Source: Buchnera aphidicola (Periphyllus acericola)
Lineage (GTDB): Bacteria; Pseudomonadota; Gammaproteobacteria; Enterobacterales; Enterobacteriaceae
Assembly: GCF_964019855.1 (NCBI RefSeq)
Contig: NZ_OZ026466.1
Location: 372,001-436,000, forward strand
Direction of reading: 5' to 3'
DNA: 64,000 bases
The number at the start of each line of letters is the position of its first letter. Position 1 is the stretch's first letter. The notes beneath the pieces are model-generated. The model was not told the DNA's origin and ran no database searches. It worked only from the letters and a program-made list of their open reading frames with translations. The position numbers were made by a program, and so were the translations under genes. Shown one piece after another: positions 1 to 64,000 of this stretch.

Positions 1-696
1 GGTCCTGATTCTTTTAAAGTTTTAAAATATATTTTTTCCTTAAAAAATAAAGCAAGATTAGTTTTAGGAAATCATGATTTAACTTTAATTTCTATATATT
101 ATGGAACTCATAAAAAATCTATAGAAAAAGAAATTTCAGAATTATTAGAAAAAAAAGATATAGATTATATTATAAATAAATTAAGACATATTCCTTTAGT
201 ACAATATGATAAAAAAAGAAAATTAATTATGACTCATGCAGGAATTTTTCCTAAATGGAATTTTAATGAAATTTTAAATTTTTCAAATGAGTTTCAAAAA
301 AATATTTTAGGTACAAATTTTTTAAAATATTTGCGTTATATGAATGGTGATTTTCCAAACATTTGGTCGAACAATTTAAATAAATATGATCGTTTTCGTT
401 TTATTGTTAATGTTTTTACTCGTATGAGATATTGTTATTTAAATGGAGAATTAGATTTTAGTTATAAAGATACCCCTCCACATTTTAATAATAATATTAT
501 TCCTTGGATTAATATAAAAAATGAATTAGATAAAGATTTTTTAATTTTTTTTGGACATTGGTCTTCTTTGAAAAATATAAAAATTTCAAAAAATATTTTT
601 TCTCTTGATTCTGGTTGTTGTTGGGGTAGGTATTTAAAAATTTTTAGATTAGAAGATAAAAAATTTTTTAAAAAAAAGTGTAATTTTAAAATATAA
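1..696 (+). CDS. apaH: ApaH, diadenosine tetraphosphatase (5' end cut by window)
   Basis: Hydrolyses Ap4A symmetrically to two ADP in the cytosol. The reading frame is open from base 1 to the TAA at 694-696, giving 231 codons. E. coli ApaH is about 280 residues, so roughly the first 50 lie outside the window. The calcineurin-like metallophosphatase signatures are visible: GNHD near visible residue 23, THAG near residue 77, FFGHWSSL near residue 183 and SGCCWG near the C-terminus. The ATG at 229 is internal, because homology continues well upstream of it. The gene converges on carB. Relatives keep ksgA and other genes upstream, which cannot be seen here. Confidence 0.95.
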   Translation, partial: GPDSFKVLKYIFSLKNKARLVLGNHDLTLISIYYGTHKKSIEKEISELLEKKDIDYIINKLRHIPLVQYDKKRKLIMTHAGIFPKWNFNEILNFSNEFQKNILGTNFLKYLRYMNGDFPNIWSNNLNKYDRFRFIVNVFTRMRYCYLNGELDFSYKDTPPHFNNNIIPWINIKNELDKDFLIFFGHWSSLKNIKISKNIFSLDSGCCWGRYLKIFRLEDKKFFKKKCNFKI

Positions 697-1026
697 TTTT
701 TTTTTTAAAAAAAATATATTTTATAAATTTTTTAAAAATTTTAGTATTAAAAATTTAAATAAAATATTTTTAATAATTTATCTATTTTAATAGATTACTT
801 TCTTCCTATAATAATTTTATTTATATATAAATAATTTTTTTAAAAATTTTTTATTTTTAAATGATATTAATTTTATAAAAAAAATTTTATAGGAAGATTT
901 ATTTTTAAAAAAATATTTTTTAATTTTTTATTTTTATTTTTAAAATTTAATAGTAATTTAAAATAATTTTTATTATTTTTTATGTATAAATTTTTTAATA
1001 ATTTTTTTTAAAAAAAAATAATTATT
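697..1026. other. AT-rich spacer between apaH and carB, no gene
   Basis: A 330-base convergent spacer made almost entirely of A and T. No reading frame or RNA motif is recognisable. The only structure I see is the spaced inverted repeat listed at 801-897. Some relatives have folA near this position; I see no remnant of it. Confidence 0.6.
801..897. repeat. 11-bp perfect inverted repeat with long spacer
   Basis: TCTTCCTATAA at 801-811 is the exact reverse complement of TTATAGGAAGA at 887-897, with 75 AT-rich bases between. GC-containing words are rare in this spacer, so the match stands out. It lies between the convergent genes apaH and carB and could form a large stem-loop that ends or protects both transcripts. 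It could also be chance; the long loop argues against a classical terminator. Confidence 0.4.
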
Positions 1027-4000
1027 TTAATTCTTTACAATTTTATGAAATTTTTGTAAACAAATAATATTTTTAAATGGATTATATTTTAATGTTTTAA
1101 TTGATTCTATTGCTCCATTTATTGTAGTATTATAATATATTTGATATTGAATAGCTTTTTTTCTAATAAATTTAGTTTTTTTAATTTCTTTTTTTGAATA
1201 TGCTGTGCTTATTATATAAGAATATTTTTTTTTTATACGTTTTGACATTTTTTCTTTTATAAAATATGTTTTCTGGATATTTTTAGATTTAATTCCATAT
1301 TTTTTTAAAAGTAAATAATTTTCTTCAATTGTATCTATTTTAAAATTAAATTTTATTAATTTTTTTGCGAGTTTTATAATATCTTTTTCATTTTCTTCTT
1401 TTAAAACTAATAATGTTCTTTTTTTATTACTAATAATATTTTTAGTTCCATACATTGCTTTTCCAAAAGCTTCAGAAAAATTTTTTCCTATTCCCATAAC
1501 TTCTCCAGTAGATTTCATTTCTGGACCAAGTATTGGATCTGAATTAGAAAATTTATTAAATGGAAAAACAGCTTCTTTAACAGAAAAATATTTTAAATTA
1601 ATTTCTTCTTTAAAAAAATTTTGTTTTTTTAAATTAATACCAATCATTACTTTAGTTGCTATTTTTGCTAGAGGAATTCCTGTTGCTTTAGAAATAAAAG
1701 GAATTGTTCTTGATGCTCTTGGATTTACTTCTATGATATATATTTTTTTATTTTTAATTGCAAATTGTATATTTATTAATCCTTTTATTTTTAATTCAAA
1801 AGAGATTTTTTTTACTTGTTTTTTAATTTTTTTTAATATTTTTTTGTTTAATGTATATGATGGGAGTGAACAAGCTGAATCTCCTGAATGTATTCCAGCT
1901 GGTTCAATATGTTCCATAATACCTCCAATAAGTATATTTTTTCCGTCATAAATAGCATCAACATCTACTTCTATAGATTTTTCTAAATAGTGGTCTATTA
2001 AAACTGGTTGATTTTCATTATTTTTTAATCTATTTAAAAAATATTTTTTTAAATGATTAAAGTTATATATTATTTCCATAGATTTACCACCTAAAACATA
2101 TGATGGTCTAATCATAATCGGGTATTTAATATTTTTTATTTCTTTTTTTGCTTCTAATATATTTGTTACAGTAGAATTTTTTGGTTGTTTTAAATTTAAT
2201 TTATTAATTATTTTTTGAAATTTTTTTCTATTTTCAGATTTTTCAATAGATTCTGAACTTGTTCCAATAATTTTAATATTTTCTTTTGTTAAACTTTTAG
2301 CTAATTTTAATGGCGTTTGTCCTCCAAATTGAATAATTATTCCCATTGGTTTTTCAATTTTTATTATTTCTAATACATTTTCTAAAGTTATTGGTTCGAA
2401 GTATAATCTATTAGAAGTATCATAATCAGTTGATACTGTTTCTGGATTACAATTAATAATAATTGTTTCAAAATTATTTTCTTTTAAGGCTTGCGCAGCA
2501 TGTACACAACAATAATCAAATTCTATACCTTGTCCTATTCTATTTGGTCCACTTCCTAAAATTATAATTTTATTCTTATTTTTTGTTGGTTTAGCTTCAC
2601 ATTCTTCTTCCCATGTAGAATACATATATGAAATAGATGTTTTAAATTCTGCAGCACAGGAATCTACTCTTTTGTAAACTGGATGAATGTTTTTTGTATT
2701 TCTTATTTTTCTAACATATTTTTCTGTTTTTTGAATTAAATATCCTATTCTTTTATCTGAAAATCCTTTTTGTTTTATTTTTTTTAAAAATTTTTTATTA
2801 TTTATTTTATCTGGATTTTTTTTTATAATTTTTTCTATTTTTATTATTTTTTCAATTTGAGCAAGAAACCATAAATCAATATTTGTTAATTTATTTATTT
2901 TATTTATCGAAATTTTGTTTCTAAAAGCATCTCCTATATACCATAATCTATCTGGTCCTGGATATTTTAATTCTTTTTTTATTTTTTTTTTAGTATTTTT
3001 TATATTATTTTTTTTTTTAAAATTAATAATTTTTGAATTAAATCCATCAGAATCTATTTCTAAGCTAATCATAGCTTTTTGAAGTGATTCTTGAAATGTT
3101 CGTCCAATTGCCATTACTTCTCCAACAGATTTCATTTGTGTGGTTAATCTGTTGTTGCTAGAAGGAAATTTATCAAAATTAAATCTAGGTATTTTAATTA
3201 CTACATAATCTATTGATGGTTCAAAAGAAGCTGGTATATTTACTCCAGATACTGTGTTGTTTAATTCATCTAAAGTATATCCAATTGCAAGTTTTGCAGC
3301 AATTTTTGCAATAGGAAATCCTGTAGCTTTTGAAGCTAATGCAGATGATCTAGAGACTCTAGGATTCATTTCAATAACAACTATTTTACCGTTTTTAGGA
3401 TTTATTGCAAATTGTACGTTTGAACCTCCTGTTTCAATTCCTATTTCTTTAAGAATTTTTATAGAATAATTTCTCATAATTTGATATTCTTTATCACTTA
3501 AAGTTTGAGCTGGTGAAACTGTTATTGAATCTCCTGTATGAATTCCCATCGGATCTATATTTTCTATTGAACAAACTATAATACAGTTATCATTTTTATC
3601 TCTTACAACTTCCATTTCATACTCTTTCCAACCAATCATTGATTCATCAATTAATAATTCTTTTGTTGGTGATAAATTTAATCCTTTTTCACAAATTTTT
3701 TTAAATTCTTGAATATTATAAGCTATACCTCCTCCTGTTCCTCCCATAGTAAAAGATGGTCTAATAATACAAGGAAAACCTATTTTTTTAGAAATTTTTA
3801 TTGCTTCTTTTAAAGAGTGAGCAATACCTGATTTAGGCATTTCAATTTTTAACTTTTTCATAGATTTTCTAAAAAGATTTCTGTCTTCTGCTTTTTTTAT
3901 TGATTTTACTGTTGCTCCAATCATTTTTACTTTAAATTTTGATAAAATATTTTTATTATGTAATTTTAATGCACAATTTAAAGCTGTTTGTCCTCCCATT

Positions 4001-4266
4001 GTTGGTAATAAAGCGTCTGGTTTTTCTTTTTTTATAATTTTTTTAACTATTTTCCAATGAATAGGTTCAATATAAGTTTTATCGGATATTTCTGGATCTG
4101 TCATTATAGTTGCTGGATTTGAATTAATTAAAATTATTTTATAACCTTCTTCTTTTAATGCTTTACAAGCTTGAGCTCCTGAATAATCAAATTCGCAAGC
4201 TTGTCCAATAATTATTGGACCTGCTCCTAATATTAATATCGATTTTATTTTTTTAGTTTTTGGCAT
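1027..4266 (-). CDS. carB: CarB, carbamoyl-phosphate synthase large subunit
   Basis: Makes carbamoyl phosphate from ammonia (channelled from CarA), bicarbonate and two ATP, feeding arginine and pyrimidine synthesis. At 1079 residues it matches the E. coli length (1073). Both ATP-grasp halves are intact: the first opens with the [17 protein letters not shown] nucleotide loop, and the second repeats it near residue 570 ([15 protein letters not shown]). The C-terminal MGS-like allosteric domain (about residues 935-1079) is present but Lys-rich and more diverged. The ATG at 4266 follows the carA stop by 12 bases, so the two are one operon. Identification is secure. Confidence 0.98.
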
Positions 4267-4278
4267 ATTATTCTCGTT

Positions 4279-5430
4279 TTAAATTTTTATTTTTTTTTTA
4301 TTTATTAGTTTTATAAAATATTTAAATAAAAATGATGCATCGTTTGGTCCTGGATTAGATTCAGGATGTCCTTGAAAACTAAAAATAGGTTTGTTTTTGA
4401 TAGATATTCCTTGAATTGTATAATCAAAAAGAGAGATATAAGTAATTTTAATATTTTTAGGTAAGGTATTTTTTTCTATTACATAATTATGATTTTGAGA
4501 AGTAATAATAATTTTTTTTGTTTTAACATTTTGTACAGGATGATTTCCTCCATGATGCCCAAATTTCATTTTAATAATTTTAGCTTTATTAGCTAAACCA
4601 AGTATTTGATGACCTAAACAAATTCCAAACATTGGAAAATTATAATGCATTAATTTTTTTATAGATTTTATTGATTTTTTTAATTTTCTTGGATCTCCAG
4701 GACCATTAGAAAGAAATATTCCATCAGGTGATAATTGTAATATTTCATTATATTTTGTATTTTGTGGAACAATCGTAAGTTTGCATTTTTTTTTAAGTAG
4801 CATTTTTATAATATTATTTTTAATTCCAAAATTATAAATAACAATATGTTTTTTTTTAATTTTTAAAAATTTTTCATATGTTAAACTTATAAAATTTTTA
4901 TAAAGATATTTTTTTTTATTATTAATGTTATTTATTTTTATTTTTTTACAATCATTTTTTTTTGAAAATTTTAATTTTTTATATTTTAAAATTTCTTTAT
5001 AATTTTTAAAATTTGGAATTTTTTTTAAACATACAATACAACCTTTTTGAGAACCTGTTTTTCTTATTTTTTTTGTTAATTTTCTTGTATCAATATTTGT
5101 AATAGTTAATATATTTTTTTTTTTTAAATATTCTTGTAATGTTTCTTCACTTCTATAATTACTTGCAATTGGTGATATATTTTTTATAATTACTCCTTTT
5201 GCATGTATAAATTTAGATTCTTCATCATTTTTGTTTACTCCTACATTTCCTATATGAGGATAAGTAAAAGTAATAATTTGATTTTCATAAGACGGATCAG
5301 TTAAAATTTCTTGATATCCAGTCATAGATGTGTTAAAAACAATTTCTCCGTTATTTATTCCATATACTCCAATAGATTTTCCATAAAATTTACTTCCATC
5401 TTCAAGAATTAAAACGGCTGTGTTTTTCAA
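4279..5430 (-). CDS. carA: CarA, carbamoyl-phosphate synthase small (glutaminase) subunit
   Basis: Hydrolyses glutamine and passes ammonia to CarB. At 383 residues it is full length. The class I amidotransferase triad is visible: nucleophile Cys271 in FGICLGHQ, and the His-Glu pair in FQGHPES near residue 355. The middle (about residues 140-190) is Lys/Asn-rich and poorly conserved. The start is TTG at 5430, chosen because E. coli CarA aligns from there (MKNTAVLILEDG) and a GGAG ribosome-binding site lies 8 bases upstream. It is the first gene of carAB. The 164-base gap from dapB leaves room for a promoter, but I see no clear operator. Confidence 0.97.
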   Translation of the reverse strand: MKNTAVLILEDGSKFYGKSIGVYGINNGEIVFNTSMTGYQEILTDPSYENQIITFTYPHIGNVGVNKNDEESKFIHAKGVIIKNISPIASNYRSEETLQEYLKKKNILTITNIDTRKLTKKIRKTGSQKGCIVCLKKIPNFKNYKEILKYKKLKFSKKNDCKKIKINNINNKKKYLYKNFISLTYEKFLKIKKKHIVIYNFGIKNNIIKMLLKKKCKLTIVPQNTKYNEILQLSPDGIFLSNGPGDPRKLKKSIKSIKKLMHYNFPMFGICLGHQILGLANKAKIIKMKFGHHGGNHPVQNVKTKKIIITSQNHNYVIEKNTLPKNIKITYISLFDYTIQGISIKNKPIFSFQGHPESNPGPNDASFLFKYFIKLINKKKIKI

Positions 5431-5594
5431 ATTTTCTCCAAAGTTTTTTGGTTGATTGAAAAAATTTTATTTAGTATATAAAAATTAGTGTATTATAAAA
5501 AATTTTATTTTTTTTATTTAAAAAATTTAAATGAATAATGAAATTTGATTTATAATTTTTAAACATATTTTATATTTTTAATTTTTTTCTATAA

Positions 5595-6404
5595 TTATTT
5601 TTTTAAAACATCTTCCATTGTAAATAATCCATTTTTTTTAGAAAATATCCAAATTGCAGATTTAATTGCTCCTTTAGAAAAAGTTTTTCTATTAAATGCT
5701 TGATGTTGTATTTTTATTTTTTCTTCTTTATTTATAAACATAACAGAATGTTCACCAACAATTCCTCCTGCTCTAATACTATTAAATCCTATTTCATTTT
5801 TTTTTCTTTTATAATTTTTATGATCTTTATTTAGTACAGAAATTTTAGAAAAATCTTTTTTCATTGTTTTTGCTATTTTTTTTCCTAAATGAAGAGCGGT
5901 TCCAGAAGGAGCATCTAATTTATTTCTATGATGAGATTCAAAAATTTCAATGTCTGAATATAAACCAATATTTTTTGTTGTAATTTCTAAAAGTTTTAAA
6001 ATTAAATTAATTCCAATACTAAAATTTGGTGAATGTAATATACTTATTTTTTTAGATTTTTTTTTTATTTTTTTATAGTTTTTTTTTGTTAATCCGGTAG
6101 TTCCAATAATTATTTTTTTATTATTTTTATAACAAAATTTTAAATTTTTCATTGTGTTTTTAGGATTTGTAAAATCTATTAGTACATCAAAATCATTATT
6201 TTTTTTTATTTTATCTTCAATAGATATATTTCTTTTTTTAGTATTTATAATTTTTTTTAATTTTTTAATATTTAATGAATTTTTTTTTTTTAATAAAAGT
6301 AATTTTAATTTAATTTTTTTATTTTTTTTAGATTCTTTAATTAAACTTTTTCCCATTTTTCCTAATGCTCCAGAAATTGCAAGTCTAATTTTTTTATTTT
6401 CCAT
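5595..6404 (-). CDS. dapB: DapB, 4-hydroxy-tetrahydrodipicolinate reductase
   Basis: Catalyses the NAD(P)H-dependent second step of the diaminopimelate/lysine branch from aspartate semialdehyde. At 269 residues it is close to E. coli (273). The Rossmann loop GALGKMG lies near residue 12 and the substrate/catalytic signature ESHHRNKLDAPSGTA at residues 156-170. The ATG at 6404 has AAGGA just upstream. It sits between lspA and carA as in E. coli, but fkpB and ispH, which separate lspA from dapB there, are absent. It supplies both essential lysine and cell-wall precursor. Confidence 0.97.
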   Translation of the reverse strand: MENKKIRLAISGALGKMGKSLIKESKKNKKIKLKLLLLKKKNSLNIKKLKKIINTKKRNISIEDKIKKNNDFDVLIDFTNPKNTMKNLKFCYKNNKKIIIGTTGLTKKNYKKIKKKSKKISILHSPNFSIGINLILKLLEITTKNIGLYSDIEIFESHHRNKLDAPSGTALHLGKKIAKTMKKDFSKISVLNKDHKNYKRKKNEIGFNSIRAGGIVGEHSVMFINKEEKIKIQHQAFNRKTFSKGAIKSAIWIFSKKNGLFTMEDVLKK

Positions 6405-6618
6405 TTTTTTTCCTTAAAATTATTTGTTAATATATTTAAAAAAAAATTTTAAATTTTTTTTTAAAATTTTTTTAAAATATTTTTTATTTATATTTTTTTA
6501 AATATTTCATATTAGATTTTATATTTTTAATAATAATTTTATTTAATATAAAATTTTTTAAAAAAAATAATTATGTTTAATTATTTAAAATTAGATGATA
6601 AATTTTTTTATATAAATT

Positions 6619-7104
6619 TTAAAATTTTTTTGAATTAAGTATTTTTAGAACATATATTATTATACCAATAGATATACTAAAATCAGATATGTTAAATATA
6701 GGAAAATGAAGAGATTTATAATGAAAATCAATAAAATCTATTATATATCCATATTTTATTCGATCAATTAAATTTCCTATAGAACCACTTACTATTAAAA
6801 TTAATGAAAAATTATTTTTTGTATTTTTTATAATTAATTTGTATATTTTAAAAATTAATAAAAAAATAATTGAAAAATAAATTATGAATAAATATTTATT
6901 TTGAAATATTTTTATGACAGAAAAAAGTCCAAAGATTAAACCATAGTTTTTAACATATAAAATATTTATATTTAATGAAATAACTTTTATTTGATTAATT
7001 GCAAAATTTTTTAAGATTAATGATTTGATATAATAATCTAAAAATATTATAAAATTTAATAAAATAATATATAATTTTTTTTTTTTTAAAAAAAAAATTT
7101 TCAT
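6619..7104 (-). CDS. lspA: LspA, lipoprotein signal peptidase (signal peptidase II)
   Basis: Inner-membrane aspartyl protease that removes the signal peptide of diacylglyceryl-modified prolipoproteins. At 161 residues it is typical for the family. It has about four hydrophobic segments, and the two catalytic aspartates are visible: Asp114 in GNLIDR and Asp141 in FNISDF. The ATG at 7104 directly abuts the ileS stop codon, so translation is probably coupled, as in the E. coli ileS-lspA operon. Sequence outside the catalytic loops is strongly AT-biased (Ile, Lys, Phe). Confidence 0.95.
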   Translation of the reverse strand: MKIFFLKKKKLYIILLNFIIFLDYYIKSLILKNFAINQIKVISLNINILYVKNYGLIFGLFSVIKIFQNKYLFIIYFSIIFLLIFKIYKLIIKNTKNNFSLILIVSGSIGNLIDRIKYGYIIDFIDFHYKSLHFPIFNISDFSISIGIIIYVLKILNSKKF

Positions 7105-9921
7105 TTATGCAAATACTCTATTTATTTCTTTTCCTAAAATATTAGACAAACATTTTTTACAAATTAGTTCAGATTCATTTTTTTTTTTAAAATAATTCCA
7201 ACATCTTTTACATTTTTTTCCTTTATTTAATTTTAATTGAATTTTAATATTTTTAATAAATTTATTAGTTTTTAAATTTTCTGGTGCTTTAGAAAATTTT
7301 TTAATAAAACATTCAGAAGTTAAAAAAATATATTTTAATTCTTTTTCAAGAACTTTTAATGTTTTAAATAATTTTTTTTTTAAAAATATAGTAAGGGAAA
7401 TTTTTAAAGAATTTTTAATTTCTTTTTTTTCTTTTTTTTTTTCTATAAGTCTATTAATTTCATTTTTTATTTTAAAAATTTTTTTCCAATTTTTATTACC
7501 AATATATTTTTTTTCAGAATATGAAAATTTTTTTTTAAACCATCTTTTTTTAAAAATATCTATTGATTTTTTTTTGTTAGGAATATTTTTCCATATTTCA
7601 TATGATGTAAATGGAATAATTGGAAAAATCCAAATATTTAACATTTGAAGTATAGTAAATATTGTAGTTTGACAGCTTCTTCTATTTATTCCATTTTTAG
7701 AAGATGTATATAAACGGTCTTTAATAATATCTAAATATATTGAACTCATGTCTATAAAACAAAAGTTTAATATTAATTTTATTACTTTATGAAATTGATA
7801 TTTTTTATATGAATTAATTATTTTTTTTTGTATTTTAAATGCTTTTTTAATAGCCCAAACATCTATTTGTAACATTTTTTTTTTTATAGAATTTTTTTTA
7901 GGATTAAAGTCATATATGTTTCCTAAAAAAAATCTAGCTGTATTTCGAATTTTTCTATAAGAATTTGCTGTTTGTTTTAATATTTTTTCAGAAATTGAAA
8001 TATCTTTAGAATAATTACTAGAAGCAACCCATAAACGTAATATATCAGCTCCATACTTTTTAATTATAGAATTTGGACTAATAGTATTTCCAATAGATTT
8101 TGACATTTTTTTTCCGTCTTTATCAATTGTAAAACCATGAGTTATAACTTTTTTATATGGAGATGTTTTTTGTAATAAAGATGATATTATTAAGGAAGAC
8201 ATAAACCATCCTCTGTGTTGGTCTGATCCTTCTATATATAAATTTGAAATTTTTTTTTGATTTTTATTTTTTTTATATATAGAAGAAGTATACATACATC
8301 CAGATTCAAACCATACATCTAGAATATCTTTAGATTTTTTATAATTTTTTGAATCATTTTTTAACAATTTATTTTTATCAATTTTCCACCATTCTTCTAT
8401 TCCATTTTTTTTTATTAATTTTATAATTTTTTTTAAAAAAATTTTTGTATTTTTATGTAATTTTTTAGTTTTTTTATGTATAAAAAAAGGTAAAGGAACT
8501 CCCCATGATCTTTGTCTAGAAATACACCAGTCTGGTCTTTTATCAACTAAAGAAACCATATTTTCTTTTGTCCATTTTGGAATCCAAGAAACTTTTTTTA
8601 TTATTTTTATTGTTTTTTCTTTAAATTTTTTTCTATTTAAATTTATAAACCATTGATTTGTTGATCGAAATATTACTGGTGTTTTGTGTCTCCAACAGTA
8701 AGGATAAGAATGTTTTATTGCATTTTTTTTTAATAAAGAATTATTTTTTTTTAAAAGATTAATTATAATTAAATTTATATTAAAAATATTTTTATTATTT
8801 AATTTTTTGTGTATTTTTTTCTTATAGTTTCCAAAAGAATCAATAAAGTTTTTTGGAGATATGTTATATTTTTTGCAAGCAATATAATCTTCTTGTCCAT
8901 GAGCTGGAGCAGTATGAACTATTCCTGTTCCAACATCTGAAACAACATGATTGCTTAATATTATTTCTAATTTATTATTTAAAAAAGGATGATAAAATTT
9001 TGAATTTTCTAATTTGTTTCCTTTTATAGATGAAAGAATTTTATATTTTTTAATATTAATAATTTTTAAGATTTCATTAGTTCTTGATTCTTCTATAATA
9101 AAAATTTTTTTTTTAGTATCAATCAATTTATAAATAAAATTTGGATTTATAGAAATTGCTTGGCTTGCTGGTAATGTCCAAGGAGTTGTTGTCCAGACAA
9201 TTAAATATATTTTTTTTTGTATAATAATATTTTTATTTATATTAAATATTTGTAATATTTTTTTTTTTTCAATAGATTTTAAAGAAAAGTAAATTGATTC
9301 AGATGTTTTTTCTTTATATTCTACTTCTGCTTCTGCTAAGGAAGATTGACATTCTATACACCAATGTATTGGTTTTAATCCTTGATATAAATATTTTTTT
9401 TTTAATATCTTTAATAATATTTTTATAATATTTGATTGATTTTTATAATCCATAGTTAATAATGGATTTTTCCAATCGGCTAATATTCCTAATCTAATAA
9501 AATCTTTTTTTTGATTTTTTACTTGATTAAGAGCATATTTCCTACATTTTTCTCGAATTTTTTTTTTACTAAAATTTTTGAATTTTTTTTTATATTTTTT
9601 TTCAATACTATGTTCAATAGGTAAACCATGACAATCCCAGCATGGAATAAAAGGTACATAATATCCAGATAAGTTTTTAAATTTAATAATAATATCTTTT
9701 AGAATTTTATTGAGAGCATGTCCAATATGAATATTTCCATTAGCATAAGGAGGTCCATCATTAATAATAAATTTTTTTAATTTTTTTTTTGAATTAATTA
9801 TAGATTTATATATATTTTTTTTTTTCCATTCTATTAATATTTCTTTTTCTTTTAGTGGTAAATTTCCTCTCATAGAAAAATTTGTTTGAGGTAATTGTAA
9901 AGTTTTTTTAAAATTTTTCAT
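7105..9921 (-). CDS. ileS: IleS, isoleucyl-tRNA synthetase
   Basis: Class I aminoacyl-tRNA synthetase charging tRNA-Ile. The HIGH motif lies near residue 66, the CP1 editing domain at about 180-400 (WTTTPWTLP), KMSKS near residue 605, and the C-terminal zinc site is two CxxC pairs (CKRC, CKKC). I chose the ATG at 9921, with GAGA upstream; it gives 938 residues, the E. coli length. An in-frame ATG at 9933 would add four residues. In E. coli ribF precedes ileS; here it is missing. lspA follows with no gap. Confidence 0.97.
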   Translation of the reverse strand: MKNFKKTLQLPQTNFSMRGNLPLKEKEILIEWKKKNIYKSIINSKKKLKKFIINDGPPYANGNIHIGHALNKILKDIIIKFKNLSGYYVPFIPCWDCHGLPIEHSIEKKYKKKFKNFSKKKIREKCRKYALNQVKNQKKDFIRLGILADWKNPLLTMDYKNQSNIIKILLKILKKKYLYQGLKPIHWCIECQSSLAEAEVEYKEKTSESIYFSLKSIEKKKILQIFNINKNIIIQKKIYLIVWTTTPWTLPASQAISINPNFIYKLIDTKKKIFIIEESRTNEILKIINIKKYKILSSIKGNKLENSKFYHPFLNNKLEIILSNHVVSDVGTGIVHTAPAHGQEDYIACKKYNISPKNFIDSFGNYKKKIHKKLNNKNIFNINLIIINLLKKNNSLLKKNAIKHSYPYCWRHKTPVIFRSTNQWFINLNRKKFKEKTIKIIKKVSWIPKWTKENMVSLVDKRPDWCISRQRSWGVPLPFFIHKKTKKLHKNTKIFLKKIIKLIKKNGIEEWWKIDKNKLLKNDSKNYKKSKDILDVWFESGCMYTSSIYKKNKNQKKISNLYIEGSDQHRGWFMSSLIISSLLQKTSPYKKVITHGFTIDKDGKKMSKSIGNTISPNSIIKKYGADILRLWVASSNYSKDISISEKILKQTANSYRKIRNTARFFLGNIYDFNPKKNSIKKKMLQIDVWAIKKAFKIQKKIINSYKKYQFHKVIKLILNFCFIDMSSIYLDIIKDRLYTSSKNGINRRSCQTTIFTILQMLNIWIFPIIPFTSYEIWKNIPNKKKSIDIFKKRWFKKKFSYSEKKYIGNKNWKKIFKIKNEINRLIEKKKEKKEIKNSLKISLTIFLKKKLFKTLKVLEKELKYIFLTSECFIKKFSKAPENLKTNKFIKNIKIQLKLNKGKKCKRCWNYFKKKNESELICKKCLSNILGKEINRVFA

Positions 9922-10119
9922 TATTTTTCTCATTATTTTAATACTTTTTTAATAATTTTTATATTTTAAATATTTAAATATAAAATTATTTATTTTTTAA
10001 AACAATTTTTTTTTTTTTAAATATTTTAAAAAATTTTTTAAATATTTTTTTGTATATAAAAACTTTATTTGTATAATAAAAGAATATAATACAATATATT
10101 TTAATATAAGGAATATGTT

Positions 10120-10392
10120 TTGGCTAATATTAAATCTTCAAAAAAAGATGCAATAGCATCTGAAAAAAGAAAAAGAACAAATAATAAAAAACGTTCTAGA
10201 ATTAAAACTTATATAAAGAGGGTTTTATTTTATATATCTAAAAATAATTTTAATAAAGCAATGTTTTCTTTTATTCAAATGCAATCTATTTTAGATAAAT
10301 ATTCTTTGCAAGGAATAATACATAAGAATAAAGTAGCACGATATAAATCTAATTTATTAATAAAAATTAAAAAAATTAATGAAAATAATTAA
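10120..10392 (+). CDS. rpsT: RpsT, ribosomal protein S20
   Basis: Small-subunit protein that binds 16S rRNA. Ninety residues, basic, opening with ANIKSSKKDAIASEKRKR as in E. coli S20. The start codon is TTG at 10120 with AAGGA upstream; E. coli rpsT also uses TTG, so the weak start has been preserved. A plausible promoter is TTGTAT (10050-10055), 16 bases, TATAAT (10072-10077), with a second TATAAT at 10085-10090, but such words are common in DNA this AT-rich. It converges on dnaJ across a hairpin. Confidence 0.97.
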   Translation: MANIKSSKKDAIASEKRKRTNNKKRSRIKTYIKRVLFYISKNNFNKAMFSFIQMQSILDKYSLQGIIHKNKVARYKSNLLIKIKKINENN

Positions 10393-10413
10393 TTTGATTA
10401 AATAATTTTAAAA

Positions 10414-10473
10414 ACTGATTTTATCAGTATTATCTCTAAATTTTTTTATTTTATTTTAGAATATAATACTGAT
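10414..10473. terminator. Convergent rpsT/dnaJ hairpin with two alternative folds
   Basis: ATCAGTATTAT at 10423-10433 is a perfect reverse complement of ATAATACTGAT at 10463-10473 (11 bp, 29-base loop with a T-rich stretch). The left arm can instead pair locally: ACTGAT 10414-10419 with ATCAGT 10423-10428, loop of three. The two folds exclude each other. Placed between convergent ends, it probably ends transcription in both directions. Confidence 0.6.
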
Positions 10474-10484
10474 TTATATAAAAT

Positions 10485-11618
10485 TCATTTTGTGAGCGAA
10501 TCAAAAAATTTTTTTACTCCATCAAAAAATCTTTTAGATCTAGGACTATTTTTTTTATTTTTATTTTTTTCTAAACTTTTTCCAAGTTTATATAATAATT
10601 TTTTTTGATTTTTATTTAAGTTTATTGGTGTTTCTATTACAACTTTACATAAAAGATCTCCAATATAATTATTTTTAATAGATTGAACTCCTTTTCCTGG
10701 AATTCTAAATAATTTATTAGATTGTGTTTCAGGTGGTATTTTTAATTTAATTTTTCCATTTAATGTTGGTACTTCAACTATACCTCCTAATGCAGCCATC
10801 GTAAAATTTATCGGTATTTCACAAAATAAATTATTTTTTTCTCTTTTAAAAATTTGATGTTCATTAACTTTTATTTTAATATATAAATCTCCTGCAGGAG
10901 CATTATTTTCTCCGATTTCTCCTTCATTATTTAATCGAATTTTATCGTTATTATCTATTCCAGCAGGAATTTTAATAGATAATTTTTTTGTTGTTTTAAT
11001 TCTTCCGTGTCCATAACATGTTTTGCATGGATTTTTTACAAATTTTCCTTTGCCATTACATACTGGACAAGTTTGTTGAACAGTAAAAAAACCTTTTCTA
11101 GTATGTATATTTCCGTTTCCATTACATGTTTTACATATTTCTGGATCAGTTCCAAATTCTGTTTTTTTTCCATGACATTTATTACAAGTTTTTAAAGATG
11201 GAATATAAATTTTTTTAGTAACTCCTTTTACAGCATCTTCTAAATCTAAATTCAAATTATACTGTAGATCAGATCCTTTAGAATTTTCTTCTCTACTATT
11301 TCCAAAAATATCTCCGAAAACATCTCCAAAGATATCTCCAAAATCTGTTGTATGAGTAAAACTTTCATGATATTGATTATTAGAAGCATTATTATCGAAA
11401 GCAGAATGTCCGTATTTATCATATGCTTCTCTTTTTTCTGGATTTATTAAAATTTCATATGCTTCTTTTATTTCTTTAAATTTTTTTTCAGAATTTTTAC
11501 TATTTTTATTTCTGTCAGGATGATATTTCACTGCTAATCTTTTATATGCTCTTTTAATTTCTCTATCATTTGCAGATTTTGAAATATTTAACATTTCATA
11601 ATAATCTTTTTTAGTCAT
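10485..11618 (-). CDS. dnaJ: DnaJ, Hsp40 co-chaperone
   Basis: Stimulates DnaK ATPase and delivers unfolded substrates. At 377 residues it matches E. coli (376). The J-domain occupies residues 1-70 with HPD near 33, followed by a short G/F-type linker. The zinc-finger domain has four CxxCxGxG repeats ([32 protein letters not shown]), then the substrate-binding C-terminal domain. It follows dnaK in one transcription unit, separated by 124 bases that hold a strong hairpin (11656-11706). Confidence 0.97.
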
Positions 11619-11655
11619 TTGATTAAAATATACCTTGCTAATGTGAAATTATTTT

Positions 11656-11706
11656 TTAAAACGGACTTTTTTTTATTTTTTTATTTTTTTTTAGAGTCCG
11701 TTTTAA
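11656..11706 (-). terminator. Hairpin between dnaK and dnaJ
   Basis: A 12-bp perfect stem: 11656-11667 (core AAAACGGACT) pairs with 11695-11706 (core AGTCCGTTTT), with a 27-base loop. On the transcribed minus strand no long U-run follows the stem, so it may act as a partial terminator or as an mRNA processing and stability element that sets the DnaK:DnaJ ratio, rather than a full stop. The function is inferred. Confidence 0.6.
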
Positions 11707-11742
11707 TTTATTACAATTTTTTTAATGTTTTAAAAATTTAAT

Positions 11743-13659
11743 TTATTTTTTTTTATCTTTCACTTCTTCAAATTCTGCATCAACTACATTAGAATCTTTT
11801 TTTGTTTTATTTTTATTTTTTTGATTATTTTGTTCAGGTTTTTGTTCTGTTTTAGTTGCTTCAATTAATTTTGAAGATTCTTTCAATAATTCTTGTATAT
11901 TTTTTTCTATATTTTCTTTATTTTCTAATTTTAATGAATTATCTAAATTTTTTAAAGCTATTTCAATAGATTTTTTATCTGTATCACTTAATTTATCTTG
12001 ACATTCTTTTAGTTGTTTTTTTGTACTATGAGAAATTTGATCACCTTGATTTCTAATTTGGACTAGTTCTTCAAATTTTTTATCTTCTTCCGCATTTGCT
12101 TCTGCTTCAGATATCATTTTTTTAATTTCTTCTTCTTTTAGTCCAGATGATGATTGTATTGTAATTTTTTGTTCTTTTCCTGTTTTTTTATCTTTTGCAG
12201 ATACATGTAAAATTCCATTAGAATCTATATCAAAAGTTACTTCTATTTGAGCCATTCCTCTTGGAGCTGGTTGAATTCCATCTAAATTAAATTGTCCTAA
12301 TGATTTATTGTCAATGGATTTTTTTCTTTCTCCTTGTAGAACATGAATTGTAACTGCAGATTGATTATCTTCTGCGGTAGAAAATACTTGACTATGTTTT
12401 GTAGGAATAGTTGTATTTTTATTAATTAAAGGAGTCATAATTCCTCCCATTGTTTCGATTCCAAGAGATAAAGGTGTTACATCTAATAAAAGTACATCTT
12501 TTACATCTCCTGCTAAAACTCCACCTTGTACTGCTGCTCCTACTGCTACTGCTTCATCTGGATTTACATCTTTTCTTGGTTTTTTTCCAAAAAAACTAGA
12601 TACTTTTTTTTGAACCATTGGCATTCTTGTTTGTCCACCTACTAAAATAATATCATCTATGTCTTTTATAGATAATTTTGCGTCTTTTAAAGCTGTTTCT
12701 AGTGGTTTTATTGATTTATTAATTAAATCTTCTACAAGTGATTCTAATTTTGATCTTGTAACTTTAATATTAAGATGTTTTGGTCCGTTTGAGTCAGCTG
12801 TAATATAAGGAAGATTAACGTTAGTTTCTTTAGAAGCAGATAATTCTATTTTAGCTTTTTCAGCAGCTTCTTTTAATCTTTGCATAGCTAAAGAATCATT
12901 TTTTAAGTTAAATCCTTGGTCTTTTTTAAATTCTTTTACTAAATAATTTATTAATCTACTATCAAAATCTTCTCCTCCTAAATGTGTATCTCCATTAGTT
13001 GATAAGACTTCGAATGTTTTTTCTTTATCAACTTCATCTATTTCTATTATTGAAATATCAAAAGTTCCTCCACCTAAGTCATATACAGCAATTGTTCTAT
13101 TACCTTTATTTTTGTCTAATCCGTAAGCTAAAGCTGCAGCAGTTGGTTCATTAATTATTCTTTTTACTTTTAATCCTGCAATTTTTCCAGCATCTTTTGT
13201 AGCTTGTCTTTGTGTATCATTAAAGTATGCAGGAACAGTTATTACAGCTTCAAAAACTTTTTCTCCTAAATAATCTTCTGCAGTTTTTTTCATTTTTTTT
13301 AAAATTTCAGCAGAAATTTGAGGTGGAGCAAGTTTTTTATTTTTAATATTAATCCATGCATCATTATTATTTGATTTAATTATTTTATAAGGCATTATTT
13401 CGATATCGCGTTGTACTTCTTCATCTGTAAATTTTCTTCCAATTAATCTTTTTATTGCAAATAATGTATTTTTTGGATTTGTAACTGATTGTCTTTTAGC
13501 AGGTTGACCAACTAAAATTTCTCCATTTTCCGTATAAGCAATAATTGAAGGAGTTGTTCTTTCTCCTTCAGAGTTTTCTAAAACCTTTGCTTCTTTACCA
13601 TCCATTATTGCAACACAAGAATTTGTGGTACCCAAGTCTATTCCAATAATTTTACCCAT
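11743..13659 (-). CDS. dnaK: DnaK, Hsp70 chaperone
   Basis: ATP-dependent chaperone for nascent and stress-unfolded proteins. 638 residues, as in E. coli. The N-terminal ATPase domain opens with [12 protein letters not shown] and carries the [20 protein letters not shown] and [13 protein letters not shown] motifs. The substrate-binding domain follows the linker [19 protein letters not shown], and the C-terminus ends in an acidic/Lys tail with VVDAEFEEV. Its codon choice is less AT-driven than that of its neighbours, consistent with high expression. A sigma-32-type promoter lies upstream (13733-13760). Confidence 0.98.
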
Positions 13660-13974
13660 ATATTTTCCTATATTGATTGTTAAAATATTTTTTATTAAAA
13701 TTTTTTATAAATATAATTCTTAATAATAATAGAATGTGGGCTTTTTTATAAGACCTCAAGTATTTTATAAAAAATTTTTTATATTGATTATTTATAAATT
13801 ATTTTTTTAAAACAGTTTTTAAAAAAATTATTAATTAATGTTATTATACGTTAAAAATTATTATTTTACATGAGATAAATATATTTTAAAGAATCTTATA
13901 TTTTAAAAGAAGATTTAATTTTTTAATTATATATACTTTATAAATTAATTTACAAAAAAAAAGGAATATTTTTT
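13660..13974. promoter_or_regulatory. Divergent dnaK/nuoA control region
   Basis: A 315-base divergent spacer that must hold the promoters of both dnaK-dnaJ (minus) and the nuo operon (plus). On the minus side a heat-shock promoter is clear (separate entry). On the plus side AT content is too high to name one promoter with confidence; nuoA is preceded by an AAGGAA ribosome-binding site. No reading frame is recognisable in between. Confidence 0.6.
13733..13760 (-). promoter_or_regulatory. Sigma-32 (heat-shock) promoter of dnaK
   Basis: Read on the minus strand, CTTGAGG (complement of 13754-13760) is followed after 13 bases by CCCACATT (complement of 13733-13740), itself preceded by G. This fits the sigma-32 pattern CTTGAAA, 13-17 bases, CCCCATnT, differing at a few positions. 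It lies 74 bases upstream of the dnaK ATG. These C/G-rich words are conspicuous in an otherwise A/T spacer. Confidence 0.8.
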
Positions 13975-14367
13975 ATGAATCAAGAAATAATTGAGTATGT
14001 TGGTGTATTTTTTTTTGTATTTCTTGTATTTTTCTTTTGTTTTATTTCTTTAGTCATGAGTTTTATTTTAGGAGAGAGGTCTTACTCAAAATCTAAAAAT
14101 ATTCCTTTTGAATCTGGAACTCCATCTACTGGTGGAGTACATATAAGATTTTTTATTAAATTTTATTTGATTGCAATTTTTTTTGTAATATTTGATATTG
14201 AATCAATGTATTTATATTCTTGGTCTGTTTGTGTAAGAGAATGTGGTTGGACTGGTTTTATAGAAGCATTAATTTTTATTTTTATGATATTATTATCTTT
14301 GTTATATTTATTTAGGATTAAAGCATTAAATTGTATGTATTTAAATAATAAAAATTTAAGAAATTAA
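13975..14367 (+). CDS. nuoA: NuoA, complex I membrane subunit
   Basis: Small membrane-arm subunit of NADH:quinone oxidoreductase. 130 residues (E. coli 147). Three hydrophobic segments, with the family motif KNIPFESGTPSTGG in the first loop (about residues 43-56) and FDIESMYLYSW after the second helix. The ATG follows an AAGGAA site. First of 13 collinear nuo genes. Confidence 0.95.
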   Translation: MNQEIIEYVGVFFFVFLVFFFCFISLVMSFILGERSYSKSKNIPFESGTPSTGGVHIRFFIKFYLIAIFFVIFDIESMYLYSWSVCVRECGWTGFIEALIFIFMILLSLLYLFRIKALNCMYLNNKNLRN

Positions 14368-14400
14368 TTATAAATTTTATTTTTAAAAAGAGATTTTTAT

Positions 14401-15072
14401 ATGAAATATACTTTAACAAAAATACATTTTAATCAAAAAAAAAAAAATACTAAAATAGAAAAAAAAATTTGTTCTGATCCTCTTGAAAAATCTTTAAAAG
14501 GTAATATTTTTTTTGGAAATTTAAAAAAAATTATACATAATTTAGTAAATTGGGGAAGAAAAAATTCTTTATGGCCTTATAATTTTGGTTTATCTTGTTG
14601 TTATGTAGAAATGGTAACTGCATTTACTTCTGTTCATGATATATCTCGTTTTGGTTCAGAAGTTTTAAGAGCTTCTCCAAGACAAGCAGATGTTATGGTA
14701 ATTGCAGGTACTCCATTTATTAAAATGGCTCCTATTATAAAACGTTTATATGATCAGATGTTAGAACCAAAATGGGTTATTTCAATGGGATCATGCGCAA
14801 ATTCTGGAGGAATGTATGATATTTATTCTGTTGTTCAAGGTATAGATAAAATTCTTCCTGTAGATGTTTATATACCTGGTTGTCCTCCAAGACCAGAAGC
14901 TTATATTCAAGGATTGATGCTTTTACAAAAATCTATTTCAAAAGAGAGAAGACCTTTATCATGGATTATTGGAGATCAAAAAATTTATAAAGCTAATTTA
15001 AAATCTCAAAAAAAAAATAATCATTTAAGAGTAAAATCTATGTATGACTTTAAAAATCCAAATGAAATTTAG
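14401..15072 (+). CDS. nuoB: NuoB, complex I subunit with Fe-S cluster N2
   Basis: Peripheral-arm subunit carrying cluster N2, the electron donor to quinone. 223 residues (E. coli 220). The cluster ligands are visible: the vicinal cysteines in GLSCCYVEM near residue 65, GSCANSGG near 130 and PGCPPRPE near 160. The Lys-rich N-terminus (residues 10-25) is encoded across a run of 13 A at 14435-14447, a likely slippage site; the frame is intact as sequenced. Confidence 0.97.
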
Positions 15073-15162
15073 TTTTAAAAATTATTTTTTTTTTTTAAAA
15101 AAAATAGTTAAAATAATTATTATTAACTCTCTAGAATTTTCTAATAAGGTGTTCTTAAATTT

Positions 15163-16962
15163 ATGATAGATTTTAATAAAAATAATCTTTTTTCAAATGA
15201 TAGTGAATGTAAAAAATATTATAAAACCTCTATTATTAAAGAGTTATATAATCGTTTTGGTAAAAAAATGTTTTTTATTCAATCAACTAAAATTTCATGT
15301 CCTATAGTTTGGTTGGATCGAAAAAATTTATTAAAAGTTATCTCATTTTTATGTCAAGAAAATAAATTTTATGATATGTTATTTGATTTAAGTGCCATTG
15401 ATGAAAGAGTTCGTGTACATAAAAATTTATTTCCAAAATCTGATTTTTCTGTTTTTTATCATTTTTTATCTATTTCTAATAATTCTGATATTATAATAAA
15501 AGTTCCTTTATTTGAAAAAAAATTAAAAATTGATACTATTACAAAATTTTTTTTAAATGCGAATTGGTATGAAAGAGAAGTTTGGGATATGTTTGGAATT
15601 TCTTTTATTGGACATCCTCATTTAACTAGAATTATTATGCCAAAGAGATGGAAAGGTCATCCTTTAAGAAAAGATTATCCTGCAAGAGCAACTGAGTTTT
15701 CTCCATATTATTTAAATGAAGAGTTACAAGATTTAGAAATGAATAATTTAAAGTTTCGACCAGAAGAATGGGGAATGAAAAGAAAAGATAAAAATGAAGA
15801 TTTTATGTTTTTGAATTTAGGACCAAATCATCCTTCTGCACATGGAGCATTTAGAATCGTTTTACAATTAAAAGGAGAAAAAATAGTTAATTGTGTTCCT
15901 GATATTGGTTATCATCATAGAGGAGCTGAAAAAATGGGAGAAAGACAATCTTGGCATAGTTATATTCCATATACAGATAGAGTGGAATATTTAGGAGGAT
16001 GTGTAAATGAAATGCCATATATTTTGTCTATTGAAAAATTATCAGGAATAAAGGTTTCTTCTCGAGTTGAATTTATTAGAATTATGTTATCTGAATTATT
16101 TAGAATAAATAGTCATTTATTATATATATCTACTTTTATTCAAGATGTTGGAGCTATGAGTACAGTTTTTTTAGCTTTTACTGATCGACAAAAAGTATAT
16201 GATGTAATAGAATTTATTACTGGATTTAGAATGCATCCAGCCTGGTTTAGAATTGGAGGTGTTGCTCATGATTTACCTCAAGGTTGGAACATTTCTTTAA
16301 AAGAATTATTAGAATGGCTTCCTAAAAGATTAGATTTATATACAAAAATAGCTTTAAAGAATAGTATATTAATTTCTCGTTCTAAAGGAGTTGCAAATTA
16401 TTGTTTAAAAGATGCTTTAAATTGGGGAGTTACTGGATCTGGTTTAAGAGCAACTGGTGCAAATTTTGATATTAGAAAAGTTAGACCTTATTCAGGATAT
16501 CAAAATTTTGAATTTGAAGTTCCATTAGGTAATGGTATTAGTGATTGTTATAGTAGAGTTATGTTAAAAGTTGAAGAAATATATCAGAGTTTAAAAATTT
16601 TAGATCAATGTTTAAAAAATATGCCAGAAGGAGATTATAAAACTGATCATCCTTTAACTACTCCTCCATATAAACAACGTACTTTACAAAATATTGAAAC
16701 TTTAATAACACATTTTTTACAGGTTTCTTGGGGAACAGTTATTCCTGTTGGAGAAAGTTTTCAAATGATTGAAGCTACAAAAGGAATTAATAGTTATTAT
16801 ATAATTAGTGATGGAAATACGATGAGTTATCGTACTAGAATTAGGACTCCAAGTTTTCCTCATTTACAACAAATTCCTTCAGTAATTAATGGTAGTGTTA
16901 TATCAGATTTAATTACTTATTTAGGAAGTATTGACTTCGTTATGTCTGATGTAGATAGGTAA
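15163..16962 (+). CDS. nuoC: NuoCD, fused complex I 30-kDa and 49-kDa subunits
   Basis: A single 599-residue protein joining NuoC (about residues 1-185, with [12 protein letters not shown] and HPLRKDYP) to NuoD (about 205-599, with [13 protein letters not shown] and [10 protein letters not shown]). The NuoD part forms the quinone-binding site with NuoB. The fusion is the arrangement known from E. coli and other Enterobacterales (about 600 residues). The gap from nuoB is 90 bases with no gene in it. The C-terminus ends in DVDR as in relatives. Confidence 0.97.
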
Positions 16963-16967
16963 AAAAA

Positions 16968-17465
16968 ATGATAAAAAAAAAAAATAGTCAAGAAAAACAT
17001 TTTATAAATTCTTTAATAAAATCTGAGATTTTAAAAATAAAAAATAATTTTCCAACAAGTCAATCAGTGTTAATTGAATCTTTAAAAATTGTTCAAAAAT
17101 ATTATGGTTGGGTTTCTGATAGTTCTATAAAATTTATTTCTGAAATATTAAATATTTCTATTAGTGATATAGAAAGCGTAGCGACTTTTTATAGTCAAAT
17201 TTTTAGAAAACCTGTTGGTCGTTATGTAATTAAAATTTGTGATAGCATGGTATGTTATGTTTTAGGATATAAAAAAATAAAAAAAATAATTAATACAACT
17301 TTGAATATTAAGTTTGGAAAGACTACAAGAGATAAAAATATTACCTTTCTTCCTATTTGTTGTTTAGGAGCTTGTGATAAAGGTCCTGTTATTATGATTA
17401 ATGAAAAAACATATTTTAATGTAAACAAAAGTTCTATTTTAAAATTATTGGATTCGATAAAATGA
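16968..17465 (+). CDS. nuoE: NuoE, complex I 24-kDa subunit
   Basis: NADH-dehydrogenase module subunit that binds the [2Fe-2S] cluster N1a. 165 residues (E. coli 166). The ligands are present as CDSMVC near residue 90 and CCLGACDKG near 130. It starts six bases after the nuoCD stop and overlaps nuoF by four bases (ATGA), so the three genes are translationally linked. Confidence 0.96.
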
Positions 17466-18775
17466 AATATAAAAATTTATCAGAAGAAACGCATCCTTTA
17501 ACTTGGAGATTTAGAAAAGATAAAGAAACTGTATGGATTAAAGAATATATTAATAAAAATGGATATAAATCTTTGTTAAAATCTTTAAAAGATATGAATT
17601 CTAATAGTGTCATTGATAAAGTTTTACGATCTGGATTAAAAGGTAGAGGAGGTGCTGGTTTTTCAACTGGATTAAAATGGAGTTTAATGCCAAAAAATGA
17701 AGAACATAAAAAAAGATATTTAATATGTAATGCTGATGAAATGGAACCAGGAACATATAAAGATCGATGGATAATAGAAAATTGTCCTCATCAATTAATT
17801 GAAGGGATTATAATTAGTGCTTTTGCTTTAAAAGTTTCATGTGGATATATATTTTTACGAGGAGAATATGTAGTTCCTGAAAAAATATTGATTAAAGCAA
17901 TAAAAGAAGCATATAAAAAAAATTTTTTAGGAAAAAATATTTTAAATACTAATTTTTCTTTTGAATTATATTTACATACTGGAGCTGGAAGATATATTTG
18001 TGGAGAAGAAACAGCATTAATTAATTCTTTAGAAGGGAAAAGAGCTAATCCTAGATTAAAACCTCCTTTTCCAGCGAATTTAGGATTATGGGGTTACCCA
18101 ACTTGTATTAATAATGTTGAAACTTTATCAAATATTCCAGCTATTATTTCTCATTCAGTTGAATGGTATAAAAATTTGTCAAAAAATGAGGATTCTGGTA
18201 CTAAATTAATGGGTTTTTCTGGTTCTGTTAAAAATCCAGGAGTTTGGGAACTTCCTTTTGGTACTACTGCAAGAGAGATACTTGAAGATTATGCTCATGG
18301 AATTAAAGATGGTTTAAAATTAAAAGCTTGGCTTCCTGGAGGAGCTGGAACTGATTTTTTAACTCAAAAACATCTTGATGTAAAAATGGGTTTTTTAAGT
18401 ATACAAAATGTTGGAAGTAGATTAGGAACTGGGTTAGCATTTGCTGTAGATAATAAAGTGAATATTATTTCTTTAGTATTAAATTTAGAAAAGTTTTTTT
18501 CTCGAGAGTCTTGTGGGTTATGTACACCTTGTCGAGATGGACTTCCATGGATTGTAAAAATTTTAGAATCTATTAAAAAAAAAAATGGAAATTCAGGAGA
18601 TTTAGAAATTTTAGAGAATTTATGTTTTCAAATGGGTCCTGGAAAAACTTTTTGTGCTCATGCACCAGGTGCGATATCACCTTTAAAAAGTGCAATAAAA
18701 TATTTTCGTTCAGAGTTTGAAAAGGGAATTATAAAAATAAAAAAAAAAATTGTAAAAAAAATTTCTGGAATTTAA
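17462..18775 (+). CDS. nuoF: NuoF, complex I 51-kDa NADH- and FMN-binding subunit
   Basis: Site of NADH oxidation. 437 residues (E. coli 445). The Gly-rich NADH/FMN region [16 protein letters not shown] lies near residue 60, and the cluster N3 ligands [12 protein letters not shown] near residue 350. The ATG overlaps the nuoE stop (ATGA). Its FMN must come from flavokinase activity; ribF is absent from its usual place upstream of ileS in this window. Confidence 0.97.
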
Positions 18776-18908
18776 TTAATATTTAAAAATTATATAAAAA
18801 GAATTAAAAAAAAAACAAAAAAAAAATATTTATAAATTTTATTAGAATACATAAATATTTATTATTTCTTTTTTTTTATTAAATTTTAAAAATTTGGAAA
18901 AATTTATT

Positions 18909-21632
18909 ATGGTTAAAATTTATATAGATGGAAAAAAGTATTTTGTTAATAAATCACATAATTTACTTGAATCTTGTTTAAATTTAGGATTTAATATTCC
19001 TTATTTTTGCTGGCATCCAAAATTAGGTAGTATTGGAGCATGCAGACAATGTGCAGTTAAAAAATATCAAGATAAAAATGATTCTCATGGAAGATTAGTT
19101 ATGTCTTGTATGACTCCAGTTGAAAAAAATATAGTTATTACAATTAATGATCAAGAATCTTTTATGTTTAGAAAGAACATTATTGAATTATTAATGTTAA
19201 ATCATCCTCATGATTGTCCTGTTTGTGAAGAAGGAGGAAATTGTCATTTACAAGATATGACTGTGATGAGTAAACATTATTCACGTCGATATAGATTTGA
19301 TAAAAAAATTTATAAAAGCCAATATCTTGGAAATTTTATATCGCATGAAATGAATCGATGTATATCATGTTATAGATGTGTAAGGTATTATCGAGATTAT
19401 GCTGATGGAAAAGATTTTAATGTTTATGGATTGAGTAATAATATTTATTTTGGAAGATTTAAAGATGGTGATTTAGAGAGTGAATATTCTGGAAATTTAA
19501 TTGATGTTTGTCCAACAGGTGTTTTTACAGATAAAACTTATTCTGAAAATTATTCTAGAAAATGGGATATTCAAAATGCTCCTAGTATTTGTTCACATTG
19601 TAGTATTGGATGCAATATAATTGCAGGTGAACGATATAATAAAATCATACGTATTGAAAATAGATATCATGAAGATATTAACAATTATTTTTTATGTGAT
19701 TTAGGTCGTTTTGGGTATGGTTATTCAAATGCTTTAAATAGACCAAAATATTTTTATTTTAAAAAAAATAATATTTTTGAAAAACAAATAAGTTTTAAAA
19801 AAAGTATTAAAAAAATTGTAAAAATTTTAAAAAATTCTAATTTAGTTTTAGGAATTGGTTCATCAAGAGCTAGTATTGAAACTAATTTTGCTTTGAAAGA
19901 ATTAGTTGGAAGTGAGAATTTCTCTACAGGTATGATTGATATTGATCATGAATGTACACAATTAATTTTAAAAATCATAAAAAAAAATGTTTTTCATATT
20001 CCTTCTTTAAAAGAAGTAGAAGATTATGATTCAATATTAGTTTTAGGAGAAGATATTACTCAAACTTCTTCAAGATTAGCTTTATCAATTAGACAAGCTT
20101 TAAAAAAAAGATCAAATAAATTTTTAAAAAAAAATAATATTCCAAATTGGCATAATTTTGCTATAAATAATTCTTTTATTAACAAAAAAAAGTTCTTATT
20201 TTTAACATCTATTAAGACAACTAAGTTAGAAGATGTTTCATCTTGTTCATTTAATTCTAATATATTTGATCAAATATTTTTTATAAATTGTATTTTAAGC
20301 AATATAAATAAAAAAAATAATTTAAATATAAAAATTAAAAATGAAATAAAAGAAAAAGCATTATATGTTTCTAAAATATTATTAAAATCAAAAAAAATAC
20401 TAATAGTTTCTGGTTCTCATTCTAGAAATTTATCTTTAATAAAATCTTCTTATAATCTTTCATTAACTTTAAAAAAATTAGGTTTTCATGTTGGTTTAAT
20501 TTTATTAACTCCACAAGCAAATTCTTTAGGACTTTCTATAATTAATGGTTTATCTTTAAATAAGTCTTTTGATAAAGTTAAAAAAAAAAAAAATACTACT
20601 TTAATTGTTGTAGAAAATGATTTATTTTATTCATTTCCAAAATTTTATTTAAATAAAATTTTAAAAAATTTTACTAATATTATTGTAATGGATCATCAAA
20701 ATACTAGAACTTTAAAAATTGCTAATATTTCTATTCCTGTTGCAAATTTTTTTGAAAGTACTGGAACAGTTATTAATTATGAGTTACGTGCACAAAGATT
20801 TTTTCAAGTATATGATCCAAAATTTTATAATAAAAAAATTTCTATTATTTCTTCTTGGAAAATTCTAAATAAAATAAATTATTATTTATATAAAGTTATT
20901 GATAAGAAAATAAATTTTGATGATTTTATTAATTTTTGTATTAAGAAAATACCTTTTTTAGAAAATATTAAAGAAGCGTCTCCGAAATCCTCATTTAGAG
21001 TTTTTGGTCAGAAAGTACCTAGATCTCCTAATAAATCTAGCGGAAGAACTTCTTTAAGAGCAGATATAGATGTTCATGAAATAAAACAGTTTGATGATCA
21101 AGATTCAATGTTTTCTTTTTCAATGGAAGGAAGTTCGATATATAAAAAATATACTTCTTTAATACCTTTTGTATGGTCTCCTGAATGGAATTCTTCGCAG
21201 GGATTACATAAATTTCAAAAAGAAATTTCTGGAAGTTTAATAGCTGGAAATCCTGGAAAAATTTTATCTAGAAAAGATAATAAAAAAAAAATAAACTTTT
21301 TTCATGATTCTCCTAACATTTTTATTAAAAAAAAACATCTTGTTATAGTTCCTTATTATTTATTGTTTGGTACTGAAGAAATGAGTCAATATTCAGAAGT
21401 AATTAAAAAAAAGATTCTTCCTTCTTATCTTTTAATAAATCCTTTAGATGCTAAACGTTTTAATATTTCTAATAAAAAACAAGTGACTTTTACATGTTTA
21501 AATGATAGTTATAATTTTTTTGCAGTTTATTCAAATTCTTTAGAGTTAGGACAAATAGCTTTACCGATAGGACAATTTCAAACATCTGTTTTTCTTATTG
21601 GAAAACAAATACAAGATTTAAAGGAAGTTTAA
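18909..21632 (+). CDS. nuoG: NuoG, complex I 75-kDa iron-sulfur subunit
   Basis: Carries several Fe-S clusters of the peripheral arm. I chose the ATG at 18909, which gives 907 residues (E. coli 908); an in-frame TTG at 18894 would add five. Visible ligands: N1b ([17 protein letters not shown] and MSC), N5 ([14 protein letters not shown]), N4 (CISCYRC plus CPTG) and the extra N7 cluster (CSHCSIGC). The molybdopterin-like C-terminal domain is kept, but its middle is diverged. A run of 14 A at 20580-20593 lies in frame. The 133 bases before it hold no gene. Confidence 0.97.
20580..20593. repeat. Run of 14 A inside nuoG
   Basis: Fourteen consecutive A in the coding strand encode part of a Lys4 stretch. 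Runs of this length are expected to cause RNA polymerase slippage, so part of the nuoG mRNA may be out of frame. Confidence 0.9.
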
Positions 21633-21633
21633 A

Positions 21634-22608
21634 ATGTATTTTTTATCTATAATAAATAAAACTTTAATCTTAAATATTTTTTTTTCTTTTTTAGTTTTTT
21701 TTTCAGTTATAATTTTTGGAGCAATGTTAACAGTTATTGAAAGAAGATTATTAGCTCTTTTTCAAAATAGATACGGTCCAAATAGAGTAGGTTGGTTTGG
21801 TTCTTTGCAATTGTGTGCTGATATGATAAAAATTTTTTTTAAGGAAGATTGGATACCTAATTTTAGTAATAAATTAATTTTTATTTTATCTCCTGTTTTG
21901 GCTTTTAGTACTATTTTATTAACAGTTGTTATGATTCCTTTTTCTATTGATAAATATATAATAAATTTAAAAATTGGTTTATTATTTTTTTTAATGATGG
22001 CAGGTTTATCTATTTATTCAATATTATTAGCAGGATGGTCTAGCAATAATAAATATTCATATTTGGCAGCAATTAGAGCTTCCGCTCAAACTTTGAGTTA
22101 TGAGGTATTTATTGGATTATCTATAATGGGAACTGTAATAAAAGCAGGTTCTTTTAATTTATTAGATATTATTATAAGTCAAGAACATATATGGAATTTT
22201 ATTCCTCAATTTTTAGGATTTTTAATGTTTTTTATTTCTTCTTTAGCTGTGTGTCATAGACATCCATTTGATCAACCTGAATCAGAACAAGAACTTGCAG
22301 ATGGTTATCATATTGAATATTCTGGAATGAAATTTGGAATGTTTTTTATTGGAGAATATGTTTCTATGATTATTATGTCATTTTTAATAACAATATTGTT
22401 TTTTGGAGGTTTTTATGGTTTTTTTTATCCATCATTTTTTTGGTTATTTTTAAAATCTTTATTTTTTTTATTTTTATTTATTTTAATACGTGCATCTTTA
22501 CCTCGACCTAGATATGATCAAGTAATGATTTTTGGTTGGATGTTTTGTTTGCCTATTTCTTTAATTAATCTTATTTTTACAAGTTTTTTAACTTTATATA
22601 ATAAATAA
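21634..22608 (+). CDS. nuoH: NuoH, complex I membrane subunit at the quinone site
   Basis: Membrane subunit at the junction of the two arms, forming part of the quinone channel. 324 residues (E. coli 325). About eight hydrophobic segments; the conserved loops [13 protein letters not shown] (about residue 43), WIPNFSNK and [14 protein letters not shown] (about 215) are intact. It starts one base after the nuoG stop, with AGGAAG in the end of nuoG as its ribosome-binding site. Confidence 0.97.
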
Positions 22609-22627
22609 TAACATTAAGGGTTTTTAT

Positions 22628-23170
22628 ATGTTTTTTAGAAATATTATTGTAGGTATATTTTCTCAAATAAATAGTATTTTTTTAATTTTTATGAACTCTT
22701 TTTCTAAAAGGGAAACAAAATTATATCCTGAAGTTCCTGTTTCTTTATCTCCAAGATATCGAGGAAGAATTATTTTAACAAAAACTAAAGATAAAAAAGA
22801 ACGTTGTGTTGCTTGTAATTTATGTGCTGTTGTTTGTCCTGTAGGTTGTATATCATTACAAAAAGAAAATTTATCAAACAAGCGTTGGCATGCAAAGTTT
22901 TTTAGAATAAATTTTTCTCGATGTATATTTTGTGGATTATGTGAAGAAGCTTGTCCAACAGCTGCAATTCAATTAATTCCAGATTTTGAATTAGCTGAAT
23001 ATAAAAGATCAGATTTAATATATGAAAAGAAAGATTTATTAATTTCTGGTCCTGGAAAATATTCTGATTATGATTTTTATAAATATTCAGGAGTTTCAAT
23101 TAAAGAACCTAAAAAATATTTTATTAAAAAAGAAATAAAAACAGTTGATTTAAAAAGTATTTTACCTTAG
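22628..23170 (+). CDS. nuoI: NuoI, complex I ferredoxin-like subunit
   Basis: Carries clusters N6a and N6b, relaying electrons to NuoB. 180 residues, as in E. coli. Two 4Fe-4S motifs are clear: [15 protein letters not shown] near residue 60 and [15 protein letters not shown] near 99. AAGGG lies upstream of the ATG. It sits in normal order between nuoH and nuoJ. Confidence 0.97.
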
Positions 23171-23180
23171 GAAATAATTT

Positions 23181-23687
23181 ATGAGTATTTTTTTTTATAT
23201 TTTTAGTTTTATTTCAGTTTTATCAACTATTCTTGTTATTTTTCAAAAAAATCCTTTGTATTCTTTATTATATTTAATAATTTCTTTTTTATCTTTTTCA
23301 GGAATATATTTTTCTATTGGTGCTTTTTTTATAGGTGCTTTAGAAACAATTATATATTCTGGAGCTATTATGGTTCTTTTTGTTTTTGCTATTATGGTAT
23401 TAAATTTGGGCGAACAAACTATTAATGAAGAAAAAAGATTGTTTTCTAAAAAATTATTTTATTTTTCATTATCTTTGTCAATTACAATGTTTTTTATAAT
23501 ATTTCACGTTATATCTAGAATTCCAGATGTATTAATTAATTTAAATTTACATGATATGAATTTAATAGGAATTGCTTTATTTAATAAATATATTTGGTTT
23601 GTAGAGTTTTCTTCAATGTTATTGTTAGCTGCATTAATAATAGTATTTCATTTATTTCATAACAAAAAATATATTAGAAGCGAATAA
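23181..23687 (+). CDS. nuoJ: NuoJ, complex I membrane subunit
   Basis: Membrane-arm subunit (ND6 family). 168 residues, slightly shorter than E. coli NuoJ (184), the difference being at the C-terminus. Five hydrophobic helices, with the helix-3 motif [21 protein letters not shown] retained. Preceded by AGGAAA, ten bases after nuoI. Confidence 0.95.
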
Positions 23688-23712
23688 TATTATTTCTTAT
23701 TTGGAGATTATT

Positions 23713-24015
23713 TTGATAACTATTTTAAATGGTTTAATTTTATCAATTATATTGTTTTGTTTGGGATTTTTATGTTTAATTGTACGAAGAAATTTATTAT
23801 ATGTTCTTTTAGGTTTAGAAATTATGATTAATTCTTTAGCTTTATTTTTTGTTTTTATAGGAAATTATTGGAATCAAATAGATGGTCAAGTAATGTATAT
23901 TTTTATTATTACTATAGCTGCTTCTGAAGCAAGTATTGGTTTAGCTTTTTTAATTAATATTTATAAATATAAAAAAACTTTAGATATTGATATTTTAAGT
24001 GAGATGAAAAAATGA
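23713..24015 (+). CDS. nuoK: NuoK, complex I membrane subunit
   Basis: Antiporter-associated membrane subunit (ND4L family). I place the start at TTG 23713: a GGAG site lies seven bases upstream, the product is then exactly 100 residues as in E. coli, and its N-terminus aligns without overhang ([14 protein letters not shown]). A TTG at 23701 would add four residues but would place GGAG inside the gene. The conserved membrane glutamates in GLEIMIN and [10 protein letters not shown] are present. The stop overlaps the nuoL start (ATGA). Confidence 0.93.
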
Positions 24016-25844
24016 ATTTATTGTTTCCTATAATTTTTTTACCTTTAATAAGTTTTTTAATAATTATTTTTTCAAAAGAAAAATTTTCAAAAATTTTTTA
24101 TAATTTTTTTGGTGTTTTTCCTACTTTTATTTGCTTTATATTAACTAATTATATTTTTTTAAATTATTTTAATTCTATTGATAAAAATTTTGAAAATGTA
24201 TTTTGGAATTGGATAATTATAGATAAAATTCATATTAATTTTGGTTTTTTTATTGATCGTTTATCTTTAATCATGCTTGAGTTAATTACTGGGGTTGGTT
24301 TTTTAATACAAATTTTTTCTATATGGTATATGAGTAAAAAATTTGATTTGAGTAGATTTTTTTCTTATATAAACTTATTTATTTTTGGTATGATTTTATT
24401 AGTATTATCTGATAATTTTTTACTTATGTATTTAGCTTGGGAATTAGTAGGTTTTTGTTCTTATGCTTTAATTGGTTTTTATTATAAAGATTTAGATAAT
24501 ATTAAGTCTTCAATGAAAGCTTTTATTGTAACTAGAATAGGTGATTTATTTATTTTATTAGCTATTTTTTTAATTTTTTTAAAATATAATACATTAAATT
24601 TTGTAGATTTACATAGTATTTTTTATAAAATTCAAAAATTTAATATTAATTATTATCAATGGATTGCATTTTGTATTTTAATTGGCGCTATTGCAAAATC
24701 TTCTCAATTTCCTTTACAAACTTGGCTTCTTAAGGCTATGGTTGGACCAACTCCTGTTTCTGCTTTAATACATTCTGCTACTATGATTACTGCTGGAGTT
24801 TATTTAATATTAAGAACATATTTTTTATTTGAATTATCAAATAGAATTTTATTTTTAATATCTTTATTAGGTTCATGTACTATTTTAATATCTAGTTTTT
24901 CCGCTATTTTTGAAAAAGATATAAAAAAAATTTTAGCATATTCTACAATGAGTCAAGTTGGTTATATGTTTCTAGGATTAGGAATGAAATTATGGATTCC
25001 GGTAATATCTCATGTAGTTTCACATTCTTTTTTTAAAGCTTTATTATTTCTTTCATCAGGTTCTTTAATACATTCTTGTTATAACGAAAAAAATATATTT
25101 AAAATGGGAGGATCAAGAAAAAATTTATTATTTTTATATATTTGTTTTATAATTGGTCTTTTTTCTTTAATTTCTTTTCCAATTATTACTGCTAGTTTTT
25201 ATACAAAAGGTTCTATAATTTGGGAATCTTTTAATAAAGGATATTATTATTTCTTTATTATTGGATTAATTGGTTCATTTTTTACTGCTATATATTCTTC
25301 TAGAATGTTTTTTTTAATATTTTATAGATTTAAAAGAAAAAAAATTCGATTAGTTAAAAATTGTTTTCATTTTTTTTCTTTGTTCATTTTATGTTTATTA
25401 TCTTCTTTTTTATCTATAATTTTATTTTATCCAATGTTAAAAATATCAATTTTAGTTGATTTATTAAACTTTAAAAAAATGATTTTTGAGTTTCTTATAT
25501 TAATTTTTTCTTTTTTTGGAGTTTTTTTATCTTATTATTTTTTTGTTTTGAAATATAAAAAAACTTTTTATTTTTTAAATAAAAAAAAGTATTTTAATTA
25601 TTTTAAATTCCTTGAACATAGTTTTGGTTTAGATTATTTTTATAAAAATATTTTTATAAAACCATTTAATTATATAAGTAAAATTTTATCTATTGATTAT
25701 ATAAAAAATATTACAAAAATTTTTATATTAATTTTAAAATTAATAAATAATTTTTTATTAATTTTTGAAAATGGAAAATTAAATTTATATATTTTATCTA
25801 TTTTTACAGGCTCAATAACTATTTTTCTTTATTTATTAATATAA
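24012..25844 (+). CDS. nuoL: NuoL, complex I antiporter-like subunit
   Basis: Distal proton-pumping subunit (ND5 family) with the long lateral helix. 610 residues (E. coli 613). Conserved pump motifs are visible: [18 protein letters not shown] near residue 144 with the key Glu, and [18 protein letters not shown] near 241. The C-terminal lateral-helix region is very Phe/Lys/Ile-rich and poorly conserved. It overlaps nuoK by four bases. Confidence 0.97.
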
Positions 25845-25905
25845 TTTTTAAAGATTTAAATAACATTTTTTTAAAATATTTTTTTTAAAATGGGATTGTT
25901 GAACT

Positions 25906-27420
25906 ATGTGTCTTTATCTATTAATTTTTTTACCTTTATTAGGTGGTATTTTTTCTTGGGTATCTGAAAAAATAAATAAAAAACTACCTTGTTTAGTTTC
26001 ATTATTTTTTATATTTTCAATGTTTTTATTAACTTTAAAAATATTTTTTAAAAATAGAATAACATTATATAAAAATATAGATTTAAGTACTTTATGGGAT
26101 AAAGAATATTGTATTTCTTGGATTTCTAGTTTGGGTGTAAGTTTTCATTTAGGAATAGATGGAATATCATTTTTAATGATATTTTTAACTATATTTTTAT
26201 CTTTTATTTCTATTTTATTAACATGGAATGAAGATATTAAAAAAAATGGATTTTTTTATTTTTGTATGATGTTAATAATTTCTAACATGATGGGAATTTT
26301 TTTATCTTTAGATTTATTTTTATTTTTTATATTTTGGGAAATAATTATTATTCCTACTTATTTTTTAGTTCTTTTTTATGGAAAGTATAATAAATTTTCT
26401 TTAAAACAATTAAATTCTTCTAATAGCTATTTAATATATTCTCAATTGTCTGGTTTAATATTATTAGTTTCAATATTAACTTTAGTTTTTAATTATTATC
26501 AACAATATCATATTTTTACATTTGATTTTAATTTATTGAAAAACATTTCTTTAGATAAAAATACAGAAATTTTTTTAATGATTGGATTTTTTCTTTCTTT
26601 TGTTATAAAAGTTCCTTTAATTCCTTTTCACAGTTGGTTTCCAAATTTTCATAAAAATACTCATATTTCAGGAGCTTTTGATTTAATAGGAATTGTAATT
26701 AAAATAGCTATATATAGTTTATTTCGTTTTAACATATTTTTATTTCCAAAAATGTCTACTTATTATTCTACTATTTTTTGTATATTTGGATTATTTTCTA
26801 TATTTTATAGTTTATTTATTATGTTTTCTCAAAAAAATATTAAAAAAATTATATCATATATGTCAATTTCACATATGGGTTTTATTTTAATTGCAATGTA
26901 TTCTGGAAGTTATATTGCGTATCAAGGAATGATAATACAAATGATTTCTTCTAGTATCTCTACGTCAGCATTAATTATTTTAACAAAGATACTATATAAA
27001 AATTTTAAGACTTATAATTTAAACAAAATGATTGGATTGTGGAAGGTAATGTTTTATGTTCCAGGATTTTTTTTATTTTTTATTATGGCTAGTTTAGGTA
27101 TTCCTGGTACTGGAAATTTTATTGGAGAATTTTTAATTTTGTTAGGAAGTTTTAAATTTTTTCCTATAATCATTATTTTATCTATGATTTCAATAATTTT
27201 TTTATCTTTTTGTTTATTAAATTTTTTTCATAAAATATTTTATGGTTTTTGTAATACTACTCTTCTTGTTTATAAAATTTCTATATTAGAAATTTTTATT
27301 TTATTTATATTAGCTTTTATTTTAATTTTTATTGGTTTATATCCAAATATAATATTAAAAATTGCAAATCAATCAATATTTAATGTAAGTAAAAGAATCT
27401 CTCCTTTTATTTTAAATTAA
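25906..27420 (+). CDS. nuoM: NuoM, complex I antiporter-like subunit
   Basis: Second proton-pumping subunit (ND4 family). 504 residues (E. coli 509). Motifs include FWEIIIIPTYFLV with the essential Glu near residue 144 and FHSWFPNFHKNTHISGA near 245. About 14 hydrophobic segments. The 61 bases after nuoL hold no gene; the ribosome-binding site is weak (TGGGA). Confidence 0.96.
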   Translation: MCLYLLIFLPLLGGIFSWVSEKINKKLPCLVSLFFIFSMFLLTLKIFFKNRITLYKNIDLSTLWDKEYCISWISSLGVSFHLGIDGISFLMIFLTIFLSFISILLTWNEDIKKNGFFYFCMMLIISNMMGIFLSLDLFLFFIFWEIIIIPTYFLVLFYGKYNKFSLKQLNSSNSYLIYSQLSGLILLVSILTLVFNYYQQYHIFTFDFNLLKNISLDKNTEIFLMIGFFLSFVIKVPLIPFHSWFPNFHKNTHISGAFDLIGIVIKIAIYSLFRFNIFLFPKMSTYYSTIFCIFGLFSIFYSLFIMFSQKNIKKIISYMSISHMGFILIAMYSGSYIAYQGMIIQMISSSISTSALIILTKILYKNFKTYNLNKMIGLWKVMFYVPGFFLFFIMASLGIPGTGNFIGEFLILLGSFKFFPIIIILSMISIIFLSFCLLNFFHKIFYGFCNTTLLVYKISILEIFILFILAFILIFIGLYPNIILKIANQSIFNVSKRISPFILN

Positions 27421-27433
27421 GGTAAAATATATA

Positions 27434-28876
27434 ATGATTTCTATGTTAAAACAAATTTTTTTAATGTTTCCTTTACTTATTTTGTCTTTTTCAATTATAT
27501 TGAATTTATTTATTATTATTTGTAAGAGAGATTTTTTTTTATCTTTTTTAGTAACTTTTTCAGGTTTGTTCGGTGCTTTTTTTTCTTATGTTTTATTTAC
27601 AAAAAGTGTTAATACTCATTTAAAATGTTTTTTATTTTCTAAATCTTTTAGTGTTTTTTATATTTTTTTATTTTTTCTTGGAAGTATTAGTACGTGCGTT
27701 ATTTCTTATATTTGGTTAAGAAGTAAATCTTTTAATAAAGAAGAATTTTATTTATTATTATTAATTTCTAACATAGGTAGTTATTTATTATTTTTATCTA
27801 ATAATATTTTTTCTTTTTTTATTGGAATAGAGTTATTGTCTTTTCCTTTATTTGGAATGATGAGTTATAATTCATCAAAAAATTTTAAAAATTTAGAATC
27901 TGCTTTTAAATATTTTATTTTATCTAGTATTTCTTCTATTTTTTTATTATTAGGAATTGCTTTAATTTATCTTTCATCTGGAATTTTAGATTTTTTTTTA
28001 CTTAAGTCTTTTAGTTTTTCTTTATCAAAATCTTTAAATTTATTATTCTTATTTGGATTAATTTTTTCATGTATTTCATTATTTATTAAAATAGTTGTTT
28101 TTCCTTTTTATTTATGGATTCCTGATATTTATGAAGGAAATTCTTTACCAGTTTTAATATATTTATCTAATTCTATAAAAACAGTTTTATTCATTATTTT
28201 ATTAAAATTATTTTTCTTATTTTCTAATAAAAATTTTATTTTTTTTACAAGTACTTTAAAAATAATTTCTATTTTTTCTGTATTTTTAGGAAGTATTTTA
28301 GCATTATTTCAAAAAAATTTTAAAAGGTTAATTGGTTATACAACTCTTATTAATTCTGGATATTTAATTATTATTGCAATGTTTTTGTGTAAAAATAATT
28401 CATATCAAGATGTATCTAAGATTTATTTTTTTGGATATTTTTTAAATAGCTTAGTTTTATTTAGCTCAATGCATTTATTATCAATTTTATTTGTAGATAA
28501 AAATTCTTATTCTTTTGAAAGTTATAAAGGTTGTTTTTGGAAGAGTAAAATTTTATCTATTTCTATAATTATTTCTTTATTATCAATGATAGGTTTTCCT
28601 TTAACAATTGGTTTTTTTGGAAAATTTTATTTATTAAAATTAATAATTGAAAAATTTAATATTTTATTTGGTTTGAGTGTGATTTTTGAAAGTGTTATAG
28701 GTATATTTTATTATTTAAATTTTATTAAATTATTTTTTTATAGACCAAAAAAAGAATCTTTTCAAATTTTTCTTAAGGAAACAATTTTATATAAATTTTT
28801 AAAAATTATTATTTTTTTATGTTCTTTATTAATAGTTTTTATTGGTATTTTTCCAAATTTTTTCTTATCTATTTAA
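27434..28876 (+). CDS. nuoN: NuoN, complex I antiporter-like subunit
   Basis: Third proton-pumping subunit (ND2 family) and last gene of the operon. 480 residues (E. coli 485). The Glu in FFIGIELLSFPLFGM near residue 133 and the Lys in LFIKIVVFPFYLWIPDIYEG near 225 are retained. It has the loosest conservation of the three antiporter subunits. The ATG at 27434 follows AAGG. After it comes a spacer where relatives have folC. Confidence 0.95.
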   Translation: MISMLKQIFLMFPLLILSFSIILNLFIIICKRDFFLSFLVTFSGLFGAFFSYVLFTKSVNTHLKCFLFSKSFSVFYIFLFFLGSISTCVISYIWLRSKSFNKEEFYLLLLISNIGSYLLFLSNNIFSFFIGIELLSFPLFGMMSYNSSKNFKNLESAFKYFILSSISSIFLLLGIALIYLSSGILDFFLLKSFSFSLSKSLNLLFLFGLIFSCISLFIKIVVFPFYLWIPDIYEGNSLPVLIYLSNSIKTVLFIILLKLFFLFSNKNFIFFTSTLKIISIFSVFLGSILALFQKNFKRLIGYTTLINSGYLIIIAMFLCKNNSYQDVSKIYFFGYFLNSLVLFSSMHLLSILFVDKNSYSFESYKGCFWKSKILSISIIISLLSMIGFPLTIGFFGKFYLLKLIIEKFNILFGLSVIFESVIGIFYYLNFIKLFFYRPKKESFQIFLKETILYKFLKIIIFLCSLLIVFIGIFPNFFLSI

Positions 28877-29527
28877 TTTTTTTTAACATTTTTTTAATTA
28901 AAAAATTTACATTTTTTGAAATTTTTAAAGATTTTTATTATTTATTTTTTTTTAGAATAATAACATTTAATACTTATTTGATTTTTTATTTTTTTTAATA
29001 TTTTTAAAAATTTTTAATATATTTTAATATTTTAATTTTTTTTAAATTTTTTAAATTTAATAATAATTTTTTAATCAAATATTATTTTAAGAAATAATTT
29101 TTATAATTTTTTAAAATTTTTTTTTTATAAAAATTTAAATTAATTTATTTAAAAAAAATATATTTATATTTTCTAAATTTTTATAAAGAAATTTTATATG
29201 TAATCATTTTAAAACTAATATTTCAGTAATTATAATATGATAACTAAATAATTCTGGAATATTAGGAAACTAAAATTAAATTTTTCTTTAGAAATTTTTT
29301 TTTTCTTTTTTTTTTTTTTATATTTTATTAAATTTTAGAAAAAATAATTAAAAAAATACTATTTTTTTTTATTTTTTTTAAACATTTTTTAAAAAAAAAT
29401 TTTTTATAAAATTTAAAATTTTTCATTAAAATAGTATATTTATGTTTAAAATATTTTTTAAAAAATTTTAAAATTTTTTAAAAGATTATTTTAGCATAAT
29501 ATATAAATAAAAAATTTGGACAAATAT
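28877..29527. other. AT-rich spacer between nuoN and cvpA, no gene
   Basis: About 650 bases of near-pure A/T with no reading frame longer than noise and no tRNA-like motif. E. coli and, from memory, Buchnera APS have folC close upstream of cvpA. I find no recognisable FolC motif on either strand, so if folC was here it has decayed past recognition. Confidence 0.6.
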
Positions 29528-29989
29528 ATGAATATTTATGATTTTTTTATTATTTTTATAATTTTTTTTTCTAGTTTAATTGGTTTAATTAGAGGTTTTA
29601 TTAAAGAAACTATATCTTTTTTAGTTTTTTTTATTGGATTTTTTTTATTTTATATTTTTTATTTTTATATTATAGATAGATTTATTTTTTTTAGTGACAT
29701 TTTTTTAAATCTTCTTTTATTTATTATTTTTTTTGGATTTTTAATTTTATCATTAGAATATTTTTTATCATTATTTTTTAAAGATTTTATAAAATTAATT
29801 GGAGTTTTTTATTTTAATAATTTAATATTAGGTTTTTTATTTGGTTTATTTAGAGGGTTTTTATTAGTTTACATTTTTTTATATATTATTACTGATATAG
29901 TTCACGTGAATATTTTTTTTTATTTAAGAGGTTCTATTTTAATTCCATTATCTATAAAATTTATATATTTTTTTAAAAATATTTTATAA
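29528..29989 (+). CDS. cvpA: CvpA family membrane protein
   Basis: Inner-membrane protein named for its need in colicin V production; its molecular job is not settled. 153 residues from the ATG at 29528, which has GGA seven bases upstream; an in-frame TTG at 29516 would add four. The N-terminus aligns with E. coli CvpA (FSSLIGLIRGFIKE near residue 16), and a second conserved patch, LGFLFGLFRGFLLVYI, follows near 100. Four hydrophobic helices; Phe and Ile dominate. Confidence 0.88.
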   Translation: MNIYDFFIIFIIFFSSLIGLIRGFIKETISFLVFFIGFFLFYIFYFYIIDRFIFFSDIFLNLLLFIIFFGFLILSLEYFLSLFFKDFIKLIGVFYFNNLILGFLFGLFRGFLLVYIFLYIITDIVHVNIFFYLRGSILIPLSIKFIYFFKNIL

Positions 29990-30090
29990 AAAAATATTTT
30001 CTTTTTGAAAGAATTAAATCTTTAATGTTTTTTTTTTAAAAAATTTTAGAATATAGGACAATTTTTTTTTGAGGAAAAAAATAAAAATAA

Positions 30091-30579
30091 ATGATTGAAA
30101 AAATTATATATGCATCTCGATGGTTTATGTTTCCAGTATATTTTGGTTTATCTCTTGGTTTTATTTTATTAACTTTGAAATTTTTTCAAGAAGTATTATA
30201 TATTCTTCCAGAAATATTAATTATTTCAGAATCTGGATTAGTTTTAGTTGTACTATCTTTAATTGATATTGCTTTGGTTGGTGGTTTATTAGTGATGGTT
30301 ATGTTTTCTGGATATGAAAATTTTATATCAAAAATGGATATTAAAGATAATAAAAAAAGATTAGGTTGGATGGGAACAATGGATGTTAATTCGATTAAAA
30401 ATAAGGTTGCTTCTTCTATTGTCGCTATCTCTTCAGTTCATTTATTAAGATTATTTATGGAAGCTGAAAAAGTTTTAGATAATAAAATAATTTTATGTGT
30501 AATTATTCATTTAACTTTTGTTCTTTCAGCTTTTGGAATGGCATATATTGATAAAATGAGTAAAAAAATAAAAAAATAA
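30091..30579 (+). CDS. yqhA: YqhA, UPF0114 membrane protein
   Basis: Conserved inner-membrane protein of unknown function. 162 residues (E. coli 164), strongly conserved: [15 protein letters not shown] at the N-terminus, [20 protein letters not shown] near residue 60 and [15 protein letters not shown] near 108. Three to four hydrophobic helices. In the Buchnera strains I remember, yqhA is carried on repA1-type (leucine) plasmids; here it lies between cvpA and prs on what looks like the chromosome. Its conservation beside decaying neighbours implies selection. Confidence 0.95.
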
Positions 30580-30621
30580 AAGTTTTTTATGTTATATAAA
30601 CAATTTTTTTAATATATTAAA

Positions 30622-31569
30622 TTAATGTTCAAACATTGCTGAAATTGATTCTTCGTTATTTATTCTTCTAATAGCTTCTGCAAGCATATGGGCTAGCGTT
30701 AATGTTCGGACATTATGTATTTTTTTTAAATTTTGTGATAATGGAATCGTATCACATACAATTATTTCATTTAAATAAGAATTTTTAATATTTTTTAAAA
30801 TATTTCCAGAAAATACTGGATGAGTAGCATATGCAAATATTTTTTTTGCTCCATTTTTTTTAAGTGCTTTAGAAGCATTACATAATGTTCCACCTGTATC
30901 AATCATATCATCAATTAATATACAATCTCTATTTTTTATATCTCCAATAATATTCATAACTTTAGAAATATTTGCATTAGGTCTTCTTTTATCAATAATT
31001 GCAATATCTGAATTATTTAGATATTTTGCTATAGTTCTTGCTCTAATTACCCCCCCAATATCTGGTGATACAATAACTGGTTTATGTATTTTTTTTTTAA
31101 TTATATCTTCTAATAAAATAAAACTTCCAAAGATATTATCTATTGGAACATCAAAAAATCCTTGAATTTGATCTGTATGAAGATCAACAGTTAATATTCT
31201 ATCTATTCCTACATTTGATAAAAAATCTGCAATTACTTTTGCAGTTATAGGTACTCTAGCTAATCGAATTCGTTTATCTTGTCTGGAATATCCAAAATAT
31301 GGTATTACTGCAGTAATTCTTCCTGCAGAAGCTCTTCTTAATGCATCAATTATTAAAATTAATTCCATTAAATTATCATTAGAAGGGAAGCAAATTGATT
31401 GTATGATAAAAATATCTGCTCCTCTTACATTTTCATTAATTCGTACGCTAATTTCTCCATCACTAAATCTTTTGACTGTAGATTTTCCTAAATTTGTATT
31501 TAAAATTTTTACAATACAATTTGCTAATTTTGGTATAGAATTTCCAGAAAATAATTTTAAATATGACAT
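30622..31569 (-). CDS. prs: Prs, ribose-phosphate pyrophosphokinase
   Basis: Makes PRPP from ribose 5-phosphate and ATP for nucleotide, histidine and tryptophan synthesis. 315 residues, identical in length to E. coli. Landmarks: [16 protein letters not shown], the flexible-loop FGYSRQDKR near residue 97, [10 protein letters not shown] near 131 and the PRPP-binding [10 protein letters not shown] near 220. The ATG follows AGGA. It converges on yqhA with only 42 bases between. ispE, upstream of prs in E. coli, is missing. Confidence 0.98.
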
Positions 31570-31923
31570 GTTAATCCTATATTATTTTTTCGATAATTTA
31601 TAGAATATAATAAATATATAAAAATTATTAATAGTTACAAAAAAAATATAGAAATTAAATTTTTTGTAAATAAAATTTATTAATTTAAAATTAAACGAAA
31701 TTTTTATATTATAATAATTTTATTATTTATTTTAATAAATATATTTAAAACAATTTTTTTAAATTTAATTTTTATATTTTTTTTTATTTTTTTTTTATTA
31801 TGCTTTATATTAACATAAAGGTTTTTTTTAAATAAAAAAAAAAATAAAAAATTTTTATAATATATCTTAGATAATTTAAATAATTTTTTATTTTTTTTTA
31901 AAAAAAAGGTTTGTTTAAAAAAC
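31570..31923. other. Divergent prs/prfA spacer, no gene
   Basis: A 354-base divergent spacer that must carry promoters for prs and prfA. It contains long A and T runs. In E. coli ispE, lolB and hemA occupy this interval; none is recognisable. A 73-codon minus-strand frame here is only Lys/Asn/Ile/Phe low-complexity sequence with no family signature. Confidence 0.6.
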
Positions 31924-33009
31924 ATGAAGATTTCTATATTAAAAAAATTAGAATTTTTAGAAAATAGATTTTATGAAATTGAAATGATTTTATCTAATAA
32001 AAATACGATTCATAATAAAATTTTTTTTTTAGATTTGTCTCGTGAGTATTTAAAAATTTCTACTGTTGTTACTCTTTTTAAAAAGTGGAAAAAAAATAAT
32101 TTAAATATATATAATACAAAAAAACTTTTAAAAGATAAAGAAATACGTTTTTTAGCTTTAGAAGATATTCAAATTTTAAAAAAAAGAAAAAAGAAAATAG
32201 AAAAAAAAATTTATTTTTCTTTAATTTCATCTGATCCTAAAGATATTTTAAATTGTTTTATAGAAATTAGAGCTGCTTCAGGAGGAGATGAATCTTCAAT
32301 TTTTTGTGGGGATTTATATAGAATGTATGTTCGTTATTCTGAATCAAAAAATTGGAAAATAGATTTAATACATACACATAATGGAGAAAAAGGAGGATAT
32401 AAAGAAATTATTTTTAAAATTATAGGAAAAAAATCATTTGGATTTTTAAAATTTGAATCTGGAGGACATAGAGTACAAAGAGTTCCTAAAACTGAAACTC
32501 AAGGAAGAATTCATACTTCCACATGTATTATTGCAGTAATTCCTGAACTTCCTAAAGATGAAGTAATTAAAATTGAAAATAAAGATTTAAAAATTGATAC
32601 TTTTAGATCGTCTGGAGCAGGTGGTCAACATGTGAATACTACTGATTCTGCTATTAGAATAACTCACCTTCCAACAGGAATTTCTGTTGAATGTCAAGAT
32701 GAGCGTTCTCAACATAAAAATAAAGCTAAAGCATTAAATGTTTTACAAGCAAGAATACAAAATATTATAAGTATAAAAAAAAAAAAAGAGTTATCTTTAA
32801 AAAAGAAAAATTTATTAGGAAGTGGTGCTCGCTCAGATCGTAATAGAACTTATAATTTTCCTCAAAATAGAGTAACAGATCACCGAATAAATTTAACTTT
32901 ATATAAATTAGATAAAATTTTATTAGGAAATTTAGATATTTTAATAGAACCAATTTTAAGAGAACATCAAGCAAAAATTTTTTCTGAATTATCTGAGAAT
33001 AATAAATGA
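31924..33009 (+). CDS. prfA: PrfA, peptide chain release factor 1
   Basis: Recognises UAA and UAG stops and triggers peptide release. 361 residues (E. coli 360). The catalytic GGQ lies in [15 protein letters not shown] near residue 235. The codon-recognition tripeptide, PAT in E. coli, is PKT here ([15 protein letters not shown]), still fitting the PxT pattern. A run of 12 A lies at 32775-32786. The stop overlaps the prmC ATG (ATGA), so the factor and its methylase are co-translated. Confidence 0.97.
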
Positions 33010-33842
33010 AAATTAAAGAGTGGAAAAAAAAGTCTTTAAAAATTTTAAAGAATATTAAAAATTCTATATTAGATATAGAAATTTTTTTAAGTTATATATT
33101 AAGAAAACCTAGAAGTTGGATTATATGTTTTGAAAATTATATTTTAAATGATAAAAAATTATATTTATTAAACAAATTAGTAGAAAAAAGATTTTATTTT
33201 GAACCATGTTCCTATTTAATTCAAAAAAAAGAATTTTGGTCTTTAAATTTTTATGTTACTTCTAAAACAATCATTCCAAGACCTGATAGTGAAATTTTGG
33301 TAGAAAGATCTTTAAAATTAATAAAAAATTCTTCTTTAAATATTTTAGATTTAGGAACTGGTTGTGGAAATATTGCTATTTCTATAGCTTTTTCTAAACC
33401 TAAATGTCATTTAACTGGAATAGATTATTCATATGAAATTATTAAGATAGCTTTATATAATTCTATTAATTTAAAGATAAAAAATATAAATTTTTTTTGC
33501 AGTAATTGGTTTTCTTTTATACATAAAAAAAAATATGATATGATTGTTAGTAATCCTCCTTATATCAGTTTTAAAGATTTTATATATCTAAAAAAAGATA
33601 TTTTTTTTGAACCATTTTTTGGATTAGTTTCAAAAAAAAATGGATTATCTGATATAATTCTAATTATAAAATATTCTAAAAATTATTTAAATAATGAAGG
33701 TTGGTTATTAATAGAACATGGATGGAATCAGATAAAAAACGTTCAGAAATTATTTAAAAAATATAAATATAATAATATTAAAACATATAAAGATTATAAT
33801 GGTATAAATAGAGTAACTATTGGTCAAAATTTAAACTTTTAA
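33006..33842 (+). CDS. prmC: PrmC (HemK), release factor glutamine methyltransferase
   Basis: Methylates the glutamine of the GGQ motif in release factors using S-adenosylmethionine. 278 residues (E. coli 277). Motifs: [10 protein letters not shown] near residue 96, the SAM-binding [15 protein letters not shown] near 115 and the catalytic NPPY in IVSNPPYIS near 183. Four-base overlap with prfA. Confidence 0.96.
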
Positions 33843-33929
33843 TTATATTTGAAAATATTTTTTAAAATTTTAAAAATAAATTAAAAAACATTTTATAAAA
33901 TTAATTTGTAATTTTATTTTGGTAAAAAT

Positions 33930-34742
33930 ATGAAATTTTTTTCTAACATTGATTATTCTAAAATAACTATTTTAGAAGTTTTTTTATTATCCTTAGAAAG
34001 AATTAAAGTTAATTTTTCTAGAGATTATTTTATTCTTGATTTAAAAAATAAATTAGTTGAAGCTAAAAAATATATTAATAATGAAAAAGATCAAAAAAAC
34101 AAGTTAAAAAAATTATTAAAATTGTTTTATTTGAATTGGAATTTTAGAGAAATTACTGGAAGATATAATTTATCCGATGTATTATGGTTAGACAAAGTTT
34201 TAAAAACTCGAAAAGGCACAGCTATTTCTTTAGGAATAATTTTATTATATTTTTCAAAAAAATTAAAGATAAATTTAAATCCTGTTTTGTTTCCAACTCA
34301 ATTTATTTTGAGGTTTGAAGAGTATAGTTATAGAAAAGTATTATTAATTAATCCCTTAAATGGAAATTTTTTAGATAATCATATATTAAAACTTTGGTTA
34401 AAAGGAAATTTAAATTTTTCTATAAAAAATTATTTAAAATATATAGAAAAATCTAAATCAAATATTATACTTAAAAAAATTTTAAATATTTTAAAATCTT
34501 CATTATTAGAAGAAAAAAAAATAGAATTAGCTTTAAAAGTTAGTCAAATATTGTTAGAGATAGAACCTAATAATCCTTATGAAATTCGAGATAGAGGATT
34601 AATTTATTCTCAATTAGAATGTTATTCTGTTGCAAGAAATGATTTACTTTATTTTCTTGAAAAATGCCCAAATGATCCAATTAATGATATTATTAGATTA
34701 AAAATTGAATCTATAAAAAATGAAGAGTTTACTTTAAATTGA
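33930..34742 (+). CDS. sirB1: SirB1 (YchA) family protein, transglutaminase-like plus TPR
   Basis: 270 residues, collinear with E. coli SirB1 (269) over its whole length: LSDVLWLDKVLKTRKGTA near residue 85, VLFPTQFILR near 121 and a TPR-like C-terminal part with YEIRDRGLIYSQL near 215. The middle is the transglutaminase-like fold of this family. Its biochemical role is unknown. It follows prfA-prmC as in E. coli, without sirB2. It is kept and well conserved in a genome losing cofactor genes, which suggests a needed function. Confidence 0.92.
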   Translation: MKFFSNIDYSKITILEVFLLSLERIKVNFSRDYFILDLKNKLVEAKKYINNEKDQKNKLKKLLKLFYLNWNFREITGRYNLSDVLWLDKVLKTRKGTAISLGIILLYFSKKLKINLNPVLFPTQFILRFEEYSYRKVLLINPLNGNFLDNHILKLWLKGNLNFSIKNYLKYIEKSKSNIILKKILNILKSSLLEEKKIELALKVSQILLEIEPNNPYEIRDRGLIYSQLECYSVARNDLLYFLEKCPNDPINDIIRLKIESIKNEEFTLN

Positions 34743-34840
34743 TTTTTTATATGTTATATTTTTATAAATTTTATTTAAAATTTTTTTTTTAAAATTAAAT
34801 CAAAATATTATTATTTATTAAAACTTATTGGTATATATTT

Positions 34841-36052
34841 ATGAAAAAAGAACTCATTTTAGTTTTAAACTGTGGAAGTTCTTCTTTAAAGTTTTCTATA
34901 TTAAATCCTATATCTCATAAAAAATATTTTTTTGGAGTTGTAGAATGTTTATTTTTAAAAAAAACTAGAGTTAAAATTAATGTTTTAAAAAAAATTTATA
35001 AAAAAATTTTACCAGATTTTTCAGATCATTCTTTTGCTCTTAGTTTTATTTTAAATTTTATAAAAAAAAAATTTTTTAATTATTATAAAAAAATTAATGG
35101 AATTGGTCATAGAGTAGTTCATGGAGGAATAAATATTAAAAAATCTTCTATTATAAATAAAAAAATTATTTTTGAAATTAAAAGATCTTCAATTTTTGCT
35201 CCTTTACATAATCCTTCTAATTTAATTGGAATAAAAATATCAAAGAAATTTTTTCCTCATTTATCTAAAAAAAATGTAGCTGTTTTTGACACATCATTTC
35301 ATTCATCTTTACCTAAAGTATCTTATTTATATTCTATACCTTATAAATTTTATAAAAAACATAATATTAGACGTTATGGCGCGCATGGAATTAGTCACAA
35401 TTATGTTATGCAAAAATCTTCAAAAATTTTAAATAAGTCAGAGAAATCATTAAATATTATTAGTTGTCATTTAGGAAATGGATCATCTATTACAGCTATT
35501 AAAAATGGTCGATCTATTGATACATCTATGGGATTAACTCCTTTAGAAGGATTGATTATGGGAACTAGAAGTGGTGATTTAGATCCAGCTATAATTTTTT
35601 TTATGTATAAGAAATTAGGATTAAGTTTAGAGAAAATTGAAGAAATTTTAACAAAAAAATCTGGTTTATTAGGAATTAGTGAAAAAAGTAGTGATTGTCG
35701 TTATTCTGAAAAAAATTTTAAAAAAAGTGAACAATCGAAATTAGCGATAGAAATGTTTTGTTATAGATTATCAAAATATATTGGTGCATATAGTATTTTA
35801 TTAGAAAATAGGTTAGATGCATTAATTTTTACTGGAGGAATTGGAGAGAACTCTCAATTAATTCGAAAAAAAGTTGTTTCAAAATTAAGTTTGCTTGGTT
35901 TTTATTTAGATCAGAAATTAAATATTTCTGTAAATAAAAATAATTATTTTATTAACAAAAAAAAATCTCGATCAATTCTTGTAATACCTACAAATGAAGA
36001 ATTATTTATTGCTTTAGAAACTCAAAAATTAATTAAATTAATAAAAGAATAA
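34841..36052 (+). CDS. ackA: AckA, acetate kinase
   Basis: Interconverts acetate plus ATP with acetyl phosphate. 403 residues (E. coli 400). Motifs: LNCGSSSLKFS at the N-terminus, GHRVVHGG near residue 90, FDTSFHSSLP near 148, HLGNGSS near 209 and FTGGIGENS near 331. With pta it forms the acetyl-CoA/acetate branch for substrate-level ATP. Confidence 0.98.
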   Translation: MKKELILVLNCGSSSLKFSILNPISHKKYFFGVVECLFLKKTRVKINVLKKIYKKILPDFSDHSFALSFILNFIKKKFFNYYKKINGIGHRVVHGGINIKKSSIINKKIIFEIKRSSIFAPLHNPSNLIGIKISKKFFPHLSKKNVAVFDTSFHSSLPKVSYLYSIPYKFYKKHNIRRYGAHGISHNYVMQKSSKILNKSEKSLNIISCHLGNGSSITAIKNGRSIDTSMGLTPLEGLIMGTRSGDLDPAIIFFMYKKLGLSLEKIEEILTKKSGLLGISEKSSDCRYSEKNFKKSEQSKLAIEMFCYRLSKYIGAYSILLENRLDALIFTGGIGENSQLIRKKVVSKLSLLGFYLDQKLNISVNKNNYFINKKKSRSILVIPTNEELFIALETQKLIKLIKE

Positions 36053-36094
36053 AAACTTATTTATATTTGTTTTAAAAATTTTTTAAGGATTTTT

Positions 36095-38218
36095 ATGACT
36101 CGAAAAATAATTTTAATTCCAATAGGGAAAAACAAAAATTTAACATCTGTTGTATTAAGTTTATCTAATCTATTTAAAAAAAAAAATAAAGAATTTAGTT
36201 TTTGGAGTCCTTTTATAGATAAATCTCACATTAATAGTTTTAAAAAAAATTCTATTTTTTATCTTAAAAAAAGTAATAAATCTATAAATTTTATTAAATC
36301 AGTTTTTTTAAAAGATTTTTCTATTTTATTTAAAAAAAAAAATTATTCTATATATTTAGAAAAATTACTTGATATATATTATAATTGTAATAATAAAAAA
36401 ACTATTTTAATAGAAGGTATTCAAAGTTTTAATTATGATTCAAAATTTTTTTTTAATCAGTTAAATTTAGATATAGCAAGAATTTTAAATGCAGAAATAA
36501 TTTTTGTTATAACTTCAAAAAACAATTTTTTTAAAGATTTAAATTATAAATTTTATATAATAAAAAATTTTTTTATAAAAAACAATTTTTTAAAAATTTT
36601 AGGAGTGATTTTTAATTCAGATGATAATAAATTTTTAAATAATATAAATAATGTTAAAGAATTAAATTTTAATAATGTAAATAAAATAAATAATTTTTTT
36701 AAAAAAAATATTTTTTCTTATAAAAAAATTCCAATTTTAGGAGTCGTTCCTTCTTTTAAAATTAATTTTTCTATTGATAGAAAAATTTTTATGGATTTTT
36801 TATGTGCTAAGAGTTTATTTGAATCAAATTTAAATTTAATAAATATAAATTTAATAATTTTATTTTCTAAAAATTTTACTAAAATTTCAGATTTTTTGAA
36901 TAAAAATGTTTTATTAATTGTTAGTTTAAAAGATTTATCTTATCTAAAGAAAATTTTTTTAATGAAAAAAAAATATGAATTTTCTTTATTATTTGTAGGA
37001 AAAAATAAATCTTGTTTTTTAAAACATAAAATTTATAAAAAAATAAAGAAAATTGGTCTATCAACATTTTTTACAAGTATTAATTTATCTTTATTAATAT
37101 ATTCTTTAAATATTATTCATAATTTAAACAAAAAAATATGTTTAAATAAAAATTTAGTTAAAAAATTTTGTTTTTCTGTTTATTCAACACAAATTAATTC
37201 ACTTTTTTCAAAAAAATCAAATAGAAATAAAATTTTTTCTTCATATAATTTTTTATATAAACTAAAAAAAATAGCAAAAAGTTTTACTAAAACAATTATA
37301 TTTCCGGAAGGAGAAAATAAAAAAATTATTAAAGCAGTAGATTTATGTTATAAATTTAATATTTGTAAATGTATTCTTGTAGGAAATCCTAATAAGATTT
37401 ATGAAAATTTTTTATCTTTAGGATTATCTTTTCCAAAAAAAATTAAAATTTATGATCCAAAAAAAATTAGTAAAGAATACATCACAATTTTAAAAGACAT
37501 TTATAGTACTTTAACTATACATGAATGTAAAAAAATTCTTAAAAAAAATACTATTGTTTTATCAATGTTAATTTTAATAACTAATAAAAAATGTCATGGA
37601 TTAGTTGCAGGAATTGTTAATACTACAGCAAATGTTATACGTCCTGCATTAAAAATAGTTAAAATGAATAGTAATGTACGTTTAATTTCTTCAATATTTT
37701 TTATGTTATTTCCAGAAAAAGTTTTAATATATGGAGATTGTGCAATTAATCCTAATCCTAGTGCGTTAGATTTAGCTGAAATTGCTATACAATCTTCTGA
37801 ATCTGCAAAAATTTTTGGAATATTACCTAAGATAGCAATGCTTTCATATTCTACAAATGATTCTGGATCTGGACCAATGGTTGATAAAGTAAAAATTGCA
37901 ACTGAACTAGTTCGTAAAAAAAGACCAGATCTAATAATAGAAGGACCTATACAATATGATGCAGCAACAGATAAAAATATATCTAAAATAAAATTTTTAA
38001 AATCTAAAATATTAGGAGATGCTAATATATTTATTTTTCCAGATTTAAATAGTGGAAATATTTCTTATAAAGCAGTTCAAAGAAATTGTTCGATATTTTC
38101 TATAGGTCCTATGATACAAGGTTTAAAAAAACCTGTAAATGATCTTTCAAGAGGAGCTTCTGTAGAAGATATTTTATATACAATAGCTTTAACAGTACTT
38201 CAGTCTTCTAATAAATAA
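36095..38218 (+). CDS. pta: Pta, phosphate acetyltransferase
   Basis: Converts acetyl-CoA and phosphate to acetyl phosphate. 707 residues (E. coli 714). The C-terminal catalytic domain (about 385-707) is highly conserved: FPEGENKKI, GDCAINPNPSA, PDLNSGN and VNDLSRGA. In contrast the N-terminal P-loop-like and DRTGG domains (1-370) are eroded: the E. coli loop GTSVGLTS reads GKNKNLTS, and much of the rest is Lys/Asn/Phe-rich. AAGGA precedes the ATG. The enzyme is probably active; its allosteric control is doubtful. Confidence 0.96.
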   Translation: MTRKIILIPIGKNKNLTSVVLSLSNLFKKKNKEFSFWSPFIDKSHINSFKKNSIFYLKKSNKSINFIKSVFLKDFSILFKKKNYSIYLEKLLDIYYNCNNKKTILIEGIQSFNYDSKFFFNQLNLDIARILNAEIIFVITSKNNFFKDLNYKFYIIKNFFIKNNFLKILGVIFNSDDNKFLNNINNVKELNFNNVNKINNFFKKNIFSYKKIPILGVVPSFKINFSIDRKIFMDFLCAKSLFESNLNLININLIILFSKNFTKISDFLNKNVLLIVSLKDLSYLKKIFLMKKKYEFSLLFVGKNKSCFLKHKIYKKIKKIGLSTFFTSINLSLLIYSLNIIHNLNKKICLNKNLVKKFCFSVYSTQINSLFSKKSNRNKIFSSYNFLYKLKKIAKSFTKTIIFPEGENKKIIKAVDLCYKFNICKCILVGNPNKIYENFLSLGLSFPKKIKIYDPKKISKEYITILKDIYSTLTIHECKKILKKNTIVLSMLILITNKKCHGLVAGIVNTTANVIRPALKIVKMNSNVRLISSIFFMLFPEKVLIYGDCAINPNPSALDLAEIAIQSSESAKIFGILPKIAMLSYSTNDSGSGPMVDKVKIATELVRKKRPDLIIEGPIQYDAATDKNISKIKFLKSKILGDANIFIFPDLNSGNISYKAVQRNCSIFSIGPMIQGLKKPVNDLSRGASVEDILYTIALTVLQSSNK

Positions 38219-38281
38219 TAAATTTTTAAAATATTTATAGTCCTATATTTGATTTCTTGATTATTATAGAAAATACTTTCA

Positions 38282-38375
38282 TTCTTTTGCAAAGAAGCTA
38301 AAATATATTTTTTAAAATATAATTTTTTTCTTTTAAAATATTAATTCAGTGTATTTCATAATAGACTTCTTTGCA
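38282..38375. repeat. Inverted repeat just downstream of pta
   Basis: TGCAAAGAAG at 38288-38297 is the reverse complement of CTTCTTTGCA at 38366-38375. The left arm can also fold on itself (TTCTTT 38282-38287 with AAAGAA 38291-38296, loop TGC). It starts 64 bases after the pta stop and may be its transcript end, or a relic within the decayed region. Confidence 0.4.
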
Positions 38376-39870
38376 TTGGTATTCTATTTTAAAATTTTTT
38401 TATAATATTAGTAGTAATTAGTATTTTTCATTTGTATATATTTTTTTATAATTTTTTTTATTAAAATAATATATTTTTTTCTTTTTTTTTAAAATTTATT
38501 AAATTTTATTTTTTATATATTTAACAGAAATATTTAAAGAAAATATTTTTTATTGTTATAATTAAAATTATTTTTTTTGATAAACGTTTATATATTTAAA
38601 TATTTTTAAATTATTTTTAGTATTTTGATAATATAAATTTTTTATACTGTATTTATATGCTATTAATAAATTTTTTACTTTATACTTTTATAAGTATTTT
38701 TTTGTTCTAAAATTTTTTAGAATTAGAATTTTTATTTGTTGAAATTTATTAATTAAAAATTTTTTTAATAATTTTTATTAAATTTAAATATTTTGTACTT
38801 TTTAAATTTTCCATAATGTTTAATAATATAATTTAAGGTTTTTTATTCTAGAATAATTTGTTAAAAGATACTATTTTAAATTTTTAATACTTATAAAACT
38901 TCTTAATGAACTTAACTTCATTAGTAGAATAAAAGATTTTAGAAGATATTTCAGAAGAAATTTTTATAAATAAGTTTAATTTTTTAATATATATTTAATA
39001 ATTTTTTTAGTTTTTTCTAATTAAAATTTTAAGGTTTTGAATAAATTTAATTAATATATTTTTTATATGTATTAATTTATAAAATTTCTTTTTAATATTT
39101 TTTATTCAAGATTTTAAATTTTCATTTTTTTATAAATTTATAAGATAATTTTATATATTTCTTTAAATGTTCTATATGTTAGAATATTTTTTTATTATTA
39201 TAATATTTACTTTATTTTTTTTAAGTAATAAGAAAAATTATTACTTTAATTTTAAATAATTTTTTATTTATAGTACTTTTATGTAAAATCATTGGATATT
39301 TTTAATAATCTAATATTTTATCAGGTGTTTTTACAATAAAATTAGATAATTTATGAATATTATTAAATTATTTTATTTTCTTAATTTTATTTTAAATAAT
39401 ATATAAAGCGAAATTTCTATATTTTTATTATTTATATTGTTAATTGTTTTAGTAGTCATTTATATCTATATATAAATTTGATTGTTTAATTGGAGATACT
39501 TTATATTAAAAAAATTTTTATTATTAATAATAATTAACCTTTTTAATATAAATTCTTTTTATAGAAGTTTATTTATAAAAGTAATTATAATAAATTAATT
39601 ATTTTTATTTTTTTTAAGTTTATATTTAAAAAATTATTTATTAAATTTTTTTTTTATTTAAAAAAAATTATATAGATTTTAAATATTAAACGAATTAAAT
39701 AAAGTAATTTTTTTTGATCTCAATTCTTGTTTTTATATTAATGTATTTATTTGTACAGAATAATTTATATTTTAAATTTTATTTTTTTGAATTTTTTTAT
39801 TATTTTTTAGTATCAGTATATTTTAAATTTTTAAATAAAAAATTGGATAAAATAATTTTTCAGATTCTCT

Positions 39871-39933
39871 TATACCCTTTCCTTAACAATATGATTTTAT
39901 AGAAGTGTTTAAATATTTTTAGAAAAGGGTATA
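39871..39933. repeat. 10-bp inverted repeat in the pta-gyrA gap
   Basis: TATACCCTTT at 39871-39880 pairs perfectly with AAAGGGTATA at 39924-39933, across 43 bases. The CCC/GGG cores are unusual in this A/T background. Its role is unknown. Confidence 0.35.
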
Positions 39934-40674
39934 TATCGTTTTATTAATTTTTTCTCTAATTCTAATAGAACTTTTCTTATTATTCTTATTTTTCTAGTAT
40001 TTTTATAATTTCTAAGTATTTATATATATATTATTTTTATATTTTAAATAGTATTTTTAGAATTTTAATTTTTATAATATTTAATTAATAATATATGAAT
40101 TAAATTTTTTATTAAGAATTTTATTTTAGTTATTATTTATTGTTAATAAAATTTTAAATATAGATATTTCGTTACAAAATTTTTTATATTTTTTAATCAA
40201 GTATTTTAGAACATTTAATAAATATATATTGATAAAAAATAATATATAAAAATTTAATTATTTTATATACTTTATAAGTAATTGTATTTTTTATTAAATA
40301 TTTTTATATTTTTTTTTTTATTTTATTTTTTTTTTTTTTTATTTTATTTTTTTGAAATTAATTTTGTAGCTGATAAAATAATAGTTTGATGTATATTTAT
40401 AGTTTTCATTTTATTATAAAATTTTATTTTTTGATTTTAATTCTACTTAATAAATTTCAATATTTTTTCATTCTATTGATTTCAAAAATTTAATATTTTA
40501 TAAATTTTTTATAAATTTATTAATTATTTTTTATTTTTTTTTTATAATATATATTTTTTATATAATTTTATATATTTAAAAAATATTTTTGAATATAAAT
40601 AATTTTTTAATTTTTGTAATAAAATTTTTTAAGTTAATTTTTTATTTTTTTAAAAAAAAATTTTAAGTCATTTA

Positions 40675-43167
40675 TTATATTAATTCTTCTTGAATTTTCT
40701 GTAATCCAACAACTTTTTCTTTTTTAAACATTCTTATCAAAATAACTCCTTGCGTATTTCTTTTTAAAATATTAATTTCTGATACTCTAGTTCGTACTAA
40801 TTTTCCAGAATTTGTAATGATAATTATTTGATTTTTTTCATTTACTTGAATAGCTTTTACTACAGATTTATTTTTTTTAGTAATTTTTATTGAGATTACT
40901 CCTTTTGTAGCTCTGGATTTTATAGGAAATTCTTTAATATTTGTTCTTTTTCCGTATCCTTTTTTTGTAATAACTAGTATTTCTCCATTTTTTTTTGGAA
41001 TAATTAAAGAAACAACTTTATCATTTTTTTCTATTTTTATTCCTTTTACACCAGTTGCTGTTCTTCCCATTGATCTAACATAATTTTCTGAAAATTGCAC
41101 TACTTTTCCTTTTGATGTAAATAACATTATATTATTTTTTCCATTTGTTAATGATACACCTATTAATTCATCATTTTTTTTTAAATTTAAAGCTATAATT
41201 CCTTTATTTCTTGGATTTTGAAATTTTTTTAAAGATGTTTTTTTAACTATACCTAAAGCTGTAGCCATAAATATATTTTTTTTTTCTAAATATTTACTTA
41301 ATGGTAAAATTGCAGTAATTCTTTCTTTGTTATTTAATGGTAATAAATTTATTATTGGTTTTCCTCTTGAATGACGACTTGCTTCTGGTAGTTGATATAC
41401 TTTCATCCAATATATTATTCCTTTACTGGAAAAACATAATATAGTATCATGAGTATTAGCTATTAATAAGTTTTCTATATAATCTTCTGATTTAACTTTA
41501 GCTGCATATTTTCCCTTTCCTCCTCTTTTTTGTGCTTTATATTCTGTTATTGGTTGATATTTTACATATCCAGAATGAGATAAAGTTACAACAACATCTT
41601 CTGATGTAATCATATCTTTAATAGCAATATTTGATTTTTTATCTGTAATTTCTGTTTTTCTTAAATCTCCAAATTTTTTTTTTATTAATTTTAATTCTTT
41701 TTCTATGACTTTAATCATTTTTTTTTCATTATTTAAAATTTCTTTTAAATAAAACATTTCTTTTTTAAATTTTTGATATTGATAAATAATTTTTTCATAT
41801 TCTAAATTTGTTAATTTACTTAATTTTGTATTGAGTATTTTTTCTACTTGTTTATCAGAAAAAGTATATTTTTTATTTAATTTTTTTTTATTAATTATTT
41901 TTTTTATGGAACTATTTATTTTCCATTTTTTAGATAATAAAATTTTTTTTGCTTCTTTTGTTTTATTAGAAGATTTTATACATGATATTATTTGATCAAT
42001 ATTTTCTAATGCTACTGTTAATCCTTCTAATAAAATCATTTTTTTTTTATATTTTTTATAATTAAAAAAACATCTTTTAGTTACAATTTCTTTTCTATGA
42101 ATAATAAAAGATTGTATGATATCTTTAAGATTCATTAATTTTGGTTGACCTTGATACAAGGCTACCATATTTATTCCGAAAGAAATTTGTAATGATGTTA
42201 ATAAATATAATTTGTTAAGTATAATTTCAGATAGAAATTCTTTTTTTATTTCAATTACAATTCTCATTCCATCTTTATCACTTTCGTCTCTAAGCGCTGA
42301 AATTCCTTCTATTTTTTTTTCTTTTACTAAATTTGCAATTTTTTTTATTAATTTGGATTTGTTTGTTTGATAAGGTAATTGATATATAATAATAGATTTT
42401 TTTTTTGTTTTTATATTATTTTCAATTTTTATTCTAGCTCTAATATAAATTTTTCCTTTTCCAGTTTTATATGCTGTTTTTATACCTGATTTACCATTTA
42501 TTATTCCATATGTTGGAAAATCTGGTCCTGGAATATATTTCATTAAATTATTTAAACTAATTTTTGGATTGTTTAAATATTTTAAACATGCATTAATTGT
42601 TTCGTTTAAATTGTGAGGTGGAATATTTGTTGCCATTCCTACAGCAATTCCAGATGATCCATTTATTAAAAGATTTGGTATTTCTGCAGGTAGAATTTCT
42701 GGTATTTTTTCAGATCCATCATAATTTTTTATAAATTTAACTGTTTTTTTATCTAAATCATTTAAAAATGTATGGGCTATTTTTGACATTCTTATTTCAG
42801 TATATCTCATAGCTGCTGGAGAATCTCCATCTATTGATCCAAAATTTCCTTGTCCATCAATTAACATATATCTTAATGAGAAAAATTGAGCCATTCTTAC
42901 AATAGAATCATATACAGCTGTATCTCCATGTGGGTGATATTTTCCTATTACGTCTCCTACAATTCTAGCAGATTTTTTATATGGTTTGTTCCATTTATTA
43001 TTAAGAATATACATTGCAAAGAGTATTCTTCTATGAACAGGTTTTAATCCATCTCTCACATCTGGAAGTGCTCTTCCAATAATTACTGACATAGCATAGT
43101 CTAAATAAGAATTTTTTAATTCTTTTTCAATTTTTACTTTTATTATTTTTTTTGCAAATTTGTTCAT
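40675..43167 (-). CDS. gyrA: GyrA, DNA gyrase subunit A
   Basis: Breakage-reunion subunit of DNA gyrase, introducing negative supercoils with GyrB. 830 residues; E. coli has 875, and the acidic C-terminal tail is what is missing. The active-site tyrosine is in [14 protein letters not shown] (about residue 122), and the GyrA box reads QKRGGKG near 560, followed by the beta-pinwheel blades. The ATG follows an AAGAGAAG site. It converges on pta across the long empty region. DnaA or FIS sites are not evident upstream. Confidence 0.98.
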
Positions 43168-43443
43168 TTAATAACTTCTCTTGTAGAGTTTTTTTTTTAA
43201 ATCTAAAAATTTATTATAATTATAACATATTGAGATGATTCGGTGAATCTTGACTGAAGATAATTTTATATTATTAAATATTTTTTTATATTTTTTTTTT
43301 TCTTTAAATAGAATTTTACTATTGTTAAAATTTATTTTAAAATATAGTTACTTTTTTATTTCCATGTATTTTTGGATTTTTTATAGAATTTAAAAGTTTA
43401 TAATTTATATTTTTAATATAACTTTCATTATTTACAGGAAATT

Positions 43444-44238
43444 ATGAATAATAAAGAGAAAGATTTAATATTAGATTTATTTGCTAGATTAAAAAAAGCT
43501 GAAAAATCTTCTTCTGAACGAGATAAGAAAGCTGAAAATTTTATAAAGGATTGTTTTAAAAAACAAACTAATTCTATTTATTACATTATTCAAACCGTTT
43601 TAGTTCAAGAAGTAGCTATAAAAAATTTAAATAATATAATAAATAAATTAAAAGAAAAAGAAAGAGAAATTTCAAATAATTCATGTAAAAAAAGTTTTTT
43701 ATCTGGATTATTAGATAAATATATTCCATCAAATAAAAATAGTGAATTAAATAATAATTCTAATTTAAGAAAAAATTTTTATTCAACTAATAATAGTTTA
43801 CCTTCAAATAAATCCTTTAATGAAAATTTTAATTCATCTTTAGGAGGAACTCCTGGAAGTTTTCTTGGAAATGCTTTACAAACAGCAGCTGGAGTTGCTG
43901 GAGGAATGATTGCTGGAAATATGTTAATGAATTTATTTCATAAAAATAGTAGTGAGGATATATTTAATAATACAGAGAATAATTTTTTTATAGAAGATTC
44001 TCAAGATTTGAACAATTTAGATCTTTCAGATAATTCTTCTAAAAAATCATCTTTTCAAAATCAAAATGATTTAGATAATTTTGATAACACTTCAAATGAA
44101 AATTCTTTTAAAAATGATTCAATACCTATTGAAGATGATAGTCAAGATAAAGAAATTTCAGAAGATATTTATAATCTTGAAAATGAAAATTTTGTTGATG
44201 ATGATTTAGATGATGATAATGAAGAAAATAATTATTAA
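43444..44238 (+). CDS. DUF2076 protein (Buchnera yba3 type), function unknown
   Basis: 264 residues. The N-terminal 75 residues match the DUF2076 pattern: a helical start with DLFARLKKAE, then RDKKAENFI, YYIIQTVLVQEVAI and a coiled-coil-like Lys/Glu stretch. A Gly/Ala-rich segment follows near residue 135 (GSFLGNALQTAAGVAGGMIAGNM), as expected for the family, and the C-terminal 90 residues are Asn/Ser/Asp/Glu-rich, ending very acidic. No signal peptide is visible. AGGA precedes the ATG. Its place between gyrA and the peroxiredoxin fits Buchnera yba3. I know of no assigned function. Confidence 0.88.
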   Translation: MNNKEKDLILDLFARLKKAEKSSSERDKKAENFIKDCFKKQTNSIYYIIQTVLVQEVAIKNLNNIINKLKEKEREISNNSCKKSFLSGLLDKYIPSNKNSELNNNSNLRKNFYSTNNSLPSNKSFNENFNSSLGGTPGSFLGNALQTAAGVAGGMIAGNMLMNLFHKNSSEDIFNNTENNFFIEDSQDLNNLDLSDNSSKKSSFQNQNDLDNFDNTSNENSFKNDSIPIEDDSQDKEISEDIYNLENENFVDDDLDDDNEENNY

Positions 44239-44339
44239 AGAAAACATTTTTTAGAATAAAAAAATTTTTTTAAATTTATTTATTTTTAACATTTTTTAAA
44301 ATTATATTATTTTTTAAAAATATATATTAAAAATTTTTT

Positions 44340-44388
44340 ATTCGATTAATCTTAATTTTATTAAATTTTAAAATTAGATTAATCGAAT
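44340..44388. terminator. Strong hairpin between the DUF2076 gene and ahpC
   Basis: ATTCGATTAATCT at 44340-44352 pairs perfectly with AGATTAATCGAAT at 44376-44388 (13 bp). After one unpaired T, AATTTT 44354-44359 pairs with AAAATT 44370-44375, making a near-continuous 19-bp stem. On the plus strand AG and a run of seven T follow, so it is a good intrinsic terminator for the DUF2076 gene. On the minus strand it lies just past the ahpC stop and may serve that gene too. Confidence 0.8.
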
Positions 44389-44395
44389 AGTTTTT

Positions 44396-44992
44396 TTATT
44401 TGTATTTTTTAGATAAATATTTTGATATTCCTTGAGGAGTTGGTTTTATTCCTTTTTTTTTAATTGTCCAATTAGCTGGACATACTTCTCCAAATTTTTC
44501 ATGAAATATAATAGAATCTATCATTCTTAACATTTCTTTAATATTTCTTCCATATGGAAGATCATTTACTACTTCATGTCTTATTATTCTATTTTCATCA
44601 ATTAAAAAAGATGCTCTTAATGATACGCCTAATTTTGGATGTTCAATGTTATAAGATTTTTGTATTTTTCTTTTAAGATCAGAAACCATAACATAATTTA
44701 TAGGGCCTATTCCTCCATTTTTATATTTAGTTTTTTGCCATGCTAAATGTACATAAACTGAATCTAGAGAAACACCAATTAATTTTACTTTTCTTATCTT
44801 AAATTCTTTATATAATTTATTAAATTTTATAATTTCTGATGGACATACAAAAGTAAAATCCATTGGCCAAAAAAATAAAACAGCTTTTTTATTTTTTATG
44901 TATTTTTTTAAATTAAAATTTTCTATTATTTTTTTATTTTTTAATACTGCCGATGCAATAAAATTTGGAGCTTTTTGAGTTACTAATGACAT
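44396..44992 (-). CDS. ahpC: Typical 2-Cys peroxiredoxin (AhpC/Tsa family)
   Basis: Reduces hydrogen peroxide and organic hydroperoxides. 198 residues. The peroxidatic Cys is in DFTFVCPSEI near residue 50, and the resolving Cys in GEVCPANW near 170; the dimer-type GGIG motif is near residue 95. The Buchnera homologue is often called tsa. No AhpF or thioredoxin gene is nearby, so the electron donor is not identifiable here. AAGG precedes the ATG. Confidence 0.95.
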   Translation of the reverse strand: MSLVTQKAPNFIASAVLKNKKIIENFNLKKYIKNKKAVLFFWPMDFTFVCPSEIIKFNKLYKEFKIRKVKLIGVSLDSVYVHLAWQKTKYKNGGIGPINYVMVSDLKRKIQKSYNIEHPKLGVSLRASFLIDENRIIRHEVVNDLPYGRNIKEMLRMIDSIIFHEKFGEVCPANWTIKKKGIKPTPQGISKYLSKKYK

Positions 44993-45218
44993 ATAAATAC
45001 CTTTTTAAAGAAATTTCTTTTGTTAATAAAATATATAAATTATTTTTTTTCTTTATTTTTTTTTTTATTTCTTTTTTTAATTTTAGTATTTTTTTTAATT
45101 AAAATATTTTAATATAAAAAAATATTATTTATAATATATTAATTAATTACGTGATATTAAATTTTGTTTTATTTTATTACGTATATTCTATAAATTTTTT
45201 ATAAATAAATTAAAAAAA

Positions 45219-45896
45219 ATGATAATTTTAAATAAAATGTATAAGTATGATTGGAAAAATTTATTAAAAGAAAAAAAAATAAAAATTATAAAAATAGTAC
45301 GTAAAATTAATAATTTAAGATCTTTTGAAAGAATTTTTCCAAAAAAAAAAGATGTTTTTAAAGTTTTTAATTTAACTAAATTTAATGATATTAAAGTAGT
45401 AATATTAGGTCAAGATCCATATTTTAAAGAAAAACAAGCTCATGGCTTAGCATTTTCTGTAAAATCAGGAATTATTTGTCCTCCTTCATTGAAAAATATT
45501 TTTAAAGAAATTAAAAGAGATATTAATGATAAAATAAAATTTAAATCAGGATGTTTAAAAAAATGGTCTTATCAAGGTGTTTTTTTATTAAATTCTATTT
45601 TAACTGTATCTTTAAATCGTCCTAGGTCACATATTAAATTTGGATGGGAAGAGATTACGGATTATGTTATTTCATTAATTAATTTTTATCATTCTGGAGT
45701 AATATTTTTATTGTGGGGATCTTATGCTCAAAAGAAAAGAAGTCTTATTGATATAAAAAAAAATTATGTTTTATGTACATCTCATCCATCTCCTTTTTCA
45801 GTATATAAAGGATTTTTTGGTTGTAAACATTTTTCTGAAGTAAATAGATTATTAAAATTTGAAAAACAAAAAATTATTGATTGGAGTATTGATTAA
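45219..45896 (+). CDS. ung: Ung, uracil-DNA glycosylase
   Basis: Removes uracil from DNA, limiting C-to-T change. 225 residues (E. coli 229). The water-activating Asp66 is in GQDPY (64-68) and the catalytic His is in HPSPFS (189-194). The residue after GQDPY, His in E. coli and most family members, is Phe69 here. QAHGLAFSV and LLNSILTV are conserved. The ATG at 45219 has no clear ribosome-binding site; an in-frame ATG at 45237 would also fit the alignment. Confidence 0.96.
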   Translation: MIILNKMYKYDWKNLLKEKKIKIIKIVRKINNLRSFERIFPKKKDVFKVFNLTKFNDIKVVILGQDPYFKEKQAHGLAFSVKSGIICPPSLKNIFKEIKRDINDKIKFKSGCLKKWSYQGVFLLNSILTVSLNRPRSHIKFGWEEITDYVISLINFYHSGVIFLLWGSYAQKKRSLIDIKKNYVLCTSHPSPFSVYKGFFGCKHFSEVNRLLKFEKQKIIDWSID

Positions 45897-45940
45897 AATT
45901 TTTTATTTTTATGTTTTATAAAAAAATTTATTTTATTCTT

Positions 45941-46489
45941 TTAAACATCTACTAATGCTTTTCTTAATAATTTTTTATCTATAGAATATCCATTTTTTAA
46001 AACTTTTTTTATTTTTAAGTATTTATGAGCATTTTCTTTATTAATATTTAATTTATGTTTTTCATGATTATATATTTCATCTATTTTACCTTCTATTCTA
46101 ATATTATTTTTTTTAATTAAATCTAATAAAGATTTTTTAATTAAAGAAATTCCTCTTAATTTTGGATCATCTTTATTATTTATATTAGAAATTAAAACAA
46201 TAATTTTTTCAAGATCATCTATAATTAAAAATATTTTTTTAAAAAAATCGTGTCTTTTTTTTTTTTTAATTATTTTACATTCTTCGCTTGTTTTCTTTTT
46301 TATATTATCTTCTTTTGCTAAAAATATTAATGGTAGTTCTTTAATTTGTTTTTTATTTTTTAGGATTTTATCTTTTAATTTATATATTGTTTGTAAAATT
46401 TTTTTTATTTTTTTTTTTTTATCTACTTTATTTTCTTTTTGATTAATTTCTTTTTCTTGTTTAATTTTTTTATCTTCTGTAAAAGTCAT
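45941..46489 (-). CDS. grpE: GrpE, nucleotide exchange factor for DnaK
   Basis: Releases ADP from DnaK. 182 residues from the ATG at 46489, which is preceded by GGTGA; a GTG at 46498 would add three. The family signature at the C-terminus is recognisable as GYSIDKKLLRKALV (E. coli GYTLNGRTIRAAMV), with FLIIDDLEKI in the head. The N-terminal coiled coil is Lys/Glu/Ile-rich and strongly diverged. A run of 13 T at 46255-46267 encodes Lys4. It lies downstream of ssrA on the same strand; I see no heat-shock promoter before it. Confidence 0.88.
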   Translation of the reverse strand: MTFTEDKKIKQEKEINQKENKVDKKKKIKKILQTIYKLKDKILKNKKQIKELPLIFLAKEDNIKKKTSEECKIIKKKKRHDFFKKIFLIIDDLEKIIVLISNINNKDDPKLRGISLIKKSLLDLIKKNNIRIEGKIDEIYNHEKHKLNINKENAHKYLKIKKVLKNGYSIDKKLLRKALVDV

Positions 46490-46786
46490 AAATTTCACCG
46501 TATTATTTTGATTAGTTTTTATTAAAATTAATATTTATTTATAAATTTATTATATTTTAAATTTTGTATAATTTTAAATTAAAATATTTAATTAAATTTA
46601 ATTTATTTAAAATTTTTTTATTTTATATATTTTATTTAAATTATATAATAATTTATTTTAATTACATAATATATAAAATATTTTTTAAAAATTTTATTGT
46701 TTATATAAAAAAATATTTTTTTTATTTTTTTAAATATATTATAGAAATATTTATATTTTTTAAAAAAATTTTTTATATTTTAAATT

Positions 46787-47176
46787 TGGAGCTGGCGGGA
46801 TTCGAACCCGCGTCCAAATATTTTTTTGTACTAATGCACTACATGATTAGTCTTCTATGATTCTCTTTTTCTTTTTTATTAAAGACAATTTAAAGAAACG
46901 TAGTTTTTTTTTAAAATAAATTGAAATATAAAAACAATATTTTAATTTTGTTTCTTATTTTTTTTAAACCATTTATGTATTTTGAAATAATCTAATTTTG
47001 AAAGAAACAAATCAAATAGATTTATAAATGGGCTTTAAAACAGTTTTTTAAGCTGCTAAAGCGTATTCCTGTTTATTTTTTGCAGATATTTTTAATTTTG
47101 GTTTTTTTACGAGGCAAACCAACCCTCGTCATGCACATCAGTATTAGAATTATTTGTCAAATCCTAAATCAGCCCC
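46787..47176 (-). ncRNA. ssrA: tmRNA (ssrA)
   Basis: Rescues stalled ribosomes by trans-translation. Read on the minus strand, it opens with GGGGCTGATT at 47176 and ends with the tRNA-like half GCGGGTTCGAATCCCGCCAGCTCCA at 46787-46812; GGGGCTG pairs with CAGCTCC as the acceptor stem. The tag frame runs from GCA at 47083 to TAA at 47048 and encodes AKNKQEYALAA (E. coli: ANDENYALAA). No CCA is encoded after the discriminator A, so the tail must be added enzymatically. The 297 bases between it and grpE are A/T spacer. Confidence 0.96.
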
Positions 47177-47332
47177 ATATTTATAATTTTTATTTTTTAT
47201 ATTTATAATTATATTTTAAACTATTATAATATTATATATTATGAGATTACAAATATTTTTTTATTTTTAACATTTTATATAATAATTATTCTTATTATTT
47301 TAATATATGTTTTAAGAGGTATCTATTTTTTT

Positions 47333-47662
47333 ATGAAAATAATTTCTAAAATTAAAAATCAAATTTCTAAATACCCTATTCTTATATATATGAAAGGTTC
47401 TCCTCAATTTCCTAGTTGTGGTTTTTCTTCAAGAGCAGTTCAAATTTTATCAAGTTTTAAAGTAAAGTTTTTTCATGTAGATATTCTTAAAAATTTAGAT
47501 ATAAGAAATGAACTTCCAAAATTTTCTAATTGGCCTACTTTTCCTCAAATATGGATTTCTGGAAAATTAATAGGAGGTAGTGATATCTTATTTGAGTTAT
47601 ATAAAAATGGAAAATTACAAGAAATAATTAAAAAAGCTTTAAAAGGTAGTAAAAATAAATAA
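47333..47662 (+). CDS. grxD: GrxD, monothiol glutaredoxin
   Basis: CGFS-type glutaredoxin that binds and transfers [2Fe-2S] clusters. 109 residues (E. coli 115). The active site is PSCGFSSRA near residue 27; the glutathione site continues as WPTFPQIWISGKLIGGSDIL at 63-82. AAGAGG lies upstream of the ATG. It may supply clusters for complex I and other Fe-S proteins. Confidence 0.96.
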   Translation: MKIISKIKNQISKYPILIYMKGSPQFPSCGFSSRAVQILSSFKVKFFHVDILKNLDIRNELPKFSNWPTFPQIWISGKLIGGSDILFELYKNGKLQEIIKKALKGSKNK

Positions 47663-47700
47663 AAATATTTTTTTTATATTATTAAAATTTTATTAAAATG

Positions 47701-47738
47701 AGATATGATGTATTTTTTTTTAAAATTTCATCATATCT
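47701..47738. terminator. Convergent grxD/rnt hairpin
   Basis: AGATATGATG at 47701-47710 pairs perfectly with CATCATATCT at 47729-47738, with an 18-base A/T loop. It starts 39 bases after the grxD stop and lies 60 bases past the rnt stop, so it probably ends transcription in both directions. Confidence 0.6.
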
Positions 47739-47797
47739 TTAAATTTAAAAAAAATTAAAATAAAAAATTAATTTAAATTATTTTGTATAATATATTT

Positions 47798-48436
47798 TTA
47801 TATATTATTTATTGGCCAACCTCCTAATTTTTTCCAACGATTAATTATTTTACAAAATAAGTTTGCTGTTTGAAGAGTATCATATAACGCAGAGTGTGCT
47901 TGATTATTATCAAATGATAACCCAATTGCTCTGCAAGCTTTAGATAAAACAGTTTGACCAACTGCTAATCCACTTAATGTTGCTGTATCAAATGTTGCAA
48001 ATGGATGAAATGGATTTTTCTTTATTTTTGACCGTTCTGATGCTGACATAATAAAACTATGATCAAAGTTTGCATTATGAGCAACAATTATTGCTTTACT
48101 ACATTCATATTTTTTTATACCATGATATATTATAGAAAAAATTTCTTTTAATGCAAGTTTTTCACTTATTGCACCTCTAAGAGGATTAAATGGATCAATT
48201 TTATTAAAAGATAATGCTTCTTTTTTAATTAATGAACCTTGAAAAGGTTTGATATGAAAATGAATTTTTTTTTCTATATTTAACCATCCATAATTGTTCA
48301 TTGTTAATGTAATTACAGCTATTTCTAATAATGCATCTGTTATTGGATTGAATCCAGATGTTTCAACATCTATTACGACTGGATAAAAAGTTCGAAATCT
48401 TTCACTTAGAAGATTTTTTTTATTTATTTTTTGCAT
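47798..48436 (-). CDS. rnt: Rnt, ribonuclease T
   Basis: DEDD-family 3'-5' exoribonuclease that trims tRNA and other stable RNA 3' ends. 212 residues (E. coli 215). Catalytic acids are in [11 protein letters not shown] near residue 22 and [10 protein letters not shown] near 121; [14 protein letters not shown] near 182 completes the site. GGAA precedes the ATG. With tRNA CCA ends probably not encoded, as in the tmRNA here, this activity links to CCA repair. Confidence 0.97.
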
Positions 48437-48692
48437 TACTATTCCATAATTTAAACATATTAGTTTAATATAAATTTATATTTATAAATTATAAGCAATT
48501 TTATAGATTATTTTTTTTTATATAAATAATTAGTTTTAGTAAGAAATAATTTAATATTAAATTTATTTTTTTAAGTTATATATTTAACATATTAGTTATT
48601 GAATGTTAAGAATAATAATGTTTTATATTAACAATATTTTCAATATTTTTTATAGTATTTAATTAATTTATTTTATTATAAGGATTTTTAAA

Positions 48693-49322
48693 ATGATACA
48701 TAAATTACCAGATTTAAATTTTTTTTATGACGATTTTGAACCTTATTTTGATACTAAAACTATGAAGATTCATTATACTAAACATCATCAAACATATATC
48801 AATAATTTAAATAATTTTTTAAAAAACACAAAATTTTCAAAATATGATAAAAATTCTTTATTATCTAAATTAGATTTAATTCCTAAGAAAAATAGAAATT
48901 ATGTTCGAAATAATTTAGGCGGTCATATCAATCATAGTTTTTTTTGGAAAATTTTAAAAAAAAATACTTTTTTAAAAGGTAAATTAAAAAAATATATTAA
49001 GAAATATTTTTTAAATTTTGATAATTTTAAAAAATGTTTTATACAATCTGCTATGGGTCATTTTGGTTCAGGATGGGTTTGGTTAGTTCAATGGAAGAAA
49101 AAATTATTTATTACAAATACTTCAAATCAGGATAATCCAAGAATGAGTAAAAATTTTGTTAAAAATTCAGGTTTTCCTATTCTTGGTTTGGATTTATGGG
49201 AACATTCTTATTATTTAAAATATCAAAATAATAAATTAGAATATATAAATGCTTATTTTAATATTATAAATTGGGATCAAGCTTCTATAAATTTTGAGAA
49301 ATCTTTATTGTTAAACATATAA
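48693..49322 (+). CDS. sodA: SodA, manganese superoxide dismutase
   Basis: Converts superoxide to hydrogen peroxide. 209 residues (E. coli 206). Metal ligands are visible: His in IHYTKHHQTY near residue 26, His in GGHINHSFFW near 79, and Asp and His in LDLWEHSYY near 168. The Gln in NQDNP near residue 147 is the position typical of Mn-type enzymes. AAGGA precedes the ATG. It pairs with the peroxiredoxin for oxygen defence around an active respiratory chain. Confidence 0.96.
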   Translation: MIHKLPDLNFFYDDFEPYFDTKTMKIHYTKHHQTYINNLNNFLKNTKFSKYDKNSLLSKLDLIPKKNRNYVRNNLGGHINHSFFWKILKKNTFLKGKLKKYIKKYFLNFDNFKKCFIQSAMGHFGSGWVWLVQWKKKLFITNTSNQDNPRMSKNFVKNSGFPILGLDLWEHSYYLKYQNNKLEYINAYFNIINWDQASINFEKSLLLNI

Positions 49323-49453
49323 ATTTAAATATATATTATATATTATAAGAGAAATATTTTTTTCTTTATTTTATAAATTAAATCAATTATTATGTTTTTT
49401 ATATAACTATTTTATTATTATAGAATAACTTTTAAATTTTTAGGTAAAATAAT

Positions 49454-50008
49454 TTGAATAAAATAAAAATGATAATAGGATTAGGAAATCCAATATCTAA
49501 TTATAAAAATACACGTCATAATGTTGGAATTTGGTATATAAAATTATTATCAAATTATTTTCATTCAAATTTTAAAAAAATAAAAAAATTTTTAGGATAT
49601 AAATGTAAAATTTCTTTTTTAAAAAAAGATATATTATTATTTTTTCCAGATATTTTTATGAATTTAAATGGGAATTCTATATTAAAAGTATCTCAATTTT
49701 ATAATATTAAATTAAGTGAAATGTTAGTTATTCATGATGAGTTAGATTTATTACCAGGATTTATAAAAATAAAATATGGTTATGGAAGTAATGGACATAA
49801 TGGTTTAAAAAGTGTTATAGAAAAATTTAATAAAAATACTTTTTATCATCGTCTATCAATTGGAATAGGTCGTCCAAATTTTAGAAAAGATGTTTCTAAC
49901 TTTGTTTTATCAACACCTAAACTAAATGAAAAAAATATCATTTTGAAATCTATTAATAAATCAATTAATTCAATTTTTTTTAAAAAAAAATATAATTTTT
50001 TATTTTAA
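49454..50008 (+). CDS. pth: Pth, peptidyl-tRNA hydrolase
   Basis: Recycles tRNA from prematurely released peptidyl-tRNA. 184 residues (E. coli 194), slightly short at the C-terminus. The catalytic His is in NTRHNVGIWY near residue 23; FMNLNG and HDELDL are also conserved. The start is TTG at 49454, with AGG upstream; the E. coli protein aligns from there (MNKIKMIIGLGNP). The ATG at 49469 would cut into the conserved N-terminal strand. It is followed by ychF after 23 bases. Confidence 0.95.
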   Translation: MNKIKMIIGLGNPISNYKNTRHNVGIWYIKLLSNYFHSNFKKIKKFLGYKCKISFLKKDILLFFPDIFMNLNGNSILKVSQFYNIKLSEMLVIHDELDLLPGFIKIKYGYGSNGHNGLKSVIEKFNKNTFYHRLSIGIGRPNFRKDVSNFVLSTPKLNEKNIILKSINKSINSIFFKKKYNFLF

Positions 50009-50031
50009 TTTTTTGTAAACAAAGGAAGATT

Positions 50032-51078
50032 ATGGGTGTTCAATGTGGAATTATTGGTTTACCAAATGTAGGAAAATCTACTATTTTTAACATTTTAACA
50101 AAAATGACTGTTCCATCACTGAATTTTCCATTTTGTACTATTAGTCCTAATATAGGATTTTCAATTGTTTATGATAAAAGATTAATTAATTTGAAAAAGA
50201 TTGTTTCTCCTAAAAAAGTTATTTTTTCATCAGTTAAATTAGTGGATATTGCTGGTTTAGTAAAAGGTGCATCAAAAGGTGAAGGTTTAGGTAACAAATT
50301 TTTACAAGAAATAAAAAAAGTTAATGCTTTAATACATGTTGTTAGATGTTTTAAAGATGAAAGTATTATTCATGTACAGAATAAAGTAAATCCTATTAAT
50401 GATATTGATGTAATTAATACAGAACTAATATTTTCAGATATTAATGTTTGTGAAAAAAGCATTATTATTTTAAATAATTCTAAAAATATAGATGAAAATT
50501 TAATTTATGAAGAAAAGTCTTTATTAAATAAATGTTTGTTAAATTTAAAAAATTTTATATTTTTGAGAAAAATTAATTTTTCTCAAAAAGAAATGTTTTT
50601 AATAAAAAAGTTTAATTTTTTAACTTTAAAACCAATGTTATATTTAATTAACATTAACATAGATAATAAAAAAAATGTTTGTTTGAACAATGTTAAAGAA
50701 TTTTTAAAAAATGATATTTATAAAACAATTAACCCAAACTCTTTAAAAGAGACAAATAAATATGATAATAGATTATTTGACTTATCTAAAATTATTCATT
50801 CTATTTACAAAATTTTAAAATTAAAAACTTTTTTTACTGTTGGAAAAAAAGAAATTCGAGCATGGTCTTTTATAAAGAATTCAAAATGTATAGATGTTTC
50901 TAAAATTATACATAGTGATTTTAAAAAGGGATTTATACGAGCAAAAGTAATTCGTTATAAAGATTTTATCCGTTATAAAAATGAAAATTCTGTTAAGAAA
51001 GCTGGAAAATTGAAATTAGAAGGAAAGAATTATTTAGTTCAAGATGGAGATATTATACATTTTTTATTTAATTTATAA
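50032..51078 (+). CDS. ychF: YchF, Obg-family ATPase
   Basis: Ribosome-associated P-loop NTPase of the Obg group that prefers ATP. 348 residues (E. coli 363). The Walker A motif is GLPNVGKST near residue 9, and DIAGLVKGASKGEGLGNKFL near 68 holds switch II. The C-terminal TGS-like domain ends with VQDGDIIHF. The central helical region is shortened and AT-biased. AAGGAAG precedes the ATG. pth-ychF is the E. coli order. Confidence 0.97.
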   Translation: MGVQCGIIGLPNVGKSTIFNILTKMTVPSLNFPFCTISPNIGFSIVYDKRLINLKKIVSPKKVIFSSVKLVDIAGLVKGASKGEGLGNKFLQEIKKVNALIHVVRCFKDESIIHVQNKVNPINDIDVINTELIFSDINVCEKSIIILNNSKNIDENLIYEEKSLLNKCLLNLKNFIFLRKINFSQKEMFLIKKFNFLTLKPMLYLININIDNKKNVCLNNVKEFLKNDIYKTINPNSLKETNKYDNRLFDLSKIIHSIYKILKLKTFFTVGKKEIRAWSFIKNSKCIDVSKIIHSDFKKGFIRAKVIRYKDFIRYKNENSVKKAGKLKLEGKNYLVQDGDIIHFLFNL

Positions 51079-51112
51079 GATATTTTTTTGTTGATTATTT
51101 AAAAAATTTTTT

Positions 51113-51135
51113 AGAGAGGAATTTTTTTCCTCTCT
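51113..51135. terminator. Convergent ychF/thrC hairpin
   Basis: AGAGAGGAA at 51113-51121 pairs perfectly with TTCCTCTCT at 51127-51135 around a five-T loop. It is compact and comparatively GC-rich for this genome, with T-rich DNA after it on the plus strand. It lies between the stops of ychF and thrC and is a good bidirectional terminator candidate. Confidence 0.75.
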
Positions 51136-51143
51136 TATATTTT

Positions 51144-52427
51144 TTAATTTTTAATCAGTATTCTTTTTAATTTTTTAAAATCTGGTTTTATATTATAACA
51201 AAATTCTTTTAAATTAGATAAATTAGATATAATTTTTGATTTTTTTAGTTTTATTTTTAAATTTCTTTCAACGGTTTTTTTAAATTTAATTGGATGTGCC
51301 GTTCCTAAAAAAATTCCATATTCTTCTTTTTTTATTTCTTTTTTTAAAATAGTATATGCTATTGATGCATGTGGTTCTGAGATATACTTGTATTTTTTAA
51401 ATAATTCTTTTAGATTTTTTATTGTTTCTTTTTCTGTTACACTACCATATCCTAATTCTTTTATATTCCATTTTTTTCTTTTAAATATTTCTTCTACTCT
51501 AGTCCAGTTATTTGGTTTACTAATATCCATTGCATTAGAAATTGTAGAAATTGTTGGGTATGGATTCCAAATTCCTTCTTTTAAAAATCTTGGAATAGTA
51601 TCATTCGAATTAGTAGATAAAATTAATTTTTTTATTGGTAATCCCATAGATTTTGCTAATAGTCCTGCTGTTAAGTTTCCAAAATTTCCACATGGTATAG
51701 ATAATACTATGTTTTTTTTTTTAATTAAATGAAAGATTTCAAAAAAATAACATATTTGTGCAAGTAATCTACTTATATTAATAGAATTTGCTGAGTTTAA
51801 TTGTGTATATTTTTTTATTTCTTGATCATTAAATGACTGTTTGACAAGTTTTTGACAATCATCAAAACTTCCATCAATTGCTATAGTTATAATATTTTTT
51901 CCTAAAGTACAAAATAGTTTTTTTTGAATAGTACTAATTTTTCCTTTTGGATATAATATTACTACTTTAATGTTTTTCATTTTATAAAATGCATGAGCTA
52001 CTGCTGCTCCTGTATCTCCAGAAGTTGCAGTTAATATTGTAATTAATTTTTTTTTTTTATTTAAGAATGATAAAATATGAGCCATAAATTTAGCTCCATA
52101 ATCTTTAAACGCAAGAGTTGGTCCATGAAACAATTCACAACATGCAATATTTTTTTTAATTTTTGAAATTTTAGGTTCTGAAAATGAAAATGCTGATTTT
52201 ACACTAGAATATATAATTTTTTTTTTTATTTCTGATCCAATTAATAGAGATAAAATTTTTTGACTTCGATGAACAAATTTTTTTTTCAATAAATTTTTTA
52301 TTGTTTCTTTAGAAAATATTGGTAGATTTTTTGGAAAAAATAATCCTTGTTTAGCACCTAAACCTAGTTTAACTGCATTTGAAAAATTTACTATTTCATT
52401 TTTTTTTTTAAGATTATATAATTTCAT
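51144..52427 (-). CDS. thrC: ThrC, threonine synthase
   Basis: PLP enzyme converting O-phosphohomoserine to threonine. 427 residues (E. coli 428). The PLP lysine is in HGPTLAFKDYGAKFM near residue 108, and the phosphate-binding ATSGDTGAAVAHA near 140. The ATG at 52427 lies inside the end of thrB (14-base overlap) with AGGA upstream. Last gene of thrABC. Confidence 0.97.
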   Translation of the reverse strand: MKLYNLKKKNEIVNFSNAVKLGLGAKQGLFFPKNLPIFSKETIKNLLKKKFVHRSQKILSLLIGSEIKKKIIYSSVKSAFSFSEPKISKIKKNIACCELFHGPTLAFKDYGAKFMAHILSFLNKKKKLITILTATSGDTGAAVAHAFYKMKNIKVVILYPKGKISTIQKKLFCTLGKNIITIAIDGSFDDCQKLVKQSFNDQEIKKYTQLNSANSINISRLLAQICYFFEIFHLIKKKNIVLSIPCGNFGNLTAGLLAKSMGLPIKKLILSTNSNDTIPRFLKEGIWNPYPTISTISNAMDISKPNNWTRVEEIFKRKKWNIKELGYGSVTEKETIKNLKELFKKYKYISEPHASIAYTILKKEIKKEEYGIFLGTAHPIKFKKTVERNLKIKLKKSKIISNLSNLKEFCYNIKPDFKKLKRILIKN

Positions 52428-53364
52428 TAAAATTATTTCCTATTTTTCTTGATCCAACAGAGTCTATTTTGCAAATATGAGAAAATCCATTTTTTGTTTG
52501 AATATATTTTTCTAGAAAATATTTTTTAATTTTTTTTGCTATTTTTTTATTTTTACATATAGAAAAAATAGTTGGTCCAGAACCAGAAATTCCAAATGCA
52601 ATAGATCCTAACTTTTGTACTCTTTTTTTATGTTGAGAAAAATTTTTTATTAATTTTTTTCTATAAGGTTCAGCTAAAACATCTTTTATAGAAGAAGATG
52701 CAAGATTTTCTTGATTTGTATAAGATGCATGAATAAAACATGATATATATTTACTATGTTGAATACAAATTTTTCTAGAATATTTTTTTGGAAGTATTGA
52801 TCTAGATATTATAGTAGAAAGTTTTATTCCTGGCCATGCTATTATCCAATACCAATTTTTGAAATATTTAATTTTTTGAGAAATTTTTTTTTCATTTTCA
52901 ATTATTAATCTTACTCCTCCAAGATAAGATGGAGCAACATTATCATAATGTTTTCCTCCTGAAATTTCTTTTTCTATTTTTCCCATTAAATATAAAAGTT
53001 TATTTTTTTTTAAAGGATTTTTAAAAAAAATATTTAATGCAGTTAATGTAGATACTATAGATGATGCACTGGATCCTAATCCTGAACTAATTGGTAAATT
53101 TTTTTCAAGAGTAATATGTACATTTTTTTTAATTTTTAATTTTTTTGAAAAAATAGACCAAGATTTCCAGGCTATATTATTTTTATATAGTTTTGGAAGT
53201 TCTGAAGAAAATTTTCCTATATTTGTTAATTTAAATTTTTTTGATAGTTTTATAGAAACACAATCTCCTAATAATTTATTATTTATTGGTGTTATTGCAG
53301 CTCCTAATATATCAAATCCTACTCCTAAATTTCCAATAGATGCTGGTGCATATATTTTTGTCAT
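52414..53364 (-). CDS. thrB: ThrB, homoserine kinase
   Basis: GHMP-family kinase phosphorylating homoserine. 316 residues (E. coli 310). The N-terminal APASIGNLGVGFDILG and the ATP loop LPISSGLGSSASSIV (near residue 90) are clear, as is FGISGSGPTIFSI near 265. It is separated from thrA by 23 bases and overlaps thrC. Confidence 0.97.
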   Translation of the reverse strand: MTKIYAPASIGNLGVGFDILGAAITPINNKLLGDCVSIKLSKKFKLTNIGKFSSELPKLYKNNIAWKSWSIFSKKLKIKKNVHITLEKNLPISSGLGSSASSIVSTLTALNIFFKNPLKKNKLLYLMGKIEKEISGGKHYDNVAPSYLGGVRLIIENEKKISQKIKYFKNWYWIIAWPGIKLSTIISRSILPKKYSRKICIQHSKYISCFIHASYTNQENLASSSIKDVLAEPYRKKLIKNFSQHKKRVQKLGSIAFGISGSGPTIFSICKNKKIAKKIKKYFLEKYIQTKNGFSHICKIDSVGSRKIGNNFNEII

Positions 53365-53387
53365 TTATTTATTTTCCAAAAATAATT

Positions 53388-55850
53388 TTATAAAATAGAA
53401 TTTAATAAATCAGAAAATACTCCGGAAGCCGTTACTTGTTTTCCAGCTCCGTATCCTCTAATTACTAATGGTATTGGTTGGTAGTATTTACTATAAAATA
53501 TAAACGCATTTTCTCCATTTTTTATTTTGTATAAAGGATTTTTTTTATCAATTTCAGAAAGTTTAACTTTACAATTTCCATTTTTATTAATTGTTCCAAT
53601 AAATCTTATTCTTTTTTTATTTTTTTTTGATTGAGATATTTTTTTAGAAAAATATTGATCTAATTTTTTTATTTTTTTTAAAAATTTTTCTACATTAATA
53701 TTATTTTTGAATGATCTTGGTAATATTTTTTTTATTTTAATGTCTTTTAACTCTAAATTATATCCCATTTCTCTTGCTATTATTAACAATTTTCTTGCTA
53801 CATCTAATCCAGATAAATCTTCTCTTGGATCTGGTTCAGTTAGTCCTTTTTCTTTAGCTTGTTGTACAGCTTTTGAAAATAAAATTCCTTTATCTAATTT
53901 TCCGAAAATAAAAGATAATGATCCAGAAAGTATTCCTTGAAATTTTAATAATTTATCACCTGTCTGTTTTAAATTTTTTATAGTTTGTATAATTGGAAGT
54001 CCACCTCCAACATTTGTTTCGTATAAAAACTTTTTATTATGTTTATAAGATAAATTACGTATTTTTTTATAATTTTTAATACTTCCAGTATTAAATTTTT
54101 TATTTGCTGTAATTAAATGAAATCCATTTTTTATATATTTAAAATATTTATAAGAGATTTCTTTACTAGATGTACAATCAATAATAATAGGGTTTACATA
54201 ACATTTTTTTTTAATTATTTGATTAATTTTTTGAATAAGTTTTTCTTTATTTTGAAATTTATTTTTTATTTTTTTGAATTTTTCTTTCCAATTTTTTATA
54301 TTAATTCCATTTTCTTTAAATAATATTTTATTTGAATTAGATATTAAACAAATTTTAATAATAATATTTTTTTTTTTTAATGATTTTTTTTCTTGAATAA
54401 TTTGTTTTAATAAAGTTTTTCCTATACCTCCGATTCCTAATAAAAATATTTCAATTAGATTATTTTTATTTAAAACTATTTTATGTATTAGTTTTATTCC
54501 TGAATTTTTATTTTTAGATTTTATAATAAAAGATATAGAATTTTTTGATGTATTTTTAATTGTGTTAATTATTTGAATTTGAGAATTTTTAAAAATTTTA
54601 TTTATTTTATGAATTAAATCTTTTTTTTTGATAACATTTTTTTTAACTAAAGAAATAATAGATAATTTTTTTATAATTTTTATTTTTTTTATATTTTTTT
54701 TAGAGTTTTTATATATTTTTTTTAAAATTTTATTAGTATTTTTGAAATGTTTTTTTTCTATATAAAAATTTATATAATTGAAATTTATAGAATTTGAAAA
54801 CAATATTATAGAAATATATTTTTTTCTAATAGAATTTAATAATTTTTTTTGTATTTTATGTATTATTTGGTTATTATTAATTTTAATGCAACACATGTAT
54901 ATATTATCTATATATGTTATACTAAAATTATACTTATTTTTTTTTATTTTATTTTTTTTATATATTTTTGTTCCATAAAAATTTTTATTGAATGTATTTT
55001 TTATATAACAAGGAATTTTAAATTTTTTTAATGGATAAATTGATTTTGGATGAAGTACTTTTGCTCCTAAATTAGAGAGTTCTATAATATTTTTATATGT
55101 CATATTTTTTAATGTTTTTGCTTGATCTACTATTTTTGGATCACATGTAAGTACTCCATTTACATCAGTCCATATTTCACAAATATCTGCTCGTAAACAA
55201 GCAGAAAGTATTGCTGCTGAATAATCTGATCCGTTTCTTCCTAATAACACTAGTTCTTTTTTTTTATTTCCCGCAATAAATCCAGGCATTAAAATTATTG
55301 ATTGATTTGAAATTTTTATTTTTTGTATTTTTTTTATTGATTGATTAATATCTACATATGAATCTAATATATTTCCTTTAGATAATATTTTTTTTACTGG
55401 ATTTATTAGAATAATCTTATTTTTTTTAGAATGTAGTATATGCATCATAATATATGTTGATAATATTTCTCCTTTTGAAATTATTTGTGAAAAAATTTTT
55501 TTTGGACATTTTTTTAAAAGATATATTATTTTAGAATATTTTTTTAAAAATTTTATTTCTTTATTTATTATTTTATATAAATCTTTAAAAGAAATATTTT
55601 TATTTTTATTTGATATTTTTGTTATTATTTTTAAAAATTTATTTTTTATTTTTAAAATAATTTTTTTATATTTTTTTTTTTTTTTAGCGTATTTGATTAA
55701 TTTTTCTAAATTGTTAGTTATTTTTGCAGGTGCAGATAAAACTACTGCTACTTGGTTTTTTTTAGATTCTTCTTGAATTATTTCCGATACTGATAATATT
55801 CTTTTTGCATCAGCTAATGATGTTCCTCCAAATTTCAAGATTTTAATCAT
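53388..55850 (-). CDS. thrA: ThrA, bifunctional aspartokinase I-homoserine dehydrogenase I
   Basis: Commits aspartate to threonine and makes homoserine. 820 residues, the E. coli length. The kinase domain has KFGGTSLADAKR and LGRNGSDYSAAILSACLRAD near 205; the dehydrogenase domain has the NAD(P) loop LLGIGGIGKTLL near 468 and DLSGLDVARKLLIIARE near 690. The ACT regulatory region (about 310-455) is strongly diverged: the E. coli words TQSSSEYSIS and QGSSERSIS are gone. AGGAG lies ten bases before the ATG. No thrL-type leader or attenuator is visible upstream. A run of 15 T lies at 55671-55685. Confidence 0.97.
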   Translation of the reverse strand: MIKILKFGGTSLADAKRILSVSEIIQEESKKNQVAVVLSAPAKITNNLEKLIKYAKKKKKYKKIILKIKNKFLKIITKISNKNKNISFKDLYKIINKEIKFLKKYSKIIYLLKKCPKKIFSQIISKGEILSTYIMMHILHSKKNKIILINPVKKILSKGNILDSYVDINQSIKKIQKIKISNQSIILMPGFIAGNKKKELVLLGRNGSDYSAAILSACLRADICEIWTDVNGVLTCDPKIVDQAKTLKNMTYKNIIELSNLGAKVLHPKSIYPLKKFKIPCYIKNTFNKNFYGTKIYKKNKIKKNKYNFSITYIDNIYMCCIKINNNQIIHKIQKKLLNSIRKKYISIILFSNSINFNYINFYIEKKHFKNTNKILKKIYKNSKKNIKKIKIIKKLSIISLVKKNVIKKKDLIHKINKIFKNSQIQIINTIKNTSKNSISFIIKSKNKNSGIKLIHKIVLNKNNLIEIFLLGIGGIGKTLLKQIIQEKKSLKKKNIIIKICLISNSNKILFKENGINIKNWKEKFKKIKNKFQNKEKLIQKINQIIKKKCYVNPIIIDCTSSKEISYKYFKYIKNGFHLITANKKFNTGSIKNYKKIRNLSYKHNKKFLYETNVGGGLPIIQTIKNLKQTGDKLLKFQGILSGSLSFIFGKLDKGILFSKAVQQAKEKGLTEPDPREDLSGLDVARKLLIIAREMGYNLELKDIKIKKILPRSFKNNINVEKFLKKIKKLDQYFSKKISQSKKNKKRIRFIGTINKNGNCKVKLSEIDKKNPLYKIKNGENAFIFYSKYYQPIPLVIRGYGAGKQVTASGVFSDLLNSIL
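55671..55685. repeat. Run of 15 T (A15 in mRNA) inside thrA
   Basis: Fifteen T on the plus strand, read as A15 in the thrA message, encode Lys5 near residue 57. A likely transcriptional slippage site in a pathway-controlling enzyme. Confidence 0.9.
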
Positions 55851-56306
55851 TTTTAAATATTCTCCTATTTTTATTTAAATAAAAATTTTTTAATTTATTT
55901 GTGATATATTTTGAAATATCTAAATTTAATATATATTATATAAAAAAAATAAAAAAAAAAAGAACGTTAACTTTATATTGTTAAATTAATTTTAATTTTT
56001 TTTTTAAATTATATTTTTTTTTTTAAAAAATTTATTTTTTTTAAAAAATTTTTTATAAAAAATAAAAAAATATTTTAAAATAATAATGATATTTTTTAAA
56101 AAATATTTTAATATTTTTATATAAATATTTTTATTTTAATATTTTTTAATATTATAACTCATGGAGTTAATAGATTTTTTTATATTAAAATTTTTTTTAA
56201 AAATTTTTAAAAAATTTAAATTTTTTTAATGAAATATTTATTTATATATTTTTATATTTATTTTTTTATAATTTAATTTTTTATGAGATATAAATAAATT
56301 ATATTT
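55851..56306. other. Spacer between panC and thrA, no gene
   Basis: 456 bases of A/T-rich sequence, upstream of thrA and downstream of panC (both minus). It must hold the thr promoter. From memory, some Buchnera have hpt here; I see no phosphoribosyltransferase motif. A thr leader peptide rich in Thr and Ile codons with paired hairpins was sought and not found. Confidence 0.55.
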
Positions 56307-57158
56307 TTATTTTTTTTTTATATTTACTTTAATGTTATCAATTAATCTTATTTTTTCTATAAATACACTAATTAATATAATAGCTTTTTTACTTTTTTTA
56401 CCAATTTTTTTTAAATTTTTTGAATCTCTAATTTTTAAAGATTCAACATTTATTTTTTTTTTAATAAATTTTTTTAATATATTTTTTTTAATTTTTTTAA
56501 TATTTTTATAATCTTGAAATATAATTTTTTTTTTAAATTGCAAAAGATATTTATAAATATATTTTGCGATATTTTTATTCTTTGAATTTAATAAATTATT
56601 TCTAGAACTTATGGCTAATCCATTTTTATTTCTTTTTGTTGGAATAGATATAATTTTTATATTATAGTTTAGTTCTTTAACAAGTGTTTTTATTATATAT
56701 AATTGTTGAAAATCTTTTTCTCCGAAAATTGCATATTTTGGTTTAATAAGATTAAATAATTTACATATGATTGTTGATACTCCATTTAAATATTTTGGTC
56801 TATTTATATTTTCTAAAATTGTTGATGTTTTTTTTACAGAAACTATAGTATGTTTATATAATCCGTTTGGAAACATTTCTTTTTGATTAGGAATAAATAC
56901 GATATTAACTTTGTTTTTTTTTAATTTTTTCAGATCTTTTTTTATTGTTTTTGGATAATTTAAATAATCCTTTAATGAATTAAATTGAAGTTTATTAATA
57001 AATATACTTACAATTGTAATTTTTGAAAGTAAATTTGATTGTTTTATAAGTTCAAGGTGTCCATTATGTATATTTCCCATTGTTGGAATTAATGTACTAT
57101 TATTTTTTATTTTTTTTATTATTTTTATTAATTTTTTTATTTTTTTTATTATTTTCAT
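56307..57158 (-). CDS. panC: PanC, pantothenate synthetase
   Basis: Joins pantoate and beta-alanine using ATP to make pantothenate. From the ATG at 57158 the protein has 283 residues, exactly the E. coli length; a TTG at 57203 would add 15 residues without homology. HIGH-like loop PTMGNIHNGH near residue 30, GEKDFQQL near 150 and GLAISSRN near 184 are intact. The pantoate-site motif NPxQF reads NKLQF, with Lys for the conserved Pro. The adjacent panB is broken. Confidence 0.92.
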   Translation of the reverse strand: MKIIKKIKKLIKIIKKIKNNSTLIPTMGNIHNGHLELIKQSNLLSKITIVSIFINKLQFNSLKDYLNYPKTIKKDLKKLKKNKVNIVFIPNQKEMFPNGLYKHTIVSVKKTSTILENINRPKYLNGVSTIICKLFNLIKPKYAIFGEKDFQQLYIIKTLVKELNYNIKIISIPTKRNKNGLAISSRNNLLNSKNKNIAKYIYKYLLQFKKKIIFQDYKNIKKIKKNILKKFIKKKINVESLKIRDSKNLKKIGKKSKKAIILISVFIEKIRLIDNIKVNIKKK

Positions 57159-57269
57159 ATTTTTTTTAAAAAAATTTGTGTTTTTTAGAAGGAAATTTTT
57201 CAAGTTCTACTTTTTAAATATAATTTTTAGTTGCTTATATTAAAGATATATTTTTTTTTAAAAAAATTT

Positions 57270-57924
57270 TTACAAATTTATGTTTTTTTTTATAATACCT
57301 AACATATCATGCATTACTAATATTTGTCCATCTGTGTAAGGACTAGATCCAATTCCTATTACTGGTATTTTTGATTTTTTAGTAACTTTTTTTGCTAAAT
57401 TATTTGGAACACATTCTAAAAGAATCATATTTGTTCCTGATTTTTCTAAAATTAATGATTTTTAATAAATTTTTTTGAATCTATTTTTGATTTTCTTTGA
57501 ATTTTATATTCTTTTTCTTTATTTATATTTTTAGGTTTTAATCCAATATGACAATATTTTAAAATAGATTTTTTAGCTAAATGTTTTATTATTTTTTTTT
57601 CCATGATCTTCCTTCTATTTTAATCATATTTGCTCTAGATTAAATTATTGAACATGCATTTTTTAGAGTTTGTTTTTTTATTCATAAATGTCATAAATGA
57701 TAAATCTGAAATAATAAATTTGTTTTTAGATCCTTTTATACGGTTTTTGTATGATATTTTATATTTTTTTAATTTTACTTCTAAAGTAGATTTTTTTCCT
57801 TGAATAACCACTCCAAGAGAATCACCTAATAATAGAATTGGAGTTCCTGATTCTGAAAAATAATTTTGAAAAACTAAAATCATAAGCAGTAATTGTTGAA
57901 AATTTATGTTTTTTTAATTTCCAT
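57270..57924 (-). pseudogene. panB: Broken panB, ketopantoate hydroxymethyltransferase
   Basis: Fragments in several frames spell PanB in order: [66 protein letters not shown] and [12 protein letters not shown]. Frame changes fall in homopolymers: T7 at 57909-57915, A5 at 57856-57860, T7 at 57673-57679 and T5 at 57459-57463. There is also an in-frame TAA at 57640-57642 and an early stop at 57270-57272, about 50 residues before the usual end. The longest surviving open stretch is 57635-57883. Decay looks recent because the protein sequence is still readable. Confidence 0.93.
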
Positions 57925-58040
57925 TTATATATTTATATATATTAATTTTTTTTATTTTTTTTTTTTTTTTTTATTTTATTTTTTAAAATTTTTTTAATTT
58001 TATAAAAAATTTTTATATAAATTTTTTTTTATTTTGAAAA

Positions 58041-59222
58041 TTATATTATTTTTTTAAAAATTTTATTTTTTTCAATTTTTTTTTTTATAATATAAATATT
58101 GTATGCTTCAAAAAATTTTTTGTTTTTTTTTATTTTTTTTGGAATATTTTTTGAATTATATGTAATAAAATTTATTACTTTCCAAATTTCTTTTATTGAA
58201 TAAATTATTTGTTTTGGAATTGATAATATAAAAGAAGCTTTTTTTAAGATTAATTTGAGAGAAATATTTGAAGCATCTTTATAGTTTATTTTTTTATTAT
58301 TTTTAATTTTTATAGTATTTATAAAATATGGGTACCATAGTATTGCTGACCATAAAAATTCTGGATGTATTTTTTTTTTTTTTTTATATCTTTTATCATT
58401 TTCTTTTAAAACATTTATTAATAAAGAATTAATTAAAATATTAATATTTTTATTATAATGTAATAAAGGAAATGAAAAAATAATTTTTAATAAACAAAAT
58501 TTTTTCAATTTTTTATATGCCTGATATCCAAAACCTGTTTGTAATAATTTATTTAATTCATTATATAATCTTGCTGAAGGAACATGAGAAATTAATTTTG
58601 CAAGTTTTGGAATGGCTTTTGCTGTATTTTTTTCTATTTTCATTCTTAATTGTACTGAAAATCTAATTACTCTTAACATTCTTACAGGATCTTCTCTGTA
58701 TCTAGTTTCAGGATCTCCAATTAATCTAATAATTTTTTTTTTTATATCTTTAATACCTCCTACATAATCTCGAATACTTAAATCGATAACATTAAAATAT
58801 AAAGTATTAATAGTTAAATCTCTTCTTTCTGCATCTTCTTCTATTTGTCCAAATATGTTATCACGTAAAAGCATTCCTAAATTTGTTTTTTTTTTATGTA
58901 TTTTATTTATATTTTTTTTATCATGATTATGTCCTCTAAAAGTAGATACTTCAATTGTTTCTTTTTTAAACATTATATGTGCTATTTGAAATCTTCTTCC
59001 AATAAGTCTACAGTTTTTAAATAATTTTTGTATTTCAAATGGTGTTGCATTAGTAGCTAAGTCAAAATCTTTTGGTGTTTTTCCTATAATAAGATCTCTA
59101 ACTCCACCTCCTACAAGATATGCTTGATAACCTGATTTATGTAATCTAAATAAAATTTTAATTGCGTTTTTACTAATTTTTTTTCTAGATATGTTATGGT
59201 TTTTTTTATAAATTATTATCAT
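58041..59222 (-). CDS. pcnB: PcnB, poly(A) polymerase I
   Basis: Adds poly(A) tails that mark RNA for decay. 393 residues; E. coli has 465, and the missing part is the basic C-terminal tail. The nucleotidyltransferase core is intact: LVGGGVRDLIIGKTPKDFDLATNAT near residue 35, EEDAERRDLTINTLY near 130 and RYREDPVRMLRVIRF near 173. It fits PcnB better than the CCA-adding enzyme (GRRFQIAHIMF, LLRDNIFGQIEEDA). A run of 16 T at 58370-58385 encodes Lys5. In E. coli folK lies between panB and pcnB; it is absent. Confidence 0.93.
   Translation of the reverse strand: MIIIYKKNHNISRKKISKNAIKILFRLHKSGYQAYLVGGGVRDLIIGKTPKDFDLATNATPFEIQKLFKNCRLIGRRFQIAHIMFKKETIEVSTFRGHNHDKKNINKIHKKKTNLGMLLRDNIFGQIEEDAERRDLTINTLYFNVIDLSIRDYVGGIKDIKKKIIRLIGDPETRYREDPVRMLRVIRFSVQLRMKIEKNTAKAIPKLAKLISHVPSARLYNELNKLLQTGFGYQAYKKLKKFCLLKIIFSFPLLHYNKNINILINSLLINVLKENDKRYKKKKKIHPEFLWSAILWYPYFINTIKIKNNKKINYKDASNISLKLILKKASFILSIPKQIIYSIKEIWKVINFITYNSKNIPKKIKKNKKFFEAYNIYIIKKKIEKNKIFKKII
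58370..58385. repeat. Run of 16 T (A16 in mRNA) inside pcnB
   Basis: The longest homopolymer inside an intact reading frame in this window. It gives Lys5 plus the first base of an Ile codon. A strong candidate for transcriptional slippage. Confidence 0.9.
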
Positions 59223-59345
59223 ATGATTTATTTACAGTAAAAGTATTTGTTTTATTAAGTAAATATTTATATATTTTGTTAATATTTTTAAATCAATTAA
59301 AAATATAAAACGTTACAATTTTTTATATTTTAAAAATTTATGAAC

Positions 59346-59381
59346 GATAGTGAAGTGGATAATTATATCTTTTTCACTATC
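59346..59381 (-). terminator. Hairpin downstream of dksA
   Basis: GATAGTGAA at 59346-59354 pairs perfectly with TTCACTATC at 59373-59381. Inside the loop a shorter GATA/TATC pairing is possible. It starts 15 bases after the dksA stop and separates dksA from pcnB on the same strand. No strong U-run follows on the minus strand, so it may be a stability element. Confidence 0.55.
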
Positions 59382-59396
59382 TTATTTTTTTAAAAT

Positions 59397-59849
59397 TTAT
59401 CCGAGCATTTGCTTATTTCTTATTTCTTCTAATGTTTGACAATCTATACATAAATGAGCAGTAGGTCTTGCTTCTAATCTTTTAATACCTATTTTTACTC
59501 CACAAGTAGAACAGTATCCAAAATTTTTATTTTGAATTTTTTTTAAAGTCATATTAATTTTTTTTATTAATTTATTTTCTCTATCTCTTTTTCTTAATTC
59601 TAAACTAAATTCTTCTTCTTGAACTGCTCGATCAATAGGATCAGGAAAATTAGCAGACTTTTTTGACATATAATATAAATCTTTTTTATTTTTATTTAAT
59701 TGTTTTTTCCATGTTTCAAGAATTTTCTTGAAGTGTGAAGTTTGATTTTCATTCATATATTTTTCATTTTTTTTTTTTATATATGAACATACGCCTGCAA
59801 TAGAAAGAATGCTTAAAGAAGTTTTTTTTTTATCTTTACTTTTATACAT
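59397..59849 (-). CDS. dksA: DksA, RNA polymerase-binding transcription factor
   Basis: Binds the RNA polymerase secondary channel and modulates rRNA and biosynthesis promoters with ppGpp. 150 residues from the ATG at 59849 (E. coli 151), with GAGGAAA upstream; the ATG at 59867 would add six unaligned residues. Conserved: [30 protein letters not shown] and the zinc finger CSTC...CIDC. Well conserved compared with its neighbours. Confidence 0.96.
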
Positions 59850-59869
59850 AATATTTTTCCTCAACATAG

Positions 59870-59889
59870 TTTTTTTTTTTTTTTTTTTT
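59870..59889. repeat. Run of 20 T upstream of dksA
   Basis: The longest single-base run seen in the window, about 20 bases upstream of the dksA start and probably in its promoter or 5' leader. On the message it would be A20 just before the ribosome-binding site. Confidence 0.85.
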
Positions 59890-60124
59890 ATAGAAATAAA
59901 AAAAAATAAAAAAAACTATATCAGTATATAGATTTTATAATATACATGAGATGTTCATAATATGAAATTAAATATTTTTTTGAGTATTTTGTATTTTTTA
60001 TTTCTTTTTTAAAACAAATTATTTTAATAGTATTTTTTTTTTCATTTATAATATATAAAATTTTTAATTTAAATAATATTAAATAGAAAGTATTAAAATA
60101 TTTATAATAGAATGGTTGAAAAAT

Positions 60125-60904
60125 ATGATTAAATTAGCTTTAGGTGTAGAATATGATGGTAGTAAATATTATGGATGGGAAAGTCAAATTAAAGGTTATT
60201 CTATTAAAGAAAAGTTAGAATCTGCAATATCTAAAATAGCAAATCATAAAATTTCAGTAATATGTGCAGGAAGAACCGATTCTGGAGTACATGCATATAA
60301 TCAAGTAATACATTTTGAAACTTATACTTATAGAAAAGATTTTACATGGTTAATTGGTGTAAATAGTTTATTACCTAAAGATATTTCTATAAAATGGATT
60401 AAAAATGTTTTACAAGATTTTCATGCTCGATATTCTGCGATTTCAAGAAGTTATCGTTATATTATATATAATAATTTTATAAGATCATCTTTGTTAAGAA
60501 ATAGAGTAAATAATATTTTTTTTAATTTAAATGTAAAAAAGATGAATCGTGCAAGTAAATTTTTATTAGGAGAAAATGATTTTTCTTCTTTTAGAGCATC
60601 TAAATGTCAATCTTATAGTTCTTGGAGAAATATTTTTAAGATTAAAGTATATAAAAGAAATGATTTTTTTATAATAATTGATATTACTGCAAATTCTTTT
60701 TTATATAAAATGGTTAGAAATATTGTTGGGTGTTTAATTGAAATAGGTAGAAATAAAAAAAATGAACTATGGCTTTTAAAGGTTTTGCATTTGAAAAATA
60801 GAATTTTTTCTGGACCTACAGCTTTAGCAAATGGTTTGTATTTATTATCTGTAGAATATCCAAAGCGTTTTAAAATATTTAATAGAAATTTAAATTATTT
60901 TTAA
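60125..60904 (+). CDS. truA: TruA, tRNA pseudouridine(38-40) synthase
   Basis: Makes pseudouridine at positions 38-40 of tRNA anticodon stems. About 259 residues (E. coli 270). The catalytic Asp is in CAGRTDSGVHAY near residue 50; EYDGSKYYGW, FHARYSA and MVRNIVGCL are conserved. I use the ATG at 60125; a TTG at 60116 would add three residues and neither has a clear ribosome-binding site. It follows dksA divergently. Confidence 0.96.
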   Translation: MIKLALGVEYDGSKYYGWESQIKGYSIKEKLESAISKIANHKISVICAGRTDSGVHAYNQVIHFETYTYRKDFTWLIGVNSLLPKDISIKWIKNVLQDFHARYSAISRSYRYIIYNNFIRSSLLRNRVNNIFFNLNVKKMNRASKFLLGENDFSSFRASKCQSYSSWRNIFKIKVYKRNDFFIIIDITANSFLYKMVRNIVGCLIEIGRNKKNELWLLKVLHLKNRIFSGPTALANGLYLLSVEYPKRFKIFNRNLNYF

Positions 60905-61221
60905 TTTTTTTATTTATATAAATATTCATTATAAAAAATAAAATATTATATTTTTTGTTTTTAAGTTAAACATTTTTTATATTTTTAATAATTAAAATTT
61001 TAAATTTTTTAGTTATATTTAATAAAATAGATTTATTTATATAGAATACAATTTTTTCTATTTTTTAATATTTTTTATAAATTTTTTAAAATTAATATAT
61101 ATTTATTATTTTTAAAGGATATAAATTAATATATTTATTTTTATATATTTAATTAATTTTATAAATTAATAATAATAATTTTTAGTATTTTTATTTAACA
61201 TTTTAATAAAAGAGAAGAAAT
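60905..61221. other. Spacer between truA and secA, no gene
   Basis: 317 bases of A/T sequence. From memory Buchnera APS has mrcB between truA and secA; nothing resembling a penicillin-binding protein remains. It presumably holds the secA promoter. GAGAAGAAAT precedes the secA ATG. In E. coli secM controls secA translation; no secM frame is visible. Confidence 0.55.
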
Positions 61222-63945
61222 ATGTTTTTTAATTTTTTTAAAAAAATTTTTAGTAATAGAAATGATAGAATTTTGATGAAATTAAATTTAATGGTAGAAA
61301 AAATTAACAATTTAGAAAAAATTTATAAAAATTTTACTGACGAAAAATTAAAAAAACAAACAAAAATTTTTAAAAAACGACTTCAAAATAAAGAATCTTT
61401 AGATAATTTATTAGTTGAAGCATATGCTACTGTTCGAGAATCTAGCAAAAGAATTTTTGGATTACGTCATTTTGATTCTCAAATATTAGGAGGAATTGTT
61501 TTAAATAATCAATGTGTAGCAGAAATGAAAACTGGTGAAGGTAAAACATTAACTTCTACTTTACCTGCATATTTAAATGCTTTATCAGGTAAAGGAGTAC
61601 ATATTATAACTATGAATGATTATTTATCTAAAAGAGATTCAAAAAAAAATAAATTTTTGTTTGAATTTTTAGGATTAACTATAGGATTAAATTTACCAGA
61701 TTTATCAATTTCTTCTAAGAAAAAAGCTTATAATTCAGATATTACTTATGGAACAAATAATGAATTTGGTTTTGATTATTTAAGAGACAATATGGTTTTA
61801 TCAAAAAAAAATCAAGTTCAGAGAGAATTAAATTATGCTTTAATTGATGAAGTAGATTCAATCTTGATTGATGAATCTCGAACTCCTTTAATTATTTCTG
61901 GAGAAGAAGATGATTATTCTAAGTTATATATTCATATTAATAAAATTATTAAAAATTTGATTCAACAAAATTCAGAAGATACAGAAGATTTTATAGGATC
62001 TGGAGATTTTTTTCTGGATGAAAAGTCTAAACAAGTATATTTAACAGAGAGAGGATTAATAAAAATAGAAAAAATATTAGTAGAAAGAAACATTATGGAT
62101 CAGAAAGAATCTTTATATTCTTCAAAAAATATTAAGTTATTACATTATATTACGTCAGCATTAAAAGCTCATAGATTATTTATAAAAGATGTTGATTATT
62201 TAGTAAAAAATAAAGAAATTGTTATAGTAGATGAGCATACTGGAAGGGTTATGCAAGGTAGACGTTGGTCTGACGGTCTACATCAAGCGATTGAAGCAAA
62301 AGAAAATTTATTAATAAAAAATGAAAATAAAACGTTAGCATCAATTACGTTTCAAAATTACTTTAGGCTGTATAAAAAATTATCAGGAATGACTGGAACT
62401 GCGTATACTGAATCTTATGAATTTAGAACTATTTATAATTTAGATACTATTGTAATACCAACAAATAAACCTATGATTAGAAAAGATTATTCAGATTTAG
62501 TTTATTTAACTGAAAAAGAAAAAATTGAAGCAATTATCAAAGATATTAAAAGGTGTTATTTAAGAAAACAACCAGTTTTAGTTGGTACAGTTTCAATTGA
62601 AAAATCTGAAATTATTTCAAATTTTTTATCAAAATTAAAAATTAAACATAATGTTCTGAATGCAAAGTTTGATAAAAAAGAAGCAGAAATTATTTCTCAA
62701 GCTGGTAAGTTAGGAGCTGTTACAATTGCAACAAATATGGCTGGTAGAGGAACAGATATTATTTTAGGAGGAAATTTCGACGATCAATTTAAAAAAAAAA
62801 ATAATTCAAAAAAAATTTTTAAAGAAAAATTTTTTTTTGAGAATAAAAAATGGAAGAAAGATCATAGATTAGTTTTATCAGTTGGAGGATTACATGTAAT
62901 TGGAACGGAAAGGCATGAATCAAGAAGAATAGATAATCAATTAAGAGGTAGATCAGGTCGTCAAGGAGATGTTGGTTCTTCTAGATTTTATGTATCAATG
63001 GAAGATTCTTTAATGAGAATTTTTGCTTCAAAAAAATTGATTACAATAATGAGAAAATTTGGAATGAAATATGGAGATTCTATTGAAAATTCTTTAGTAA
63101 ATATAGCTATTTCTAATGCTCAAAAAAAAGTAGAAAATATGAATTTTGATATTCGTAAACAACTTTTAGAATATGATAATATTATTGATGAACAAAGAAA
63201 AGTTGTTTATAAACAAAGAAATATTTTAATTAATAAAAATGAGATTAGTAAAACAATAAAAATTATTACAAAAGATGTTTTTTTATTAGTGATTAATAAA
63301 TTTTTAGATATACGTGATTTAAATAAAATCAAAAAAAGTTTAATACAATTAGAAAAATATTTATTAAAAAAATTTAAAATGAATATACAATTTTTAAATT
63401 TTTCTAAAATTGAAAATAATAAAATTAAATCTTTTATATTAGATCAAATATTAAAAAAATTTAAAATAAATTATTTTATTAAAGAGCATTTAATTGGTTC
63501 TAAAAATATGCGAAATATAGAAAAATCAATTATGTTAAAAAAATTAGATTTTTTTTGGCAAGAACATTTATCTGAAATGGAATATTTAAGACAAGGAATA
63601 CATTTAAGAGGATATGCTCAAAAAGATCCTAAATTAGAGTATAAAAGAGAATCTTTTATTATTTTTTCAAATATGTTAGAGTCTTTAAAATATGAAGTTA
63701 TTTTACAATTAAGTCGTATAAGTTTTTCTAATTTTGATCCGTACGGAAGTAAAGAAGTAGACTACAAATTTTCTATTAATCCTAAATATTTTAAAAAAGC
63801 AAGAAGATTTTTAAAAAAAAATACGAATTTTAATCTTGATTATTCTTATAATTTAAACGATAAAAATTTTTCTTTTTCTAGAAATTCATTATGTTCATGC
63901 AATTCTGGAAAAAAATATAAACATTGTCATGGTTCTTTAAAGTAA
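61222..63945 (+). CDS. secA: SecA, preprotein translocase ATPase
   Basis: Motor of Sec-dependent protein export at the inner membrane. 907 residues (E. coli 901). Walker A is [11 protein letters not shown] near residue 105; the DEAD-type box is [18 protein letters not shown] near 210; the NBD2 motifs [11 protein letters not shown] and GRSGRQGD are near 510 and 575. The C-terminal zinc/SecB-binding motif [14 protein letters not shown] is intact. The final 55 bases of the window hold no further gene start. Confidence 0.98.
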
Positions 63946-64000
63946 AAAATTTTATATATAACATAAAATTTTATAAATTTTATATTTTAAAAAAAAATAT

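Follow-up and report, generated by a model that had tools for sequence, protein, structure and literature searches.

A putative fossil of the nrdA-nrdB-yfaE operon in a Buchnera lineage near that of Periphyllus aceris

What fills the stretch between pta and gyrA in this Buchnera chromosome, in which no gene can be recognised? The window, i.e. the whole analysed stretch of 64,000 nucleotides, belongs to a genome of 459,522 bp that is assembled as one contig with a completeness of 99.98%. Since pta ends at 38218 on the forward strand and gyrA ends at 40675 on the reverse strand, the interval comprises exactly positions 38219-40674 (2,456 bp), and both flanking genes are intact:

36095-38218, forward strand: pta, left flank, intact; 707-aa ORF, matching Chaitophorus Pta over residues 1-706.
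40675-43167, reverse strand: gyrA, right flank, intact; 830-aa ORF, 97% identical at the amino acid level to GyrA of the Buchnera of the aphid Periphyllus aceris.

The preliminary description, made from the letters of the sequence, had reported 2.46 kb without a recognisable gene between pta and gyrA, and had placed all other gaps of the window under about 0.9 kb. Both statements were confirmed, as the longest ORF listed inside the interval has 62 aa and the next-largest gap between ORFs of at least 100 aa measures 882 bp. This second-largest gap holds a young panB pseudogene (57168-57949, reverse strand), with a frameshift near 57465 and several stops, next to an intact panC; the Buchnera of P. 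koelreuteriae has an intact panB. A promoter scan found 41 sites against 39.3 expected from shuffles, and a search for direct and inverted repeats returned hundreds of AT-rich chance pairs. A plasmid DNA search with the interval as query gave weak AT-rich matches only.

The same interval in related genomes

The interval was compared among 11 Buchnera genomes (G000-G010, with G000 being the genome of the window), where the host names of P. lyropictus (G001), P. koelreuteriae (G006) and Sipha maydis (G003) are inferred. In seven genomes an intact nrdA-nrdB-yfaE block is located between gyrA and pta, in intervals of 3,794-3,848 bp. In the Buchnera of Chaitophorus viminalis the block consists of nrdA (760 aa), nrdB (375 aa) and yfaE (92 aa), which follow the reading direction of gyrA and face pta. 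The order yfaE-nrdB-nrdA, which the preliminary description had given for this place in Buchnera APS, is therefore correct for C. viminalis and six more relatives, and the notion that collinear relatives never had genes here does not hold. The gyrA-pta interval of the four genomes without an intact block measures 2,456 bp in the window, 876 bp in both P. aceris and P. lyropictus and 373 bp in G005. The GC content of the interval in the window is 9.5%, compared with 21-23% in the matching interval of the relatives that carry ribonucleotide reductase (RNR).

Remnants of nrdA and yfaE

A search of the interval against NrdA, NrdB and YfaE, as had been proposed, matched remnants of NrdA and YfaE, but tblastn with NrdB of the relatives gave no match in the interval. 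From gyrA toward pta, NrdA fragments are followed by YfaE fragments, in the expected order and on the expected strand, and the following features were assigned:

40563-40674, reverse strand: former gyrA-nrdA spacer (nrdA leader), matching the 112-bp leader of P. koelreuteriae; 104 nt aligned, 76% identity.
38563-40559, reverse strand: nrdA pseudogene (class Ia RNR, large subunit); collinear fragments, residues 4-746 of 761.
38487-38562, reverse strand: former nrdB position; about 1 kb of 1,128 bp deleted, intact nrdB here in seven relatives.
38244-38486, reverse strand: yfaE pseudogene (2Fe-2S ferredoxin maintaining class Ia RNR), from tblastn and alignment with the intact yfaE of relatives.

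With P. koelreuteriae NrdA as the tblastn query, residues 4-73 were found at 40559-40347, 148-186 at 40321-40205, 281-475 at 39924-39364, 407-609 at 39568-38987 and 604-742 at 39008-38595, with many stops and at 36-51% identity. These and the other identity percentages are approximate because AT-rich sequence inflates them in the aligner, so that the argument rests on how the alignments score against shuffles and on the order in which the fragments follow each other. YfaE residues 2-60 were found at 38486-38310 (52%, three stops) and residues 55-71 at 38328-38278 (76%), while residues 10-83 of Chaitophorus YfaE match 38483-38244. When the whole interval was aligned with four intact blocks, scores of 3,066-3,815 were obtained, compared with means of 1,545-1,725 (sd 39-63) for dinucleotide shuffles, which corresponds to a z of about 28-55; the reverse complement and the reversal of the interval score far lower against the intact blocks. 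In the global alignment about 2,004 of the 2,286 nt of nrdA align, but only 121 of the 1,128 nt of nrdB. The nrdA remnant carries 47 in-phase stops in 639 codons, as well as 38 indels whose length is not a multiple of three. Across the three codon positions, identity in the remnant is flat (0.706/0.752/0.724, as opposed to 0.929/0.967/0.765 between the nrdA genes of two intact relatives), indicating that codon constraint is gone.

Thus, the interval shares position, order and strand with the intact operons of the C. viminalis, P. koelreuteriae and Sipha maydis strains and is homologous to them from end to end, but differs in that no frame survives and that nrdB has lost about 1 kb. The dead gene block suggested in the preliminary description fits the position, the end-to-end alignment and the lesions, with nrdA and yfaE as remnants and nrdB mostly gone. 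Judged from sequence comparison, the interval would almost certainly be a decaying nrdA-nrdB-yfaE operon in a Buchnera lineage near that of P. aceris. For the 876-bp interval of P. aceris, the best fit is a single deletion of about 1.57 kb, corresponding to 38460-40033 of the window; here the window copy was used as a bridge, as the short remnant of P. aceris gave no information when aligned directly to intact blocks. The Buchnera of P. aceris has thus lost this block too and, on the best fit, has deleted more of it. In such a course of events the genes, once RNR was lost, would have drifted to 9.5% GC, and their removal by deletion would be under way.

Alternative explanations

Two inverted repeats had been pointed out at 38288/38366 and 39871/39924, and both exist, with 9-nt perfect cores:

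38288-38375, no strand: inverted repeat 1; two fossil yfaE codon stretches, QCKEG and ASLQK.
39871-39933, no strand: inverted repeat 2; former NrdA codons 275-303 (HTGCIPFYKHFQTAVKSCSQGGVRGGSAT).

They could mark a non-coding spacer under selection, in which a structured small RNA or a terminator region was kept after the death of the genes. Indeed, both repeats exceed dinucleotide shuffles, P. aceris has repeat 1 in unchanged form, and the 241 bp on the pta side are somewhat better kept between the window and P. aceris (82% identity) than the gyrA side (75%). However, the arms of repeat 1, GCAAAGAAG and CTTCTTTGC, which are also found in P. aceris, are already present as codons in the intact yfaE of two relatives, P. 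koelreuteriae and G007. Repeat 2 lies in a conserved NrdA stretch ending SCSQGGVRGGSAT, reaches full complementarity only in the window copy when aligned to seven intact nrdA genes, and on the best one-deletion fit is apparently deleted in P. aceris. Since the arms fall within what were once codons of yfaE and nrdA, shuffling the decayed sequence gives an inappropriate null, and a structured RNA is not needed as an explanation of either helix. Rfam and tRNA scans gave no match in 38219-40674, with only the tmRNA (46786-47176) found across the window, and a terminator scan returned no terminator-like site. Moreover, the identity between the intervals of the window and P. aceris (0.75-0.82) is below that at fourfold sites of gyrA (0.88), i.e. 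the remnants differ by about 18-25% compared with 12%. The interval therefore diverges faster than these sites and seems to be without a sign of selection on the spacer, making a selected spacer very improbable.

In principle, an intact operon could look decayed through an artefact of assembly or sequencing, as high AT content makes sequencing error-prone. Yet, the stops and frameshifts are spread along nrdA, the GC content has fallen from 21% to 9.5%, nrdB is deleted and the same block is lost in the P. aceris assembly, so that an artefact can be regarded as extremely improbable. A further explanation accepts the decay of the operon but proposes that RNR was replaced by a copy elsewhere, on a plasmid, on an unassembled contig or of a divergent class, with dNTP synthesis still in house. 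Buchnera can carry plasmid-borne amino acid genes, and the genome that was searched consists of one chromosome contig. Against this, the assembly is nearly complete, and profile searches for the nrdA-, nrdB- and nrdD-type families, which cover RNR of classes I, II and III and in which the controls matched, found neither PF02867 (large subunit) nor PF00268 nor PF13597 on the chromosome; the proposed search of the rest of the genome for nrdAB or nrdDG thus came back empty for the chromosome. PF02867 is also absent from P. aceris, P. lyropictus and G005, and the gene for thymidylate kinase, tmk, is dead too. In a plasmid search with NrdA, Buchnera was not among the 10 organisms named out of 19 with matches. 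We consider a copy elsewhere highly unlikely, and loss of RNR together with decay of nrdA-nrdB-yfaE remains the preferred reading.

Losses of RNR and the supply of deoxynucleotides

On a tree of GyrA and Pta, P. koelreuteriae and G007, both of which keep the operon, fall into one group with the window and P. aceris (support 97/99). A forced grouping of the window, P. aceris and P. lyropictus was rejected (AU p 0.0005), and P. lyropictus retains other pieces of the operon (NrdA 194-285 and NrdB 288-374), which argues for at least two separate RNR losses among nominal Periphyllus symbionts, with G005 as a further case; with two genes and a long branch for G005, the tree serves as a guide only. 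The Buchnera of P. lyropictus falls outside the other Periphyllus symbionts on GyrA and Pta, so that the tree or the host naming is questionable.

Loss of RNR has already been published for Buchnera: it was listed in 2009 for Buchnera aphidicola of Cinara cedri, BCc (PMC2795772), and 22 of 74 Buchnera assemblies are without RNR and deoB (PMC10121223). The interval is therefore a new, well-resolved case of something known. As in BCc and these 22 assemblies, there is no ribonucleotide reduction and deoxynucleotides presumably come from outside; by contrast, the nrdA fossil of the window is nearly full length, tmk is also a pseudogene, and the loss falls within a group in which the closest relatives have retained the operon. 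The presence of RNR is not coupled to that of deoB in the 11 genomes, unlike the joint loss stressed in PMC10121223: five have RNR and no deoB, one has deoB and no RNR (G005), two have both and three neither. The puzzle of dNTP supply, raised in the preliminary description for the case that RNR is really gone, is real, since the RNR families are absent from the chromosome, but it is not unique to this strain. With the RNR genes decayed, the building blocks of DNA would now have to come from the host or a partner, and RNR may have been lost once the aphid bacteriocyte or a co-obligate symbiont could supply dNTPs or dNDPs.

The fate of tmk bears on the form in which they would arrive. Absent only from the genome of the window and P. 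aceris, tmk has a full match in the other nine of the 11 genomes, and its remnant lies outside the window:

Chromosome about 82800-83440 (positions 3801-4440 of locus L083), between fabG and holB: tmk (thymidylate kinase) pseudogene.

In-phase stops at codons 16, 41, 94 and 110 as well as a 5-nt deletion are shared by the pseudogenes of the two genomes, while tmk of P. lyropictus is intact. Thymidylate synthase (thyA) is absent in 10 of the 11 genomes, being found only in G008, and ndk is absent in all 11, so that these absences are not special to the lineage of the window; dut is present in its genome. As a separate observation, even most strains that carry RNR seem to have an incomplete dTTP synthesis of their own, because thyA occurs only in G008 and ndk in none.

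Since tmk is dead and thyA absent, dTTP or dTDP is apparently imported if no other kinase stands in, and thymidine nucleotides probably arrive in one of these forms rather than as thymidine or dTMP. Dependence on outside deoxynucleotides is common to the RNR-less parasites Borreliella burgdorferi and Ureaplasma (PMC2795772; PMC10121223), but the window strain has also lost tmk, so that uptake of nucleosides would be insufficient for dTTP unless another kinase stands in. The chances are about even that the lineage of the window and P. aceris, as its gene content suggests, lives without RNR, thymidylate synthase and thymidylate kinase by taking up, through some carrier, dTDP or dTTP that the aphid or a co-symbiont provides. 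A search for TLC nucleotide carriers was uninformative, as no control matched. A limited literature search found no report of tmk loss in Buchnera, which is weak evidence.

The loss of RNR can be placed on the tree, as the fossil has kept its match to the intact operon of the nearest relatives and shows further deletion in a close relative, and RNR appears to have been lost separately in another nominal Periphyllus symbiont. The main interest lies in nrdAB and tmk being both dead in one lineage. The death of tmk would narrow the required import to dTDP or dTTP, so that the question of import becomes testable; if the proposed uptake is true, the symbiosis would have an import route for phosphorylated deoxynucleotides.
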